Below, in pieces: positions 1 to 64,000 of a DNA stretch of 64,000 nucleotides; position 1 is the first letter of the stretch; each line of letters opens with the position of its first letter. The position numbers were made by a program, and so were the translations under genes. Below the pieces are notes generated by a model. It ran no database searches. It was not told the DNA's origin and saw nothing but the letters and a program-made list of their open reading frames with translations. Location: the NCBI GenBank assembly GCA_031265955.1, contig JAISBY010000008.1:1-64000 (forward strand), given 5' to 3'. This DNA comes from Mycoplasmataceae bacterium. Lineage in GTDB: Bacteria; Bacillota_I; Bacilli_A; Mycoplasmatales; Mycoplasmoidaceae.

Positions 1-92
1 CTGATTTTTATCAAATAGATCCTGCAAGAAGCAGTGCAACTAGTATGAATAGAATTTATTCAGTAGATTGAATAACGTTTAGCATTGCTTAA
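1..92 (+). CDS. C-terminal end of an unidentified protein, cut by the window edge
   Basis: The frame beginning at position 3 is open from the window edge to TAA at 90-92 and gives a 29-residue tail, with one TGA read as Trp. The tail contains SSATSMNRIYSVDW, which resembles ASFNHMNAFYSFDW near the end of the next gene. It may therefore be the end of a paralogous lipoprotein lying in tandem. The stop is 11 nt before the next start codon, so the two could be co-transcribed. Function is unknown and the family link is an inference from a short match. Confidence 0.5.
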
Positions 93-103
93 GAGGTAAA
101 AAT

Positions 104-1072
104 ATGAGAGAAATTAAAATAAAAAAATCTTTGTTGACTGGTGCTATTGCATTATCGTCTGTTGCAATATTGGTGCCAACTTTGCTTACTTCGTGTAGTA
201 ATAAACCAAAATATACAATTAGCTGATCTACTCAAATTTTTGATAGCATAACCCCTTACGTGCCAACTGATAATAAAGAATATTATATGATGGACCAATC
301 TACAGCACTTAATTTATGAATGGATAATTTAAGTGATAAAGAAAAAACTTTGGATATGTTCAGCTTACCGTTGGCTCTTATGGAAACATATTTAGAGCCA
401 TTTTACGATCCTTCTGGCCAACAATCCCCAGTTTCAATTGAGGTTTATAAAAGTGCTTTCCAATGGTCTAAAAATACTGAAATCTATAATTATGCAACAG
501 GAAACTTTAATAAAAATGACATTATCTTATGGTCGTTTAGTTTAAAGATTAAAGTATTTCCTTCCATTCCACTTGACGCATTGTCTACTTTATTGAATGC
601 GTTGAAGATAATGCCTACACCAATTACTCTTCCAGATTGAAATATAGATAGTGTTTCTTTGTCAGTTAATAATTTTCCAATCGCTATAAGTTGTTTAAAT
701 TTAATGGATGGCATATTTGGTCCGAGCGATAGAAGAAACGGAGATGATGAGGGATCTAGAGCTGCAATGAGTAGTAGTCCTACAGCTAGTTTTAATCATA
801 TGAATGCCTTCTATAGCTTTGATTGGTCGTGAGATGATCCATTGGCATTTATAGGCCCAATGTATCAAACATCAATTACCGATGCGGTAGATACTAGTGG
901 GGCAAATGTTAAAATTCATGTAGTTGCGCCATTTGACAAGACAATTAGCTATGATTTTCCAGGTGGTTATTTATATAGTGGACTTATGATGGGCCAATGA
1001 ATGATGTCTATTGGACCAGTTTCGTATTACCTGTCTAATCTTTCGTTAAATCCACCACAACAAACAAAATAA
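104..1072 (+). CDS. predicted surface lipoprotein, unknown function
   Basis: The 322-residue product starts with a basic N-terminus (MREIKIKKS), a hydrophobic stretch and a lipobox-like LLTSC ending around residue 31. It should therefore be exported, lipidated on Cys and anchored outside the membrane. An AAGAGG ribosome-binding site precedes the ATG. Several TGA codons are read as Trp; a standard-code caller would see only an internal fragment. The rest is a Ser/Asn/aromatic-rich ectodomain without a motif I recognise. A similar C-terminal tail just upstream suggests a tandem lipoprotein family, common in mycoplasmas as host-facing variable antigens. Confidence 0.75.
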
Positions 1073-1103
1073 TCCATCTCATAAAAATAACAATTAATTT
1101 ACT

Positions 1104-1982
1104 GTGGAAATCATACTTTATGTAATCGTTGGAGTCTTTTTAGTGGCTTATCCAATTTTGTATAAAAAGATTAAAGCTTTTATGGGTAAATGATATTTTT
1201 GAAGTTGTTTATCTGTTATATGATTAATTTATAATTTGTACCTATACGTTACTTGAGTATGAATGCACGGTATACTAGGAAATTATAGTGTTGATACACC
1301 CCCCCCAATAGATGATCCCGATCAACGATTAAGTTACTACGCCATTTTCGGGGATGCTACATTTACAACGATTTGTAATTTTATAAGTTTTTTTGGGACT
1401 TTTTTCCTAATATTCAATCCGTCTAGAAAAATTATGCAACAGTTCGCTCCTTTGGGTTTTATTGCTGCTTTAGTAACGTTAATAACATATTACAATCATC
1501 CTGCTTTTCATTCCGTTTACTCAATTTTCTTTGAAAATTACGGAACAATTATGCGACACACTTTGTTAGTAATTGTTTGTTACGCTTTAATGTTTTCTTC
1601 ACCTAAGTTTCTTTTTAAGAGTCAACGATTTGTGAGAACAGATTTATGATTTTTTATAGCTTGTTTTACGGGTTATTTAGCTTATGTTTTAATTATTAGT
1701 AATTTAATATCGCTATGAGTGCCATATGATAGACTTTATTACAATTGTTTAGGTATTTATCCTCAAGACTGAACGATTAATGGGCAATTTCATATCCTGA
1801 GTGGCATCCATAGCCTTTATCCATTACCAATGATTTTATTGTTAATATTACTTGTAGGATCATCAATATTGTTACAAATAATTTTCAATCATATTAAATC
1901 GATACCAGCTTATAAATATGTGCCCCCCCAATATTATTATTTTCATAAAAATTATAAAAATCGCAAATGATGATACTGATAA
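1104..1982 (+). CDS. multi-pass membrane protein, YwaF/TIGR02206-like
   Basis: A GTG start at 1104 gives 292 residues. No ATG lies upstream before the in-frame stop at 1095. The product is almost entirely hydrophobic, with about seven membrane segments, and reads through many TGA (Trp) codons. It resembles the YwaF-like integral membrane family and is similar in layout to the protein at 38698-39531. That second copy also has a Pro-rich motif encoded by a C homopolymer near its N-terminus and an H-S-(Y/x) aromatic segment later. This gene has two tracts, C8 at 1299-1306 (residues about 66-68, PPP) and C7 at 1923-1929, both currently in frame. Molecular function is unknown. Confidence 0.65.
1299..1306 (+). 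repeat. C8 homopolymer inside a membrane-protein gene
   Basis: Eight consecutive C residues encode Pro-Pro-Pro in an otherwise AT-rich gene. Gain or loss of one base would truncate the protein early. A second run, C7, lies at 1923-1929 near the 3' end of the same gene. Confidence 0.9.
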
Positions 1983-1999
1983 ATACAAATAATTAAAAC

Positions 2000-2668
2000 T
2001 TAATTTTTAAATTGACTAACTAAAATTTTACTTAATTGTTGGGTCGAATAGATTTTGGATTTTTTTTGATTTCTTACTAAAAAAACACCTGCATTAGTCA
2101 ATTGACTAATTTCATAAACAGAATGAGAAATTAAAATAATTTGAATTTGATGTACTTGGCAATATTTTTTGATGATTGAAATTGTAATTTTGCGTTGATC
2201 AATATCGTTAAATGATTCGTCCAAAAACACAATGCGTGGGTTATAGAACAAAGCTAAAAATAATGCGAGTCTTCGTGTTTGTCCACCTGATAAATGTTTC
2301 AGCTTGAAGTTAATGATAGTATCAATAAGTAGGTCTTTGTACAAAGATATGTTAAATATTTGCGGTAGTGTTTGATTATGAATTTTGATTAACAATTCTA
2401 GTAACGTTTTAACTTTAAGATTGTTAGGTCAAGTCGTATGTTGAGAACAATAACCTATAGTTTTGTGATTTTTATTCATTCCTCTAAATACAACACTACC
2501 CTTATCTAAGGTTAATAAATCACACAATATTTTTATTAACGATGTCTTTCCTGTACCGTTTTCACCGCATATTGCAAAATTAGTGTTGGCAGGGATATTT
2601 AATGAAAAGTCTTTGTAAATATTAGCAAAATATAAATGAGATATAGAAATTATAGGGAGTATTTTCAT
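2000..2668 (-). CDS. ABC transporter ATP-binding protein
   Basis: A 222-residue ABC ATPase. Visible motifs are Walker A GENGTGKTS (residues 35-43), signature LSGGQTRR, Walker B IVFLDE and the switch His in ISHS. One TGA (Trp) at 2429-2431 splits it under the standard code, but both halves share a frame. It is short, as expected for a stand-alone nucleotide-binding subunit. It lies head to head with a membrane protein gene at 2707 across only 38 bp. The two probably form one exporter, the ATPase energising the permease. The substrate cannot be deduced. Confidence 0.9.
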
Positions 2669-2690
2669 AAATTAAAACGTGAACAATTAC

Positions 2691-2700
2691 ATTATATAAT
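2691..2700. promoter_or_regulatory. self-complementary -10 element serving both strands
   Basis: The palindrome ATTATATAAT contains TATAAT on both strands. On the + strand it ends 6 nt before the ATG at 2707, so that transcript would be leaderless. On the - strand it leaves a leader of roughly 15 nt before the ATG at 2668. Divergent transcription from one shared box is inferred from position. Confidence 0.55.
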
Positions 2701-2706
2701 TGGTAA

Positions 2707-3675
2707 ATGCCAGATATGAAAATAATGAATGTGAAAGCTCAAAGAAAATTGTTGAGTTTTGTTGATGCTAAACAACAATTTTCACATTTTGGAGTCACTT
2801 TTAAATTCTTATTTAAATATATTTATACAAATTGACATTTTTGAGTGCTAACGATGGTGCTTGTTCCGATTTTGATTGCTATATATAACTATTTTATCAA
2901 AGTTATTGATGATACTACTGGATATAATGTTAGTTCTACAAATTTTGGCCGTGATATGTTAGCTCGAAGTTTTCAATGAGTTGCCATAATAATAAGTTTG
3001 TTTTACATACCAATAATGATGAATGCTTTATTTTCTTCATCTTTGAATCAAATATTTTATGTTAATCATGTTAAAAAAATCTACATAGCTATTGCACTTT
3101 TTTTGATTAATATGTTATCCATACTGATTACTATGCCGCACGCAATATGAATCGTTGCCATAATTTTTAATAAAACATTTTATATTGCGAGTGGCATCGG
3201 TGTAAATTTTTCACAGCTAATTTATAGTCTTATAGTGACAGTCATATTTGATTCTACTTTAGCAGTATTGTTATGTTTTTTTATAAAATCTCGTATGTGA
3301 CTATTAATTATTAATCTAATCATCATAATTTTTGCTTTACTATTAGGTGCATTAGTGGTTGACAATTACAATATTCCTAACAATGATCTTTACTATTATT
3401 TATGTTTGTTATGGCCTCCAAACTATTTAACTGGACAATCGGAAATGGCTTTATCTGCATCAAATTCGTATTATGTAAATGGATTACCAAGTTTAAACGG
3501 ATCGGTTTTTAATCCGTTAGATGATTATTATGTTAATCAATATTATCCCTATATTTCTATTAATAAATTTCCGGCATGATATATTTGGTTATCTTTGTTT
3601 ATTCCGTGATCCTGTATCATTTTGGGGTGATTCGCTATTTATTGAAAACGAAATAAATTTTGAGAAGCGACATAA
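2707..3675 (+). CDS. ABC-2-type permease-like membrane protein
   Basis: A 322-residue membrane protein with an N-terminal cytoplasmic stretch and about six hydrophobic segments. A larger extracellular loop around residues 215-290 is rich in Asn, Tyr and Ser. About a dozen TGA codons are read as Trp, so it is nearly invisible under the standard code. The divergent neighbour is an ABC ATPase, so this is most simply its transmembrane partner. ABC-2 membership is inferred from topology and context, because no residue motif defines it. The ATG lies 6 nt after a -10 box. Confidence 0.65.
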
Positions 3676-3781
3676 TTGTCATAAAAAACTAAAGTAAGAC
3701 AATATTTATTAATTTTGTAATACACATTTAGTAAAACAGGATGATAATTTTTGCCATAACTAAAACATTAATATTTTCGAG

Positions 3782-3787
3782 TATACT
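3782..3787 (+). promoter_or_regulatory. -10 box of the nrdD-nrdG operon
   Basis: TATACT 27 nt before the nrdD start, followed by an AAGGAA ribosome-binding site at about 3802-3807. No good -35 element is visible. Confidence 0.5.
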
Positions 3788-3814
3788 AAAGAAAATTAAT
3801 CAAGGAATAACCAT

Positions 3815-5827
3815 ATGAAATTTGTAATCAAACGAGACGGTCGTAAAATTCGCTTTCACGACTCCAAAATAAGTGATGCTTTGAATAAAGCTGCTGAAGG
3901 AACGACTAGTGATATTAAGGCTAGCGATATTAAAATAGTAAAAGACTATGTAATTGAACTTTTAGACCAAATTGATAAAGAGGAATTTGATGTCGAAGAA
4001 ATTCAAGATATTGTTGTTCAAGCACTTAATGAAAAAGGCCATCATAAATTAGCTCGTGATTACAATTTGTATCGTCGTCAACGTACTCATCAAAGAGAAC
4101 GTAAAACAGATTTAATGAAGGTTATTAGCAAGATTGGGGTAGAAACTGATCGTGATAACGCTAATGTTGGCAATAATTTTTCGGCAAAATTATTAAGAAT
4201 TGCCTCCGAAGCAAATAAATGACATGTTTTGTTATCGGTACTGCCAGAACACATGGCCAAAGCTCACGAAATGGGTGATGTTTATATTCATGATTTAGAT
4301 AGTTATAACCTTACATTAAATTGTTTACATATTCCTACTAAAAAGATGCTAACCGAAGGTTTTAATACTGGTTATGGAACAATTAATTCTCCGAAACATA
4401 TCGAAGTAGCGGCGGAATTACTTTGCATCATTTTACAAGCCACTCAAAATGATATGTTTGGTGGCCAATCTCATCCCAACTTTGATAATGATTTAGCTCC
4501 TTTTGTAAGATTATCTAGAATTGAGATCCAAAAGAAATTCAAAGACTTAGGTATACCTAAAAAAGAATTAGAAGCCAAAGTTACGCATGAGTTAATTAAA
4601 AAAGTCAATCAAGCAATGCAAGCTGTAGTGTACAACCTAAACACTATGCATTCTCGCGCTGGTAGCCAAGTACCTTTTTCATCAATTAATATTGGTATCC
4701 CAGATTCTCCTGAAGCCGCAATGATTTGTCAATCTTTTCTAGAACAATACCTAAAAGGTATGGGGCAAGGTGAACAACCAATTTTTCCTAACATTATATT
4801 TAGAGTAAAAAAAGGTGTGAACCGTAATCCTAATGACCCATACAATTATTTATTTAAAATTGCTTGTCATGTAGCGAGCCAAAGAATGAATCCTACTTTC
4901 ATGAACATTGATGCTGATTTTAATAAAGAATATTACGACAAAGGTTATATGCCAGCTACCATGGGTTGTCGTACCTATATCATGAGTAATGTAAATGGCG
5001 AACCAGGTGTGGAAGGTAGAGGTAATAATGCTCCTGCTACTATTAACTTACCAAGAATCGCAGTGTTGGCTGATAAAAAAATTGATAAGTTTTGAGAATT
5101 ATTTGACGAACGGATTGAATGGGCGAGAGATCAATTATTACACCGTCATGAAGTATTAAAACAATTGAAAGTAAAAGATTTACCGTTTGTTGCTGGTCAG
5201 GGTTTAATGAAAGGTTCAGAAAATTTAAAACCAGACGATTCCATTGAGAACATCATGAAGAACGGTTCTTGAGCAATTGGTTTTATTGGTTTGGCTGAAA
5301 CTTTAAAGGCTTTAACTGGTAAACACCATGGCGAATCAGAAGAAGCTCGTGAGTTGGGGTTACAAATCATTACACATTTAAGAGAAAAATGTGATGAGTA
5401 TAAAAATAAATATAAGATGAATTTTAGTTGTTATGCAACACCTGCCGAAGGTTTGTCGGGTAAATTTACACGTCAAGATAAAATTCGTTTTGGTAATGTA
5501 CCCTGGGTTATTTCCAAAGGGTTTTACACCAATAGTTTTCATGTTCCAGTAGATTATCCGATTGCATTTGCTGAAAAATTAGAAATTGAAGCTCCTTATC
5601 ATAAACTATGTAATGGCGGTCACATCTCTTATGTGGAATTTGATTCATACCCAACAGGTGAAATGATTGAAAATGTAGTCCGTTGATCTTACGAAAATAC
5701 TAATATTAACTACATTGGTATGAATTTCCACATTCGTTATTGTCGCGATTGTGCTGCAAGAGCTAATAAAGAACGCTCTTCAGATAATATTAAAAAATCT
5801 GTTGCCACACCGAAGAAGCGCAAATAG
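3815..5827 (+). CDS. nrdD: anaerobic ribonucleoside-triphosphate reductase, catalytic body lacking the glycyl-radical domain
   Basis: Class III ribonucleotide reductase makes deoxyribonucleotides without oxygen, using a glycyl radical installed by NrdG. The 670-residue product has an N-terminal ATP-cone (residues 1 to about 95). It also has the conserved NCLHI cysteine (about residue 170), the GCRTY cysteine expected to carry the thiyl radical (about residue 385), and CYATPAEGLSGKF. It then has YCRDC, normally the first half of a four-cysteine Zn site. It stops 20-odd residues later in a Lys-rich tail. The usual CPxCGS and RVTGYL segment with the radical Gly is absent here and is encoded separately at 6506-6694. 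Together the two are about 732 residues, the normal NrdD length. nrdG follows after 9 nt. No aerobic reductase genes occur in the window. Confidence 0.95.
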
Positions 5828-5836
5828 TTCCTTTTT

Positions 5837-6346
5837 ATGGTTTCTAAAATCAGATTAGCTGGTATTGCACAACAAAGTACTGTAAACGGCCAAGGTTTAC
5901 GTAAAGTTTTCTTTTCTCAAGGGTGTAGTCATCACTGTGATGAATGTTTTAATCCAGAAACTTGACCTTTTACAAATGGGCAAGAATTGGAAATTAGCGA
6001 TTTAGTTAAACAAGTTGTTAAAGAAAAATATTTAACAGGTGTTACTTTCTCTGGTGGCGACCCATTTCAACAAGCAGAGGCATTTGCTGCACTAGCTATT
6101 CAACTGAAACAACACAACATCAATATTTGGTCTTATACTGGGTATACATTTGAAGAATTACTGCAAATGTCAAAAAAAGATAAAAGCATTAAACAAATAT
6201 TATTAAATATAGATGTTCTAATAGATGGTAAATATAAAAAAGAACAAGCTGATGGTCAACTCAAATATCGTGGTTCAGCCAACCAAAGAATCATTGATGT
6301 ACCATCGTATTTTAAGACTCATAAAATAAAAACTTTAACATTTTAG
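5837..6346 (+). CDS. nrdG: anaerobic ribonucleotide reductase activase (radical SAM)
   Basis: NrdG uses a [4Fe-4S] cluster and S-adenosylmethionine to abstract hydrogen from the C-terminal Gly of NrdD. The 169-residue product is normal for the family. The radical-SAM motif CSHHCDEC gives Cys30, Cys34 and Cys37, and the SAM-binding GGDPF motif is visible in VTFSGGDPFQQ. It starts 9 nt after nrdD and is probably on the same transcript. Unusually it sits between the two parts of its own substrate: its target Gly is in the next small gene, not in the nrdD product. Confidence 0.95.
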
Positions 6347-6376
6347 TTACCCACACAATGTATGTGTTTCCTTCTT

Positions 6377-6390
6377 ATAACATATGTTAT
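6377..6390. promoter_or_regulatory. 14-bp perfect palindrome upstream of the radical-subunit promoter
   Basis: ATAACATATGTTAT lies about 45 bp before the -35 box at 6435. It could be a repressor or activator site, or part of the nrdG 3' end. A weak stem CCACAA/TTGTGG at 6396-6415 lies next to it. Confidence 0.35.
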
Positions 6391-6434
6391 TTTCTCCACA
6401 AAAAGTTTATTGTGGGGAAAATTGTGGCAAAAAT

Positions 6435-6463
6435 TTGACAATTTATAAAAGTATCGTTATACT
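6435..6463 (+). promoter_or_regulatory. consensus promoter for the free-standing glycyl-radical subunit
   Basis: TTGACA (6435-6440), a 17-bp spacer, then TATACT (6458-6463). This is the best-matched vegetative promoter I saw in the window. A ribosome-binding site AGGAG follows at about 6489-6493, 12 nt before the ATG at 6506. Strong independent expression of the small gene is implied. Confidence 0.85.
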
Positions 6464-6505
6464 ACAACTAATTAGGGAAAACATTTTTAGGAGCACATCA
6501 AACAT

Positions 6506-6694
6506 ATGTCATGCAAAGTAACTTATCTATCCTCATCAGATAAAGCTTGCCCAATCTGCGGTTCGCACAATATTCAATCTATTAGCAGAGTAACTGGTTA
6601 TCTATCACTCGACGAAAGATTTGGGCCAGGTAAAGTGGAAGAACGAGCGGCTAGAGTTGATCACAATTGTTCACACCAGAACAATTATCAATAA
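6506..6694 (+). CDS. free-standing glycyl-radical domain of NrdD (split subunit)
   Basis: The 62-residue protein contains CPICGSHN (Cys15, Cys18), then ISRVTGYLSLDERFGPGK, the normal C-terminal signature of class III reductases. Gly31 in RVTGY is the expected radical site. The two Cys are the second half of the Zn site whose first half (YCRDC) ends the nrdD body. Complex formation should therefore rebuild a Zn-Cys4 site across two chains. It has its own consensus promoter and ribosome-binding site, and nrdG lies between it and nrdD, so it is not a simple frameshift. It may act in trans like the spare radical domain GrcA/YfiD does for pyruvate formate-lyase. The split is seen in the sequence; the trans assembly is inferred. 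Confidence 0.9.
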   Translation: MSCKVTYLSSSDKACPICGSHNIQSISRVTGYLSLDERFGPGKVEERAARVDHNCSHQNNYQ

Positions 6695-6712
6695 TAGTTA
6701 CTAGTTTATTAA

Positions 6713-6747
6713 AGCAACGGCATCTTTCATGTCGTTGCTTTAATTTT
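6713..6747 (+). terminator. intrinsic terminator after the radical-subunit gene (duplicated at 7293)
   Basis: Stem AGCAACG/CGTTGCT with an inner CAT/ATG pairing, then a U-rich tail. The same hairpin, with compensated changes, recurs at 7293-7327 as part of a tandem duplication. Confidence 0.75.
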
Positions 6748-6788
6748 ATAGGCAAAATAAGCTACGCTTAATTAGAGAAAGGGTACAA

Positions 6789-6810
6789 GTGTTCTAAACA
6801 CCTGTATAAT
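6789..6810 (+). promoter_or_regulatory. leaderless promoter with inverted repeat in the spacer
   Basis: GTGTT-cta-AACAC (6789-6801) lies just before TATAAT (6805-6810), which ends 7 nt before the ATG at 6818. The repeat would sit between the -35 and -10 regions, where a repressor could bind. The same arrangement is copied before the gene at 7397. Confidence 0.5.
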
Positions 6811-6817
6811 CATTGAT

Positions 6818-7171
6818 ATGAAAAATAAAACTATTTCAACAAATTATCAAGTAACTAAATCTGATCACGACCCAGTAAAACGTGGTGATAACGTTACGTT
6901 AACTCGTAAAGCAAAATCTCGTAGTCCTGACATAGATGTTATTATTAATAAACCTCCAAGAAAAAGCTTAGAGGAACGTGTAGCTAATGTTATCAAAGCT
7001 ACTGTTCCTAGTATGATTCAAGAAGCTTTAGAACCAGTTGTTAATCGTTTAGATAAAATGGATTCTCGTTTAGATAAAATGGATAATCGTTTGGATAAAA
7101 TAGAATTTCGCTTAGAAGGGCATGATGAATTCAATAAAGTTGTAAAAGACTATATGGAATCTCATCCTTAA
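6818..7171 (+). CDS. small coiled-coil protein, unknown function
   Basis: A 117-residue hydrophilic protein. The N-terminal third (TKSDHDPVKRGDNVTL) is paralogous to the gene at 7397 (VKADHSPVEIGDKIKI). The C-terminal half holds heptad repeats RLDKMDSRLDKMDNRLDKIE typical of mycoplasma coiled-coil proteins of the DUF16 kind. The shared promoter and terminator show that both genes arose by tandem duplication of one unit. There is no signal peptide or membrane segment, so it is probably cytoplasmic. Function is not known. Confidence 0.7.
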   Translation: MKNKTISTNYQVTKSDHDPVKRGDNVTLTRKAKSRSPDIDVIINKPPRKSLEERVANVIKATVPSMIQEALEPVVNRLDKMDSRLDKMDNRLDKIEFRLEGHDEFNKVVKDYMESHP

Positions 7172-7197
7172 GTTCGCAGCGCAAAATAATGCATTGA

Positions 7198-7298
7198 TTA
7201 TTTCTTATGTTCGAGACGATATTGTTTAATTTGAGTAGCAGTTAAGGGACCAAAACCAAAAACACCAATGATAGCAGGAAAATAGCTAGTCCAGCAAC
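7198..7298 (-). pseudogene. 3' fragment of the flippase-like gene left by duplication
   Basis: The - strand encodes the last 30-odd codons of the gene at 7627-8826 (CWTSYFPAIIGVFGFG then QIKQYRLEHKK) with a few substitutions. It is fused at its 5' side to the terminator hairpin at 7293, so it has no start and is a remnant. The junction lies in the sequence CCAGCAACG, matching CCAACAACG in the intact gene, which suggests recombination at microhomology. Confidence 0.8.
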
Positions 7299-7327
7299 GA
7301 CATCTCTCATGTCGTTGCTTGAATTTA
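7293..7327 (+). terminator. second copy of the AGCAACG hairpin terminator
   Basis: AGCAACG (7293-7299) pairs with CGTTGCT (7313-7319) and is followed by a U-rich stretch. It is the duplicate of 6713-6747. Confidence 0.65.
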
Positions 7328-7383
7328 TAGGCAAAATAAGCTTCGCTTAATTGGAGAAAGGATACAAGTGTTCTAAACACCTG

Positions 7384-7389
7384 TATAAT
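7384..7389 (+). promoter_or_regulatory. -10 box, leaderless, second duplication copy
   Basis: TATAAT ends 7 nt before the ATG at 7397. The GTGTT/AACAC inverted repeat precedes it as in the first copy. Confidence 0.55.
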
Positions 7390-7396
7390 TATTGGT

Positions 7397-7609
7397 ATGA
7401 AAGACATTGATGGAAAATTAGTAAAAGCAGACCATAGCCCAGTGGAAATAGGGGATAAGATTAAAATTATTACTAATGCAACTACTAGTCCCAGAATTAC
7501 TAAGAAGAAGCAATACAAGACTTCGAAAAAACCTACGCTTCGAGAATTGATGCTGCAACTAATTACTCGTTTTGATAATCTTGTTAAGGTTAATAGTCTT
7601 AAAGAATAA
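7397..7609 (+). CDS. small basic protein, paralogue of the gene at 6818
   Basis: 70 residues, Lys-rich. The N-terminus is paralogous to 6818-7171, but the heptad-repeat half is missing and ends instead in LITRFDNLVKVNSLKE. Promoter, terminator and flanks show it is the second copy of a tandem duplication that then diverged. It is convergent with the flippase-like gene, with 17 bp between stops. No function can be assigned. Confidence 0.6.
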   Translation: MKDIDGKLVKADHSPVEIGDKIKIITNATTSPRITKKKQYKTSKKPTLRELMLQLITRFDNLVKVNSLKE

Positions 7610-7626
7610 TTTAAAATAACCTGTTG

Positions 7627-8826
7627 TTATTTTTTATGTTTGAGACGATATTGTTTAATTTGAGTAGCAGTCAGTGAACCAAAACCAAAAACACCTATGA
7701 TAGCAGGAAAATAACTAGTCCAACAACGTCAAATAATAATAGAATGATCTACTAATTTTTCTATATCAGCTCGGTTGTGAACATTTGGATCTGCTGTTAT
7801 ACCACCAATCTTTGTATACATAAATTCTTTCATAATTCATTCAATTGATAATTCATTACCAGGTAAAGGAACGAATCGATTGGCAGTTGTAGTAACATTT
7901 GCTACGTTAAAAATTTCTCAAAAACTTAATGTGTATGTAGCATTAGCAATAAAACGGACTGATAGAAACACAGCAACATAAAGATAAACTTCGGTAAAAA
8001 ATACAACAATAAGAATGGCGATACTAGATTTTCACATTTTTAAAAGTAGAATAAATTCTCTTTGCAATTTAGCTTCAACAACATAAGTTTGATAAGTCTG
8101 CTCTTTCGTATGGTAAGAAAGATGTAAGAATTTTTTAACTCTATTAAATAAACGTGAAAGTGAATAATGGAGTTTACGATTAAAACCTACTATCAACATT
8201 ACAGCCAATCCGACAAAATCAACAGTTATACCAATAAACATAAAAATGAATACTAGACGTCCGGCTGCAGAATCATAAGCATTATTGCCAAATATATCTT
8301 GTCATCTAACACACATTCAAATAAGTGAAGGCATAGTTATTATTAATTGAGCAATTTCTCATAGTAAAGCATTACATGCAGTTAAAGCAGAAGCTTTAGA
8401 GGTACTTACACCATGAGATTTTACTCAATAAATAGTATATGGGTCACTTACAAAATTAGCCGGAGTAACCGCCACTAAAAATACACAGGTAGTGGCATAC
8501 ATAATTTGGTCTCACAATTTAATCTTATATCCTAGTTTTTTTAATTTTACAGTAATGGTAAAGGCTCTAGCAAAACAAGACCAGGGTATAAACAAGAGTA
8601 ATAATAAAAATCACAATCACCCATTAGAATTTTGAAAACCTAATCCAAATTGTTCAAATAAAGTTTGTCAATTAATCTTTAAGATAAAAATAATAGTTAT
8701 GACAATTAAGGCAATTGATAAGAGCAAAGCAGTAACAATAATAATGACATTTCTTTTTGAAAAAAAATTATTATTTGTAGCTTGTTCTAAGTTAGTTTTA
8801 TTATCTATAGTAGAAGAATTAGACAC
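7627..8826 (-). CDS. lysylphosphatidylglycerol-flippase-like integral membrane protein
   Basis: A 399-residue membrane protein with roughly eight hydrophobic segments and many TGA-encoded Trp. Layout and motifs such as PLPGNELSIEW and the Tyr-rich end resemble the LPG synthase transmembrane domain family (UPF0104/MprF flippase part). No soluble aminoacyl-transferase domain is attached, so it would move rather than make a modified lipid. I chose GTG at 8826 because a TATAAT box ends exactly 6 nt upstream, as for other leaderless genes here. A fragment of its 3' end is duplicated at 7198-7298. Family assignment is moderate and the substrate is unknown. Confidence 0.65.
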
Positions 8827-8832
8827 TTCTAC

Positions 8833-8859
8833 ATTATAAATTAATAACTTACTTATAAT
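8833..8859. promoter_or_regulatory. divergent pair of leaderless promoters
   Basis: A - strand TATAAT (8838-8833) ends 6 nt before GTG 8826. A + strand TATAAT (8854-8859) ends 6 nt before ATG 8866. Both transcripts should start at or next to the first base of the start codon. Confidence 0.6.
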
Positions 8860-8865
8860 GGTTCT

Positions 8866-9756
8866 ATGTCGTCATTAATAGAAAAATTATTTAAAGCTCA
8901 ACAGGCTCGTTTTGGTAAAGATGAGAAAACATTAATCAATTCTTTAGCTAAAAAGCAGGATCCTTGGCCGAATGGTATTGTCAAGAACGCTTTATCTATT
9001 ACAATAAAAATTGTGAATGGATTCAAATGTTTCGTGGTGCAAGACAAGCATCATGAACCTAATGATAATCGGATTGTTTTTATTCATGGTGGTGCATATG
9101 TGGGTGAAATTAGCCAGATACACTGGTTTTATATTAGAAATTTAATTAAAAAAACAAACGCTAAAATATATGTACCAATCTATCCTTTAACAACTAATGA
9201 ATATTCAGGACAACTTGATAGTATTGATTTCTTAGTAAATTTATATAAGCAAATAACTGAAAACGAACCAAATAAGATTTATCATATATTCGGTGATTCA
9301 GCTGGCGGCAATTTAGGGTTAATACTGGCTCAACAAATTAAAATGAATAATTACAAACATCCTCAAAATCTTATTTTGTTTTCTCCAGTACTTTCTATGG
9401 AAGATACTGTAACCGCTGAAGTGCTAGCTAAAAATGACCCCATTCTTCCCTATGATATGTTAAAAACTTTAATTAATTGACAACTTCAAAAAAATGACCC
9501 TAAAAATCCATTGTTTTCGCCACTATATGGGGATAGTAATAATGTAGGTAACATCCATATTTTTGTTGGTGCAAACGAATTCTTTTTATATTTTGTCAAA
9601 CTATATTGTACCCATCTTGATAAAGAAGGTATTAAGTATTATTTAGATATTAAAAAAGGTATGTACCATGACTATCCTATTTTTATGATTGAAAATGCTG
9701 CGAAAGAAACAAATAAGAAAGTTTACGATATTATTAATGGTAAATTTATTGAATAG
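8866..9756 (+). CDS. alpha/beta hydrolase, esterase/lipase of the HSL type
   Basis: A 296-residue cytoplasmic hydrolase. HGGAY (about residue 75) forms the oxyanion hole. GDSAGGN (about residues 144-150) carries the nucleophilic Ser, and MYHDYP near residue 266 supplies the likely catalytic His. This set defines the hormone-sensitive-lipase-like alpha/beta hydrolases, which cleave short acyl esters. One TGA is Trp. It is transcribed divergently from the flippase-like gene with a leaderless promoter. The natural substrate is unknown; host lipid or acetyl-ester use is only a guess. Confidence 0.85.
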
Positions 9757-9792
9757 CAAACATTTTCGTACTAAATCTAACGAATAAAAGTC

Positions 9793-9825
9793 GGCACATA
9801 ATGTGCCTATAAGTACATTTTTTTT
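9793..9825 (+). terminator. hairpin after the hydrolase gene
   Basis: GGCACA-taa-TGTGCC, then a T8 run after a short spacer. It lies 37 nt after the hydrolase stop. Confidence 0.5.
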
Positions 9826-9843
9826 GAATTTCATATTGTCTGT

Positions 9844-9849
9844 TATAAT
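9844..9849 (+). promoter_or_regulatory. -10 box upstream of the repeat lipoprotein
   Basis: TATAAT with TTGAAT about 14 bp upstream. It leaves a leader of about 165 nt before the ATG at 10021. The leader holds AGGAGAG just before the start and otherwise nothing I can assign. Confidence 0.4.
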
Positions 9850-10020
9850 GTTAAAGTTGGATGTGTTTTAGAAATAAACAACATCTGATTTTCAAGAAAC
9901 TACAATTATTTTTTAGGAAACTATTACTATATTTTTTTATTTTCGTTTCAAGCGCATCAATTTTTTGCGTCTAAGCCTATCCAACATCTAAATATTTCAT
10001 TATTACAGGAGAGAAAAAAT

Positions 10021-10737
10021 ATGAAAAAATTAAAATTAATTAAATTAATGGTTGGAGTTAGTTCTTTAGGAATTATTGGGTCTGGTTCAGCTATTGTATT
10101 ATCCCAATGTTCCAAAGACAAATCTACGCAAATAACATTTACTTCGTTAGTAGCGAACGGTGAAGCTAATATCCAAGACACCACGCAATTAACTTTATTC
10201 GTTAGTTCAGCAATCACTGATTTAACAGCCAGAGATATCAAAATTACTGCTAATAACGGTGCAACCGTCACCGTTACCAATGTTAGTGCTTTTAGTGCCG
10301 GTAGATATCGTTTAAATATTATTGGTAATTGAAGCCAGGGACACATTATTACCGGATTCACTATTGTAAAAACTGGTTACACCTTCACTAATAATATTAA
10401 GACATACCCAGTTCTACACAAATTTACTACTACCCCAATACAATATAGTAATTTAGTAGTTAATGGTACAGCTAACATTGAAACTACCACCCAGTTAAAT
10501 TTAACTATTAGTGCGGCAGTTAAGGATTTAACCGCAAGTGATATTACTATTACTGCTAATAATGGTGCCACTGTTAACATTACTGAAGTTAGTGCTTTTA
10601 GTGCCGGTGTCTATCGCTTTGAAATTAGTGGTAATTGAAAAGAAGGTGATGCTATTACCGGATTCACTATTGTAAAAACTGGTTACACCTTCACTAATAA
10701 TATTAAGACATACCCAGTTCTACACAAAGCCGCATAA
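10021..10737 (+). CDS. lipoprotein with two tandem Ig-like repeats
   Basis: 238 residues: signal MKKLKLIKLMVGV, then IVLSQC as lipobox. After this come two roughly 100-residue repeats with the pattern (A)DITITANNGATV..VSAFSAG(R/V)YR..ISGNW, each ending TGFTIVKTGYTF. The segments look like short beta-sandwich (bacterial Ig-like) units on the cell surface. Ends of the two repeats are identical in DNA over 76 bp (10347-10422 and 10653-10728), so unit number could change by recombination. Start chosen at the ATG after AGGAGAG. Role unknown, plausibly adhesion or antigenic. Confidence 0.8.
10347..10422 (+). repeat. 76-bp perfect direct repeat, copy 1 (copy 2 at 10653-10728)
   Basis: Both copies begin TATTACCGGATTC and end TTCTACACAAA without mismatch, in the same frame, 306 bp apart. 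Confidence 0.9.
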
Positions 10738-10863
10738 AATACAATAATTAACGATAGTTGTGTCTTTGTTGTTGGATAAGTTTTGACAACCTCGATATTT
10801 AAAATTATCAATAGTTTCTTTACATCTTTATATTTCATTTTACAATTACTGAAAAGATGTGCT

Positions 10864-10890
10864 AATAGTCTTCGTTAGAGGACTATTTTT
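10864..10890 (+). terminator. intrinsic terminator
   Basis: AATAGTC/GACTATT stem with a 10-nt loop, followed by a T-run, about 130 bp after the lipoprotein stop. Confidence 0.65.
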
Positions 10891-10910
10891 CATTTCTAAA
10901 TCAACTTTAT

Positions 10911-11008
10911 AGCAGAAATAATATATTAATACTGAATCAATCTCTGCTCAAATCCTCGATTATTAGATTTTTGAATCTATTTCTGCTAGCCAATAATTGT
11001 TTTATAAT
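10911..11008 (+). promoter_or_regulatory. feoA promoter with long-range inverted repeat
   Basis: AGCAGAAATA (10911-10920) and its exact complement TATTTCTGCT (10978-10987) flank 57 bp upstream of TATAAT (11003-11008). Because the -10 box lies downstream and the ATG follows 9 nt later, the repeat is outside the transcript. It would act as DNA operator sites, not as a riboswitch. Iron control is an inference from the neighbouring genes. Confidence 0.4.
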
Positions 11009-11017
11009 AGTTAACAT

Positions 11018-11275
11018 ATGCAACTATCTTACCGTTTAAAAGGGGAAGTGGTGAAAGTAACCGATGTTAATTTTAAGGATCAGTATATCTTGCACAAAAT
11101 GAATAACATCGGTATTACTAAAAACACGATTCTGAAAGTACTAGACTATGATAAAAGCAATACATTGCTTCATTTGTTAGTTTATGGCGTGGAATATGTG
11201 TTAAGAGCAGAAGATTGTAGGTACATCAATGTCAGGGAATATCAAGACAATAAACAGTTCCAAAGTAGAAAATAA
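11018..11275 (+). CDS. feoA: ferrous iron transport protein A-like (SH3 fold)
   Basis: 85 residues with a FeoA-type small beta-barrel pattern (LYxxGIT..I..V, then ..VYGVEYVLRAEDCRYINV). FeoA is a cytoplasmic accessory of FeoB. It overlaps the feoB start by 47 nt, which indicates translational coupling and supports the assignment. The start is probably leaderless. The C-terminal 12 residues (QDNKQFQSRK) extend past the fold within the overlap. Confidence 0.8.
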   Translation: MQLSYRLKGEVVKVTDVNFKDQYILHKMNNIGITKNTILKVLDYDKSNTLLHLLVYGVEYVLRAEDCRYINVREYQDNKQFQSRK

Positions 11276-13388
11276 TCAGTTGTTTGATGCTTGGCACAAG
11301 CATCATCATAAAACAGCACATCACCACCATGGTGGTCACTTTAACTTAAAAAATGTTAAAGAAATCTATTTATTATTAGGAACTCCTAATGTAGGTAAGT
11401 CTACGTTCTTTAATAAAATTACAACAGCAACAGCTCAAGTTTCTAATATTGACCGATTAACGGTAGAAGATACTATCGGTAGATATCGCAACAATAAAAG
11501 TATTGCCTTAATGGATTTACCAGGGATTCATAATTTATCACACCCAATTGACGAAGAAAAGGTTGTCGGTCACGAGATATTCAATGAACATTTTAATAAA
11601 ATTATCAACATTATCGGTGCACAATCCATTCAACGAGATTTGATGCTTACATTACAATGCATCGAAACCGGCATGTTGAATACCGTAGTTATCAATATGG
11701 TTGATGAAATCCATAACAAGTCAATTGATTGTAAAAAATTAAGTAAATATTTAAATGGCACCAATATTGTTTTAGCACAATCCAATCGGAATATTGGTAT
11801 TGATAAGGCAAAAGATTCTAGCATCAAAAGTAAATTTGTAGATCCTCACGTCATCACTTATTCTAACCGAGTTGAAACTTATATTCGTAAATTATCAAAT
11901 GTTTTACCAAACCGAAGAGTATCAAATCGGTTTTATGCTTTGATGTTACTGGAAGGTAATCAATATATTGTTGAACAATTACAAAAACATTACCCTGAGT
12001 ACTATAAGAAAGTGAAACAAGTTTTAGGTAATGTTTGTTTGTATGATGAAATTATTAATACTAAAAAAGCATATATTGAAAAAATTATTAATAATTCCAC
12101 AACCATTCCTAAAGACAAATATGTCAAAGTAGCTAAACATAAGCACTATAAAGCAGATCGATTTTTTTTAAATAAATGAATTGGTATTCCTTTATTTATT
12201 TTATTGATAGTTAGTATTTATTTCATTTCTTTTGGGCCGTGAACTGGTGGTGGACTACAAACACTAATCGCTGATGATTTATTTAACAAACTCATTATTA
12301 ATAATATTCATAATTTGTATGCAAACGGTTCGCCTGCAGCGCAATGAGTTAGTGATTTTTTTGTGGATGGTGTATTAAATGGATTTTTTGCAGTGTTATC
12401 ATTCATTCCAGTCATTGTGATTCTATTTATCCTAGTTAATATCATTAATCAAGTAGGCATATTGTCCAGAGTATCAGTTTTGTTGGACCAAATGTTCGAA
12501 AGATTTGGCATTAGTGGTAGAAGCGTGGTGAATCTATTAACTGGATTTGGTTGTAATGTACCAGCTATTATGTTAGCACGTAGCGCTAACTCAACGAAGG
12601 AAAGAATCATTTCCATTTTAATTGCTCCATTTATTGCTTGCAGTGCTAGAGTAATAGTTATTGCTTTTGTATCCAATCTTCTATTCGGGCTTACATGAGG
12701 ATGAACAGCCATGATTTTATTTACTGTTTCTTCAGGATTAGTTGCACTAATTATGGGTTTAATTTTTTCCAAAACAATGTTTCGTAAAACCAAGTCATTC
12801 TTTTTAATAGAAATGGTAGGTTGAAGAAAACCAGATGTGGTAGTCATTGCTAAAAGTGTTTGATTACAGTTAAAAGAGTTTATTAAGAAAGCGGCTGTCA
12901 TGATTGTGTTAGCTAGTTTAATTATTTGGTTACTGCTACATATTTGTCCAGGTAAGCCATTTAGTACTTGATATGATAATAACGACGAAACCATTGGTAG
13001 TTCATTATTAGGTTATGCTTCCAAAGGTTTGCAATATGTTTTTGTACCAATTGGTTTTGGTAATATTGGTAGCGGATCGTTAGGAACTAATGATGGTTGA
13101 AAATTGACAGCATCCTTGTTAAGTGCTTTGCCTGCCAAAGAAATTGCTATTGCAAATATTAGTATGTTGGGGTTAGATAACGCACAATTTTGATCAACTC
13201 ATATTGCTGAAGGATTAAGTTATATGACGATGATCTTATTGATGACACCTTGTGTAGCAACTATGGCGGTGCTTAAAAAAGAAGGTGGCTGAAAAAAATT
13301 AGGCATATCCTTATGATCTTCATTTGCGGTGGCTTATGCAATGTCAGTTTTAATTTATTGAGTAAGTTTCGTAATTACAAGTTTTTAA
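11229..13388 (+). CDS. feoB: ferrous iron transporter FeoB
   Basis: FeoB imports Fe2+ across the membrane and has an N-terminal GTPase. The 719-residue product shows G1 GTPNVGKST (residues 51-59), G3 DLPG and G4 NMVD. About eight to ten membrane segments follow, with the gate motifs GFGCNVPAI and SALPAKEIAI. It begins with an uncommon His-rich tail, HKHHHKTAHHHHGGH (residues 23-37), which may bind metal. The ATG lies inside feoA; an internal start would remove the His-rich part, but none has a better context. Several TGA are Trp. Fe2+ uptake fits the Fe-S dependent anaerobic enzyme NrdG nearby. Confidence 0.95.
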
Positions 13389-13481
13389 TCAAAGATTTTG
13401 TATTGAAGTAAATTAATGATTTTAATATCTCCAATGACTATAATAATGAAGCAAGTTTAAGAAACAAATAAAAGGACAAAA

Positions 13482-16400
13482 TTGTCTAATAGTGTAACGC
13501 AATCCACAATAAAGCAACCGAATATTCATAATTCAGCCTTTTATACTTTTTCATGAATTGGAGTTGCTTGCTTTTCGTTACTAACAGCTATGTTCACAGT
13601 AATTGTAACTACTCTAGGTCCAATCGGTGGAAGTGACATTGAGACAGTAAAACTTTTTGGATTATGAGTGCCAGGATTAGTAACCAACTCAGCAGCTTGA
13701 ACCTTATATCTATCTATTAGTTTAACACTCATATCTTTTGGATTAACGATTTTTATGCTGTCTTTTGATCAAAGAACCTATCGTTTTAATGCGTCTGCTC
13801 CTTTTATGAGAGTGGCCTTTTTTACATGTGTTCTTAGTTTATTAGCTTTTATTAGTGGTGCTATTTCACAACCAAGTGTGAGCAGTGATTATGTAACTAA
13901 CATGTTATGAGCAAATCATAACGGACACGTCTCATTAACCACTGTAGGTATTATTGTGATAGTCATTTGAAGTTTATATGGGTTATATTTTGCCTATGAA
14001 TTTATCATCGGTTATGTCCACACAGTTCTTTTAAGGTCAAGAATTAGTTTGATTAACCCAAATGATATTGATTTACTTACTCACGTATATGCTAACCATA
14101 AGGATTCCGTAACTTTAATGTATGGAAAAATTTTTGTTTGATGGCATCATTTGAAAAAAAGACAGCAATTCCAAAATAAATTAAGCCGTTGATATTTGGT
14201 TAATAAATATGTATTTGTGAATATTGTATATTCATCCATATTTATTACTTCAATTATTTTTTGAATATTATACGGTTGCTTGTTTCGTTCTGATAACCCG
14301 CTTGATACCCAAAATTGATTTTGAGTGACATTTACATTTTGAATATTATCTTTTATATTTTTAGGTACTTTAATCATTAACACTACTTGAAGCTTAAGAC
14401 GTTGTCGAAAATATGACAAATACAAACAGCGAAAAGACTATTTGTCATACGCTTTTGCTATTTGCGTGCCATTTCTTGGAGCAATTACCGAAATCAAATA
14501 TCGTAGAAATGAATTTGCTCATAAACGTGAACAAATTCTGATTAAAAGAAAACGAAGAGTGCATATGATTGTTTTCATAACTTTTTTTAATGTCATTTCC
14601 TTAATAATGGCTTCTTCTATTGTTGTTTTAGGTTCTTTTTTAGGAGCATCGTTAACTGTTAAATACAACCCTACTCCATACAGCTTTAAAAAATTGGATG
14701 TTTCTGATAATAGAATTGGTAATTTGCAAGAACAATATCAGGCTATGACTTTAAATAAAACTGGAAGCACTGACCCACGAATCTATAGTGCATTAACGTA
14801 CAACACTGGCTTCAATGCCTATAACCATAACATGCATTTCTTTATGGATGAAGATGGTCATTTTTTTAACGGACAATCACGAGCTGAATCTGCTGTAGCA
14901 ATCAGCCAATCAATTAATGGAATTGCGAGAACACTAGGTTCTGATCATGACACAGCCATAGAAGGAGAGTATAACTATAATTGAAACGATGGTTCCACCG
15001 TTGCTGCCAATCTAAGAGGTGTACGAGATATTCAACAAACCAAGTTTGAAAATGATGAAACTCAATTAAATTATGGGAATTGAATATCTGACGATCCAGT
15101 TTATTATTCTGCTATAGACCCAAGCGAAAATATATTTGCTCAAAGCACTCCGGAAAATCTTTTAGCTGATAATACATTAGGAACAACCACAGGTTTATTT
15201 GATTTTTTATCATTTGAAGAGCTAGATCAGGATTCTACTAGATCATGATTTGTACCTGAATATGATACATTAAGAAATGCTAGTGTGATGCAAGGATATG
15301 GAAATACCAAAAATTTTATTAACATGTCACAAGTCTATGCTTCTAATTATGCCTACAATTATGTAATTCCATTGGTACCTATGCCACTAAACCAAATGAC
15401 TGGTAAAGTAATGGGGGGTATGGCTACAATGTCTCGTTTTGCCATTCAGGACTCCCAGCGATTTGCGTTACCAAGTCTTGGTGGTATTCTAGGGTTATAT
15501 CAATTACGCCGTTGTTTATCTATTAACCAAATTGCTATTGTTGATAATAATGGGAATCCTATTTTAGGACCACAAGGGAATCCAATTCATTTTACATACA
15601 TTACTGGACATCTTGACGCCTATGATAATGGTGGTACAGTTCGAAGAGTGCAATTACAGGGTGTGAATCAAATATTTGAGAATGAATTATTCACTCACGA
15701 CGCTAATGGTAAACGCACTGGTGAAACTGGTAATTATGTCTTGATGGGAGCTGATTGAAACTTATTAATGCCACAAACTAAAGATTACGAAGGTGATAAC
15801 ACCGATGATGATCCAGCGATTGTTCCTTGAAATTTTGCAGAATACAAATCTGGTGCTGATGTTTCTAAAGGTGGAGATGAGAGTAATTGGGTTTCATACA
15901 ATTCTTATGATGTACAAAATCAATATAAAAATGGTGATGTTGTAAGGTATGATGTTACGAACTCGGATTTAGATGATGTAGCCGGTATCCCAGGTTCAGG
16001 CACATCCAAACACGATTCCTCTTTGTCACCTTATACTGATTTTAATAAAACTGATGGAAAAGGAACAACACTTTATCAAGCGATTGGTAATGTGCCAAAT
16101 GGGGAATCTCCACTTAAAGACGATGAATTAAATAACCAATATTGAAGATATTTTATTCATCATGTGGCGAAAGGCACATCAATTACAAGGGAGGCACGAA
16201 GAAACTATATTCCTGTGGCAGATTCTGATAAAAAAATTGTGCCAATAAGTAATGTGCAGCAAGCAGAACCATTGGATAATTATCGTGGTGCTACGTTCTA
16301 TTCTACACATGCCACTCCAACCGCAAGACAAGCCGGCGAAAGTTATGATGGATCAAATCAAAATGTAACTACAAGCGATTTAAATATCTTTAAATTTAAT

Positions 16401-16532
16401 ATTGATGGTTTTCTAGCTTCCTACAATATTGATGTTGACTCCACCTTTTCATTTGATAATAATTTTATTTATTCTGATCACATGCCAGTTGCTATTAAAT
16501 TTAGTTTAAAAGCACCATCTCAAAACTATTAA
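13482..16532 (+). CDS. membrane-anchored endonuclease/exonuclease/phosphatase-family nuclease (MnuA-like)
   Basis: A 1,016-residue protein starting at TTG after AAAGGA. The first 400 residues form a multi-pass membrane domain with many TGA-encoded Trp. From about residue 437 the EEP fold appears: ALTYNTGF, then TGHLDAYDNGG..RRVQLQG, VLMGADWN (GDxN-type metal site) and C-terminal SDHMPVAI (catalytic SDH). Mycoplasma membrane nucleases of this kind digest host nucleic acid outside the cell to supply nucleotide precursors. That fits an organism without de novo purine and pyrimidine synthesis. A long insertion lies between the first EEP motifs and the SDH motif. Topology is predicted, not shown. 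Confidence 0.85.
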
Positions 16533-16556
16533 TTATTTTGGAATCAGATAGAGATA

Positions 16557-17068
16557 TTAGTATCCGTTAACATGAGTTGCATCCCATTCGAAAAAATCAT
16601 CAAAACTACTATTTAAATCTTCCAATCAATCATCGTATCATTTACGATCATTGTTATTGAGTGTATAACCATTGCCTGGTTTAATATTTTCATATGTTTT
16701 GAATCAGCCAAACTTTGCATTTTTTTCCAAGCACAAAAACGAAATCACCCATTTCAATCGGTTAAATGGTTATAAGAAACGGCAGGATGACGCATAAAGT
16801 CATAACCATAAGAATATACTTCGACAGTCGAATTAAATCATTCAGTTCCTTCGGCATTATATTTTTGGCTTCAGCCTTCTTTAGCTCAATTTTCATAATA
16901 ACCTGGTTTATCAATAAATGGTTGTCATATAACAGAATCTTTTGGAGTTATATTTCACTCATTGGGAATAGTTGTGGTGTAATCAATGTCTAATAATTTT
17001 TCTCCAGTATGAGCGCCACTATACCTCCTTGATATTTTTGATAAATTATTATCAGAAAAAATAAGCAA
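16557..17068 (-). pseudogene. frameshifted gene for a Trp/Asn-rich protein, remnant or off-switched
   Basis: The - strand is open from TTG 17068 (MLIFSDNN) through WNITPKDSVIWQPF and NHLTDWNGWFRF into a run of seven A (T7 at 16720-16726 on +). It then goes wrong in that frame. The other frame continues sensibly as NAKFGWFKTYENIKPGNGY down to EWDATHVNGY and a stop at 16557. One extra A would join the frames into about 170 codons. There is no signal peptide and the start is poor, so it may be the tail of a decayed surface protein. It is convergent with the nuclease gene. Family unknown. Confidence 0.5.
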
Positions 17069-17075
17069 TTAACAT

Positions 17076-17081
17076 TATAAT
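17076..17081 (+). promoter_or_regulatory. -10 box upstream of the AG repeat
   Basis: TATAAT on the + strand. Transcription would begin about 7 nt later, so the AG repeat at 17095 would be in the 5' leader of the lipoprotein at 17230. Confidence 0.45.
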
Positions 17082-17094
17082 TAAACTTATGTTA

Positions 17095-17116
17095 AGAGAG
17101 AGAGAGAGAGAGAGAG
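17095..17116 (+). repeat. (AG)11 dinucleotide repeat
   Basis: Eleven uninterrupted AG units between a -10 box and a hairpin, upstream of a lipoprotein. It is followed by a five-codon reading frame (ATG CCT ACG GCA TAG). Such tracts change length by slippage. Confidence 0.95.
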
Positions 17117-17155
17117 TAAATATGCCTACGGCATAGTTTTTTCTTCTTTCTCCGA

Positions 17156-17189
17156 ACAAGATATAGTGGTTACTATATCTTGTTTTTTT
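17156..17189. terminator. strong 12-bp hairpin with T7 tail in the lipoprotein leader
   Basis: ACAAGATATAGT/ACTATATCTTGT with loop GGTT, followed by T7. It lies 40 nt before the lipoprotein ATG. It could terminate the leader transcript prematurely, or terminate an RNA unrelated to the next gene. Confidence 0.8.
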
Positions 17190-17229
17190 GTCTATTAACT
17201 TAAATACAAATTAATAAGGAAGATAAAAA

Positions 17230-17718
17230 ATGAAAAAATTGAACAAAATAAAATTGCTAGCACCATTATTGACAGTAGGTGTTTGTGGTGGTGCTGTTGT
17301 TGGTGTGACAAATTGTTCGGGAGACAATTCTTTAAAAATCGACTTTTTGTCAGATGATGAAATTTGAGAACCAGAAAAGGGAATCTGAGATGCAATAGGT
17401 ATTTATGATTTTGATAAAGCTGAATATAAAACTATCGTCACAACTCACATGGGAGGTGCCCCCTCAGGCTCTGCCGAAAGTTCAGGGATGGGTGATGCTT
17501 TTTTCTTTGATATTGGGCAAGATATTAGAATTACAGGAGCTTATTCTTCTAAAATTGGCACATCTATTATGTATCTAATTTCTACAAATTTTCATAAAAA
17601 AGGAGACAAAATAAAAATTCATGCATGGGGTTCAAAACAAACTACAACTGATTTATTTACAGATAATTTGTCTGTATATGAATGAATTAAATTGGATATT
17701 ACCGCATCTTTTAAATAA
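17230..17718 (+). CDS. predicted lipoprotein, intact paralogue
   Basis: 162 residues. The signal peptide MKKLNKIKLLAPLLTVGVCG leads to a lipobox near GVTNC (Cys about residue 29). The mature part contains SLKIDFLSDDE, FDKAEYKTIVTT and a Gly/Ser-rich segment ending SVYEWIKLDITASFK. The next gene is a clear paralogue (NCARDESLKIYL.., YKTIITTEFDD, WNEIKLVVSW). A ribosome-binding site AAGGAAG precedes the ATG. Surface-exposed antigen-like family of unknown function. Expression may depend on the leader repeat and hairpin upstream. Confidence 0.75.
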
Positions 17719-17747
17719 GATTGTAGATTAATTATTATCAGATAATT

Positions 17748-18279
17748 ATGGAAATGATAAAGAAATTAAATTTAATTAAAATTATTGGAGGGGGGGGGAT
17801 TATTAGGTGTTGTTAGTTTTGTCCCGCTTGTCGGTTTGACAAATTGTGCAAGAGATGAGTCTTTAAAAATTTACCTCGGAGATATGTTTTTATATGAATA
17901 TGATGAATACACTTCGGCATTTGCAGTTTCCGCTGGTGCTTATAATTCCATTGAAAACAAATATAAAACCATCATTACAACCGAATTTGATGACAAACCA
18001 GCTGGCGTTAACTCTAACCACGATGAGTATTTTTTTAGTGTTTCTCAACAATTATTTTTTACTGCTGGGACGGTGGGTGACTTTCCAACAAATGTGTGTT
18101 TTCTAGAATTTAGAACCATTCCCAAACCAAATGACCAAAGAACAATTAAGGCCTGAGCAACAGAACAAGTTCTGCCAAATTTGGCTGATGAAAGTATTGA
18201 TTTTTCATCATACAGTTGAAATGAAATTAAATTAGTTGTATCTTGAGCCTCTGTCAAACCCTTGTTAAATAATAATTAA
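17748..18279 (+). pseudogene. phase-off lipoprotein gene, frame broken at a G9 tract
   Basis: The signal peptide MEMIKKLNLIKIIGGGG is encoded in one frame up to G9 at 17790-17798. With nine G the frame then ends at TAG after IIRCC. The rest of the gene lies in another frame: LLGVVSFVPLVGLTNC (lipobox), then ARDESLKIYLG and on to the stop at 18279. Removing one G (G8) joins them into a normal lipoprotein of about 176 residues, paralogous to the gene just upstream. The tract is inside the signal peptide, the classical place for slippage switching. A sequencing error in the tract would look the same. Confidence 0.8.
17790..17798 (+). repeat. G9 homopolymer in a lipoprotein signal peptide
   Basis: Nine G in a stretch of very low GC. 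Length 8 or 11 restores the reading frame; length 9 gives early termination. Confidence 0.9.
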
Positions 18280-18675
18280 ATAACAATTTTATTTTATGCT
18301 TTTCTAAGTAGTTATTGACTAACATATCTATAAATTATGATTGTGGTATTTGGAACATATATTCAAAATTAACAACCGTTTAAGCCTTTTATCTTACTGA
18401 TAAATTTCCTTCTAGCGTTTCTTTGTCTAAAAGTTTTTCTACTAATAGTTTTTACATTTACTCGCTAATCTCCAAAATTGTCGTTCATAGATGTTTCGTT
18501 TGACTAAATAAATTGTTTATCAGTTCTGTGATCGACATAGTCTTATGTAGTTCTATAATTTTCCTCATTTTAAGCACATTTCTAATTGAAAGTAATATGA
18601 CAAACTGACTATGGCGTCTATGATACCCCCACTCTTTTTTTAAAACCCTATCTATTGCCGCTAACGAAAGTATTG
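18280..18675. other. gene-poor stretch between lipoprotein and tmRNA
   Basis: No convincing gene. The - strand holds an 80-codon open frame (18485-18727) that runs through the tmRNA leader hairpin and has no recognisable motif. A 20-codon piece (about 18392-18451) reads LLVEKLLDKETLEG, which recalls the C-terminal tail of FtsH proteases. This may be a decayed ftsH end, but it is too short to claim. Confidence 0.4.
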
Positions 18676-18711
18676 TATAATCATTTTCCCAATTACTCGT
18701 AATTGGGAAAA
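18676..18711 (+). promoter_or_regulatory. tmRNA promoter and leader hairpin
   Basis: TATAAT at 18676-18681, with TTGCCG 15 bp upstream. Then comes a perfect 13-bp inverted repeat TTTTCCCAATTAC-TC-GTAATTGGGAAAA (18684-18711), which ends 5 nt before the mature tmRNA 5' end. It would be the first thing transcribed, possibly a processing signal, or else a double-stranded operator. Confidence 0.6.
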
Positions 18712-18716
18712 ACTTT

Positions 18717-19118
18717 GGGGATGTCATGGTTTCGACATGAATAATTGACTTTCAAAGGCAGTGGGGTTTGCCCCTTATAGCTATCGAGAACGCTAAATGC
18801 AGACTCAAGAGAAGATAACGTTAATTTAGACGAAGCATTCTTAGTTAACCAATTATCAACACAAAACAACCTTAACTACGCATTTGTAGCCTAGGCCTTT
18901 GTGTCTCCAGGTGTTAGGGTTAGACTACTTACCTTAATACAGTAGAATAAGTAGTTATGTTAAGTTGACGCCTATAGACTTAATGAATTCATAGGCTAAG
19001 TTACTTCAAGGTTGTTCTAATACCGATGGTAGTAATGAAATGCTAAATTAGAACTAAACTGTAGAATTTGTTAGAAGATTATTTGTGGAAATGGGTTCAA
19101 TTCCCATCATCTCCACCA
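18717..19118 (+). ncRNA. ssrA: transfer-messenger RNA (tmRNA)
   Basis: The 5' end GGGGATGTCATGGTTTCGACA and 3' end with T-loop GGGTTCAATTCCC and CCA are diagnostic. The acceptor stem GGGGATG pairs with CATCTCC. tmRNA rescues stalled ribosomes and tags the product for degradation. The tag frame starts at GCA 18799 and ends at TAG 18892: it begins ADSREDNVNLDEAF, ends NNLNYAFVA, and is 31 residues long. That length is large, as in other mycoplasmas, whose tags also end near YAFA. The CCA end is encoded. Confidence 0.97.
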
Positions 19119-19144
19119 TATGCTACCAGAAATGGCACGCAAAT

Positions 19145-19180
19145 AAAAATCCTTAAGTCGACTTGACTAAGGATTTTTTT
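19145..19180 (+). terminator. tmRNA terminator
   Basis: ATCCTTA..TAAGGAT stem with an inner GTC/GAC, then T7, 27 nt after the tmRNA 3' end. Confidence 0.85.
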
Positions 19181-19272
19181 AAACACTAATATGATCTATG
19201 TATTCATTTTAATGATTAATATAATATCACTGAAATGATTAAAAAATTATCATTAAAATAATTAAAATATTG

Positions 19273-19278
19273 TATACT
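19273..19278 (+). promoter_or_regulatory. leaderless -10 box
   Basis: TATACT ends 6 nt before the ATG at 19285 and there is no ribosome-binding site. Confidence 0.55.
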
Positions 19279-19284
19279 TATAGC

Positions 19285-20535
19285 ATGAAAAAGATATACA
19301 AAAAACGAATCATTGATAATTCTTTAAATACCCTATCAAAAAATAACATTGGTATTTTAATTACAGGAGTTAAGGGGTGTGGAAAAACAGAAAGTGCTAA
19401 ACAAATTGCTAAGAGTGAAATCATAATTGATGATTCAAGTAAATTATCTGAATTGTTGAACATTGATAGAACAATGCTGATTAGTGGTGAGAAACCACGT
19501 CTAATTGATGAATGACAACTAATACCGTGAATTTGAAATTATTTGCGACACGAAATAGATAACGGTACAGATGGCGCTTTAATTTTAACAGGTTCTTCGA
19601 CACCGAGTCCTGATATTAAAATGCATTCAGGGGCTGGAAGATTTGTATTTTTGCATATGAGACCGATGTCATGATGAGAAATAGGTTGATCAGATGGGAT
19701 GATTAGCTTAAAAGATATATTTGATAATAAAATTAGTCACACAAAACAATACACAACTAAAATAAGCGAAATTATTAAACATTTAACGGTAGGCGGTTGG
19801 CCATTTTTACTAGGTTTAGATGTTAATGTTGGTAAACAATTGCTTAACGGCTATATTAATGGAATATGTGAAATCGATATTTCTCAAGTTGACGGTGTTA
19901 AAAAAGATCCGCATATGGTTCGAAGATTGCTGAGAAGTCTTGCAAGGAACATTGCTACACCAGTAACCAACCGGACTTTAATAAATGAAATGGGAGATGA
20001 CGCAAGTGTCTCGCCCAATACATATGCAAAATATTATGACGCTCTTGAAAGAATACATATAGTTGAAGATTTATCTGCTTGAAATGTACACATTCGTTCA
20101 AGCGCATCGCTCAAAAAAAATGTGAAAAGATATTTTGTAGACCCATCAATTGCATTTTCAATTTTGAGTATCAATGAACATGAAATTTTGAATGATTTAA
20201 ATTATTTAGGATTAGTTTTTGAAAATGAAGTAATCAAAAATTTGCGCATTTATGCAGAACAATATAATGGTAAGTTATATTATTATGGTGATTCATACGG
20301 TAATGAGGTAGATGCTATCATCGAATTACCCGATGGTAGTTGATCAGCGTTTGAAATAAAATTAGGGTATAGTGGAGTAGACAAAGCCGTCAAAACACTG
20401 AAGAAATTTATGGATGTTGTGGATTTAAGCAAAATAGGACGCCCTAAATCTTTAAACATTATTACTTTTGATGGTATTCTTCATAAACGTAAAGACGGTA
20501 TTAACGTTATACCTCTTTGTGCACTAAAACCATAA
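19285..20535 (+). CDS. AAA_14/DUF4143 ATP-binding protein
   Basis: 416 residues. The N-terminal ATPase has Walker A TGVKGCGKTES (about residues 32-42), a Walker-B-like LIDEW, and sensor-like LTGSSTP. The C-terminal DUF4143 part includes RRLLRSLARN, YYDALERIHIVEDL, RYFVDPS and a PD-(D/E)XK-like segment GNEVDAII..WSAFEIKLG. Families of this architecture are widespread, often multi-copy in host-associated bacteria. They are suspected to act in regulation or defence, but no activity is established. It is single-gene, leaderless and directly follows the tmRNA. Seven or more TGA codons are Trp. Confidence 0.85.
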
Positions 20536-20579
20536 CCCTATAGTAATTGAAACAAAATTTACTAATTTTGTTGTTATTT

Positions 20580-22292
20580 TTAATCTACATGCCTTTTTAA
20601 TAGGGTTTCTTCTTGTTCAACTGATTTAACATTTTTCAATGTAGCAGCAATTTTAGCATGTTTGTCCAGGAAATGAAAGTGGATATAGATTGTACTTCAA
20701 ACTAAATTGGTAATAGCTGAGCATGACACAATAATGAAAGGACATCATAAAAATAAATCAACATTATGAGATTGAACGGCACAATACTGCAGCAAGAAAC
20801 TTAATGGTAAACAATAAATAATACCTTGCATTATTCCGGCAATTGCTGCTCTTCACCAACGACCAGTAGCTTGGAAAAGTGTCATGCCACCAATTCCAAT
20901 TGTGGTAATACACATTTGGGAGATCGAAATTTTAAGGATGTAGTTTGCAAGATTAAAAACGGTAGAAGATTTATCAATATCAAACAATCCCAAGAAGAAA
21001 GTATTAGTTGCATAACAAACTAGTGCAAATGCAAAAGTACAATAGACTAAAGTATAGGCGATCAATATCCAATAAGAATCTCGAACTCTTTTAAAATTCC
21101 GGGCTCCATAACTATATGAACAAATAATGCGAGCCCCATTAATGATGCCAAATAATGCGGTTCAGAATAAGTTAGCAATAGCATTAATAGCTCCGTAAAC
21201 ACTTTGATAATCACTAATACCTTGGGTTCCCGACGATGCATCCACCACTTTGACTAATAACGACACTTGAATTGTTGCTGCAATTGCCATGGAAAGATTT
21301 CTCACAAATGATGGTAGACCTAAAGCAAATAATTCTGAGTACTCACGAATTTGAAAATGAATTCTCCGTAAGGAATGCATATGTAAGTTAGTGTCATTCT
21401 TATGTTCTAAGTAGAAGATATAATTAAAACAGATAATGGTATTTAATAATCACCCACCGTCGGTTGCGATTGCTCCTCCCATCATAGTTAAGTGGCCATA
21501 TTTTATTAAAACTCAATCTAATAAAATATTGACACCATTACATACGGTGGATGCAATAACCACAATAGTTTGTCTTCCTTCAGCAATGATTAATAATGAA
21601 ATAAATTGGGAGAATAAAGCGAATATGCAACCACCGCCCATAATGTAAATGTATTGTGAAGCGTATTGTCTAACTTGAGCATAGTATTGATCATAAAAAC
21701 TGGTGATAGTAGTTATTTGGTTGTTATCAAAAGCTCCAGAATTTTTAATTCTATTTAGTTGGTCATTTAAACCTTGTCCTTGTTCTAGACTAATTAGTAA
21801 TGAGCAACCAGCAATGCAAATAGCGGTAATAAATACACTTAAAACTAAATTACCATAAAATCCACGAGTTCAAGTTTTTTCAGCCATTGTTGAGTTTTTG
21901 GCGCCATTATATTTCGAATAATTAATCGCAGTACCATTACCTAATAATAGAGCTGCTGCATTAATGAAAACAGTAATGGGCGCACTATAAGCTACTGCAG
22001 TTCTAATCATTGACGGAATAGCTTCTTGGTAATTTATTAATAAACTCTGATTGTTACCTGCATTTTTGTATATCTCGGCATATCCGTTGTAGACATCATT
22101 GTTTCAGATTTGGTCAGGTTTTAAAAATTCAGGTATCAATTTAACCATCATTAATTGATCACAAAAAGCAAAAAGACCAGCCATTAAACCCAAAATTAAT
22201 GCCGGTATGGAAACGATTAAGACAGAAATTCAAATGTTTTTATCAGCAAACAATCTTTTCTGTCTTCTTGAAGCAGATGAATGTTGATTCAT
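20580..22292 (-). CDS. MATE-family multidrug/cation exporter-like protein
   Basis: 570 residues with about twelve hydrophobic segments in two homologous halves, the MATE layout. The N-half includes DQLMMVKLIPEF and INAAALLLGNGTAINYSKYNGA; the C-half includes FALGLPSFVRNLSMAIAAT and GARIICSYSYGARNFKRVRD. MATE proteins expel drugs or metabolites in exchange for Na+ or H+. An extra hydrophilic loop of about 60 residues follows helix 1, as in several mycoplasma members. The start ATG at 22292 is 9 nt after a TATAAT. The stop lies 45 bp from the convergent AAA gene. Substrate unknown. Confidence 0.85.
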
Positions 22293-22397
22293 GTAGAACC
22301 GATTATAAAAGAATATGTAATCTAAAATAAGAAATTGACAATGTAAATGTCATTGCAATCTATGTTCTTATGAAAAGTAATAAATTAAATTTACTCA

Positions 22398-22403
22398 TAT
22401 AAT
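22398..22403 (+). promoter_or_regulatory. -10 box for the small membrane-protein gene
   Basis: TATAAT followed by a strong ribosome-binding site TAGGAGG at 22415-22421, 4 nt before the ATG at 22426. Confidence 0.55.
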
Positions 22404-22425
22404 AAAGTAACATTTAGGAGGAAAT

Positions 22426-22827
22426 ATGGCATTTATTTCAAACAAAGAACGATTCAAAACGCAAAAATCTTTATACAAAGGATATGGCTTTAAGAAATTG
22501 GTAATCTTTACAACATTAATAATTAGCATTATTTGTGCAGTCTACATACTATTAGGCATTTTGGCACAACTTCATGTTATTGAGGCTTGACAAATTCAAT
22601 TTGTGAAAGATTCAACAGGTAGCGAATGAAAACTTACAGCATACGGTATCGTTGCATGTGTTTTAGTAGCGATAGTACTATTGGGTGGACTATGTTCAAT
22701 AATTATGTTGTTTACTATGGCTAGCCCATATAAAATTACTGACAAAGTAAGCAAACTTAGTTCAAGTGCACTTTCAGGGCGTAAAAATTCATCAGCTGCT
22801 TCACGAACTACTGGCGAAAGATATTAA
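22426..22827 (+). CDS. two-TM membrane protein, unknown
   Basis: 133 residues that include two TGA (Trp) codons. A basic N-terminus is followed by a membrane segment near residues 25-50, a short outside loop (WQIQFVKDSTGSEWKL) and a second segment near residues 80-105. A Ser-rich cytoplasmic tail follows (SSSALSGRKNSSAASRTTG). A consensus ribosome-binding site suggests good expression. It stands alone between a MATE gene and a terminator. I recognise no family. Confidence 0.7.
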
Positions 22828-22843
22828 TAAGAAAACGATTTTA

Positions 22844-22871
22844 AAAACACACTTGAGGAAAGTGTGTTTTT
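22844..22871. terminator. bidirectional terminator
   Basis: AAAACACACTT-gagga-AAGTGTGTTTT with A-runs on one side and T-runs on the other. It serves both the small membrane gene (+) and the helicase gene (-), whose stop overlaps it. Confidence 0.8.
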
Positions 22872-25800
22872 AAATTATCTGCTGGCGAATCGCATTAATA
22901 ATATTTCGATGATCAATGGATAGCTCTATTAAATTTAATCGATATGTACGATAACCACGATCTTCGTAGTATTTTTGACGATCGATAGTAGATATTCATT
23001 TTTTAATATCTTTACCGTATTGTTCAGTTTGATATTTATTATCAACCAATATACATAATGAAATATTTGAATTATTGATTTTACTAATAGCTAAATCAAT
23101 TGTGTGAGTACCAATTTTTTTATTTTTTTCAATAACTAATGAATCATCAAGTACCAATTCAGAAGCTAATTTATCAAGAATTGTATTAGCGTCATTAGAG
23201 ATACTAGAATGATTTTGTTTTTCATCAAAACTATTGTTATTTATCTCTTCAGCGTAGCTTAAGAAATTTTTAAATATCAAAGTGTTTTCGTTTTTATCAT
23301 TGGTAATATCGCTAGACATAAATGATTTAACAATAATCATTTTCTCCTTGGCACGGCTTACCATTACATTAATTCTATTTTTGCCACCGTCTTGATTGAC
23401 TGGCCCAAAGTTTTGCAAAAATTTGCCATTCTTATCTTTGCCAAATGTACAAGAAATAATAACTAAATCACCTTCATCGCCTTGAACGTTCTCTAAACTT
23501 CTAATCTTTAAAGTTAATTGTTCTAATCGTTCTCTTAATGAAGATTTACCAAGAGCAATACGTTGAATGTAATCTGCCTGTTTAGCATTGAATGTAATGA
23601 CAATGGCACTTTTATAGATATCAAGTGATGCTAATAAACATTGAATGACTTTATTGGCTTCGGATGGATTGGTACCGTTTTCGCGATCGTATTCTCCCAT
23701 TTCATCAAAGACATCAATTGATTTTTTGAATTTGCCATTTTTGGTGATACAAATTAATTCGTCATTATAGAAATAATGACTTGAAAACTTAATTAATTGT
23801 TCATTTATAGAACGGTAATGATTATTTAAAGTAAAACTCATTCAATTAGAGGATTTAGCTTTATCAAGTAACGAGTCAACATTATCAAAATGTCCATCGT
23901 ATGTTTCGTCAAGTGATGTGGCTCTGGAAAAGAAAGAAGTGGGTTTTAATTGTTTATCATCTCCAGAAACGACACAAAATTGACAGCGATACACAAGCGT
24001 TAACCCTCTTTCAATACGCATTTGACTAGCCTCATCAAAAATACCATAGTCAAATTCGTTTTGATTTAAAGGAATAATTGATGAAGTACCTTCTGGTGAA
24101 AGAATCCAAATAGGAAAAGCAGCACGTAAGATTTGGTAATATTCCTTTATTACTTTATTAATATTAGGTCTTTTCGATAAGTTAGCAATTCGAACTAATT
24201 CGGTCCATTTTATTTCATCCTCATGTTTTGCGATAAGTTTATCTTTCAAATTATTGATGTAGTAATCAAGAATTATTTCATCTGTATGTTTAGCATGAAT
24301 TTTATGGTAATCTCAATAACTGTTGATTAACGTTTGCGAAGTATTTCCTTTTTTAATTTCATTAACCATTTTTTGAAAATCAGTATTTGTTAATCAATCG
24401 TATAAAGAAATGTATTCAGCGATTGTTTTGTTGTCATTAATAAAGGCAAATACCTTTTTGAAATTAACAGCATATTGAAGTTTGTTATCTACAATTTTAT
24501 GAAATGTTTCTATAAAAGCATGTACATTGATACTTTGCGCAAGTTTATTACGAATTTGAAAAATCGATTTTTTTTGTAAAATTTCCCCTTCCAAAACAAA
24601 TTTCATTATGACAAAGCCTTGATCAGACTCGGAAACACTTGAGAACTGATCTAAAAGTTGTTGTACGTACTTGTAGTCATAAGCATTGTTGTGAATTTCA
24701 TTAATACCAAATACTGATACATAATATCTATGAATGTCATATAGTAATTTAATGGATTTAATGAATTCATCTAGAACTGTTTTATCAGTTGATAGTTTAT
24801 TAAAAATAAATTTAATAATCTCAATGTTGCGTTGATAAAAAGTCAAATCAAGTTGATCGTATGAGGAAAGAATATCGTAGATAGTTTTTCTATTAACATC
24901 AAGATAAGTCATGAGAGACGATGATAATTTTTGATAGTCTAATAAGTCGTGATAGTGTTTGTTGCCCAATTTTAAATCAACTTTATTAGAAGAAACAATT
25001 AGATGGTTTAAATTTAAAATTTTTTCGTAAAAACTATTGCTATTGTGTTCATCAAAGGCTGACATAGCCAGACCGCTTAACGACATTAAGCGGTTGTCTA
25101 AAACATCAAGAGCAGCCTTTTTCTCTGAAATAACAATAATATTCTTGTTCGCCAAGAGTAAATTAGCAATCAGATTAGCCACTACTTCAGATTTGCCGGT
25201 TCCTGGTGGACCATAAATTAGTGTATTTTTATTTTGTGAATTGATTACTGCTAATTTTTGAGTTAAGTTTAAAGGATTATTAATTTCGTAGATTTGATCT
25301 TGTTCATAGATAAGATGATTGAGGTCTTTGTGGAAAATTGTATCGTATACTGGAAACTTATAATTACGCGATAGGATTTCGTCGTAATCTCTTAACATTT
25401 TAGCGCCACCAGGATTAATTAGTGATGCGAAAAAAGATTTCTTGATTTTCAATGTTGCTTCTTTTCGAAATTGTTCAAGGTTAACTTTGTTAATTTCGGA
25501 GTACTCCGCATCAATGTTAAGATTAGGAAGCAAAGTAGTGAAATATTGAAAATATTCATTAGCATTAAATATTTCTTTATTTATAGATTCACCAATTAAT
25601 GTACGTTTTTCTAATTGCTCATCAAGTGACAATTCCAAAATTCCGTTAGATTCTTGCTGTTCATTTATCTTACGAAGGACAATGTCGCCATTTTCATTCT
25701 TGATAACCTCTATTTCAATATTTATTAATGGGGCACGAGTGTATAGATCTTCGTGTTCAACATAGACTATCTTACCTTCCAAGAGGCCGTAGGATATGTA

Positions 25801-26196
25801 AAATGTTCAAACTGATGTGTCAAAATACTCCAGTTTAGCTTTCAAAGAATATTCTAATAATTCCTCAATTAACTGTAATTTATCATCAATGATGTCTTGA
25901 ATTAATTTTTCTTTATTAGCTAAATTACTAGTTTTATTAAAATGTAATGATTGAAGGGCACTTGTTAAATTATCAGAATTATTAGCATCATTAATAACGG
26001 TTGTAATTTTATTTACTAAATCTGTTTTACTAATTTTTAGTTCAGTTACTCCGGTATTCTCAATGAATGTTAATAGTTCAGGTTCGCTAAACAAATGAGT
26101 TAGATCAACATAATGAGAATTAAGAAATAATTCAGATGATTTTTTACTACTGTCTAGTAAATTCTTACGTTTTTCAAATAAAACCGTTTGATCCAT
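22870..26196 (-). CDS. superfamily 1 helicase with C-terminal endonuclease-like domain
   Basis: One 1,108-residue frame crosses several TGA (Trp) codons. Helicase motifs: Walker A YGPPGTGKSEVV (about residues 329-336), FDEASQM (motif II), VVSGDDKQLKP (III), NNHYRS (IV), GDEGDLVIISCTFG (V) and NVMVSRAKEKMI (VI). The last 100 residues (IDLAIS..LCILVDNKYQTEQYGKDI..DRGYRTYRL) look like the small nuclease fold often fused to DUF4011-type helicases. Such fusions are commonly associated with anti-phage or plasmid defence. The N-terminal 300 residues are coiled-coil rich. Defence is inferred from architecture; no partner gene is adjacent. Confidence 0.85.
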
Positions 26197-26272
26197 TGCT
26201 ATTTAATAATAAACGAGTAATTATTATTTAGGACTAATTTAGATAAAAATAAATTTATAAATGTAATGCGAT

Positions 26273-26398
26273 TTATTTAGAATACTTGCAATCTACACAA
26301 GAACATTTACCTACACTATTAGGGCTTTGGTCGGCATTTTTGATAAATTCATTGATAGAATTTTGATTGATTTTCTTATTTTTCTTTTGCTTGTTCAT
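26273..26398 (-). CDS. small Cys-rich protein overlapping the end of secA
   Basis: 41 residues, starting at an ATG inside the last codons of secA (23-nt overlap, different frame). It has a Lys-rich N-terminus and ends VGKCSCVDCKYSK. The CxCxxC cluster could bind a metal and recalls the Cys-rich Zn tail that many SecA proteins carry at the C-terminus. The secA product here lacks that tail. It could be a detached tail, a separate small protein, or chance. The overlap suggests coupled translation. Confidence 0.45.
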   Translation of the reverse strand: MNKQKKNKKINQNSINEFIKNADQSPNSVGKCSCVDCKYSK

Positions 26399-28982
26399 TT
26401 TTTGTTTGTTCTTTATTTTGAGCTTGACGCATCTTTTCAAGTAATTGTTCTTTAGCATTTATAGCCTTTTGTGAATCAGGTACATAAGGACGATCTTTCG
26501 GTAATTTTGGTGATGCATCAATCTTTAAATTAGGTTGAGAATTTAAAATATTAACGATATTTTTATTTTCAATTTTAGTGTCAGTATTCAAGTGAATATC
26601 TGGTAAAACTTTAGCTAAATTATTATGTAATTCTTCATTAATTTTAGGAATGTATAAACGGTGTAATGAAATAATGATTTGATGAGCGATACTTTTACGC
26701 ATCTCGTTGAAGTGTCAGTCTGCTTCTTCAACATAGATATTCAAAGGGGAACGTTGTTCTAGAGAACGAAGCGAAACACCTTCACGGATTTTACTAATAA
26801 GATCCAAATGATTGGTTCATTGATGATCTAAATTCTGAATCATCATAGTTTTAGAAATGTTTTTGGCATTTTCACCAATCATTTTCATTCTTGTATCAAT
26901 ACTTAAATTCAATATTTTTTTTAGTAAGGATGTTGCATCCTGAAGATTTAAGTTATTAAAAATTTCAGGGCTCAATAAATTAGCATTTAGAATTTTAGAA
27001 TTAATAGCTTGGGTTAATTTAACAGCATCAACATAAAGTTCATTAGTTGGTAATTTATATAAGTTAACTACATCTTTAGATACGACTGCTGCCATATTCT
27101 TAAGAATCTTAATATTGTCAAGATTCTTAAGAATTTGATCACGTTGTTTATAAACGAGTTCACGTTGATTACTTAACACGCTATCATAATCAATTAAGTT
27201 TTTTCGCGTGTCAAAGTTTAACCCTTCCACTTTTTTTTGAGTGGAATTTAATAATCTAGTGAAGAATCATGAATCATAATAATCATCATCAATTTTTTCA
27301 CCTGATTTATCTAATTTATCAACTGCAAAACGTCTAAACAATGTATCTTGTAAAGAAATAAAGAAACGAGTCGTTCCAGCATCTCCCTGTCTACCGCTAC
27401 GTCCTCGTAATTGATTATCAATTCTTCGTGATTCATGTCTCTCGGTACCAATTACATATAAACCACCCAATTTAGCAACACCTTCACCTAATTTAATATC
27501 AGTTCCACGTCCTGCCATGTTAGTAGAGATGGTAATTGCATCTTTTTGTCCAGCTAATGTTACGATGTCAGCTTCACGAGCATGGTTTTTAGCGTTTAAT
27601 AATTCAAAACGAAGACCTTTATTTTTTAAGTATTTAGTTAAATCTTCAGAATCTTCAACGGATGCTGTACCAACAAGAATTGGCTGACCAGTGGTGTGTA
27701 CTTTTTCAATTTCTGCCACAACGTGGTGTCATTTACTTACTTTATTTGCAAAAACATAATCGTTGTGGTCTTTTCTAATGTTTGGGCGGTTAGTCGGAAT
27801 TGGCACAACTACCATGTTGTAGATCTTCATGAATTCTTCAGATTCTGTCATAGCAGTTCCTGATACACCAGCCAACTTTCTATACAATCTGAAGAATGAT
27901 TGGTAGGTAATAGTTGCAACAATTACATTTTCTGGTTCAATCTTAACATATTCTTTAGCTTGAATCGCTTGGTGAAGACCAGCATTATAGCTACGTCCTT
28001 CTAGAATACGTCCTGTGAATTGATCAACTAACATGATTTTGTTATCTCTAACAATGTATTCCACACCAACTTCAAAGATATAGTTAGCCATTAAAGCGTT
28101 TTTAATTTTGTGAACTAAATCAGAATTTTCAATGGCATATAAATTTTGAAGTTTATAACGAGTCTCAGCTTTTTTAACACCAGTATCAGTTAAAACAATG
28201 GAATTACTTTCAGGATCAATTTTATAATCTTCCACTTTTAAAGTTTTAGCAAATTGATCTACTTCAATGTACATTGAGACATCTCGTTTTGGTTGACCTG
28301 AAATAATCAATGGTGTTCTAGCCTCATCAATTAAAATGGAATCACCTTCATCCACGATGGCAAAGTTCAAACCACGAATAACTTTATCGTCATAGTTTTG
28401 CACCATGTTATCTCTTAGATAGTCAAAACCTAATTCAGAGTTAGTGGTATAGGTAATATCACAAGCAAACATACTTCGCTTTTGTTCAGTTTCTAAACTA
28501 GAAACATTGTAACCAACTGTAACATTTAATGGGTTAAGTGCTTGGGCACAAAACTTAGCATCACGTTGTACTAGATATTCGTTAACCGTAACAATGTGGA
28601 CACCTTGCTTTGCTAAAGCATTTAAATATGCCACAATAACTAAAGTAAGAGTTTTACCTTCACCAGTATACATTTCGGCAAAATCACCAAAGTGAACGAT
28701 GGCGGCACCAACAATTTGTACTTTATATGCAAAGATTTTATGAATTCTAAAACACGCTTCACGAGCGACAGCGAAAGCTTCGGGCATAATGTCATCAAGC
28801 GTTTTACCTTTTTTAAGTTCGGCCAAAAAAACACTTGTCATGTTAGACAAATTTTGATTTGACATCTTACGGTATTTGTCTTTTAATGCATCTGTCTTAT
28901 TAGCAATTGTTCTTGCTCTTTTTAACAAACGACGTCAAGGAGCAAATACATTAAGTCGATATAGTCCACGTTGTTTAGCCAT
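26376..28982 (-). CDS. secA: protein translocase ATPase SecA
   Basis: SecA drives export of signal-peptide proteins through SecYEG. The 868-residue product starts [19 protein letters not shown]. It has Walker A MYTGEGKT (about residues 104-111), [10 protein letters not shown], the DEAD-like [36 protein letters not shown] and [21 protein letters not shown]. The helical scaffold and wing follow. The C-terminal 100 residues are Lys/Gln-rich and carry no CxCx8C(H/C) Zn motif. Export of the many lipoproteins and surface proteins in this window depends on it. A TATAAT lies 14 nt before the start and there is no clear ribosome-binding site. Confidence 0.97.
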
Positions 28983-29077
28983 AAAATAGGGACATTATTA
29001 TAATGCACTTGTAAGATTATAAAGTTGAAAATTAGCAAAAAAGTTTATAGTTCATTTTATATATTTTTAATGTGTTA

Positions 29078-29359
29078 TTACAATCCCAATATTTTATGAG
29101 TGTTTAAACGAATAAAATGTAATTTATTTACTTTGATTTTATAAATTAATATTAAATCCTTATTGCCTTGTTTAACTAACGGGTGACAATCATAGCATCC
29201 TTTATATTTTCCACGAGATAACAAATGATTGTCATAATCATCTTTTGCCAAACCATTTGCGTTGCGAATTTTCATCATTACAGAATAAACGTGTTGGCGC
29301 TCACTAAATATCAATGAATCGAATTCATTCTCAAAAAGTTTGTCAGTGATAATGTACAT
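29078..29359 (-). CDS. RelE/YafQ-type toxin (mRNA interferase)
   Basis: 93 residues. The pattern GCYDCHPLVKQGNKDLILIYKIK..LHFIRLNTHKILGL is the core of YafQ/RelE toxins, which cut mRNA on the ribosome. The ATG begins immediately after the stop of the small upstream gene, the usual antitoxin-first operon. No TGA codons are present. Confidence 0.75.
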   Translation of the reverse strand: MYIITDKLFENEFDSLIFSERQHVYSVMMKIRNANGLAKDDYDNHLLSRGKYKGCYDCHPLVKQGNKDLILIYKIKVNKLHFIRLNTHKILGL

Positions 29360-29530
29360 TTATAGGTTTTTTACTTTGCCAAAATCTTCTAATGATTTTC
29401 AAACTGTATATTTCTTAGTTACTTTGACTGGTTTAGGTTGATTATCAGCAAGGATAAATTTTACAGCATCTAATTCTGAATTAAATGTCTTCTGAATATC
29501 ATTATTAATTTGAATTTTAATTGTTTTCAT
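29360..29530 (-). CDS. putative antitoxin partner
   Basis: 56 residues (MKTIKIQINNDIQ...ELDAVKFILADNQPKPV...YTVWKSLEDFGKVKNL) including one TGA-encoded Trp. The fold is not recognised, but the size and abutting position before a RelE/YafQ-type toxin fit an antitoxin. The C-terminal half would be the toxin-binding tail. A second pair at 45433-45886 has the same arrangement, and its small gene has a similar start (MVQISVNGKTRTFAS). A TATAAT ends 7 nt before the ATG. Confidence 0.6.
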
Positions 29531-29631
29531 ATTTCATATTATATGACTAACTATTAATTTCTTACTAATTGCATCTTTAAAATAAAACGCCTTTATTTAA
29601 ACCGTTGATTAGATTCTAAGAAAGAATTAAA

Positions 29632-29686
29632 TAGGCATCAAAATTTTGGGAATTCCCAAAATTTTGCACGTAACTAAATATGCCTA
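29632..29686. terminator. nested palindrome downstream of the ABC operon
   Basis: A perfect 28-bp palindrome (29639-29666; half-site CAAAATTTTGGGAA) is nested within TAGGCAT (29632-29638) and ATGCCTA (29680-29686). It lies just after the stop of the ABC ATPase gene on the - strand. It is probably a terminator, although no long T-run follows. Confidence 0.5.
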
Positions 29687-29688
29687 AA

Positions 29689-31032
29689 CTAAATCTTTCC
29701 CCAATTTAATTGGTAGACTGATTTAGGGTGTGGATTGCGAATAATCTTATCGATTTTACCATTAGCCACTTTGATGGTCATAGTGGCTAAATCTGCTAGA
29801 ATAGGATTATGAGTAACAATAATTACAGTTGTTTTATAGCGTCTATTGATATCTATAAATAATTGCATTACTTGTTTAGACATTTCTTCGTCAATTGCTC
29901 CAGTTGGTTCATCACCAAAAATCAAGCGAGGGTTTTTTGCCATACTACGAGTGATGGAAACACGTTGTTGTTGTCCTCCTGATAACTCTCTCGGATATTT
30001 ATTACGTTGTTCGTAGATACCAACTGTTTTTAGTAAATCATCAATATCTAAACGTTTGCTTTTATCTTTTTGTAGGTTGCTACCAATTTCCACATTTTCT
30101 CTTACAGTTAAATTTGGTAATAGACCATATTGTTGGAAAATATAACCAATATTATCACGACGGAATTTAGTTAATTGTGTGGAGTTATAACCAATTAGAT
30201 TATGGTTAGCAACAACCGTTTGTCCGTATGTTGCTGTGTCCATACCTGAAATAATATTAAGTAATGTTGTTTTGCCGCTACCTGATGGTCCTAAGATAAC
30301 AACAAACTCGCCATATTTAATTTGGAGATTGACGTCCTTTAATACTTTAGTCACTAATGAACCGTTACTATAGTATTTAAGTACGTTCTGAAAATCAATA
30401 ATGTAAGGACTGTTACTTTTTTTATTTAGATTTTTTTTACTATCGTGTTCTAATTGATTTACTAATGTTGCAATGTATTTGTTAGCAAAAACTAATTTTA
30501 GATTTCTAATATAGTCTCGATAATAATCAATATTTTTTGCTAATTGTTTGATACGTACTCGTAAATATGTTTTTTTAGGTCCACGAGCTTTAGGCAAGGC
30601 AACATTGCTTAAATAGATATGTTTAGTTCTCAACGCGTAAAGTTTTCTAGTGGATTCTTTAATTCTATTAACAGTGTGTAGTTTGGCTGGGAATAGTTCG
30701 TCTTTGCTTAGTTCTTCAATGTAATTAATATATTCAGCTAATTCAGGCAAAGTTAACCGATTGTAATCGTTACCAGTAGATAATTCAGCTTTCTTTAAGG
30801 CATATTTGTAACTTGTAACTTTGGCTTGGAATAAATTATTACGATTGATTAGTCTAACTAAGGAACGAGAAAATTTAAGTGATTGTCTAAATTCATTATG
30901 ACTTTTTGGAACAAAAGAAACAAATCGTTTTTCAATTTTATTAATTAGTGCTTGATTGTTTCTGATATCGGTTTGGTATTTATTCAAATTTTCTTTTATT
31001 TTTCGAATTAATGTTTCTTTATTATTTTCCAT
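29689..31032 (-). CDS. MacB-type ABC ATPase with a long N-terminal extension
   Basis: 447 residues. Residues 1 to about 210 are basic and helical with coiled-coil character. The ATPase follows: IDFQNVLKYYSNG, Walker A LGPSGSGKTTL, IFQQYGLLPNLT, signature LSGGQQQRVSI, Walker B RLIFGDEPTGAID and VTHNP. That set is typical of MacB/LolD-like ATPases working with FtsX-type permeases. The start is 3 nt after the stop of the giant permease gene, so the two form one operon and complex. The extension is not part of the usual family and may contact the permease or other partners. Confidence 0.9.
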   Translation of the reverse strand: MENNKETLIRKIKENLNKYQTDIRNNQALINKIEKRFVSFVPKSHNEFRQSLKFSRSLVRLINRNNLFQAKVTSYKYALKKAELSTGNDYNRLTLPELAEYINYIEELSKDELFPAKLHTVNRIKESTRKLYALRTKHIYLSNVALPKARGPKKTYLRVRIKQLAKNIDYYRDYIRNLKLVFANKYIATLVNQLEHDSKKNLNKKSNSPYIIDFQNVLKYYSNGSLVTKVLKDVNLQIKYGEFVVILGPSGSGKTTLLNIISGMDTATYGQTVVANHNLIGYNSTQLTKFRRDNIGYIFQQYGLLPNLTVRENVEIGSNLQKDKSKRLDIDDLLKTVGIYEQRNKYPRELSGGQQQRVSITRSMAKNPRLIFGDEPTGAIDEEMSKQVMQLFIDINRRYKTTVIIVTHNPILADLATMTIKVANGKIDKIIRNPHPKSVYQLNWGKI

Positions 31033-31035
31033 ACA

Positions 31036-34000
31036 TTACTCCTTCATCATATCAATCAATCGATCTCTGCGTAGCGAATAATAGCCTCAGAAACCACTAG
31101 CCGTGAATACCGCTAGAATAGCGCAAGTACCCACAATAAATGATCACCATTTTACCGACGCTGTTAATAAAATACTGGCGGCTGAGAAAATTACAGCTTG
31201 GAAGGTATAGATAATAGCAAAGCTTAATGGAATAGATAATAATAATCCGATAGCAATTACTGGGATATAGATGGCTAAGAATGATTGTGAATTTTCATTA
31301 TCTGAATAGCCCAAAGCTTTAAGAATAGCAGCCAATCTCTTAGAATCGCCAATTAACATAACAGTTATTAACATCACAATAAGAATAACCATTAAACCAA
31401 CGATTGCTAAAGCTACAACTTCTACTTGTGTAATCGTATTAGATAGATTGGTAAATATTAAATGTGTTGAGTCTCTATCAGACGCGCCATTAACTAAAGC
31501 GACAACCGATGTGGAACCATAAATTTCTTTTAGTTTGGAAGTGAATTGGTTGATGATGTCATTATCAACCATAGCTTTAAAATTAGCTTCGTTTTTAGTA
31601 CCTTGTCAAGTTTTGAATGCTTCATTGATTTTTTGACCAATTTCAGTGTTTATAATTCCCGAAACGATGTTGGCTACTTCAAGATTTGCAGATTGTTTTA
31701 GAATATTTGTAACTACATCAGAATCTAACGCATCGTTTCCTGGGTAGATTCCAGAAGGAGCATATAGATATTGTCCGCCATTTAAAATACTACTACCATT
31801 AGTTCTTTTGGTAAAGACACCATTAAATCCGTATGGAGTAATGTGTGCAGCGTGTTCAGGGTCTACTCCTTCTTTACTAATATAGTCGCTAGCAGGATTT
31901 CAAAAATTATTGCCCCTTGAATCTGGTGTTAAATTTGATAAATCCATTAAATCATAGAATGTATTAGGAGGAAGTTGATCTTTATTTTCTTCAGTATAAA
32001 TAGGTTGAGTTGGTCAATCGTCTAACATGCCGTCTTGTTTTTTAGAATTGAAATAATAGTTATGTAAATCATATGTATTAGAAAACTCACTTCTTAATCC
32101 TAGTAGTTGATTTGCTAACTGTTGGTTGGTAAAATATTCTTCGCCTTGATAACTTGTGTTAACACCAACTACTTTAAATGGAATAGAGGGATTATCGTTA
32201 GTATTATTGATTTGTGACTCAACACGATTGGCTTTATTATTAATGGTAAATCGGATAGTGTCTCCCACCTTTAAATTGTATTTATGCTGGGCATAGGCAT
32301 TAACAATAATAGGGTTGTATCCTTTAGTAAGATCTTGTTGTGTATGTTTATCGTCAATTAAGTTATTAATTTGGTATCCGCCAGCATTTGTTAAATTTAG
32401 ATACTGACTATTATTTTTTAGTCCAAGAATGCGAACACTAGAACTTTCATCGGTTTTGGTAGCGTCTAAATATGTGTAGGTTTCATCATCGTTTTTTAGA
32501 GGAATTTTGTTATATGAAACTTGATAATCATTATCCTCAGCTGTGTTTTGATCAACGGACATAAAGTTAGTGTTGGTATAAACATAGTTTAAAAAATGTG
32601 TAAATGTTGGTTCTAAATTTCCGATGGGAAAACTAAAACCTAAGATTGATCCTTTTGAAATGCATTTATCTTTGTCTAAAGAATAATTTGGCGGATCAGA
32701 GTCGTTTCCTGATGTGAGTTGTTTATCTGGTTTAAAAAATTCACCATCTCTGGCTTTTTTAAATTCACCATCATGTTCGTAATAGTCTTTATATGGGTTG
32801 TTGGGATTGGCGATATCACCATTTCCTCACATAACAGCTTCACCTAGCATTTGGATAATATTGGTTGTTCTGCCATCTGCTAAATTTTTGTTGTTTTCAG
32901 GCATCAAAGAAACAGCGACAGATCATGGATTCGAAGTCATTCCTAGGGCGCCTACAGTAAAATCTAACCCAGTTTTAAACATAGAACGATTTTTTAAAAA
33001 CATTACATCGTTTGTTTCGCCACCAGCGTCACCCATTAAAGGATAGAAATTAGTGCCGTGGGCAATATCGTTATTACCAGTATTTTTGTCAGTGTTTATA
33101 AAACTACGTTCAATGTCGCCTGATGTACCATCACTCAAAGTGTCATACATTGCATAGGTCTCTATATAGTAAGATTTAGGTATTCCGTGATATTCATATG
33201 CTTCATCAGTGCCATCGTTACCAAAAATATAGTTGTAAGACATGTCTATAGGCATATCTGGTTGTGGATTTTTTTCGAGTACTTGGTCAAAATATAAATT
33301 AGGCATTCAATTTGTGCCTTCGCTTGATTGAATGAAACCTGATTGCCCCATAACATCAGCATTAACAGGCACATATTGTCCGCCTTGACTAGTAGGAGTA
33401 TATAAATCAACAGCATATGAATAGTTTCGACTGGCAAATGTTTTTTCTTGAGCATATCGGAACTTACCAACCATATTAATACCAAATATTAGAGTTGAAA
33501 TAGATAAAGATACCATGACTGATAAAATCACTAATTTCCAAATGGAATTAAAAGCAGTTGATATTCTAAATTTAGTCATAATACCAAAACTACGGAAAGG
33601 TTCTTTAATATGCCGTGCAATAAAGCTACCTTTAAATTCACTACCACTTTTCATTAAGTTAACAGTTTTCTCTCTTAATAAAACAAGTGTCGTTAATATA
33701 GAAGTAACTAGGAATATGAAAAACGGTAGCAGGATTGAGATTAGCAATACTCATATATTAAACGACGCGATTGGCGTGGGTAACATTCAATAATTACCAA
33801 ATAGACTAACGGCAGGACTTTGTAAAAAGAAGCCTACTAAATAACCGCCAAACCCTCCGGCAATTGCTGGCAATAAAGCGAATGGAATTAACGAGACTGT
33901 AATTTTACGTTTGTTAATACCATTCGCTTGCATAACTCCGATTTGTGAACGGGTATTACCAATATAACGATGAATCACAATTATGCATATAAATAAACTT

Positions 34001-35820
34001 AAAATAATAACCGCTGAAGTCAATGCAATCTGAATTAATTGTATTTTGGATACTAATGATGGAATAAATGCGATTCTAAAAGCACTGGCATTTAAAACAT
34101 TATTAGTATCATCGGCCATATAACAAGCTTTAATATTTTTTGGTCAGCTCATTTTGTCTTGTGCAGTTTGATTCATTTCGTTTAAAGTCTGAGAATGATT
34201 AACATCTTTGTTAAAAGTACCAACTAAATAATTTTCAGTTTGGTTGCCACGATATGAATCAAAAACTCTTTTATAAGCATTGGTGTTGCCAAAAATAACT
34301 GATTCTTTATCAGGATTGGGAGTAGAATGTTGTAAATTTAAAATAGGATAAGTGAAATCTGCGGTAATTCCTGAACCGATAACAACAAATGGTAAACTAA
34401 TACCATCTGAATTCATGACTACGTTCTTTGGATGATCTTTTAAAAATTGATCTCAATTATCATTAGTGTAAGTACCGTTAATATTATTTGCGTAGCCTTC
34501 ATTTAACTGTCGGATAAAACTACCACGATCTTTAATATTGTATGCACTAAAACCATTATGTTCAAGATATGCTGGAGACACTACAGCATATCTTGAAGTT
34601 CAATCGGTAAGTGTTCAAGATTGAGGATTGATAGGTTCTCCAGGGCTTCAATTTATTGAATAACGATAACCTTTATTTTGTAATAAAAAGCCGCTCTCTT
34701 TATATGATGTAACATAATTTGTGTAATAAGATTCGGCTGGGTTATCAGAAGAAAGATTTTGAATATCATTGTACAATTCTGGACGTGTGGTATTTAAGTT
34801 ATAAACATCATCTCCACGTGACAGCAATGCAAAGAAAGCTTGAGCTTGACTTCCTTTAAATTTGTCTCATTCACTAAATTTAGTTGGTAATTGATCGTTG
34901 TAAGATAAACACGCACCAATCGGATCGTTTGTATCTGGGAAAAGTTGCTTTAAGTCAATACCAGTATCTACTAAAGGGTTAAATTCTGTTGTAGAGAAAT
35001 TATCTTGCTGGTTATCGCCAAATAAAATTACTTTATCAATTTTATCTTCAGGATTGGATTGAACAATCTTATATAGTTTTCCATCTGGTGAATTACTAAT
35101 ATCTAAAGATTTAAAATTTCTTCAAGATACCTTATCTTTCATTTCTTGGTCAAGATATTCTTGCATCGGTGTATCAGTTTGAGTGACAACATTAATTAAT
35201 TCTGCTTCTTTAGACGCTTCAGCTGCTGTTAATAAGTTTAAATCACCAGTGCCTTCTTCTCCGGCACCTAATTGAGTGTCGATAGCACTCTTGCTATCAG
35301 TAGAATGGCGAGGGTTAGGAGGGGTGGGGGTGTGGTTTATATACTCTAACTCTTTTGAATTATTAATCGTAATTAAAGGATGTAAAAGCGAATAATATGG
35401 GTCGTTTGGATTGCTGCCGTGATTATCATAGAATGTTTTTAACAATGATCCAATTTGACTATCGGCATTTAAACTAACTTGATATGTTCTTTCTCACGCT
35501 GTTCCACTACCTGTTTGTATAGGCCACGGAATGTCAGGAGTATCGGTAGTATTGTCGTTAGATCAACCCATATATGTTGAGTCCTCGGGATTATTAACAA
35601 AATCGTACTTTACATTGCCAATAACATAATTTTCTGAAATAGTAAAATCATGAATGTTACCAGAAGTAGTAATCCTACTATATTCTTTGGAAATATTAGA
35701 GGAAACACTATTAAGTACTGTAAAAATACCGATGGATAAAAAAACCAGAAAAGTTAATCCAACAACTGAAGCTTTATTTCTTTTGAGTGAACGGAAAACG
35801 TTTTTAATCAGGTTTCACAT
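31036..35820 (-). CDS. giant FtsX-like ABC permease with large extracellular domains
   Basis: 1,594 residues once TGA is read as Trp. A first membrane helix follows the N-terminal MWNLIKNVFRSLKRNKAS. Then come an extracellular domain of about 560 residues, an FtsX-type helix block (KIQLIQIALTSAVIILSLF.., QIGVMQANGINKRKI), another helix pair and MTKFRISTAFNSIWKL. A second domain of some 600 residues and a C-terminal FtsX block (RLAAILKALGYSDNE) complete it. MacB/FtsX permeases export or release lipoproteins and peptides by mechanotransmission instead of moving substrates through a channel. The partner ATPase is downstream. The substrate is not deducible; surface lipoproteins are a reasonable guess. 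Confidence 0.85.
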
Positions 35821-35922
35821 TGGTGGTTAAATATATCATAAAACCCCACCCTAACTCCCAAATATTTTCCTGAAGAAATAATGGAAGAATTTGCTTGTAA
35901 TACAGGTTAAATAGCGGATTTT

Positions 35923-36501
35923 CTATTGATTTGAGGCAGTTTGTTGTTTGTTTGTCTTTTTTATCAAAGATTTCGTTTGTAAGCACGCAAATAGTGCATA
36001 TAAAATACCAATAACAACAGAAAATACTACAAGGAAATAACCACCACCTTGATAGTGTAAATTACCTACATATTCTCCCGGTTTTAAAGTCATTTGAAAT
36101 ATTCAACCATAGTGTACATGTAATGTAGACGTTCCATCTCATTGAGCAATTTGGTTCATAATACTTGTCTCATTAGGTTTTGATGACAATAATAGAATAG
36201 AAAATACAATCACTAACGAAAATAATGATACGAATTCGACTTTTCTGACATTTTTATTGAAAAATAGCGTTGCAACAAACGAAATAGCAGAAATTACCAT
36301 AAAAGCAATTACCGCTCCACTGGCTGGAGACAAAACAAAACTAGCCCCTCCCTGTTTAATTTGATATAAGCCTATATTTACAGTGCTAGCAGTTGCTGAA
36401 GGAATAACTAATCCAACACAAGCTGCTACTAAAAAACAAATTAACAATGATGCATAAGTAAAACAAAGCAAACTAATATTTAATATTTTTTTATTTTTCA
36501 T
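35923..36501 (-). CDS. four-TM membrane protein, unknown
   Basis: 192 residues with about four hydrophobic segments (ISLLCFTYASLLICFLVAA, SGAVIAFMVISAISFVATLFF, VEFVSLFSLVIVFSILLL, FLVVFSVVIGILYALFA). An outside loop is followed by a Lys/Gln-rich cytoplasmic end. One TGA is Trp. A GGGAG ribosome-binding site precedes the ATG. Upstream is a promoter whose spacer is an A16 tract, so expression may switch. It precedes the giant ABC permease by about 100 bp on the same strand. No family is recognised. Confidence 0.7.
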
Positions 36502-36557
36502 ATTTTCTCCCTAAAAAATGCGATTAAATGAATTGAAATACTATGGTTCGCCTAATT

Positions 36558-36584
36558 AGTATACTTTTTTTTTTTTTTTTGTAA
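36558..36584 (-). promoter_or_regulatory. promoter with an A16 tract in the spacer
   Basis: On the - strand TTACAA (36584-36579) overlaps a run of 16 A (T16 on + at 36565-36580) that ends one base before TATACT (36563-36558). The -35/-10 spacing is 15 bp at the present length. One or two extra A would bring it to the optimal 16-17. Variable A-tracts next to the -10 box control mycoplasma surface-antigen genes such as the vlp genes. Confidence 0.65.
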
Positions 36585-36598
36585 TTTCTAACTATTTT

Positions 36599-37279
36599 TT
36601 AATTTGTGTAGTGTCCATACTTTGGCAACTTAGGGTTTTTAAAGACGCTTGATTCTAAATTTAAAGAGATCCAATATCCTTTATGTCCTCTAGGCTTATC
36701 GTAGTAATATGGTAAATTGTTGGCACGAGTATTGACAAATACAGCGAAATTCTTTTTATTTCATTTTATGATTTGGTTATTACCTATTATTTTCTTGACA
36801 TATAAGGATTGAATTGAATTAATGGCTCGACCCACTAATTTTGAGGCGCCAGGCCTGCTATCTTTTTTAATTTTATTATCAACATACTGCTGAAAAGTAA
36901 ATTTATTTTGGTAAATTGAATAACTATTGTTGAGTAAAGCTTCTTTTGGCGGCCATGTTTCATTAGTTTTATCTATTATGTAAATAATACCAGTAGCGTG
37001 ATTGACTATGTAACCAATAGAATTATCCTGATACGAAGGAAATGACTTACTTCATAATCTTATATTTAGACGGTCATTGTTTTTATGAATGTGATGATAA
37101 ACACTTCCTCATTCATAAAGTTCGCTTGGTCTACTTTTCGTCAAGATTTCATTTAGATGTTCTATTTCATCATTAGATGGTTTACGATTGTTCAATCTTT
37201 GGAAGATACTGGTTCAATATCATTGCAATCACTTACGGTTTTTAACATATTGCTGCTTGCTTTTACCTATTTTTGCCAT
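36599..37279 (-). CDS. hypothetical basic protein with many UGA-Trp codons
   Basis: 226 residues: MAKIGKSKQQYVKNRKWLQWYW, then a Lys/Asn/Tyr-rich body ending KYGHYTN. Six TGA codons act as Trp, so the standard code hides it completely. The open frame, codon usage and leaderless promoter (TATACT ending 6 nt before the ATG) support a real gene. There is no signal peptide or membrane segment. No family recognised; the basic N-terminus might contact nucleic acid. It is divergent from rpoD, across about 50 bp containing two copies of an 8-bp palindrome. Confidence 0.7.
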
Positions 37280-37280
37280 T

Positions 37281-37301
37281 ACTTAAGTATATCACTTAAG
37301 T
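37281..37301. promoter_or_regulatory. paired ACTTAAGT palindromes over the divergent promoter of rpoD
   Basis: ACTTAAGT (37281-37288) and ACTTAAGT (37294-37301) lie 5 bp apart and flank the - strand -10 box TATACT (37291-37286). They look like a double operator able to cover the leaderless promoter of the 37279 gene and sit 30 bp from the rpoD start. Confidence 0.45.
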
Positions 37302-37331
37302 CATTGATTTTTTTGTTAAGTATTTATAGAC

Positions 37332-38690
37332 ATGAAGAAAACTAAAAAACAAGCAACCAAAAAGAAGGTTGGTAGTAAAACTACTCACAAATCAGCGAAA
37401 AAATTAGTTAAGAAAACTATAAAGCATCCTATAGCTGCTAAAGTAGTTGCTACTAAAAAACACGAAGCAGAAACTAGTAAGCCTAAACAACAAAAAGCAA
37501 GTAAAAGTCAACAAGAGCTAACGGCAAGACAGGCGAGACATGATAAGGTTAAGGCGCTTGAAGGTTCGGTTGCCAAAACAGAAGTATCTCAATTTGTTTT
37601 AAATGAAATTATTGGTAAATTTGCTAGCGAAGTTAAAAAACGTGGACGTAATAAAAATACTATTAAATTTAAAAAAATTCGTGCTGCTTTTGATAGTTAT
37701 AACTGAACATCACAACTTTATGATGACATTACTGACAAATTACTAGAAAGAGGTATTGAAGTTGTTGACGAAGAAGGTTATGATGACTCTTTAGAAGTTA
37801 ATACTATCAAAACAAAACTATCAACTTCTGATAAATTAACTGACAACGTTAAAGCCCTATTAGGTGTTTTAGGAGAATCAAAGTTATTAACTCATACTGA
37901 AGAAATTGAATTGGCTAAATTGTTGGTAGATACTGATGTGGAGAATAGACAATATGCAAGAGATAAGTTAGTAATTGCTAATTTGCGGTTAGTTGTTAAA
38001 AATGTACGTATTTATTTAAATCGTGGTTTAGATTTAGATGATTTATTTCAAGAAGGTTGTATGGGTTTGATGAAAGCCATTGAGAAATTTGATTACAAAC
38101 TTGGAAATAAATTTTCGACCTATGCAACTTGATGAATTCGTCAAGCTATCACTCGTTCGATTGCAGACCATAGTAAAACAATTCGTGTACCAGTGCACAT
38201 GAATGAATTAATTAATCAAGTTATTAAAAAACAGACTGAAATTGAAAACGAATTAGGACGTGAACCAACAATCGATGAATTAACCGAAGGTTTAGGCGGT
38301 GCTTCTCGAGGTTTTAGTCAAGCCAAAGTTTCACAACTAAAAAAGATTGCAGTTAATCCTGCGTCTATTGATAAACCAGTTGGTGATGAAAAGGATAATA
38401 ATTTCGCTGACTTTGCAGTTGATGATGTGAGTAAACGTCCTGATCAACATTTAGACGAGGCCTTACTGACTGATAATTTTGACTCCTTCTTAAAGAAAAA
38501 TTTAACAGATCGTGAACAAGATGTGATTCGTATGCGTTTTGGGATTGCGCCATATATCCAAGAATACACATTAGATGAAATTGCTCAAAAATATGGAAAC
38601 ACTCGCGAACGTGTTAGACAAATCGAAGCAAAAGCTTTAAGAAAATTAAAACACCCTAGTAAAAGTAAAAAGTTTGAAAGCTTTTTATAG
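37332..38690 (+). CDS. rpoD: RNA polymerase primary sigma factor
   Basis: A 452-residue sigma-70. It has a Lys-rich N-terminal extension (residues 1 to about 75), region 1.2 ([13 protein letters not shown]), and region 2 (NLRLVVKNV.., [38 protein letters not shown]). Region 3 and region 4.2 ([20 protein letters not shown]) follow. The two adjacent Trp of region 2 are both TGA, direct proof of genetic code 4. Promoters in this window match its expected -35 TTGACA and -10 TATAAT. The basic tail replaces region 1.1, as in other mycoplasmas. Confidence 0.97.
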
Positions 38691-38697
38691 ATTTGAA

Positions 38698-39531
38698 TTA
38701 TTTACGATTTCTATTTAATCGAAATTGTCGTGTTGCTTTATCTATATAAAAATAAGCAAAATAACAGCCCTCATAAACAATTGTTGTACAAATCAGTAAA
38801 ATGAAATTTGTTAAATACAGTGATTTGCATCAACTATTAATCGATTTAAAAATTCCTGTATCATCTTGATTGTATAAAATTCATTCAGCTCCGCTTATGC
38901 CGGCAGCTTTTAATATTTCTGCGAAAAAGAAGATGTAAATATTGACTCCCAATATTAATAAGAATACAGGTAAATTAATTTTAAGATGTAGTCTTTCAAC
39001 TTGAAAGACGGATAAATATACAAATATCAATACCAATAAAGAGTGCCAAATATAAGAATGAAACGCATAAAATTTAGATTGCTCTGAATCTCAATAATTT
39101 TTATCAAATAAATCCGGAGTATCAAATCCTATGGCAAAACTAACTAAACATATGAAAGCCGTAATAAATAGGAAGTTAAATATTACCTTATGAAATTTAC
39201 TAGTAGATTTGGTAAATATTAAAATTGGTAATAAATACATTGGTAAACTACAAATATGAATTGACAAATATAGTCAGATGCGATGATCGTGTCAAATATA
39301 ACTATATATTATGTATTTGGTAATTTCTAATATTAATAATAAAATTCAAATACTAAATAGAATGATTTGGTGAATTTTTAAATTAACAAGTTTATTAACT
39401 ATTAATTTATTGGGGGGGGGATTAGACGTTAATTTCTTTTGAAAAAAATTATGTCTAATAATAAACTTACTAGATATTACTAATAAAAAAATAAAAATAA
39501 CAATTCCTAAGCACGTTAATATGTGAAACAC
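38698..39531 (-). CDS. multi-pass membrane protein, YwaF/TIGR02206-like (second copy)
   Basis: 277 residues from a GTG start. The only upstream in-frame codons lead to a stop 7 codons earlier. About seven membrane segments, similar in size and layout to the protein at 1104-1982. Shared features include a Pro-Pro-Pro motif near the N-terminus (residues about 38-40) encoded by a nine-base C run. Many TGA are Trp. It follows atpC by 18 nt on the same strand but has its own TATAAT about 13 nt before the start. Function unknown. Confidence 0.65.
39412..39420 (-). repeat. C9 homopolymer (G9 on +) in the second YwaF-like gene
   Basis: Encodes Pro-Pro-Pro about 38 codons into the gene and is currently in frame. 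A one-base change would abolish the protein. Confidence 0.9.
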
Positions 39532-39549
39532 ATCTCTACGATTATATGT

Positions 39550-39962
39550 TTATTTTTTGCTGATTTCGGACAATTCTTTAATTTCTTCTTCTAGTTTACG
39601 TTGAATTTGTTCATATATTTTTACATCTTTAATATCTTTTTGATTAATTGCTTGTTCAATTTTTTTACGACGTAATTCAAAAACAGATTCGTCAATTCGA
39701 TCAGTAAAATTAAAGAAATCAGTAATCACATTAATTTGTTTGCCATCCATTTTATATATCCCAGTATTAATAACGGCCGATACACGATTACCTTTTTGAT
39801 CTTTGATGTAACAAATGGATGGTAAGATTGAACCAACAGATGGTTGATGTTCTGCTAGAAAACCAATCATGCCATTCGGTGTCTTAAGTTCTACTTGCAA
39901 AACATCATCTTCGTAAGAAGTACCATCAGGGGTATTTATTTTAAGATGAAAAGGATTAGGCA

Positions 39963-39963
<1 letters not shown>
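39550..39963 (-). CDS. atpC: F1Fo ATP synthase epsilon subunit
   Basis: 137 residues. The beta-sandwich begins PFHLKINTPDGTSYEDDV and PNGMIGFLAEHQPSV, and a helical C-terminus follows (ESVFELRRKKIEQAIN). Epsilon couples F1 to Fo and can inhibit hydrolysis. Its ATG overlaps the atpD stop by one base (TAATG), so translation is coupled. It is the last ATPase gene of the operon. Confidence 0.95.
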
Positions 39964-42271
<2,308 letters not shown>

Positions 42272-42272
42272 A

Positions 42273-43850
42273 TTATTGTTTTTTTACACCTGTTAAATCC
42301 AATTCGGTTGGTGTGCCATATTTGTTTGCATCATAATCTTTAATGCTTAAGACATATGTTTTAATGAATTGCTTAACATCAGTAACAAATTTATTAGTTA
42401 ATTCATCATCAAAAGTCATTTTCTTTTCTAATTCAGTACGTAGTGCTGAATTTTGAAAATGAGCAACTAGTTGTATTTTAAAGTCATCAAAGTTATCTAA
42501 CGGAATTCATTTAATCAATCGTTCTTTGATAGTCAATAACATAATGGATTCATCAATTTGATTGAGTGGCTGGTTTTGCGGTTGCTTAATCATTAACATA
42601 ACTCGTTTACCATGTTCAAGAATTTTTTTAGTTTCAGCATCAAGGTCGCTACCGAATTGACTGAAGGCATCTAGTTCACGGTATTGTGCTAATTCTAATT
42701 TCAATGAACCAGACATTTGTTTAATACATTTAATTTGTGCTGCACTGCCTACACGTGACACTGATAATCCAGCATCAATTGCAGGTCTTTGTCCAGCATT
42801 AAATAAAGATGACATCATGAATAATTGCCCATCTGTAATTGAAATTACATTAGTAGGAATATAAGCAGAAATATCACCGGCTTGAGTTTCAATAATCGGA
42901 AGTGCTGTAATTGAACCGCCACCATTTTCATCATTTAATTTACAGGCACGTTCTAATAAACGAGAGTGCAAATAGAAAACATCACCAGGGTAAGCTTCAC
43001 GACCTGGCGGACGTCTTAGCAACAAGGATAAGGTACGATAAGCAACAGCATGCTTTGATAAGTCGTCATAAATAATTAAGACATTTTTACCTTTGTTCAT
43101 TCATTCTTCAGCAATAGTTACACCAGTATATGGGGCAATGTATTTAAGTGCAGGAATATCGCTAGCAGTTGATGAAACTACGACAGTATATGCTAGAGCA
43201 TCCTTTGCTGATAGCGTACGAACTAATTGAGCTACAGATGAATTTTTTTGTCCAATTGCAACATAAACACAATAAACATCTTTACCCTTTTGGTTCAGGA
43301 TAGTATCAATAGCAATAGTAGTTTTACCAGTTTGACGGTCACCAATAATAAGTTCACGTTGTCCTTTACCAATTGGAAACATTGAATCAATTGATAGGAT
43401 ACCTGTTTCCAATGGTTGTGAAACAGACTTACGTGTCATAACTCCAGGGGCAATTTTTTCAATTGGCATAAATTTTTCGGTTTGAATCGTTCCTTTACCA
43501 TCTATCGCATTTCCTAACGGGTCAACAATTCTACCTAATAAAATATCTCCCACTGGTACCGAAACAACACGGTTGGTTCTTTTGACAACACTATTTTCAT
43601 TAATGTTTTCAAATTTACCAAGCATTACCACACCAACAAAATCAGATTCTAGATTTAACGCCATTCCATATGAACCGTTTTCAAATTGAACTAATTCATT
43701 TAACATTACATTATCTAAACCAGTAACATTAGCAATGCCATCACCAATTGAAATAACTTTACCTTCTTCACTAACGGAAGTACGATGAGCGTATTTTTCG
43801 ATTTTAGCTTTAATGATAGTTGAAAATTGATCGGCATTTTTTAGTGGCAT
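42273..43850 (-). CDS. atpA: F1Fo ATP synthase alpha subunit
   Basis: 525 residues, the non-catalytic nucleotide-binding F1 subunit. P-loop [15 protein letters not shown], then [39 protein letters not shown] and [12 protein letters not shown]. Several TGA read as Trp, one (43101) in the conserved stretch before [14 protein letters not shown]. One base separates it from the genes on both sides, indicating tight coupling. Confidence 0.97.
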
Positions 43851-43851
43851 G

Positions 43852-44406
43852 TTATTCTCCTTTTTGCGCTTGTTTGAAAGAACTTTCGCGCATTTTGTTT
43901 AATTTACTACGAATGGTATCATCAATTGAAATAGCATGCGTTTTTAGTTTAACGCCTCCAATTAATGTAGAGTCAATTTCGTTATTGATGGTTACTTTAG
44001 TTAAGTTCATACCTTGCTTTAAAGCGCTTTCTAAAGCTGTTAATTCATCTTTAGAAAGCGGATAAGCAGAAGTTACTTGCACATAGCTAATACCATAATA
44101 TTGTTGTGTTAGTTTCAAAAATAATTTTATTACTCCAATTAAATCTCGAGCACGATTGAAATCAATTAAAGTTCATAAAAAATAAATAAAGGTTTCATCT
44201 AATGTTTGATTAAAGATGTCGTTAATCATTTTTTTACGTTCATCTTTATCAATACTGGTATTGGCTAACAATTGACAAAAGGATTGATTTTGTTCAAACA
44301 AAATTAACAAGTCGTTAGCTCATTCAAAATAATTTTGTAATTTATTATTTTGTTTTCCTAAATCAAATAATACAGCTGCATAACCATTATCAATACTTGT
44401 AATCAT
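43852..44406 (-). CDS. atpH: F1Fo ATP synthase delta subunit
   Basis: 184 residues of the OSCP/delta type: N-terminal helices ([15 protein letters not shown]), then the C-terminal sheet ([47 protein letters not shown]). Delta fixes the peripheral stalk to the top of F1. Assignment rests on motif and operon position between atpF and atpA. Confidence 0.93.
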
Positions 44407-44407
44407 A

Positions 44408-45025
44408 CTATTTACCCTTTACCTGATTTTTAGCTAGTTTGTCAATAAATTCTTTGACAATTTTTTCGTTGTCTTCTTTATTGAAATTCTTTTGTAATAA
44501 AGCTTCTGTAGCGCTAAAGGCAATATCTAAAATTTGTTTTTCATTACCTTCGCGTAATGTTTTTTCTAATCTTAAAGATTGTTGTTGAGCATCATCCATA
44601 ATTTTTTTAGCGTTGATTTTGCCTTCGCTCTCAATCGCTTCTTTCTTAACATAAGCTTGAGTGGTGGCATTATCAACGATAATTTTTGCTTGTGAATGAG
44701 CTTGAATTCGAGTTTGTTCGGCTTCATTTAGTTTTTCAAAAGCCTCGCGTCGTGATTTTTCTGCCTCAGCTATTTCGTTAGCAATATATTCACGTCGCTT
44801 TGCCAATGAATTTTTTGTGGGTTTTCATGCTAATCAAACAATAATAATAATCAAGAATACACAAGCAAATGTATGCGTTAAAAATACTCATAAGTTAGGT
44901 AACAAATCATCCACAACGTCCTGCGAATTTAACGGTTGGCAAGATGTTAAAATAATAGTCAAAGGTAAAAATAAAACGATGATTGCGCTTATAAATAATA
45001 AAAGTTTTGTACCTTGCCTACTCAT
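44408..45025 (-). CDS. atpF: F1Fo ATP synthase b subunit with lipoprotein signal
   Basis: 205 residues. The N-terminus has a hydrophobic segment ending in the lipobox LTIILTSC (Cys about residue 29). A second membrane segment (TFACVFLIIIIVWLAW) precedes the long dimer helix with b-type heptads (AKRREYIANEIAEAEKSRRE). A lipidated b subunit is typical of mycoplasma ATPases. Several TGA code Trp in the N-terminal part. It forms the peripheral stalk from membrane to F1. Confidence 0.92.
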
Positions 45026-45051
45026 GTATTCCAATGTTATAAAATTTAAAT

Positions 45052-45333
45052 TTATTTAGAAACTACGAAGATTAATAATAGTGCCACGATTAAAGAGTAA
45101 ATGGCAGAAGTTTCAGCGATCGCTGCACCAACGATCATTAATGTTCTTACTCTTGATTCCATTTCTGGGTTACGAGCAATAGCCTCACAAGCTTTACCGG
45201 CGGCATAGCCTTGTCCAATTCCGGCACCTAAACCACCAATTGCTGCTAAACCGGCACCAATGAAAGCTCCTAAACTAGCATTACTATTAGCATCGCCTAC
45301 TGCTTGCGCCATTGCATTTAAAATATCTGTCAT
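45052..45333 (-). CDS. atpE: F1Fo ATP synthase c subunit
   Basis: 93 residues: two hydrophobic helices joined by the polar loop [12 protein letters not shown], with [20 protein letters not shown] in helix 1. The helix-2 carboxylate region is [17 protein letters not shown] (the Glu is the ion carrier). It forms the rotating ring in the membrane. Its own ribosome-binding site (AGGAG) and about 100 bp of non-coding DNA precede it, because the upstream atpB is displaced by an island. Confidence 0.95.
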
Positions 45334-45432
45334 TTTAACTCCTAAATATATCTAATTAATGTTATTAATGATATTACTATATTAGGGATTTATAACAACA
45401 AATATGGCGTCTAATTTATTTAATAGTAATTT

Positions 45433-45711
45433 TTAAGATGATTTATGATAGTCATATTTGCAACGAGCAATGCGAACAGTATCGCTAGAAGCAACTTGAT
45501 AAATAATTCGATATCTACCAGAAATTTGTCTGCTTCATCATCCACTAAAATTATGTTTTAACGGTTCAGGTTTACCTAACCCTTTTCCATAAGGAGTTTG
45601 TGAGATTTCTTCAAGAATACGCAAAAGTTTCTTAAATTCACTAGCAGGGCCACGACTGCGAAGATCGTTTAACTCTTGTTCAGCAATAGCTGAAAAGTCT
45701 AATTTATACAT
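45433..45711 (-). CDS. YoeB/Txe-type toxin (mRNA interferase)
   Basis: 92 residues. YKLDFSAIAEQELNDL, then PYGKGLGKPEPLKHNFSGWWSRQISGRYRIIYQV and a final C-KYDYHKSS. The kpE-Lkh-l-G-wSR-I-hRivY pattern is that of YoeB/Txe toxins, and the Trp pair is written TGATGA. The antitoxin precedes it with one base between. It lies at the atpE-side edge of the island that splits the ATPase operon. Confidence 0.85.
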
Positions 45712-45712
45712 T

Positions 45713-45886
45713 CTATATTTTTTTAATTTCTTTTAAGGAAATAATTTTGTGTTGTTTAGAATCATCAAACTGTTTAATTGATTTAGCAGTCAATAAATCT
45801 TCATAGTCGGCAGATACAATAAATTCAATCGCTTCAATTTTAGAGGCGAATGTTCTAGTTTTACCGTTTACTGAAATTTGTACCAT
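45713..45886 (-). CDS. putative antitoxin partner of the YoeB-like toxin
   Basis: 57 residues: MVQISVNGKTRTFASKIEAIEFIVSADYEDLL and a Lys/Ile-rich end. Not a typical YefM fold, but the size and one-base spacing to the toxin fit. The start resembles the small gene before the other toxin (29360-29530). A TATAAT ends 9 nt before the ATG. Confidence 0.65.
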   Translation of the reverse strand: MVQISVNGKTRTFASKIEAIEFIVSADYEDLLTAKSIKQFDDSKQHKIISLKEIKKI

Positions 45887-45919
45887 GATTTAGTGATTAT
45901 AACAAATTATTTTTTACGA

Positions 45920-46894
45920 TTAATTACTAGTAATTATCACTTTAGGGAAGTGGTCATTTAAAGTTTTTAAATTAATTTCAGCCGTTCCTTTTGTGGTTGA
46001 AGCATTTGTGGCTAGTCCAGTTGCGAAAGTAATTTTCTGTTCAGAACTAGCTTCTAAAAGTTCACATGCTAAAAATCCTGCCACTAGTGTATCGCCACAA
46101 CCGACAGTATTTACAATCAAATGCTTTGGCGGAATAGCATGATAGATACCTTGTTTTGTTATTAATAAAGCACCATCCTCTCCTAATGAAATAACAAAAT
46201 TTGAAATTCCATTCTTTACTTGTTCTTTTGCAAAATCAATAGCTTGTTTTTTAGAAAAATTCTTTCGTTTTAATAATTGACGAATTTCATCAACATTTGG
46301 TTTTACAAAGTTGGGTTTATTAATCAAATTATCAATTAAACTCGCTCCGCTTGTATCTAAAAAAACTTCAATTTTTTGTTTATGACAAATCTTAATTAAT
46401 TTGCCATAAAACATTGGCTCTAATCCATGAGGTAAACTGCCAGCTAAACTCACGATATCAAAACCTTTAATTAGCTTTTGAAAAAAAATAAGAAATTTAT
46501 TAGCATCAGTTTTATTAACGGTAGGCCCAGGTTCTAATAATTCAGTAATCTGATGGTTGACAACATTATTAGCGTTCACACAGATTCTAGTTTGCCCATA
46601 TTGCAGTTTATAGAATTGATGTTTAATTTTTTCTTTATCTAAAGCTCGCATTAAATACGAACCGTTCTCTCCAGCGATAATTCCGGTTACTACAACATTA
46701 ATACCTAATTGATGTAACGCTCTGGCTTCGTTTAATCCTTTGCCACCTGCAGAGTTACTAACTTGATTAATACGATTGACTTCGCCAATTTCTAAAGATT
46801 TAACGCTTCATTGTTTGTCAATTGCAGGGTTTAACGTGACAGTTAGTACTTTTTTGTTTTTAATGCTTTTAAAATTTAAATTCATATTCTTCAT
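45920..46894 (-). CDS. PfkB-family ketose-phosphate kinase (1-phosphofructokinase/tagatose-6-P kinase type)
   Basis: 324 residues. VTLNPAIDKQW, the glycine-rich SNSAGGKGLNEARAL, LAGSLPHGLEP, the anion-hole/catalytic NTVGCGDTLVAGFLA (Asp is the base) and C-terminal ATGLATNAS define the LacC/FruK branch. These phosphorylate fructose-1-P or tagatose-6-P to a bisphosphate for aldolase. I chose ATG 46894 because it overlaps the stop of the dehydrogenase gene (TAATG). The operon suggests it acts on the ketose phosphate made by that dehydrogenase. Exact sugar unknown. Confidence 0.85.
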
Positions 46895-48156
46895 TAGATT
46901 GCATGGAAATGTTTCAATAAAATTTGTTCAGCTTCAACATTCCACAAGCCATGATGTTTTTGACATGCTGAATTTAATTTTTTAAAAAGTGGGTTAGTCT
47001 CGCCCAATTTTTCAAAATCATTTAAAGATGTTAGTGGTAAGTCAAATTGAGTATAACTTAAGATTTTACCATCTTTAAATTTAGGTAAATTAGTAACTGC
47101 ATCTGCTATAGCATTAATGCCGCAAATATGAGACACCATTAATGCTGGTCGAATTTGTTTTTGTGCTGCAAGTCTCAAAGATTCCTTTAGATCTTCAACA
47201 TTTCCGCCAGTGCTGCCAAGAATATGTGTACTTATGTAATGACAATTGTACAGGTTTATATTAGATTTAAATTCTTTATCAGACGGACCAGCAAAGAAAT
47301 TAAAACAACCATCAAAAGCTAATAACTTATCACCTAATTCACAAATTTCTTTAATCGGAGCATATACGAACACATCGTGATAACCCTCGCCATTTGTTAA
47401 ATTCATTAGAGTTACATAAGGATCTTTAGTAATTTTTGTATTTACATAAATTAATTTAACACCTTGTGTCTTAGCATATTCTGGTGAAATTAAATGCTTG
47501 GCTTTATTTAGACGTTGGTCATCAATGTCTACAACAACAACGCGTTTTGGTTTATCTTTTAGTATTAAAGGGTATTCAATTGCTCCCAGTCCCATTGGGC
47601 CAGCACCACCTAAAATTAAAACATTACCATTTGCTTTGATACCCATCATGTGATTGTAATTAGTTTTATTAGTATGGTACATTGTATGGTAACCACCAAC
47701 AATACAGCTCATTGGTTCTCCCAATGAAGCATCAAAATATCCACCACCATCATAATGGAACAAACATCCTAGTTCCATTACTTCGTTAGGAACAACAGCA
47801 TAAGTTGCACTACCGCCATAAAAACGATAAGAATAACCAGGTGAAGCTAAACTACCTTTGTAATTTAAAGCAGGTTGTTGAGCAAATTTTTCGCCTGGTT
47901 TAAATTCATGTTGTCATTTTTTGCCAACCTTAACTATGTTACCAGCAAATTCGTGGCCAATAATAATGGGATTTTTATCAATGTCCTGCGGAGCTCTTTT
48001 ATGTTTGTTACCTTGAATTAATAATTTATATGTGGACATACAAATACTGTCAGAGATAATTTTTATTAAGATTTCATCGTCTTTAATTTCTGGTAATTCA
48101 AATTCTTCTAATCTTAAATCATTAGCTCCATATAAGCGGACAGCTTTAGTTTTCAT
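46894..48156 (-). CDS. zinc-type medium-chain dehydrogenase, SorE/hexitol-phosphate dehydrogenase-like
   Basis: 420 residues of the alcohol-dehydrogenase superfamily: GHEFAGNIVKVG, a Rossmann motif GGAGPMGLGAIEY and VVVDIDDQRL. The length and tail are like L-sorbose-1-phosphate reductases. Its start lies 11 nt inside the end of the mannitol-type PTS gene, so the two are coupled. It probably oxidises the hexitol phosphate delivered by the PTS to a ketose phosphate, which the downstream kinase then uses. A classical MtlD is absent. Metal ligands are only partly evident, so zinc use is inferred from family. Confidence 0.8.
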
Positions 48157-50146
48157 TTTCTACCTCAGTTAATAGTCTGTAAATTTTATTCATATCATTT
48201 GATTTTACTAAATTAATTACCTCTGTTTCAGTTGTTAACTTGTTACAAATGTTTTGCAAAACATTCATGTGATCTTCGTTATTTACAGCAATACCAATTA
48301 CTAATTGTACTGGTGTGTCATGTCAATCAATTGGTTTTTTATAAGTTGCCACTGATAAACCGTTTTGTTTAATATATTTACGATCTTCGTTGACAGCATG
48401 TGGTATCGCTATTAAATTACCGATGGCTACGCTTACATCTTTGTCGCGTTTCACCATGCCATCAATGTATTCTTTAGAAATGCATTTCTGATCTAAAAGT
48501 AATTTGCCAACACGAGATATAGCTTGTTTGACTGTTTCTGATTGGCAGCCCAATTGAATGCATTTTTTAGACAGAATTTTATCATTTCTCTTCTTATTTA
48601 TAGATTTGATATTTTGAGAATTAACATTAATTACATTATTTTTTTGCAGGTCAATAGCAATGGTTTCGTATTCTGGTGCATTCATAAAATCTTTAATTGA
48701 TACAATTTTGGCATTAGGATTTCGTTGCACTACTTGATTTTTAAGGCTTTCGTGCACAACAATTAATTTAGCGTCTTGTGGCACTTCGCTTACTGACTTG
48801 TGAATAACATCAATGTCTTTAATGCCTTTGGAATGAAATATTTTTTTAAGTTTGGTTGCACCCATCGCGCTTGAACCCATTCCAGCATCACAAGCAAATA
48901 CTACAGTTTTTACATTTGATAAATCATTACTAGCGCTATATGTTCCTTTGCTCTCAGCTTTCATAGCGGTTACTGTTGCTTGACTCTCTTGTAATGATTT
49001 AGTAGGTTTTTTAAATTTGAAGCAAATAGCAGAACCCAATAAACTAATAGCTGTAGCTCCTAAAATACCAGCAGTATTGGCAATATAAGTTGAACCAGGA
49101 TAGTGGTTAATAAGTGTTCCAGGTAATTGTGCTTGTCCTGAAAGATTGCTTGGAGTCATAATGTATTCCATGATTATTGACCCAGGCGAAGCTGGTGCTT
49201 GTAAACCTCCACCAAGGAGTTGTTCTAAAGCAACTCCTGCTACTCCTGCCAGGATTAACGGAATTATTAAAATCGGCATTAAAATTACGAATGGAAAATA
49301 AACTTCGTGAATTCCGCCTAATAAATGAATCGGCAGAGCTCCAATGGCGTTGCGACGATTGTCACCTTTATTAAAAAGAATATATCCTAATAGTAAGCCT
49401 GTTCCCGGGCCTGGGTTAGATTCAATCATAAATAAAATGGATCGACCATAGTCACTTGCTTCGGCTGTTCCGAGTGGAGTGAAAACACCATGATTAATAG
49501 CATTGTTTAGAAATAATACTTTGGCAGGTTCAACAATGATAGACATCAATGGCAAACCGTGAAATTTTTCTAATCCGTTGACAGCTTTTCCCAGAACTCA
49601 AGTAAAACCGATTACAGGATAACCAATGGCAAAATAACCAATTGCCATCAAAATTGCTCCAACAATGCCGATAGATAGATTGGTAAAAAGCATTTCAAAA
49701 CCAGTTGGAGTAATTTTTTTGACTTGTTTATCAGCGTATTTAATAGCGATGCCACCAAGCGGTCCAACAATCATGGCGCCTAAAAACATTAGCATATCAG
49801 CACCGTTTAATAAAGGTTGCACATATGATGGTGCAACGCTATGCTGTCCTGCCACAATTAAACTTGCAGCAAACATCGCACCAACGACACCACCTTTGAT
49901 ATCGGCTATTAATTTACCTCCCAAAAAAGCAATCAACAAAGGTAAAAGATAAGTAATAAGAATTGTTGTCAAAGCACCAAAAGCTGTTTTGACTCATCCT
50001 TCTGGTAGATAGCAACTAACAGTTGCTATCAAACCAAAACCAATGAAGGCGCCAATTATTGGCATAATCATTTTACTCAAAAAGTTGCCTAGGCGTTGAG
50101 CGTTGCCTTTTGCTTTTTGAAAAAATAATCTAGTCTGTCTCTCCAC
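48146..50146 (-). CDS. mtlA: mannitol-type PTS permease EIICBA
   Basis: 666 residues. The IIC membrane domain (GAFIGFGLIA.., GGHx-like GGIHEVYFPF, residues 1 to about 340) is followed by IIB with the phospho-Cys motif VFACDAGMGSSAMGA, then IIA with phospho-His in IAIPHAVNEDRKYI. This three-domain order is that of mannitol permeases. GTG start at 50146, 9 nt after mupG. Two Trp in IIC are TGA. It imports and phosphorylates a hexitol, with the next two genes as its catabolic enzymes. Confidence 0.9.
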
Positions 50147-50155
50147 GAGAAAAGT

Positions 50156-51277
50156 TTAACACTTTAATCTAAAATGATTTCAAGAACTTATACGAGATAA
50201 TTTTTGTAAATCTTTTGGATTAACTTTACCAATATAGTTAAATGTATTATCAATAAATATGAATTTATTGCGGAGTATAATTCAAAGTTCGCCAGCATAA
50301 TGTTTATCACTATTATTAATTACAATGATGTCTCCGCGCTTAGCGTGGCTGATGTTTCTTTGAGGTTTAACATTTCGAAATAACAATCTAGTATCAGTAC
50401 TTCGAATGAACCCATCTGTTAAATCTCCGCGTCGAAAATGATATTTATAATTTGCAATATTTTTTTCTTCCATTTGCAAGTTTTTTTCCAGTGTAACTTT
50501 CAAATTAATAACATTCTCAACGTATTTATTTTTAACAAACGGTTTTGCAAATTGACTCATTACTTTTAGTTCTAAATCACTAGCAGGGAAATTACCAATG
50601 AATATCTCGTTTAATTTTGTTTTATTTATTATTTCTTTTGCTTGTTCTTGAATTGGTAAACTACGATGTTTTTCTAATGTTGGTAATTTAATTTGTTTGT
50701 TTGTTATTGGTTGTTGACCAAAGTAAGCTGCTTGGCTAGTCACAAAAGTACCATTAGCGATTTTTAAAGATTGATATTTTTTATTGCATCTACTAAAGTA
50801 GTCTCACCCTAATCCGGTTTGATTCTTTGGGTAAAAGTTATGTAATACGCTTATTCGCGAGATATTAGCTTTTAAAGATATAACATCATCAATAAATTTT
50901 GTATCATTTGAAGCATTTATTTGAATATCAACACCTTGATAAGTAGCATCAGCCACAACGGATGGTAAAAGTGGTGTATCTAATCTTAAACAATCAATTT
51001 GAAATAATTTGAGTTTACTAAAATGATTATCATCTTTTAACATTCGAATAACACTAGGGCCAATGTCGGCAATAATATAAAAACCCAGTTGTTTGGCAAG
51101 TTTAAATAATCTCAGATATTTTGGTAAGTTGATATTCACTGATGGTTGGTCCAAATAAAACAACGAAGTGAATATTTTAGTAAAACCATATTTTTTTGCA
51201 GTAATCAAATATTTTTTAATTTCGTTAAATTCAATATGTTGGGGATAAACCGATACACCCAAGACAACTTTTCTCAT
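50156..51277 (-). CDS. MupG-family (DUF871) TIM-barrel hydrolase
   Basis: 373 residues. The N-terminal barrel (VVLGVSVYPQH, IFTSLFYLDQP, GFYIIADIGPSV, LRLDTPLLP, DIQINASND, ISVLHNFYPKNQTGLGWDYF) and the small C-terminal domain are those of DUF871 proteins. One member, S. aureus MupG, cleaves 6-phospho-MurNAc-GlcNAc taken up by a PTS. These bacteria have no wall, so the substrate would be peptidoglycan fragments of other bacteria or another 6-phospho-disaccharide. It heads the operon with mtlA and is divergent from a lactose/cellobiose-type PTS. Confidence 0.8.
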
Positions 51278-51311
51278 AATTATTCTGTGTTTAACTTTCC
51301 GCAATAAGTCA

Positions 51312-51317
51312 TATACT
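51312..51317 (+). promoter_or_regulatory. -10 box for the lactose/cellobiose-type PTS operon
   Basis: TATACT in the 100-bp divergent region between mupG and the IIB gene. A GTGAGG ribosome-binding site precedes ATG 51379. Confidence 0.4.
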
Positions 51318-51378
51318 CTACGATATTGATTATTACAAAGAATTGTTAATTTATTAATTAAATAAGTGAGGAATAAAA

Positions 51379-51678
51379 ATGAAGAAAATTTTATTATTAT
51401 GTTCGGCTGGTATGAGCACATCACTATTAGTGAGAAAGATGTTAGAAGATGCTAGAAAAAACAATTTTGATTTTCACATTGAAGCCAAATCAATGGGTGA
51501 AGGCAAAACTGAATTAAACAATTGAGATGTAATATTATTAGGACCGCAAGTGTCCTATGCGCTTAGTGAAATTAAAGGTTTAACAGCAAAACCAGTATCT
51601 GTTATTCCAAGCAACATTTATGGTTTAGGCAAAGGTGATGAAGCCAACTTATTAGTTAAAAAAATGATAGGCGAATAA
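51379..51678 (+). CDS. PTS lactose/cellobiose-type EIIB
   Basis: 99 residues: KKILLLCSAGMSTSLLVRKM with phospho-Cys8, DVILLGPQVSYAL, and VIPSNIYGLGKGD. It passes phosphate from IIA (encoded convergently at 55572-55886) to the sugar at IIC, whose gene begins 4 nt downstream. One TGA-Trp. Confidence 0.92.
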
Positions 51679-51682
51679 AATA

Positions 51683-53935
51683 ATGCCAGGTAATGTTGCT
51701 CAGGAAGAATTCAAAGATAAAAAAACTTCCATCAAAGATTGATTTACTAAAAAATTCATTCCCAAAGTTGCTAAGATCGGCAATCAAAGACACATAGCAG
51801 CAATTAGAGATTCGTTTGGGACAATGATCCCTATCATTATTGCTGGCAGTATTGGTATTTTAATTGGTACCATCGGTTTCGGCGGCTGAGGTAGTGGTTA
51901 TGTTTCTATTTTAGGTTTATTATGTAAAGCTAGCAATTCTCACACTGCATGAAGTGACATTTCTACAATGTTAGCAAGTACTAATAACAATTGAGGAAAA
52001 ATATCCACTATTTTTTCATCCATCTTTAATGTGATGAATACCGCAACAATTGGAATGATGTCGATTTATTTTATTTTTTTATTTGGTTATTATTTGGCAT
52101 TAGGCAAAAAAAATAAACAACCGATTATTGGTGGTTTTGTTGCACTAGCTTCATTTGTGATTGCCTGTATGGGGCAAATTACTTTTTTTATGGGAGCACA
52201 AGGATTAATTGCGGCAATTGTATTTGGCATTATCTCAAGTGAATTGTACGTTAGGTTTTGTAATGTTGAAAAATTTAATTTGAAACTTCCTGATTCTGTT
52301 CCGCCAGCTGTCGGAAAGTCTTTTCAAGTTTTCCTACCAGCTTTTTTCGCTTTAGCCTGCGTTGCTGTTTTAAATTTAGTGGTGCTAATGCCAGCTATTC
52401 TTATTCCGTCATCTCATCTATATGTTACTGGGATGTCATATGATACAGTTAGCAATGGTTTATTGTTTGATCAAACAATGTGAGATAAAGCTTTCCCAGA
52501 CGGAAATTTATGAAGCCAACAAAATGCAAATTTGCTAAATGAATTATTTACTAGATTTAGTGATACTGCATCTTACACAGACGGCCATAGTTTTAAAGAA
52601 TGATTGGATACACTAAGTCCTTCACAAAATGCTTTTGTTGCTACAGCACTTGCCAACTATGATGGTAAAATTGATCTTAGTACTTTAACGTCAATTTTAG
52701 ATCACGCTAAAATTAATGCCGTTTGAAATAGTAGTCTTAACAACTGAATATTATCAATTAATTGAAACGATATTAAAATTGGTAGCACATCCTTTGGTTT
52801 AGGGGAAGCAATTTATCAATTTTTCACAATGTGATTTATTAGTTTTGCGACTAGTAACGGGGGTTTGGCGCTAGCTGTATTATTTGCATTCTTTGTATCG
52901 TTTTTCTGATTCTTCGGTATTCACGGTTCCAACATTATGGGTGGAATCTTTGAGCCTATTTGGACCATGATCGTGGTTTTGAATTCCACTCTAGTTACAA
53001 GTATGGGCAGTTATGATGCAGCCGTTGCGACTGGTAGCATGGGTGTGTTTGGCAAACCTTTCTTTGATTCATTTATGTATGTTGGTGGTAGCGGCGCTAC
53101 TTTAGGACTTTTAATTGCTACTTTCATATTTTCAAAGCGAAGAGATTTAAAGGAAATAGCAAAATATGCTACCCCCCCCGGAATATTTCAAATCAACGAA
53201 CCAACAATATTCGGTTATCCAATTATTTTAAATCCAGTTTATTTTGCACCATTTATATTAGCACCAATCGCCAATTTAATGACTGCTTACATTTTTTCAC
53301 CAGCCGTATTAAATTGAATGCATTATCCTTACATTATTATTCCATGAACGACGCCTTGGTTTTTAGGCGGTATTTTGTCTACTCTAAGCCCCGGTGCATT
53401 GATACCCACGATTTTGGTTATTTTTATAGACATTTTCATATATCTACCTTTTGTATTAATTGACAACAGGAAGTTTTTCAAGCGAATTAAAAATGAAAAC
53501 GTGGAAATGTATCATGAAGAACTTAAGTATTCGTTTAATAAATATTACCATTTTGTTGCTAATACTAAGAAGAAATACCAAGCTAAATTAAATGCAGCAG
53601 ATCACGCTGTTACTGTCGCCGAAAATCGTAATGACTTCATCAAATCATTAACATTCAAAGAAGCAAGAAAAACTCGGATGATTAACAAGAATTTAACTAA
53701 GGCTAATGAAAGAAAAACCCAATTGATTAAGAAGGCAGAAGAGTTTAAAAGTAAACGCGATAAAACGGAAATGAATTTGAAAAATAAATTATTAAAAGCA
53801 AATTTACAATTATCGGAAAAATTGAAAAAACAAAATACTAAGATCCAAACAAGAATCAACCAAAAGCCAAGTTATATGAAGAAGGGCGAATTGAAATTGC
53901 AGTTTAATAACGACATTATCGCAAGTCTAGCATAA
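51683..53935 (+). CDS. PTS lactose/cellobiose-type EIIC with C-terminal coiled-coil extension
   Basis: 750 residues. The membrane domain has the family motifs GIHGSNI, GGSGATLGL and INEPTIFGYPIILNP. A 120-residue soluble insert replaces a loop after helix 5. After residue 590 comes about 150 residues of highly charged helix (KKKYQAKLNAADHAV.., KANERKTQLIKKAEEF), unusual for IIC. A C8 run at 53172-53179 encodes Thr-Pro-Pro just before the NEP motif and is in frame now. A one-base slip would remove the sugar site. More than ten TGA are Trp. Confidence 0.9.
53172..53179 (+). repeat. C8 homopolymer inside a PTS permease gene
   Basis: Eight C in codons for Thr-Pro-Pro in ATPPGIFQINEP. Currently in frame. 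Confidence 0.9.
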
Positions 53936-53938
53936 AAT

Positions 53939-54985
53939 ATGTTTAAACTGAAAATTGCTTTTGTTGGTGCAGGAAGAATTGTCGAATGGTGTTTGAACGA
54001 TGCTAAATTATGTAAATACAAAAATCAAATTGAGTTAATCGGAATTTTTAATCATCATTTAGACAGAGCAATTGAAAAACAAAAAAAATATAAGATTAAA
54101 AAAACTTATGCAAATTTTAATGAATTATTAAGTGATAAACAATCTTACAATCTTGCCTACGTTGGTACTAATGACCAAACGCATTTTGCATATGTAAAGC
54201 AACTTTTAGGCCACAAAATTAATGTTTTTTGTGAAAAACCACTTGCATTAAATTATAAAGATGCTAAGTTACTGTATGGCTTAGCTAAGAAAAATAAAGT
54301 TTTATTATTTGAAGGGATTAAAACTGGCTTTTCTCCGGCCTATAAAAAAGTAAAAAAATATATTAGCGATGGTTTGCTAGGAGAATTGTGCTATGTTTGT
54401 TCATCACATGCTAAGGTTTCAACATCAAAAAGAATGGTACCAAATCCTTCTCCAAATGATAATGTTAGTGGATTTCACAAAGCTGGAGCAATGTATGAAT
54501 TATTCACAACATTAGATATATGCGGAGCACCTAAAACAATCACATACATGAATGAAAGTTATCCGCATAATAAAGCATTGATGACCAGCATTCTAACAAT
54601 GCGTCACAAAAATAAATGCGTCTCCACATCCTTTGGTAGTGAAAAATTTTCAGATAATTTGCAAACTAAAATTTGTGGCACTAAAGGTGTAATATTGCTG
54701 GGTGGTAATATAGCAAAGTATCATAAGGACTACAAAAAAGATACAGCTCATTTTGCCTATACATATGAAATTTATGACACACAACAGAATTTAATTAAGA
54801 AAGAAGACTGCTATATTAAAACTAATGGTGAAGGATTAATTAAAGAAATAGAACATGTATACGAATTATTAAAACATAATAAAATACAAAGTGATGTTGT
54901 GCCACCAGCAATGTCTTTAACAATTATTAAAATAATTGAATTAACAAATAATACGAATGATAGTAAGGTAATTCAATATGAGTAA
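53939..54985 (+). CDS. Gfo/Idh/MocA-family NAD(P)-dependent sugar oxidoreductase
   Basis: 348 residues. Rossmann motif KIAFVGAGRIVEW, then the conserved FCEKPLALN (Lys of EKP), and the sugar-binding C-terminal sheet with GFHKAGAMYELFTTLDICG. These enzymes oxidise or epimerise sugars or sugar derivatives. It starts 3 nt after the IIC stop, so it belongs to this PTS operon and probably processes the imported sugar. Confidence 0.88.
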   Translation: MFKLKIAFVGAGRIVEWCLNDAKLCKYKNQIELIGIFNHHLDRAIEKQKKYKIKKTYANFNELLSDKQSYNLAYVGTNDQTHFAYVKQLLGHKINVFCEKPLALNYKDAKLLYGLAKKNKVLLFEGIKTGFSPAYKKVKKYISDGLLGELCYVCSSHAKVSTSKRMVPNPSPNDNVSGFHKAGAMYELFTTLDICGAPKTITYMNESYPHNKALMTSILTMRHKNKCVSTSFGSEKFSDNLQTKICGTKGVILLGGNIAKYHKDYKKDTAHFAYTYEIYDTQQNLIKKEDCYIKTNGEGLIKEIEHVYELLKHNKIQSDVVPPAMSLTIIKIIELTNNTNDSKVIQYE

Positions 54986-55571
54986 TTCCGTAGATTTAAT
55001 TAGTACACAATTTGAAATAGATAAAGTTAAAAGTAAATTTGATACACTCAATCAAGAAATAGACAAACAGATATACACTTCTGTTATGGAAGAGAGATTA
55101 AGAGTAAATAAGATTTCCATAAGCAAAAAAATTAAAGAACCTGTAGAGAATGCCTGAAATGCCTTTATTTCAATGATGTTACAAGAATTGCAAACAGATT
55201 TAACTATGGCTGATTTAAAGATAGATTCATATTTTCACACAAAAACAAATAAGCAAATTTTTCATATTATCGATTTTGAACAATACAAAAAGATATCTAT
55301 TTTATGATTTTCGAATAGCCAACGTCTAATTAGAACAATTATTTTCAAGTCACTGCAAAATAATACCGTTACCAAAGTTCGCTATATTGATTTAATCAAA
55401 GGGAAAGAAAGTGTTGCTAATTATTTAGAACGAAAAGCTCTAAAAACTTATGTTAAAAAACAAACTGTAGCATTCAAAATATCAATATTAAAACTTAAAT
55501 TAAGCTTAAGTAATTTAACTCCAAGAAAGAAATATTTAATTAATAAGAAAATTAAAAAATTGACTAAGTAA
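54978..55571 (+). CDS. hypothetical helical protein in the PTS operon
   Basis: 197 residues, Lys-rich and predicted helical, with two TGA-Trp. The ATG overlaps the end of the oxidoreductase gene by 8 nt (ATGAGTAA), so it is translationally coupled. The C-terminus is very basic (LTPRKKYLINKKIKKLTK). No signal peptide or membrane span and no family I can name. Its last base abuts the stop of the convergent IIA gene. Confidence 0.7.
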
Positions 55572-55886
55572 TTAATGATTAATTTTTTTGTATAGTTCAA
55601 TTAATTCTTGAACAACTAATAATAAAGTTTGTGTTGTTAACATTTGATCTTCGGCATGAATCAATAAAAGAGGAATTTGTAGTTTATCACCTTGTGTTTC
55701 TTTAACCACTACTTCCATGTGTGCTTTTTCTGCCAAAATTAAATCTTTTTCAGCGTCTTGTAAGAGTTTTGTCGCTTGTTCATACTTGAGTGCTTTAGCA
55801 TTTTGTAATGCTTCCATAATTTTGCCCTTAGCATCACCACTATGTGCAATCACTTGTAATGATACTTGCTCAAAATTTATTTCCAT
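55572..55886 (-). CDS. PTS lactose/cellobiose-type EIIA
   Basis: 104 residues. Three-helix bundle pattern with the phospho-His in IPLLLIHAEDQM (His77). This is the soluble phosphate carrier for the IIB/IIC pair encoded on the opposite strand upstream. Separation on the other strand is unusual and means it needs a separate promoter. Its coding region meets the hypothetical gene stop to stop. Confidence 0.92.
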   Translation of the reverse strand: MEINFEQVSLQVIAHSGDAKGKIMEALQNAKALKYEQATKLLQDAEKDLILAEKAHMEVVVKETQGDKLQIPLLLIHAEDQMLTTQTLLLVVQELIELYKKINH

Positions 55887-55909
55887 TGTTTTGCCTTTAT
55901 AATCATAGT

Positions 55910-56107
55910 ATGTTATATAAAATATTTTTTATATTATCAGGAGTTTTTTTAGCTTTGCCATTCATCGCTTGAGTTGTTGTTCGTTTTATTGATAAAAAGG
56001 CGCCAATTTTAAAACCTCATTTCAAAACCATATGTATTATTTGTGGTTGTAGTTGCATTGGAATAGCTATTACATTCGCTGCATTAGCTGTCGTTTATTT
56101 TAAGTAA
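55910..56107 (+). CDS. small two-TM membrane protein, unknown
   Basis: 65 residues (MLYKIFFILSGVFLALPFIAW.., then ICIICGCSCIGIAITFAAL), with one TGA-Trp and a Cys-rich second segment CIICGCSC. A TATAAT (55898-55903) ends 6 nt before the ATG, predicting a leaderless mRNA. It is convergent with atpB, 13 bp between stops, at the atpB-side edge of the island. Too short for confident family assignment. Confidence 0.6.
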
Positions 56108-56120
56108 GTTGTCATTTTAA

Positions 56121-56915
56121 TTATTTATTAACTAAAACTTGATTAGTATTTATTGGTTTTACATCAATGACTTTTACTTCATCAATTTTATGATTACCGT
56201 GGTCTTTTGCTAGCGATCAATATACCATAGTTAACATTGTGAATACTAATGCCTGAATGATACCTACAAATAAATCAAAATATCCATGAATTGGCGGTGA
56301 TACCAATCCAGTTAATAAGCTTAAAACTCCAATGACAGGAATAAAGCTTGTTAAATAGCCAATCATAAAATATCACAGTGTAACGATAACACCACCAGCA
56401 AAAATATTACCCCACAAACGGAATGAAAGTGAAATTAGAGGCGTTACCACTTCAATTAAATTTAATGGATTAACAACAATCGGATAGTGTTTTCCAGTTT
56501 TCTTACTTGTGTAATTAATGCAGAATCTAGTCAAGTATGATAATTTTTGATAGCGGAATCCTATCACAAATGTGCCGATAAACATTACTAATGCCAAACT
56601 TAAAGTAACTGTTAATGATCCAGTTGGATAAGCAAAACCAGTAATGCCAATGATGTTAGAAAAGAGTAAATAAGTAAATAAAAAAATAAAGTAAGGTGTA
56701 ATCTTTTCAAATCTTTTTCCCATAATATCAACAACTAAATTACGAATGAATTCGATATAAATTTGAATTATTAATACATATCCCGATGGCGACGCATTAA
56801 CAGGAATTTTTTTTAATTTCAAATAATAAACAAGAGTCATAGTAAAAATTAAAGCAGTAACAACAAGAATACTTATTATTTCAGGGCGAGCAGCTAGAGG
56901 ATTGTAATTTTCCAT
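56121..56915 (-). CDS. atpB: F1Fo ATP synthase a subunit
   Basis: 264 residues with about five membrane helices. VDIMGKRFEKITPYFIFLFTY and SLSFRLWGNIFAGGVIV, the latter carrying the essential Arg, identify the proton-channel a subunit. One TGA-Trp after IVTL. Its ATG overlaps the stop of the upstream gene (TAATG). The next ATPase gene, atpE, is 10.8 kb away rather than adjacent. Confidence 0.95.
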
Positions 56916-57358
56916 TATTTTTGTTTTTTCTCCTTTCTATTATCTCTAACAAAATATCATTGCACAATTAAAGTGGTGGTTGGGTAAATTAATATACCAA
57001 TAACTAAGGCAAATGGATTAAAAATTATAGTATTAGTGCCGATGTTGACTAATAGTCCCGCAATCAATGGTATAACAAGAACAAGGTATTTTATTACAAA
57101 TAGGAGCATCGAAACTAAAATAATTTGTTTTTTAGTCCCACCACTTTTAGCAAAATTAATTACACCATTAGTCACTTTCATAGAAATGAATACCACGAAA
57201 CTAGGAAATACTAAGGTTATGATAAAAGCAAAAGTGACATCAAAACGATGCGCTGCTAAACCAACAATTATGCCGATAACTAATGCTAATAAAGAAAGCG
57301 TTCCAGTTCATAGACCAGAAAGAATGTAAAAACGATTAGGATTACTATTTGGTTCCAA
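56915..57358 (-). CDS. atpI: AtpI-like membrane protein of the ATP synthase operon
   Basis: 147 residues with four hydrophobic segments (YILSGLWTGTLSLLALVIGII, FAFIITLVFPSFVVFI, IILVSMLLFVIKYLVLVIPL, FNPFALVIGILIYPTTTLIV). Position and size match the poorly conserved AtpI/MG406-type gene before atpB in mycoplasmas. It is thought to help assemble the c ring. A TTG at 57358, 14 nt inside the end of upp and preceded by CAGGAG, is the best start. Confidence 0.75.
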
Positions 57359-57965
57359 AGATACGGTCTCCTGCATCGCCTAGACCAGGAACAATGTAAC
57401 CTTTACTATTTAACTTGCTGTCAATAGCGGCAACATAAATATCAACGTCTTTATGTGCTTTTTGTACAGTATCAATACCTTTTTTTACGGAAACAATACA
57501 TGCTAGTTTAATTGTTTTAGGTTTAAATTCTTTTAGCATTCTTATGGCTTCAACTGCTGAATTACCTGTGGCTAACATTGGGTCTAAAACAATAATATTA
57601 GAACCAGTAATACTTTCAGGCATTTTGCAATAGTAATGTACTGGTTTTAATGTATCTTCATTACGATATAGTCCAACAAAACCGATTGGAGCTTGAGGAA
57701 TAATAGATTTGAATCCATCTACCATGCCAAGCCCTGCTCTTAAAATTGGTACTAAAACAATGTTTTCCTTCATTTTATAGCCTTGTGTTGGTCCTATTGG
57801 AGTACTAATAGGAAATGAAACAACATGGTAATTTTTGGTTACTTCATATGCCATTAATTCACTTAGTTCCACAAGGTTAGAACGAAAAGCTTTGGAATCG
57901 GTATTTTTGTTACGCATTCGTGATAACTTTACTTTGATGATAGGATGATCAATAATGTGTAACAT
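57345..57965 (-). CDS. upp: uracil phosphoribosyltransferase
   Basis: 206 residues. LVPILRAGLGMVDGF, LDPMLATGNSAVEAI (PRPP-binding loop) and GYIVPGLGDAGDR (uracil pocket) are diagnostic. It converts uracil plus PRPP to UMP, the pyrimidine salvage route used instead of de novo synthesis. I prefer the ATG at 57965; the frame is open 12 nt further to a TTG. upp directly before the ATPase genes is the usual mycoplasma order. Confidence 0.97.
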   Translation of the reverse strand: MLHIIDHPIIKVKLSRMRNKNTDSKAFRSNLVELSELMAYEVTKNYHVVSFPISTPIGPTQGYKMKENIVLVPILRAGLGMVDGFKSIIPQAPIGFVGLYRNEDTLKPVHYYCKMPESITGSNIIVLDPMLATGNSAVEAIRMLKEFKPKTIKLACIVSVKKGIDTVQKAHKDVDIYVAAIDSKLNSKGYIVPGLGDAGDRIFGTK

Positions 57966-58011
57966 AATTGATAACAATTATAGTTATTAAAAATAATTTA
58001 CAAAAAATTCA

Positions 58012-58045
58012 GCTCTTGATAAAGCAAGGTATGCTTATTTAGAGC
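58012..58045 (-). terminator. hairpin after the surface-protein gene
   Basis: GCTCT..AGAGC enclosing AAGCA/TGCTT. On the - strand it is followed by a T-rich stretch. Confidence 0.6.
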
Positions 58046-58065
58046 AAACTACTAACGAGAAAAAA

Positions 58066-61000
58066 TTAATTGAAATATGAATATCCGTATCCGTTAACAG
58101 GAAATCAATAATCTAAAACGTCTATTGTGTCTGCGTATTGAGGTGGTCCATATCAAGGCGCATTCTGTCAGTAGGTTAAGTTTTGCGAACCATAGACATT
58201 TATTTGTTGACTAACAACACAATTATGAAAAGCGGTTGCATCAATGCCGTTTCCCACATTGTAATTTGGATTTGGGGTGTCGCTTGAACCATTGGCTTGG
58301 GTGTATGAGGTAAGATCAGTGATAAATAATGTTTCCAAACTTGTCAAAACAGCAAAAGCAAATAGACCAGCACCTGCAACTCAATGAACATTTACATCGC
58401 TAGAACTTACTGCAGTGAAATCGGTATAACTTATATTTAGTCTTTTTAGATTTGTTCATATTGAATCTCCAAAAGTGTTATAAGCTGTATCAATTTCACA
58501 CGATGTAGGGTTGGTAGTACAAGGGTGCAAGGCACCGAAAACCGCTCCAGCAGTACTAAATGTTTCAACGTTACTAAAATCAGCTGCAAAAAAAGAATTA
58601 CTAGCTGTTACAATCCTTGTTTGCGAATTATCACCAATAATCATGCCAGTAACCGCAAATATCGTTTGTCCCAGACTGAAAAAACGGATGTTTGAAAAAT
58701 TACTATGTGTGAAAGTGCTCTCAGCAGTTTTGACATTACCTCTGCTCATTCCGCTAGAAGCAAATGAAACACCAGATAAATTTAATTCTTCAAGACTAGA
58801 AAAATCGCAGGCATAAAATGTTAAAGTAGCTGTGGATACAAGAATATTGCCCATCGCTGGACTGTTTTCGGCAAAATGACCAGCAAATGAAGCATGTTTG
58901 AAATCCAGATCTTTCAATTGAGAAAAATTTACACCTACAAAAGAAAGCGGTGATGTTGCTACAGAAGCAACTTGACCGCTAAACAAACTATCGGGAATTT
59001 CATCCTCTCCGAAATTAACGTTAGTCCAATCTATAGAAGTTACATTATTAAAATTAGCAGCATTAGTTATTGATTCATCAGGATTAAGTAAGCCACCAAA
59101 AGCAGTTGTTGCGGTAGCGATACATGGACCCGGGGAATTGATTAAACTCAATATTCATTGATCGGTAATTAATGCTCATTTTCAAGTTGTATTATGAAAA
59201 CTTAATTTTCCAATCTTTTTATAAAATGTATTTAAGTTAGTATATTTGGGATTTTCCGGACTAAACGCATATACTTCGCTGGATAAAAATTTATTTGCAA
59301 AAGAAAGCATGTTAACTTCAGATACATTAAATTTTGCCAAATATGCATTTAAAGTTTCATCATTAATTCAACTAGCCACGAAGGCATCAGCATAGCCAGT
59401 GATTGTATCATTTGTTGTAGTTGTGGTATCAAAAGTAAAGAAATCAGCGGTTTGTGGAAGCGCTAAATTGTAATCAGTTACTACATCAATATTCTGCACA
59501 TCAGTGGTAATGTCATATGCTGGTATGCCTATCTGTATTGGATATGATCCAGGCTGTGTGTCATTTTTTAAAGAAAATTCAAACTTAGTTGAAGCGTTAC
59601 TTGCTCAAGTTTCATTTCATGCAATATCAAAATTTGATGCCTTATCACCAAAAGCAAAAGCAGAGAAATTGGTTGGTAACTCGTCTGTTGTAAAACCTTC
59701 GGTAGTTAAGGTGGCGGTAACGGGAATGGTTTTAGTTTCAATATTTAAGGTGTTAAAATCTAAATTGAATTGAATTTTCTTTTCAACATCTTTATGTACT
59801 GGTAAAGCAACAACAACATAGTGATTTTCATCCAACACAATTTTAACATCGTGGCTACCAACAGTAGCTGTGCCTGGTTTGAATGTAAAAGTAGCTACTG
59901 CTTGATTTTCTTGTTTCTCAGATGTTAATCCAGAATCTAATAGGTCGCATGTTAATGCTCGTAGATCCTCAGTCCTAGTATAACTATCGATCATACGTAT
60001 TCGAACTTCGGCGGTAGTATCTGGTTTGCCGTATGTCATTTCATTACTATAAATCTCTACTGAAATTTGCTTGGTGTCTCTTACTCAAATATTCACATCA
60101 GTTGTTACTGGTGTTCCTAAAGCATCAATAGCAGATACAGTATAAACATGATCGCCGGCATTTGCTCCATCTCACTGAATGGTATTAGTTGCTATATCGC
60201 CGACTTGGCTTCATTCGCCTTCTATAAGACCTGAGAGGTCATTGAGCTGTAAATTACTTCATGTAGTTATGTTGAATTTAGTAACTTTTATTGTTGCTGT
60301 AGAGGAAGATTCACCTCGTTGTAAATTATTATCAATAACTATCGCCGAAATAGCTTCTTGGGTTTGAGTAAAAACATCCAAGCTTATGGTAATTTCTTCT
60401 CATTGTGCTTCTTCGGAGGGAGTGATTTTAATAGTATGTACACCAGATGCTAAAGTTGAATCATTTTCAGGTGTGGCAGTGATAATGTTTGTTGTATCAT
60501 TTCAACTTAAAGACAATTTTTGATTTTCATTAAGATCCGCCGTGGTATCTTCATAAACGATATTTGTTAAATCGGCATCATTTTCAGCATCTAATTCGAT
60601 TGTAGCATAAGAGTTAGCATTACCTTGTTGCAAATCATTATGAGTTACTGATGCTATTACTTTTTGTCAACTATCAATATGAATGGATAGCTCTACAGAA
60701 TCACTATCAATGCCATTAAGATAAATTGTTTTAGAACCAGAGGTTGTATCCCCCCCCAGTGTAATAATTCATTCATTGGAAATTGGAGACCTTGCCCATA
60801 CCAAACCAGTATCTTTGGTATCAATTGTTAATAGTTCTCAAGCAAATCCTTTAGTATTGGCAGCAATAATAGCCTGTGAACTAGCAACTCCGACTTGCAA
60901 ATTGTTGCTTACAACCTTAACGTTAGTAATGGAGTTTTGTGACTTAATATTAAAGTCAACTAACTTACTCTTGCCCTTCGTAATGACTTCAATTTGATAA

Positions 61001-61377
61001 TCTAATGAAGAAGATAAATCTTGCTGTCTTCAATAAGGATCAGTAGCATCGGTTAACTTAACAGTTCTTTTAGCTTTTAAATTACTAGTACTTCAGTCAT
61101 TGACTCAAGTAAATAAATTATCAACGTTTTGACCATCCTTTAAAAAATGTGTTTCTGGTATAACGAATGATTCTGTAAATGTTTCTGCAACGGTAACGTC
61201 CATTGTGCCAGTTGAATCATTTACTTTTAAAGCCTCGTTTAAAGTATGTGGTTCAAATTGAATTGGTGAATCTGCTGAATTAGTAGCAAGAGTACTAATA
61301 CCGACAACCGCTCCAGTAGCCGCTCCTGTTGTCGCTACAGTAGCTGATGCGATAATTAATTTTGCTTTTAGAGCCAT
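58066..61377 (-). CDS. large BspA-like surface protein
   Basis: 1,103 residues, one frame with many TGA-Trp. An N-terminal hydrophobic segment (LIIASATVATTGAATGAVVGI) acts as signal or anchor. Residues about 50-650 form repeated Ig/cadherin-like domains with the sequence (V/I)xxNNLQxGxAxSxAxI recurring every 90 residues or so. The last 370 residues hold irregular leucine-rich units (FSSLEELNLSGVSF, FSQLKDLDFKHASF, FSNIRFFSLGQTIF) as in BspA-type adhesins. It probably faces the host and binds cells or matrix. A run of eight G (C8 on +, 60750-60757) encodes LGGD and is in frame. Confidence 0.85.
60750..60757 (-). repeat. G8 homopolymer (C8 on +) in the surface-protein gene
   Basis: Located about 210 codons into the gene, between two Ig-like domains. 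At length 8 the frame is open; length 7 or 9 would truncate the protein. Confidence 0.9.
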
Positions 61378-61517
61378 TTATTTCTCCCTTATCAAATGAA
61401 TAAATATCATGAAATTATCTACGAAAAGAGAAACAAATGGACACATTTTTTAAAAATAATTTAGCAAATTTATTTTTTTGCCTGTATTAAGTATGTATAG
61501 AGAAAAGAGAGGTAACA

Positions 61518-62126
61518 ATGTTATCATACATGGTAGGAAAAGTCATTTCCGTAAATAAAAAGACAATTACATTTGAAAATAATTATGTAGGTTATGTAAT
61601 TAATATTTCAAAGCCAAATGCTTTTGAAGTCAATAAAGTTAGGAAACTTTATTTATATAAGCATATGGCGACTAATAATAAAAATAACCTAACGGAAGAA
61701 CTATATGGTTTTGAACAATATGAATATAAGGAGTTATTTTTATTGTTAATAGCTATTAGTGGGATAGGACCGAAAACATCATTAAGTATTTGCAATAATG
61801 ATATTAGCGTTTTAAAACAATTAATTAGGCAAAGAGATGTGCAAGGTTTAAGTGTTTTAAACGGCATTACGCCTAAATATGCTAGATTGATAGTAGACAA
61901 CTTATGCGATGTGTTCACTACAGGCGATAACGATCAAAGCAACGTTGAAGTTGGTAAATTAGTTCAAGCGCTCAAATCGTTAGGTTATGCCAATCAAGAT
62001 GTGGAATCTGCTCTAAAACATATTGATTTATCAAAACCAAATGTCGACCTTAGTGATTTAATTTCACAATCAATAAAATTTATTGCACAAGAACAAGATG
62101 ATGTCGGTATCGTTAAGGCCAACTAA
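61518..62126 (+). CDS. ruvA: Holliday junction DNA helicase subunit RuvA
   Basis: 202 residues. The OB-fold start (MVGKVISVNKKTITFENNYVGYVINI) is followed by the helix-hairpin-helix LLIAISGIGPKTSLSI. The C-terminal domain (LVQALKSLGYANQDVESAL) contacts RuvB. RuvA binds four-way junctions and RuvB drives branch migration. Preceded by AGAGAGG, start ATG 61518. It overlaps ruvB. Confidence 0.95.
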   Translation: MLSYMVGKVISVNKKTITFENNYVGYVINISKPNAFEVNKVRKLYLYKHMATNNKNNLTEELYGFEQYEYKELFLLLIAISGIGPKTSLSICNNDISVLKQLIRQRDVQGLSVLNGITPKYARLIVDNLCDVFTTGDNDQSNVEVGKLVQALKSLGYANQDVESALKHIDLSKPNVDLSDLISQSIKFIAQEQDDVGIVKAN

Positions 62127-63048
62127 TTTAAGTGATTTTAAGGGCAAGAGCGAACTAAAAGATAATCTTAACATTTATTTAAAATCATGTTTAGCTCAAA
62201 AGAAAGCTTTAGATCATTGTTTGCTATATGGTTTACCAGGAACGGGTAAAACATCACTTGCTCACATTATCGCTAATGAATTACACCGTCACATTCGTGT
62301 CGTGCAAGGGAGCAGCGTTCAGAAAAACATTGATGTAATTAATTTAGCAATGACCCTAAATGAATTTGATATTTTATTTATCGACGAAATTCATGCTATT
62401 AATGCTAATTGTGTTGAATTGCTATATAGCATTATGGAGGATTTTGTAATTGACATTGCTTTAGGGAAAGACTTTAACTCCAAAATCACTCGGATCCATG
62501 TTCCTCAATTCACATTAATTGGTGCCACAACATTGTTAGGAAAAATTCCACAACCATTAGAGGAAAGATTTGGAATTGTATTCAATATCAAAACTTACGA
62601 ATTAAATGATCTTGTAGAAATCATAAAAACATCGCAAACCAAACTCGGATTGCAATTATCAGATAAAGAATTAAAACTATTAGCAGAAAATTGTAAAGGA
62701 ATACCAAGAAATGCTAATCGTCTTATTAAAAGAGTAAAAGATTTTAGAATTTCAAGCGATAAAATATCTGTTAAATATATTTTGAAAAAATTACAGATCA
62801 TTGATGATGGTTTAGATGTAGAGGATTTAAATTATTTGCAATCTATTAAAGATGCCAAACGGTCATTAGGATTAAAAACTATTAGCCAAATGATTAATGT
62901 AGATAGTTATACAGTAGAAACTAAAATTGAGCCATTTTTATTACAAAAACAATATGTTCATAAAACCATTGGTGGTCGTGAAATCACTACTAAAGGTATG
63001 AAATTTCTAAATAAATACGTTAATGCAAACAAACAAGAAGGTGTTTAA
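62098..63048 (+). CDS. ruvB: Holliday junction DNA helicase subunit RuvB
   Basis: 316 residues, AAA+ motor. Walker A YGLPGTGKTSLA, Walker B ILFIDEIHAIN, sensor TLIGATTLLGKIPQPLEERFGI and winged-helix C-terminus (DSYTVETKIEPFLLQ..GGREIT). It starts within ruvA (ATGATG, 29-nt overlap), so translation is coupled. RuvC is not in the window, as in other mycoplasmas. Confidence 0.96.
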   Translation: MMSVSLRPTNLSDFKGKSELKDNLNIYLKSCLAQKKALDHCLLYGLPGTGKTSLAHIIANELHRHIRVVQGSSVQKNIDVINLAMTLNEFDILFIDEIHAINANCVELLYSIMEDFVIDIALGKDFNSKITRIHVPQFTLIGATTLLGKIPQPLEERFGIVFNIKTYELNDLVEIIKTSQTKLGLQLSDKELKLLAENCKGIPRNANRLIKRVKDFRISSDKISVKYILKKLQIIDDGLDVEDLNYLQSIKDAKRSLGLKTISQMINVDSYTVETKIEPFLLQKQYVHKTIGGREITTKGMKFLNKYVNANKQEGV

Positions 63049-63050
63049 AT

Positions 63051-63437
63051 ATGAAAACTAAAGAAATTAAAATAATTACATATGTAAATGACCGCAAGAG
63101 AGAAGGCGATGTTTTAAAATGTATAATAATACCTGTGAAAACACCTCCAGCAAAGTATGCAACTGTAGAACAATTAAAAGAATTGGATAATAGATTAACT
63201 TCACAAATTAATGATGTTAAACAAGATGTCAAGGTCTTAAAAGAAGACGTTATTGTTTTAAAACAAGATGTTAAAGTTCTTAAACAAGATGTCAAAACTC
63301 TAAAAGAGTCTGTGGTAACCTTAGAACAAAAGGTTGAAGTATTAACGGAAAATGTTGACAAGCTAAATCAAATAACATTAAAGATATGGCAAACATTAGA
63401 AGTTATTAATAATAAAATGGATGCAAGCAATAAATAA
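63051..63437 (+). CDS. coiled-coil protein of the DUF16-like mycoplasma type
   Basis: 128 residues. The N-terminal part (KEIKIITYVNDRKREGD.., TPPAKYATVEQLKELDNRL) is followed by regular heptads (QDVKVLKEDVIVLKQDVKVL..). This layout is like the DUF16 and related multi-copy coiled-coil families of mycoplasmas, which trimerise. It starts 2 nt after the ruvB stop and is probably co-transcribed. The repeated DVKVLK units could expand by recombination. Function unknown. Confidence 0.7.
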   Translation: MKTKEIKIITYVNDRKREGDVLKCIIIPVKTPPAKYATVEQLKELDNRLTSQINDVKQDVKVLKEDVIVLKQDVKVLKQDVKTLKESVVTLEQKVEVLTENVDKLNQITLKIWQTLEVINNKMDASNK

Positions 63438-63439
63438 AT

Positions 63440-64000
63440 TTACTTAAATTTTTGATTTGCCAAAGAGATAATATTTTTTGAGAACTTTTTATTAATTGAA
63501 ATCATAATTTCATTTTCAGTATTTTGGGATGGATAATCTTTACTTTCTTGATAATCATCAAATAATTCGCTATTAATTTGTAATGAGTTATTTTCTATTA
63601 AATTTGATACAGTTACACCAACTAATCTAATCGTGGTTTGAATAAAATGCTGTTGAAATAAACCTAAGGCAGTCAGAATTATTTTTTCTTTATCATCCGT
63701 GTAATCACCCAAAGTAAGAGCTTTTGTATGTTGTTTAAAATCAAAAGTTTTAATCACGATTGAAATGGTTCTAGCTTTTTGTTGATAATACTTTAAACGA
63801 TGCGTTATACCTTCTGCTAGTTCCACTATCTTATCTTTTATTTCGATAAAATCAGCTGTATCATTTAAAAAGGTTTCACTACTGCCAATTGATTTTGGCA
63901 TATTTTGAGAATAATCCAATTCATCATTGGCATTCCCGTTTGCATATTGATAAAGTATTAATCAATTTTTGTCTAATAATTTTTCTAAGATATAGTTATT
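63440..64000 (-). CDS. Y-family DNA polymerase (DinB/UmuC type), 5' end outside the window
   Basis: The visible 186 residues are the C-terminal part: ILEKLLDKNWLILYQYANG (thumb), then MPKSIGSSETF and the little-finger domain (ITHRLKYYQQKARTISIVIKT..). Y-family enzymes copy damaged templates. The frame is open to the window edge with one TGA-Trp. The catalytic palm lies beyond the window. Convergent with the coiled-coil gene, 2 bp between stops. Confidence 0.88.

Follow-up and report, generated by a model that had tools for sequence, protein, structure and literature searches.

A putative phase-variable lipoprotein gene interrupted at a G9 tract, next to a candidate leader-peptide repeat attenuator, in a Mycoplasmataceae genome

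In the homopolymer contingency genes of Neisseria, Campylobacter and mycoplasma surface proteins, a mononucleotide tract near the 5′ end of the gene toggles its reading frame; the usual tract in mycoplasma surface genes is poly-A. Control of transcription through a leader reading frame is known from Escherichia coli pyrBI, where attenuation responds to UTP and a ribosome that trails the polymerase closely keeps the terminator from forming. In our literature search, one paper alone (PMC3894217) joined leader peptide, terminator and phase variation by repeats: in the Streptococcus gallolyticus pilus operons pil1 and pil3, GCAGA repeats lie in a leader led by its own Shine-Dalgarno (SD) site, as proved with mutants and flow cytometry (Danne et al., 2014). 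In pil1 the repeat number sets the length of the leader, termination is averted when a ribosome stands at or within the hairpin, and leaders that end at least 28 nt before the terminator give a mostly low pattern. In a mollicute, Mycoplasma gallisepticum, repeat number controls transcription of the large vlhA lipoprotein family; these are reported as GAA repeats in the promoter region (PMC6258824). M. gallisepticum is also known to have intrinsic termination, and leaderless transcripts whose proteins have been detected.

We analysed a stretch of 64,000 nt (the window; G000:C5:1-64000) of the source genome G000, an 11-contig draft of 980,658 bases from an uncultured mollicute that reads TGA as Trp. 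The ATP synthase beta subunit of this genome is 89% identical to that of Mycoplasmataceae bacterium isolate Pcl387_bin181. One congener, G013, is the Pcl387_bin181 genome, since it contains a 3,392-base stretch identical to contig JAITJR010000083.1 of that isolate; from the naming of the isolate, G013 appears to come from a termite gut. The window also holds NrdD/NrdG-like (3815-6346) and FeoB-like (11229-13388) genes, recognized by eye, which fit an anaerobic gut mycoplasma.

Two lipoprotein genes lie side by side in the window (Table 1), and the second, starting at ATG 17754, carries nine G inside its signal peptide. A preliminary description had placed the start and the lipobox of this gene in different frames, with the break exactly at the nine G, and our translations of both frames agree: the start leads into a short dead end, and the lipobox (LTNC) and ectodomain are out of frame with it. 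Shortening the tract by one G does join the start to the LLGVVSFVPLVGLTNC and ectodomain frame, as had been proposed for eight G. The suggested paralogy with the gene at 17230 also stands (30% identity, E 1.8e-12). That neighbour had been called intact, which is right for its ORF; it is not simply intact, since it sits behind a repeat-containing leader with a terminator. A 26-nt direct repeat (85%) at 17034-17059 and 17720-17745 precedes both lipoprotein genes, possibly the trace of a tandem duplication; the copy belonging to the G9 gene is followed by neither leader nor terminator. A tmRNA gene (18717-19118; ARAGORN and Rfam) lies downstream of the G9 gene.

Table 1. Features of the two adjoining lipoprotein genes (window coordinates)
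Feature	Position	Strand	Evidence or remark
TATAAT, putative −10 box of the neighbour's leader	17076..17081	+	sequence
Predicted leader-peptide ORF in its current frame, similar to MLREREREREVNMPTA plus stop	17089..17136	+	stop 17134-17136, 18 nt before terminator stem
(AG)11 repeat within the leader ORF	17095..17116	+	
Small hairpin, TATGCC-TAC-GGCATA	17121..17135	+	
Predicted intrinsic terminator between leader and lipoprotein gene	17154..17189	+	14-bp stem, 4-nt loop (17154-17185), T run
AAGGAAG, SD-like site of the lipoprotein gene	17216..17222	+	
Intact paralogous lipoprotein gene	17230..17718	+	162 aa, lipobox VTNC
GATAAT, putative −10 box of the G9 gene	17741..17746	+	7 nt before ATG 17754, near-leaderless; spacing as in the leader family; putative function
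Start of the G9 gene in its current frame, broken signal peptide	17754..17816	+	translation with code 4 (TGA = Trp): MIKKLNLIKIIGGGGIIRCC plus stop, 20 aa
G9 tract in the signal peptide, proposed switch	17790..17798	+	sequence, run statistics
Remaining signal peptide (LLGVVSFVPLVGLTNC, lipobox) and ectodomain in the other frame	17799..18279	+	open for 159 codons beyond the tract, stop at 18279

The neighbour's leader resembles pil1 in having a non-triplet repeat within a short leader ORF downstream of a promoter (TATAAT, 7 nt, ATG 17089, (AG)11), so that the repeat number sets the end of the leader. After a small hairpin comes a predicted intrinsic terminator, which stands, as in pil1 and pil3, between the leader and the surface-protein gene with its SD site; in those operons the leaders that reach the terminator form the ON class. 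Here the frame that passes the terminator ends at 17196-17198, beyond it. The distance from the current stop to the stem falls between those that were clearly ON and clearly OFF in pil1. We predict that the leader at (AG)11 is OFF or low, and we are less sure of this than for leaders ending immediately behind the repeat.

The same arrangement recurs in the genus. Leaders were gathered by pattern search and from fetched stretches in the source genome and its congeners G006, G013 and G021, and those with a clear terminator from G000, G006 and G013 (four weaker candidates, L014, L218, L221 and L229, were excluded by hand) make a set of 57 with G, AG or CA repeats; related CA leaders occur in a fourth genome, G021. 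Their anatomy, conservation and frames can be read off directly. In the G-type block, TATAAT stands 5-7 nt before an ATG, from which a short stretch without stops leads into G7-G10; next come a small hairpin and a pyrimidine stretch, then an intrinsic terminator, and finally an SD site with its lipoprotein or surface-protein gene; the leader at 17230 keeps this order with (AG)11 replacing G, and further copies have (CA)n. Strong terminators follow 58 of 72 repeats that have the TATAAT-ATG element, against 12 of 85 repeats that do not, and the stems show compensatory changes in 12 of 16 consensus pairs. The ORFs downstream are mostly preceded by an SD site, and many encode a lipobox. As terminator and SD-led ORF come after the block, we rejected the idea that the G-tract block is a transposon end. 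The tmRNA gene was the sole Rfam match in the window, which means that the leader belongs to no known RNA family. When 320 genomes of the order were searched for G-type leaders, these were frequent only in G000, G006 and G013, and outside the genus only single sporadic matches appeared, as in the control.

Across the family the leader ATG lies 5-12 nt after the −10 box, which leaves little or no room for an SD site, and the leaders have no ribosome-binding site of their own. They differ from pil1 and pil3 in this near-leaderless start, in their G, AG or CA repeats, in an often present extra hairpin and an occasional second repeat in the promoter, and in serving dozens of lipoprotein and surface genes over three or four genomes, where they are known from sequence alone. 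We therefore regard the leader system as a variant of the pil1 kind and not the same system, as it lacks the leader's own ribosome-binding site, a feature that the mechanism does not require. The wider system appears to match a pil1-type switch, seemingly a rarer sort than the tract in the G9 gene; what would be new is that it is multigenic, apparently leaderless and built on other repeats.

Several counts concern the reading frames of the leaders. The ATG frame is open as far as the repeat in all 57 leaders; among 37 distinct pre-repeat sequences it contains stops in none, and the other two frames do in 17 and 18. Of the three frames beyond the repeat, a single one extends to the terminator stem in 46/57 leaders and two extend that far in 11/57 (for several CA leaders two frames reach the stem base). 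A frame is open to the terminator loop in 54/57 leaders, against 43.7 ± 2.9 when the spacer is shuffled (0 of 300 shuffles reach 54), and exactly one frame is open to the loop in 50 leaders, against 29.8 expected. The leaders are largely homologous copies, and keeping one leader per 80%-identity cluster leaves a smaller excess of open frames (24/26 vs 20.3; 73 of 2000 shuffles reach 24); for the dinucleotide leaders alone, clustered, the excess is absent and not significant (8/10 vs 9.0). As in pil1, the leader stops far short of the terminator at certain repeat numbers and at or past it with others, a pattern seen in the family and less strongly after clustering; in the current assemblies 16 of the 57 leaders are in the frame that reaches the stem. 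The CA leaders of G021 were obtained after the hypothesis had been formed and serve as a separate held-out set (n = 7): in 7/7 the ATG frame alone is open, the other two being closed, and in 5/7 exactly one frame passes the terminator, the remaining two being a leader with a weak stem and no passing frame and a leader with two passing frames.

On this basis the neighbour would be controlled one step earlier than the G9 gene, through a near-leaderless leader peptide containing (AG)11. The repeat number would decide how far the leader ORF extends: it would stop directly behind the repeat or at the small hairpin, or continue across the terminator. A ribosome reaching the terminator should block its folding, so that the lipoprotein gene is transcribed; with no ribosome there, transcription should stop ahead of the gene. 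Leader translation, termination and antitermination would thus act together much as in pyrBI, where the leader ORF also spans the attenuator, with the difference that the input here would be a heritable repeat length. The likeness to vlhA is that of a large mollicute lipoprotein family with repeat-controlled transcription; the vlhA repeats are reported in the promoter region (PMC6258824), whereas ours lie in a leader ORF followed by a terminator.

The leader repeats might instead act by RNA pairing with the pyrimidine stretch, or by effects on the promoter or on initiation, with no part for leader translation. The G repeats are predicted to pair with the spacer with a mean probability of 0.91 (0.65 with shuffled spacer), and a C or G tract of at least 7 lies 4-20 nt upstream of the −10 box in 13/57 leaders. 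We nevertheless think this account unlikely: pairing nearly vanishes in the CA leaders (0.14), whose remaining anatomy is the same, the paired repeat and spacer do not overlap the terminator, and it would stay unexplained why the ATG frame alone is free of stops before the repeat. As CA repeats do not fold onto the pyrimidine stretch, we regard the pairing in G-type leaders as accessory, although it might act without translation. The C/G tracts 4-20 nt upstream of the −10 box, second repeats in these leaders, occur for example in L012, L032, L042, L053, L055 and several G006 leaders; a change in their length could alter promoter strength, in series with the leader switch. Returning to control by leader translation, we hold with moderate confidence that a genus-wide multigene element, made of a near-leaderless G, AG or CA leader and a terminator, stands at tens of surface-protein genes, each switched transcriptionally, and that those with a repeat upstream of the −10 box carry two independent heritable switches in series.

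For the G9 gene, the tract itself is the proposed switch, and such tracts are far from random. The window contains 5 G/C runs of at least 8, against 0.05 expected from dinucleotide shuffles, and is depleted of A/T runs of at least 9 (1 vs ~13.7 expected). Genome-wide, G000 has 79 tracts of G7 or longer, ranging from G7 to G10, and their lengths (12 of 7, 35 of 8, 27 of 9 and 5 of 10) peak at 8-9, unlike the steep decay expected by chance; among 36 congeners the number of tracts spreads widely, from 0 to 80. We inspected about 3 kb around each G000 tract. Thirteen tracts lie in N-terminal or signal-peptide regions, 11 of them ahead of a lipobox cysteine (lipoproteins), and these genes are 8 in frame and 5 out of frame (the G9 gene, L003, L015, L019 and L043), all with 143-498 open codons downstream. 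Of the other tracts, about 10 belong to the recurring noncoding block read above as the G-type leader, several to promoters, and the remainder to ORFs, mostly in frame.

Some individual tracts deserve mention. Further G/C tracts of 7-9 in the window (39412-39420, 53172-53179, 1299-1306, 1923-1929 and 60750-60757) lie within ORFs, mostly in frame; ORFs with such tracts include a membrane protein (38698-39531), a 750-aa PTS-like protein (51683-53935) and a large surface protein (58066-61377). In L039 and L040 (G000:C3:453476-461431), adjoining paralogues of ~350-500 aa each carry a C8-C10 tract close to the N terminus; one of them is in frame and three are out of frame. A G8 tract occupies the promoter spacer of a gene named flavodoxin-like by eye (L007, ~1490-1520; TTGACA-AAAC-G8-ATA-TATAAT). 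In L239 (G018:C47), (CA)n lies near the start of an ORF, currently in frame, whose N terminus resembles type I restriction-modification HsdM by eye. Two tracts (G7/G8; L001 and L059) are in frame within conserved motifs of ROK-kinase-like and FtsH-like genes.

Since the tracts are not a product of chance, and since the N-terminal ones occur in both frame states with a long run of open codons behind every one of them, phase variation is the best reading of the G9 gene, which is supported as a phase-variable lipoprotein gene in the OFF state in this assembly, in agreement with what had been proposed. As in an SSR contingency lipoprotein, a frame-toggling repeat sits in an otherwise intact gene, with 159 open codons behind it, and the tract type is over-represented. 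Slippage at the G tract would alter its length; of every three length classes one would join the start to the lipobox and ectodomain (ON), and the remaining two would give a short dead-end peptide (OFF), the assembly holding an OFF length. Presumably the tract changes length within the population, and surface variation would be its purpose.

A homopolymer error in sequencing or assembly, with the true tract in frame and the gene simply on, is improbable in our view. Errors are common at homopolymers, and the assembly is an 11-contig draft, but the tracts in housekeeping-like ORFs (FtsH-like, ROK-kinase-like) are in frame, the conserved genes of the window show no general pattern of frameshifts, and the family of tracts would stand even were the G9 wrong at 17790. 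Slightly less probable again is a recent pseudogene, its tract frozen out of frame and its sequence decaying. The gene is indeed out of frame in the sole genome that carries it, with no orthologue among the 35 congeners and none beyond the four copies in its own genome. Decay should, however, leave stop codons downstream of the tract; we looked for them in the assembly, and the 159 codons contain none, the 478 nt 3′ of the tract forming one open frame where only 10 of 2000 shuffles have any open frame. Four more genes with N-terminal tracts share the out-of-frame state and keep their downstream frames open, and eight are in frame; the long open frames in all 13 mean that the OFF genes show no decay. 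That the gene is expressed despite the G9 is very improbable. Polymerase or ribosome might slip, as can happen on long runs of G, or translation might begin at an internal TTG (17785), the start of a 164-aa frame that includes a hydrophobic stretch and a lipobox. This TTG, however, has neither an SD-like site nor a basic n-region ahead of the hydrophobic stretch, and the in-frame sister genes have an upstream ATG giving a normal signal peptide.

The G9 gene is thus best read as a switchable gene, and its relatives carry repeats as well. Its paralogues are at G000:C3:239475-239858, C3:337690-338064 and 17296-17673 of the window, giving a family of four in G000, each with a repeat: the G9 in the signal peptide, the AG leader of the neighbour, a G7 leader ahead of C3:239475 (L026), and a G9 leader with an upstream C8 ahead of C3:337690 (L032). 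Pfam assigned no family to either lipoprotein of the window, and a search of a general collection of genome contigs (genome_contigs) returned no homologues of the neighbour lipoprotein. The feature at the G9 gene is real and of an already known kind, that of the homopolymer contingency genes; it differs from usual mycoplasma surface genes in using poly-G, in a genome poor in long A/T runs. Taking both genes together, we consider it quite probable that the G9 gene is a G-tract contingency lipoprotein and its neighbour at 17230 a leader-peptide repeat attenuator.

Attenuation through repeat-set leader length has so far been described, in the literature we searched, in one streptococcal group and two operons. 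If true, its use by one lineage at tens of genes, drawing on three types of repeat and dispensing with ribosome-binding sites, would make it a general solution and not an oddity, and the leaders would form a natural set of near-replicates for studying how ribosomes hold terminators open. It would also suggest that a group of gut mycoplasmas, with at least one member apparently from a termite, puts much into varying its surface with no vertebrate adaptive immune system to face.
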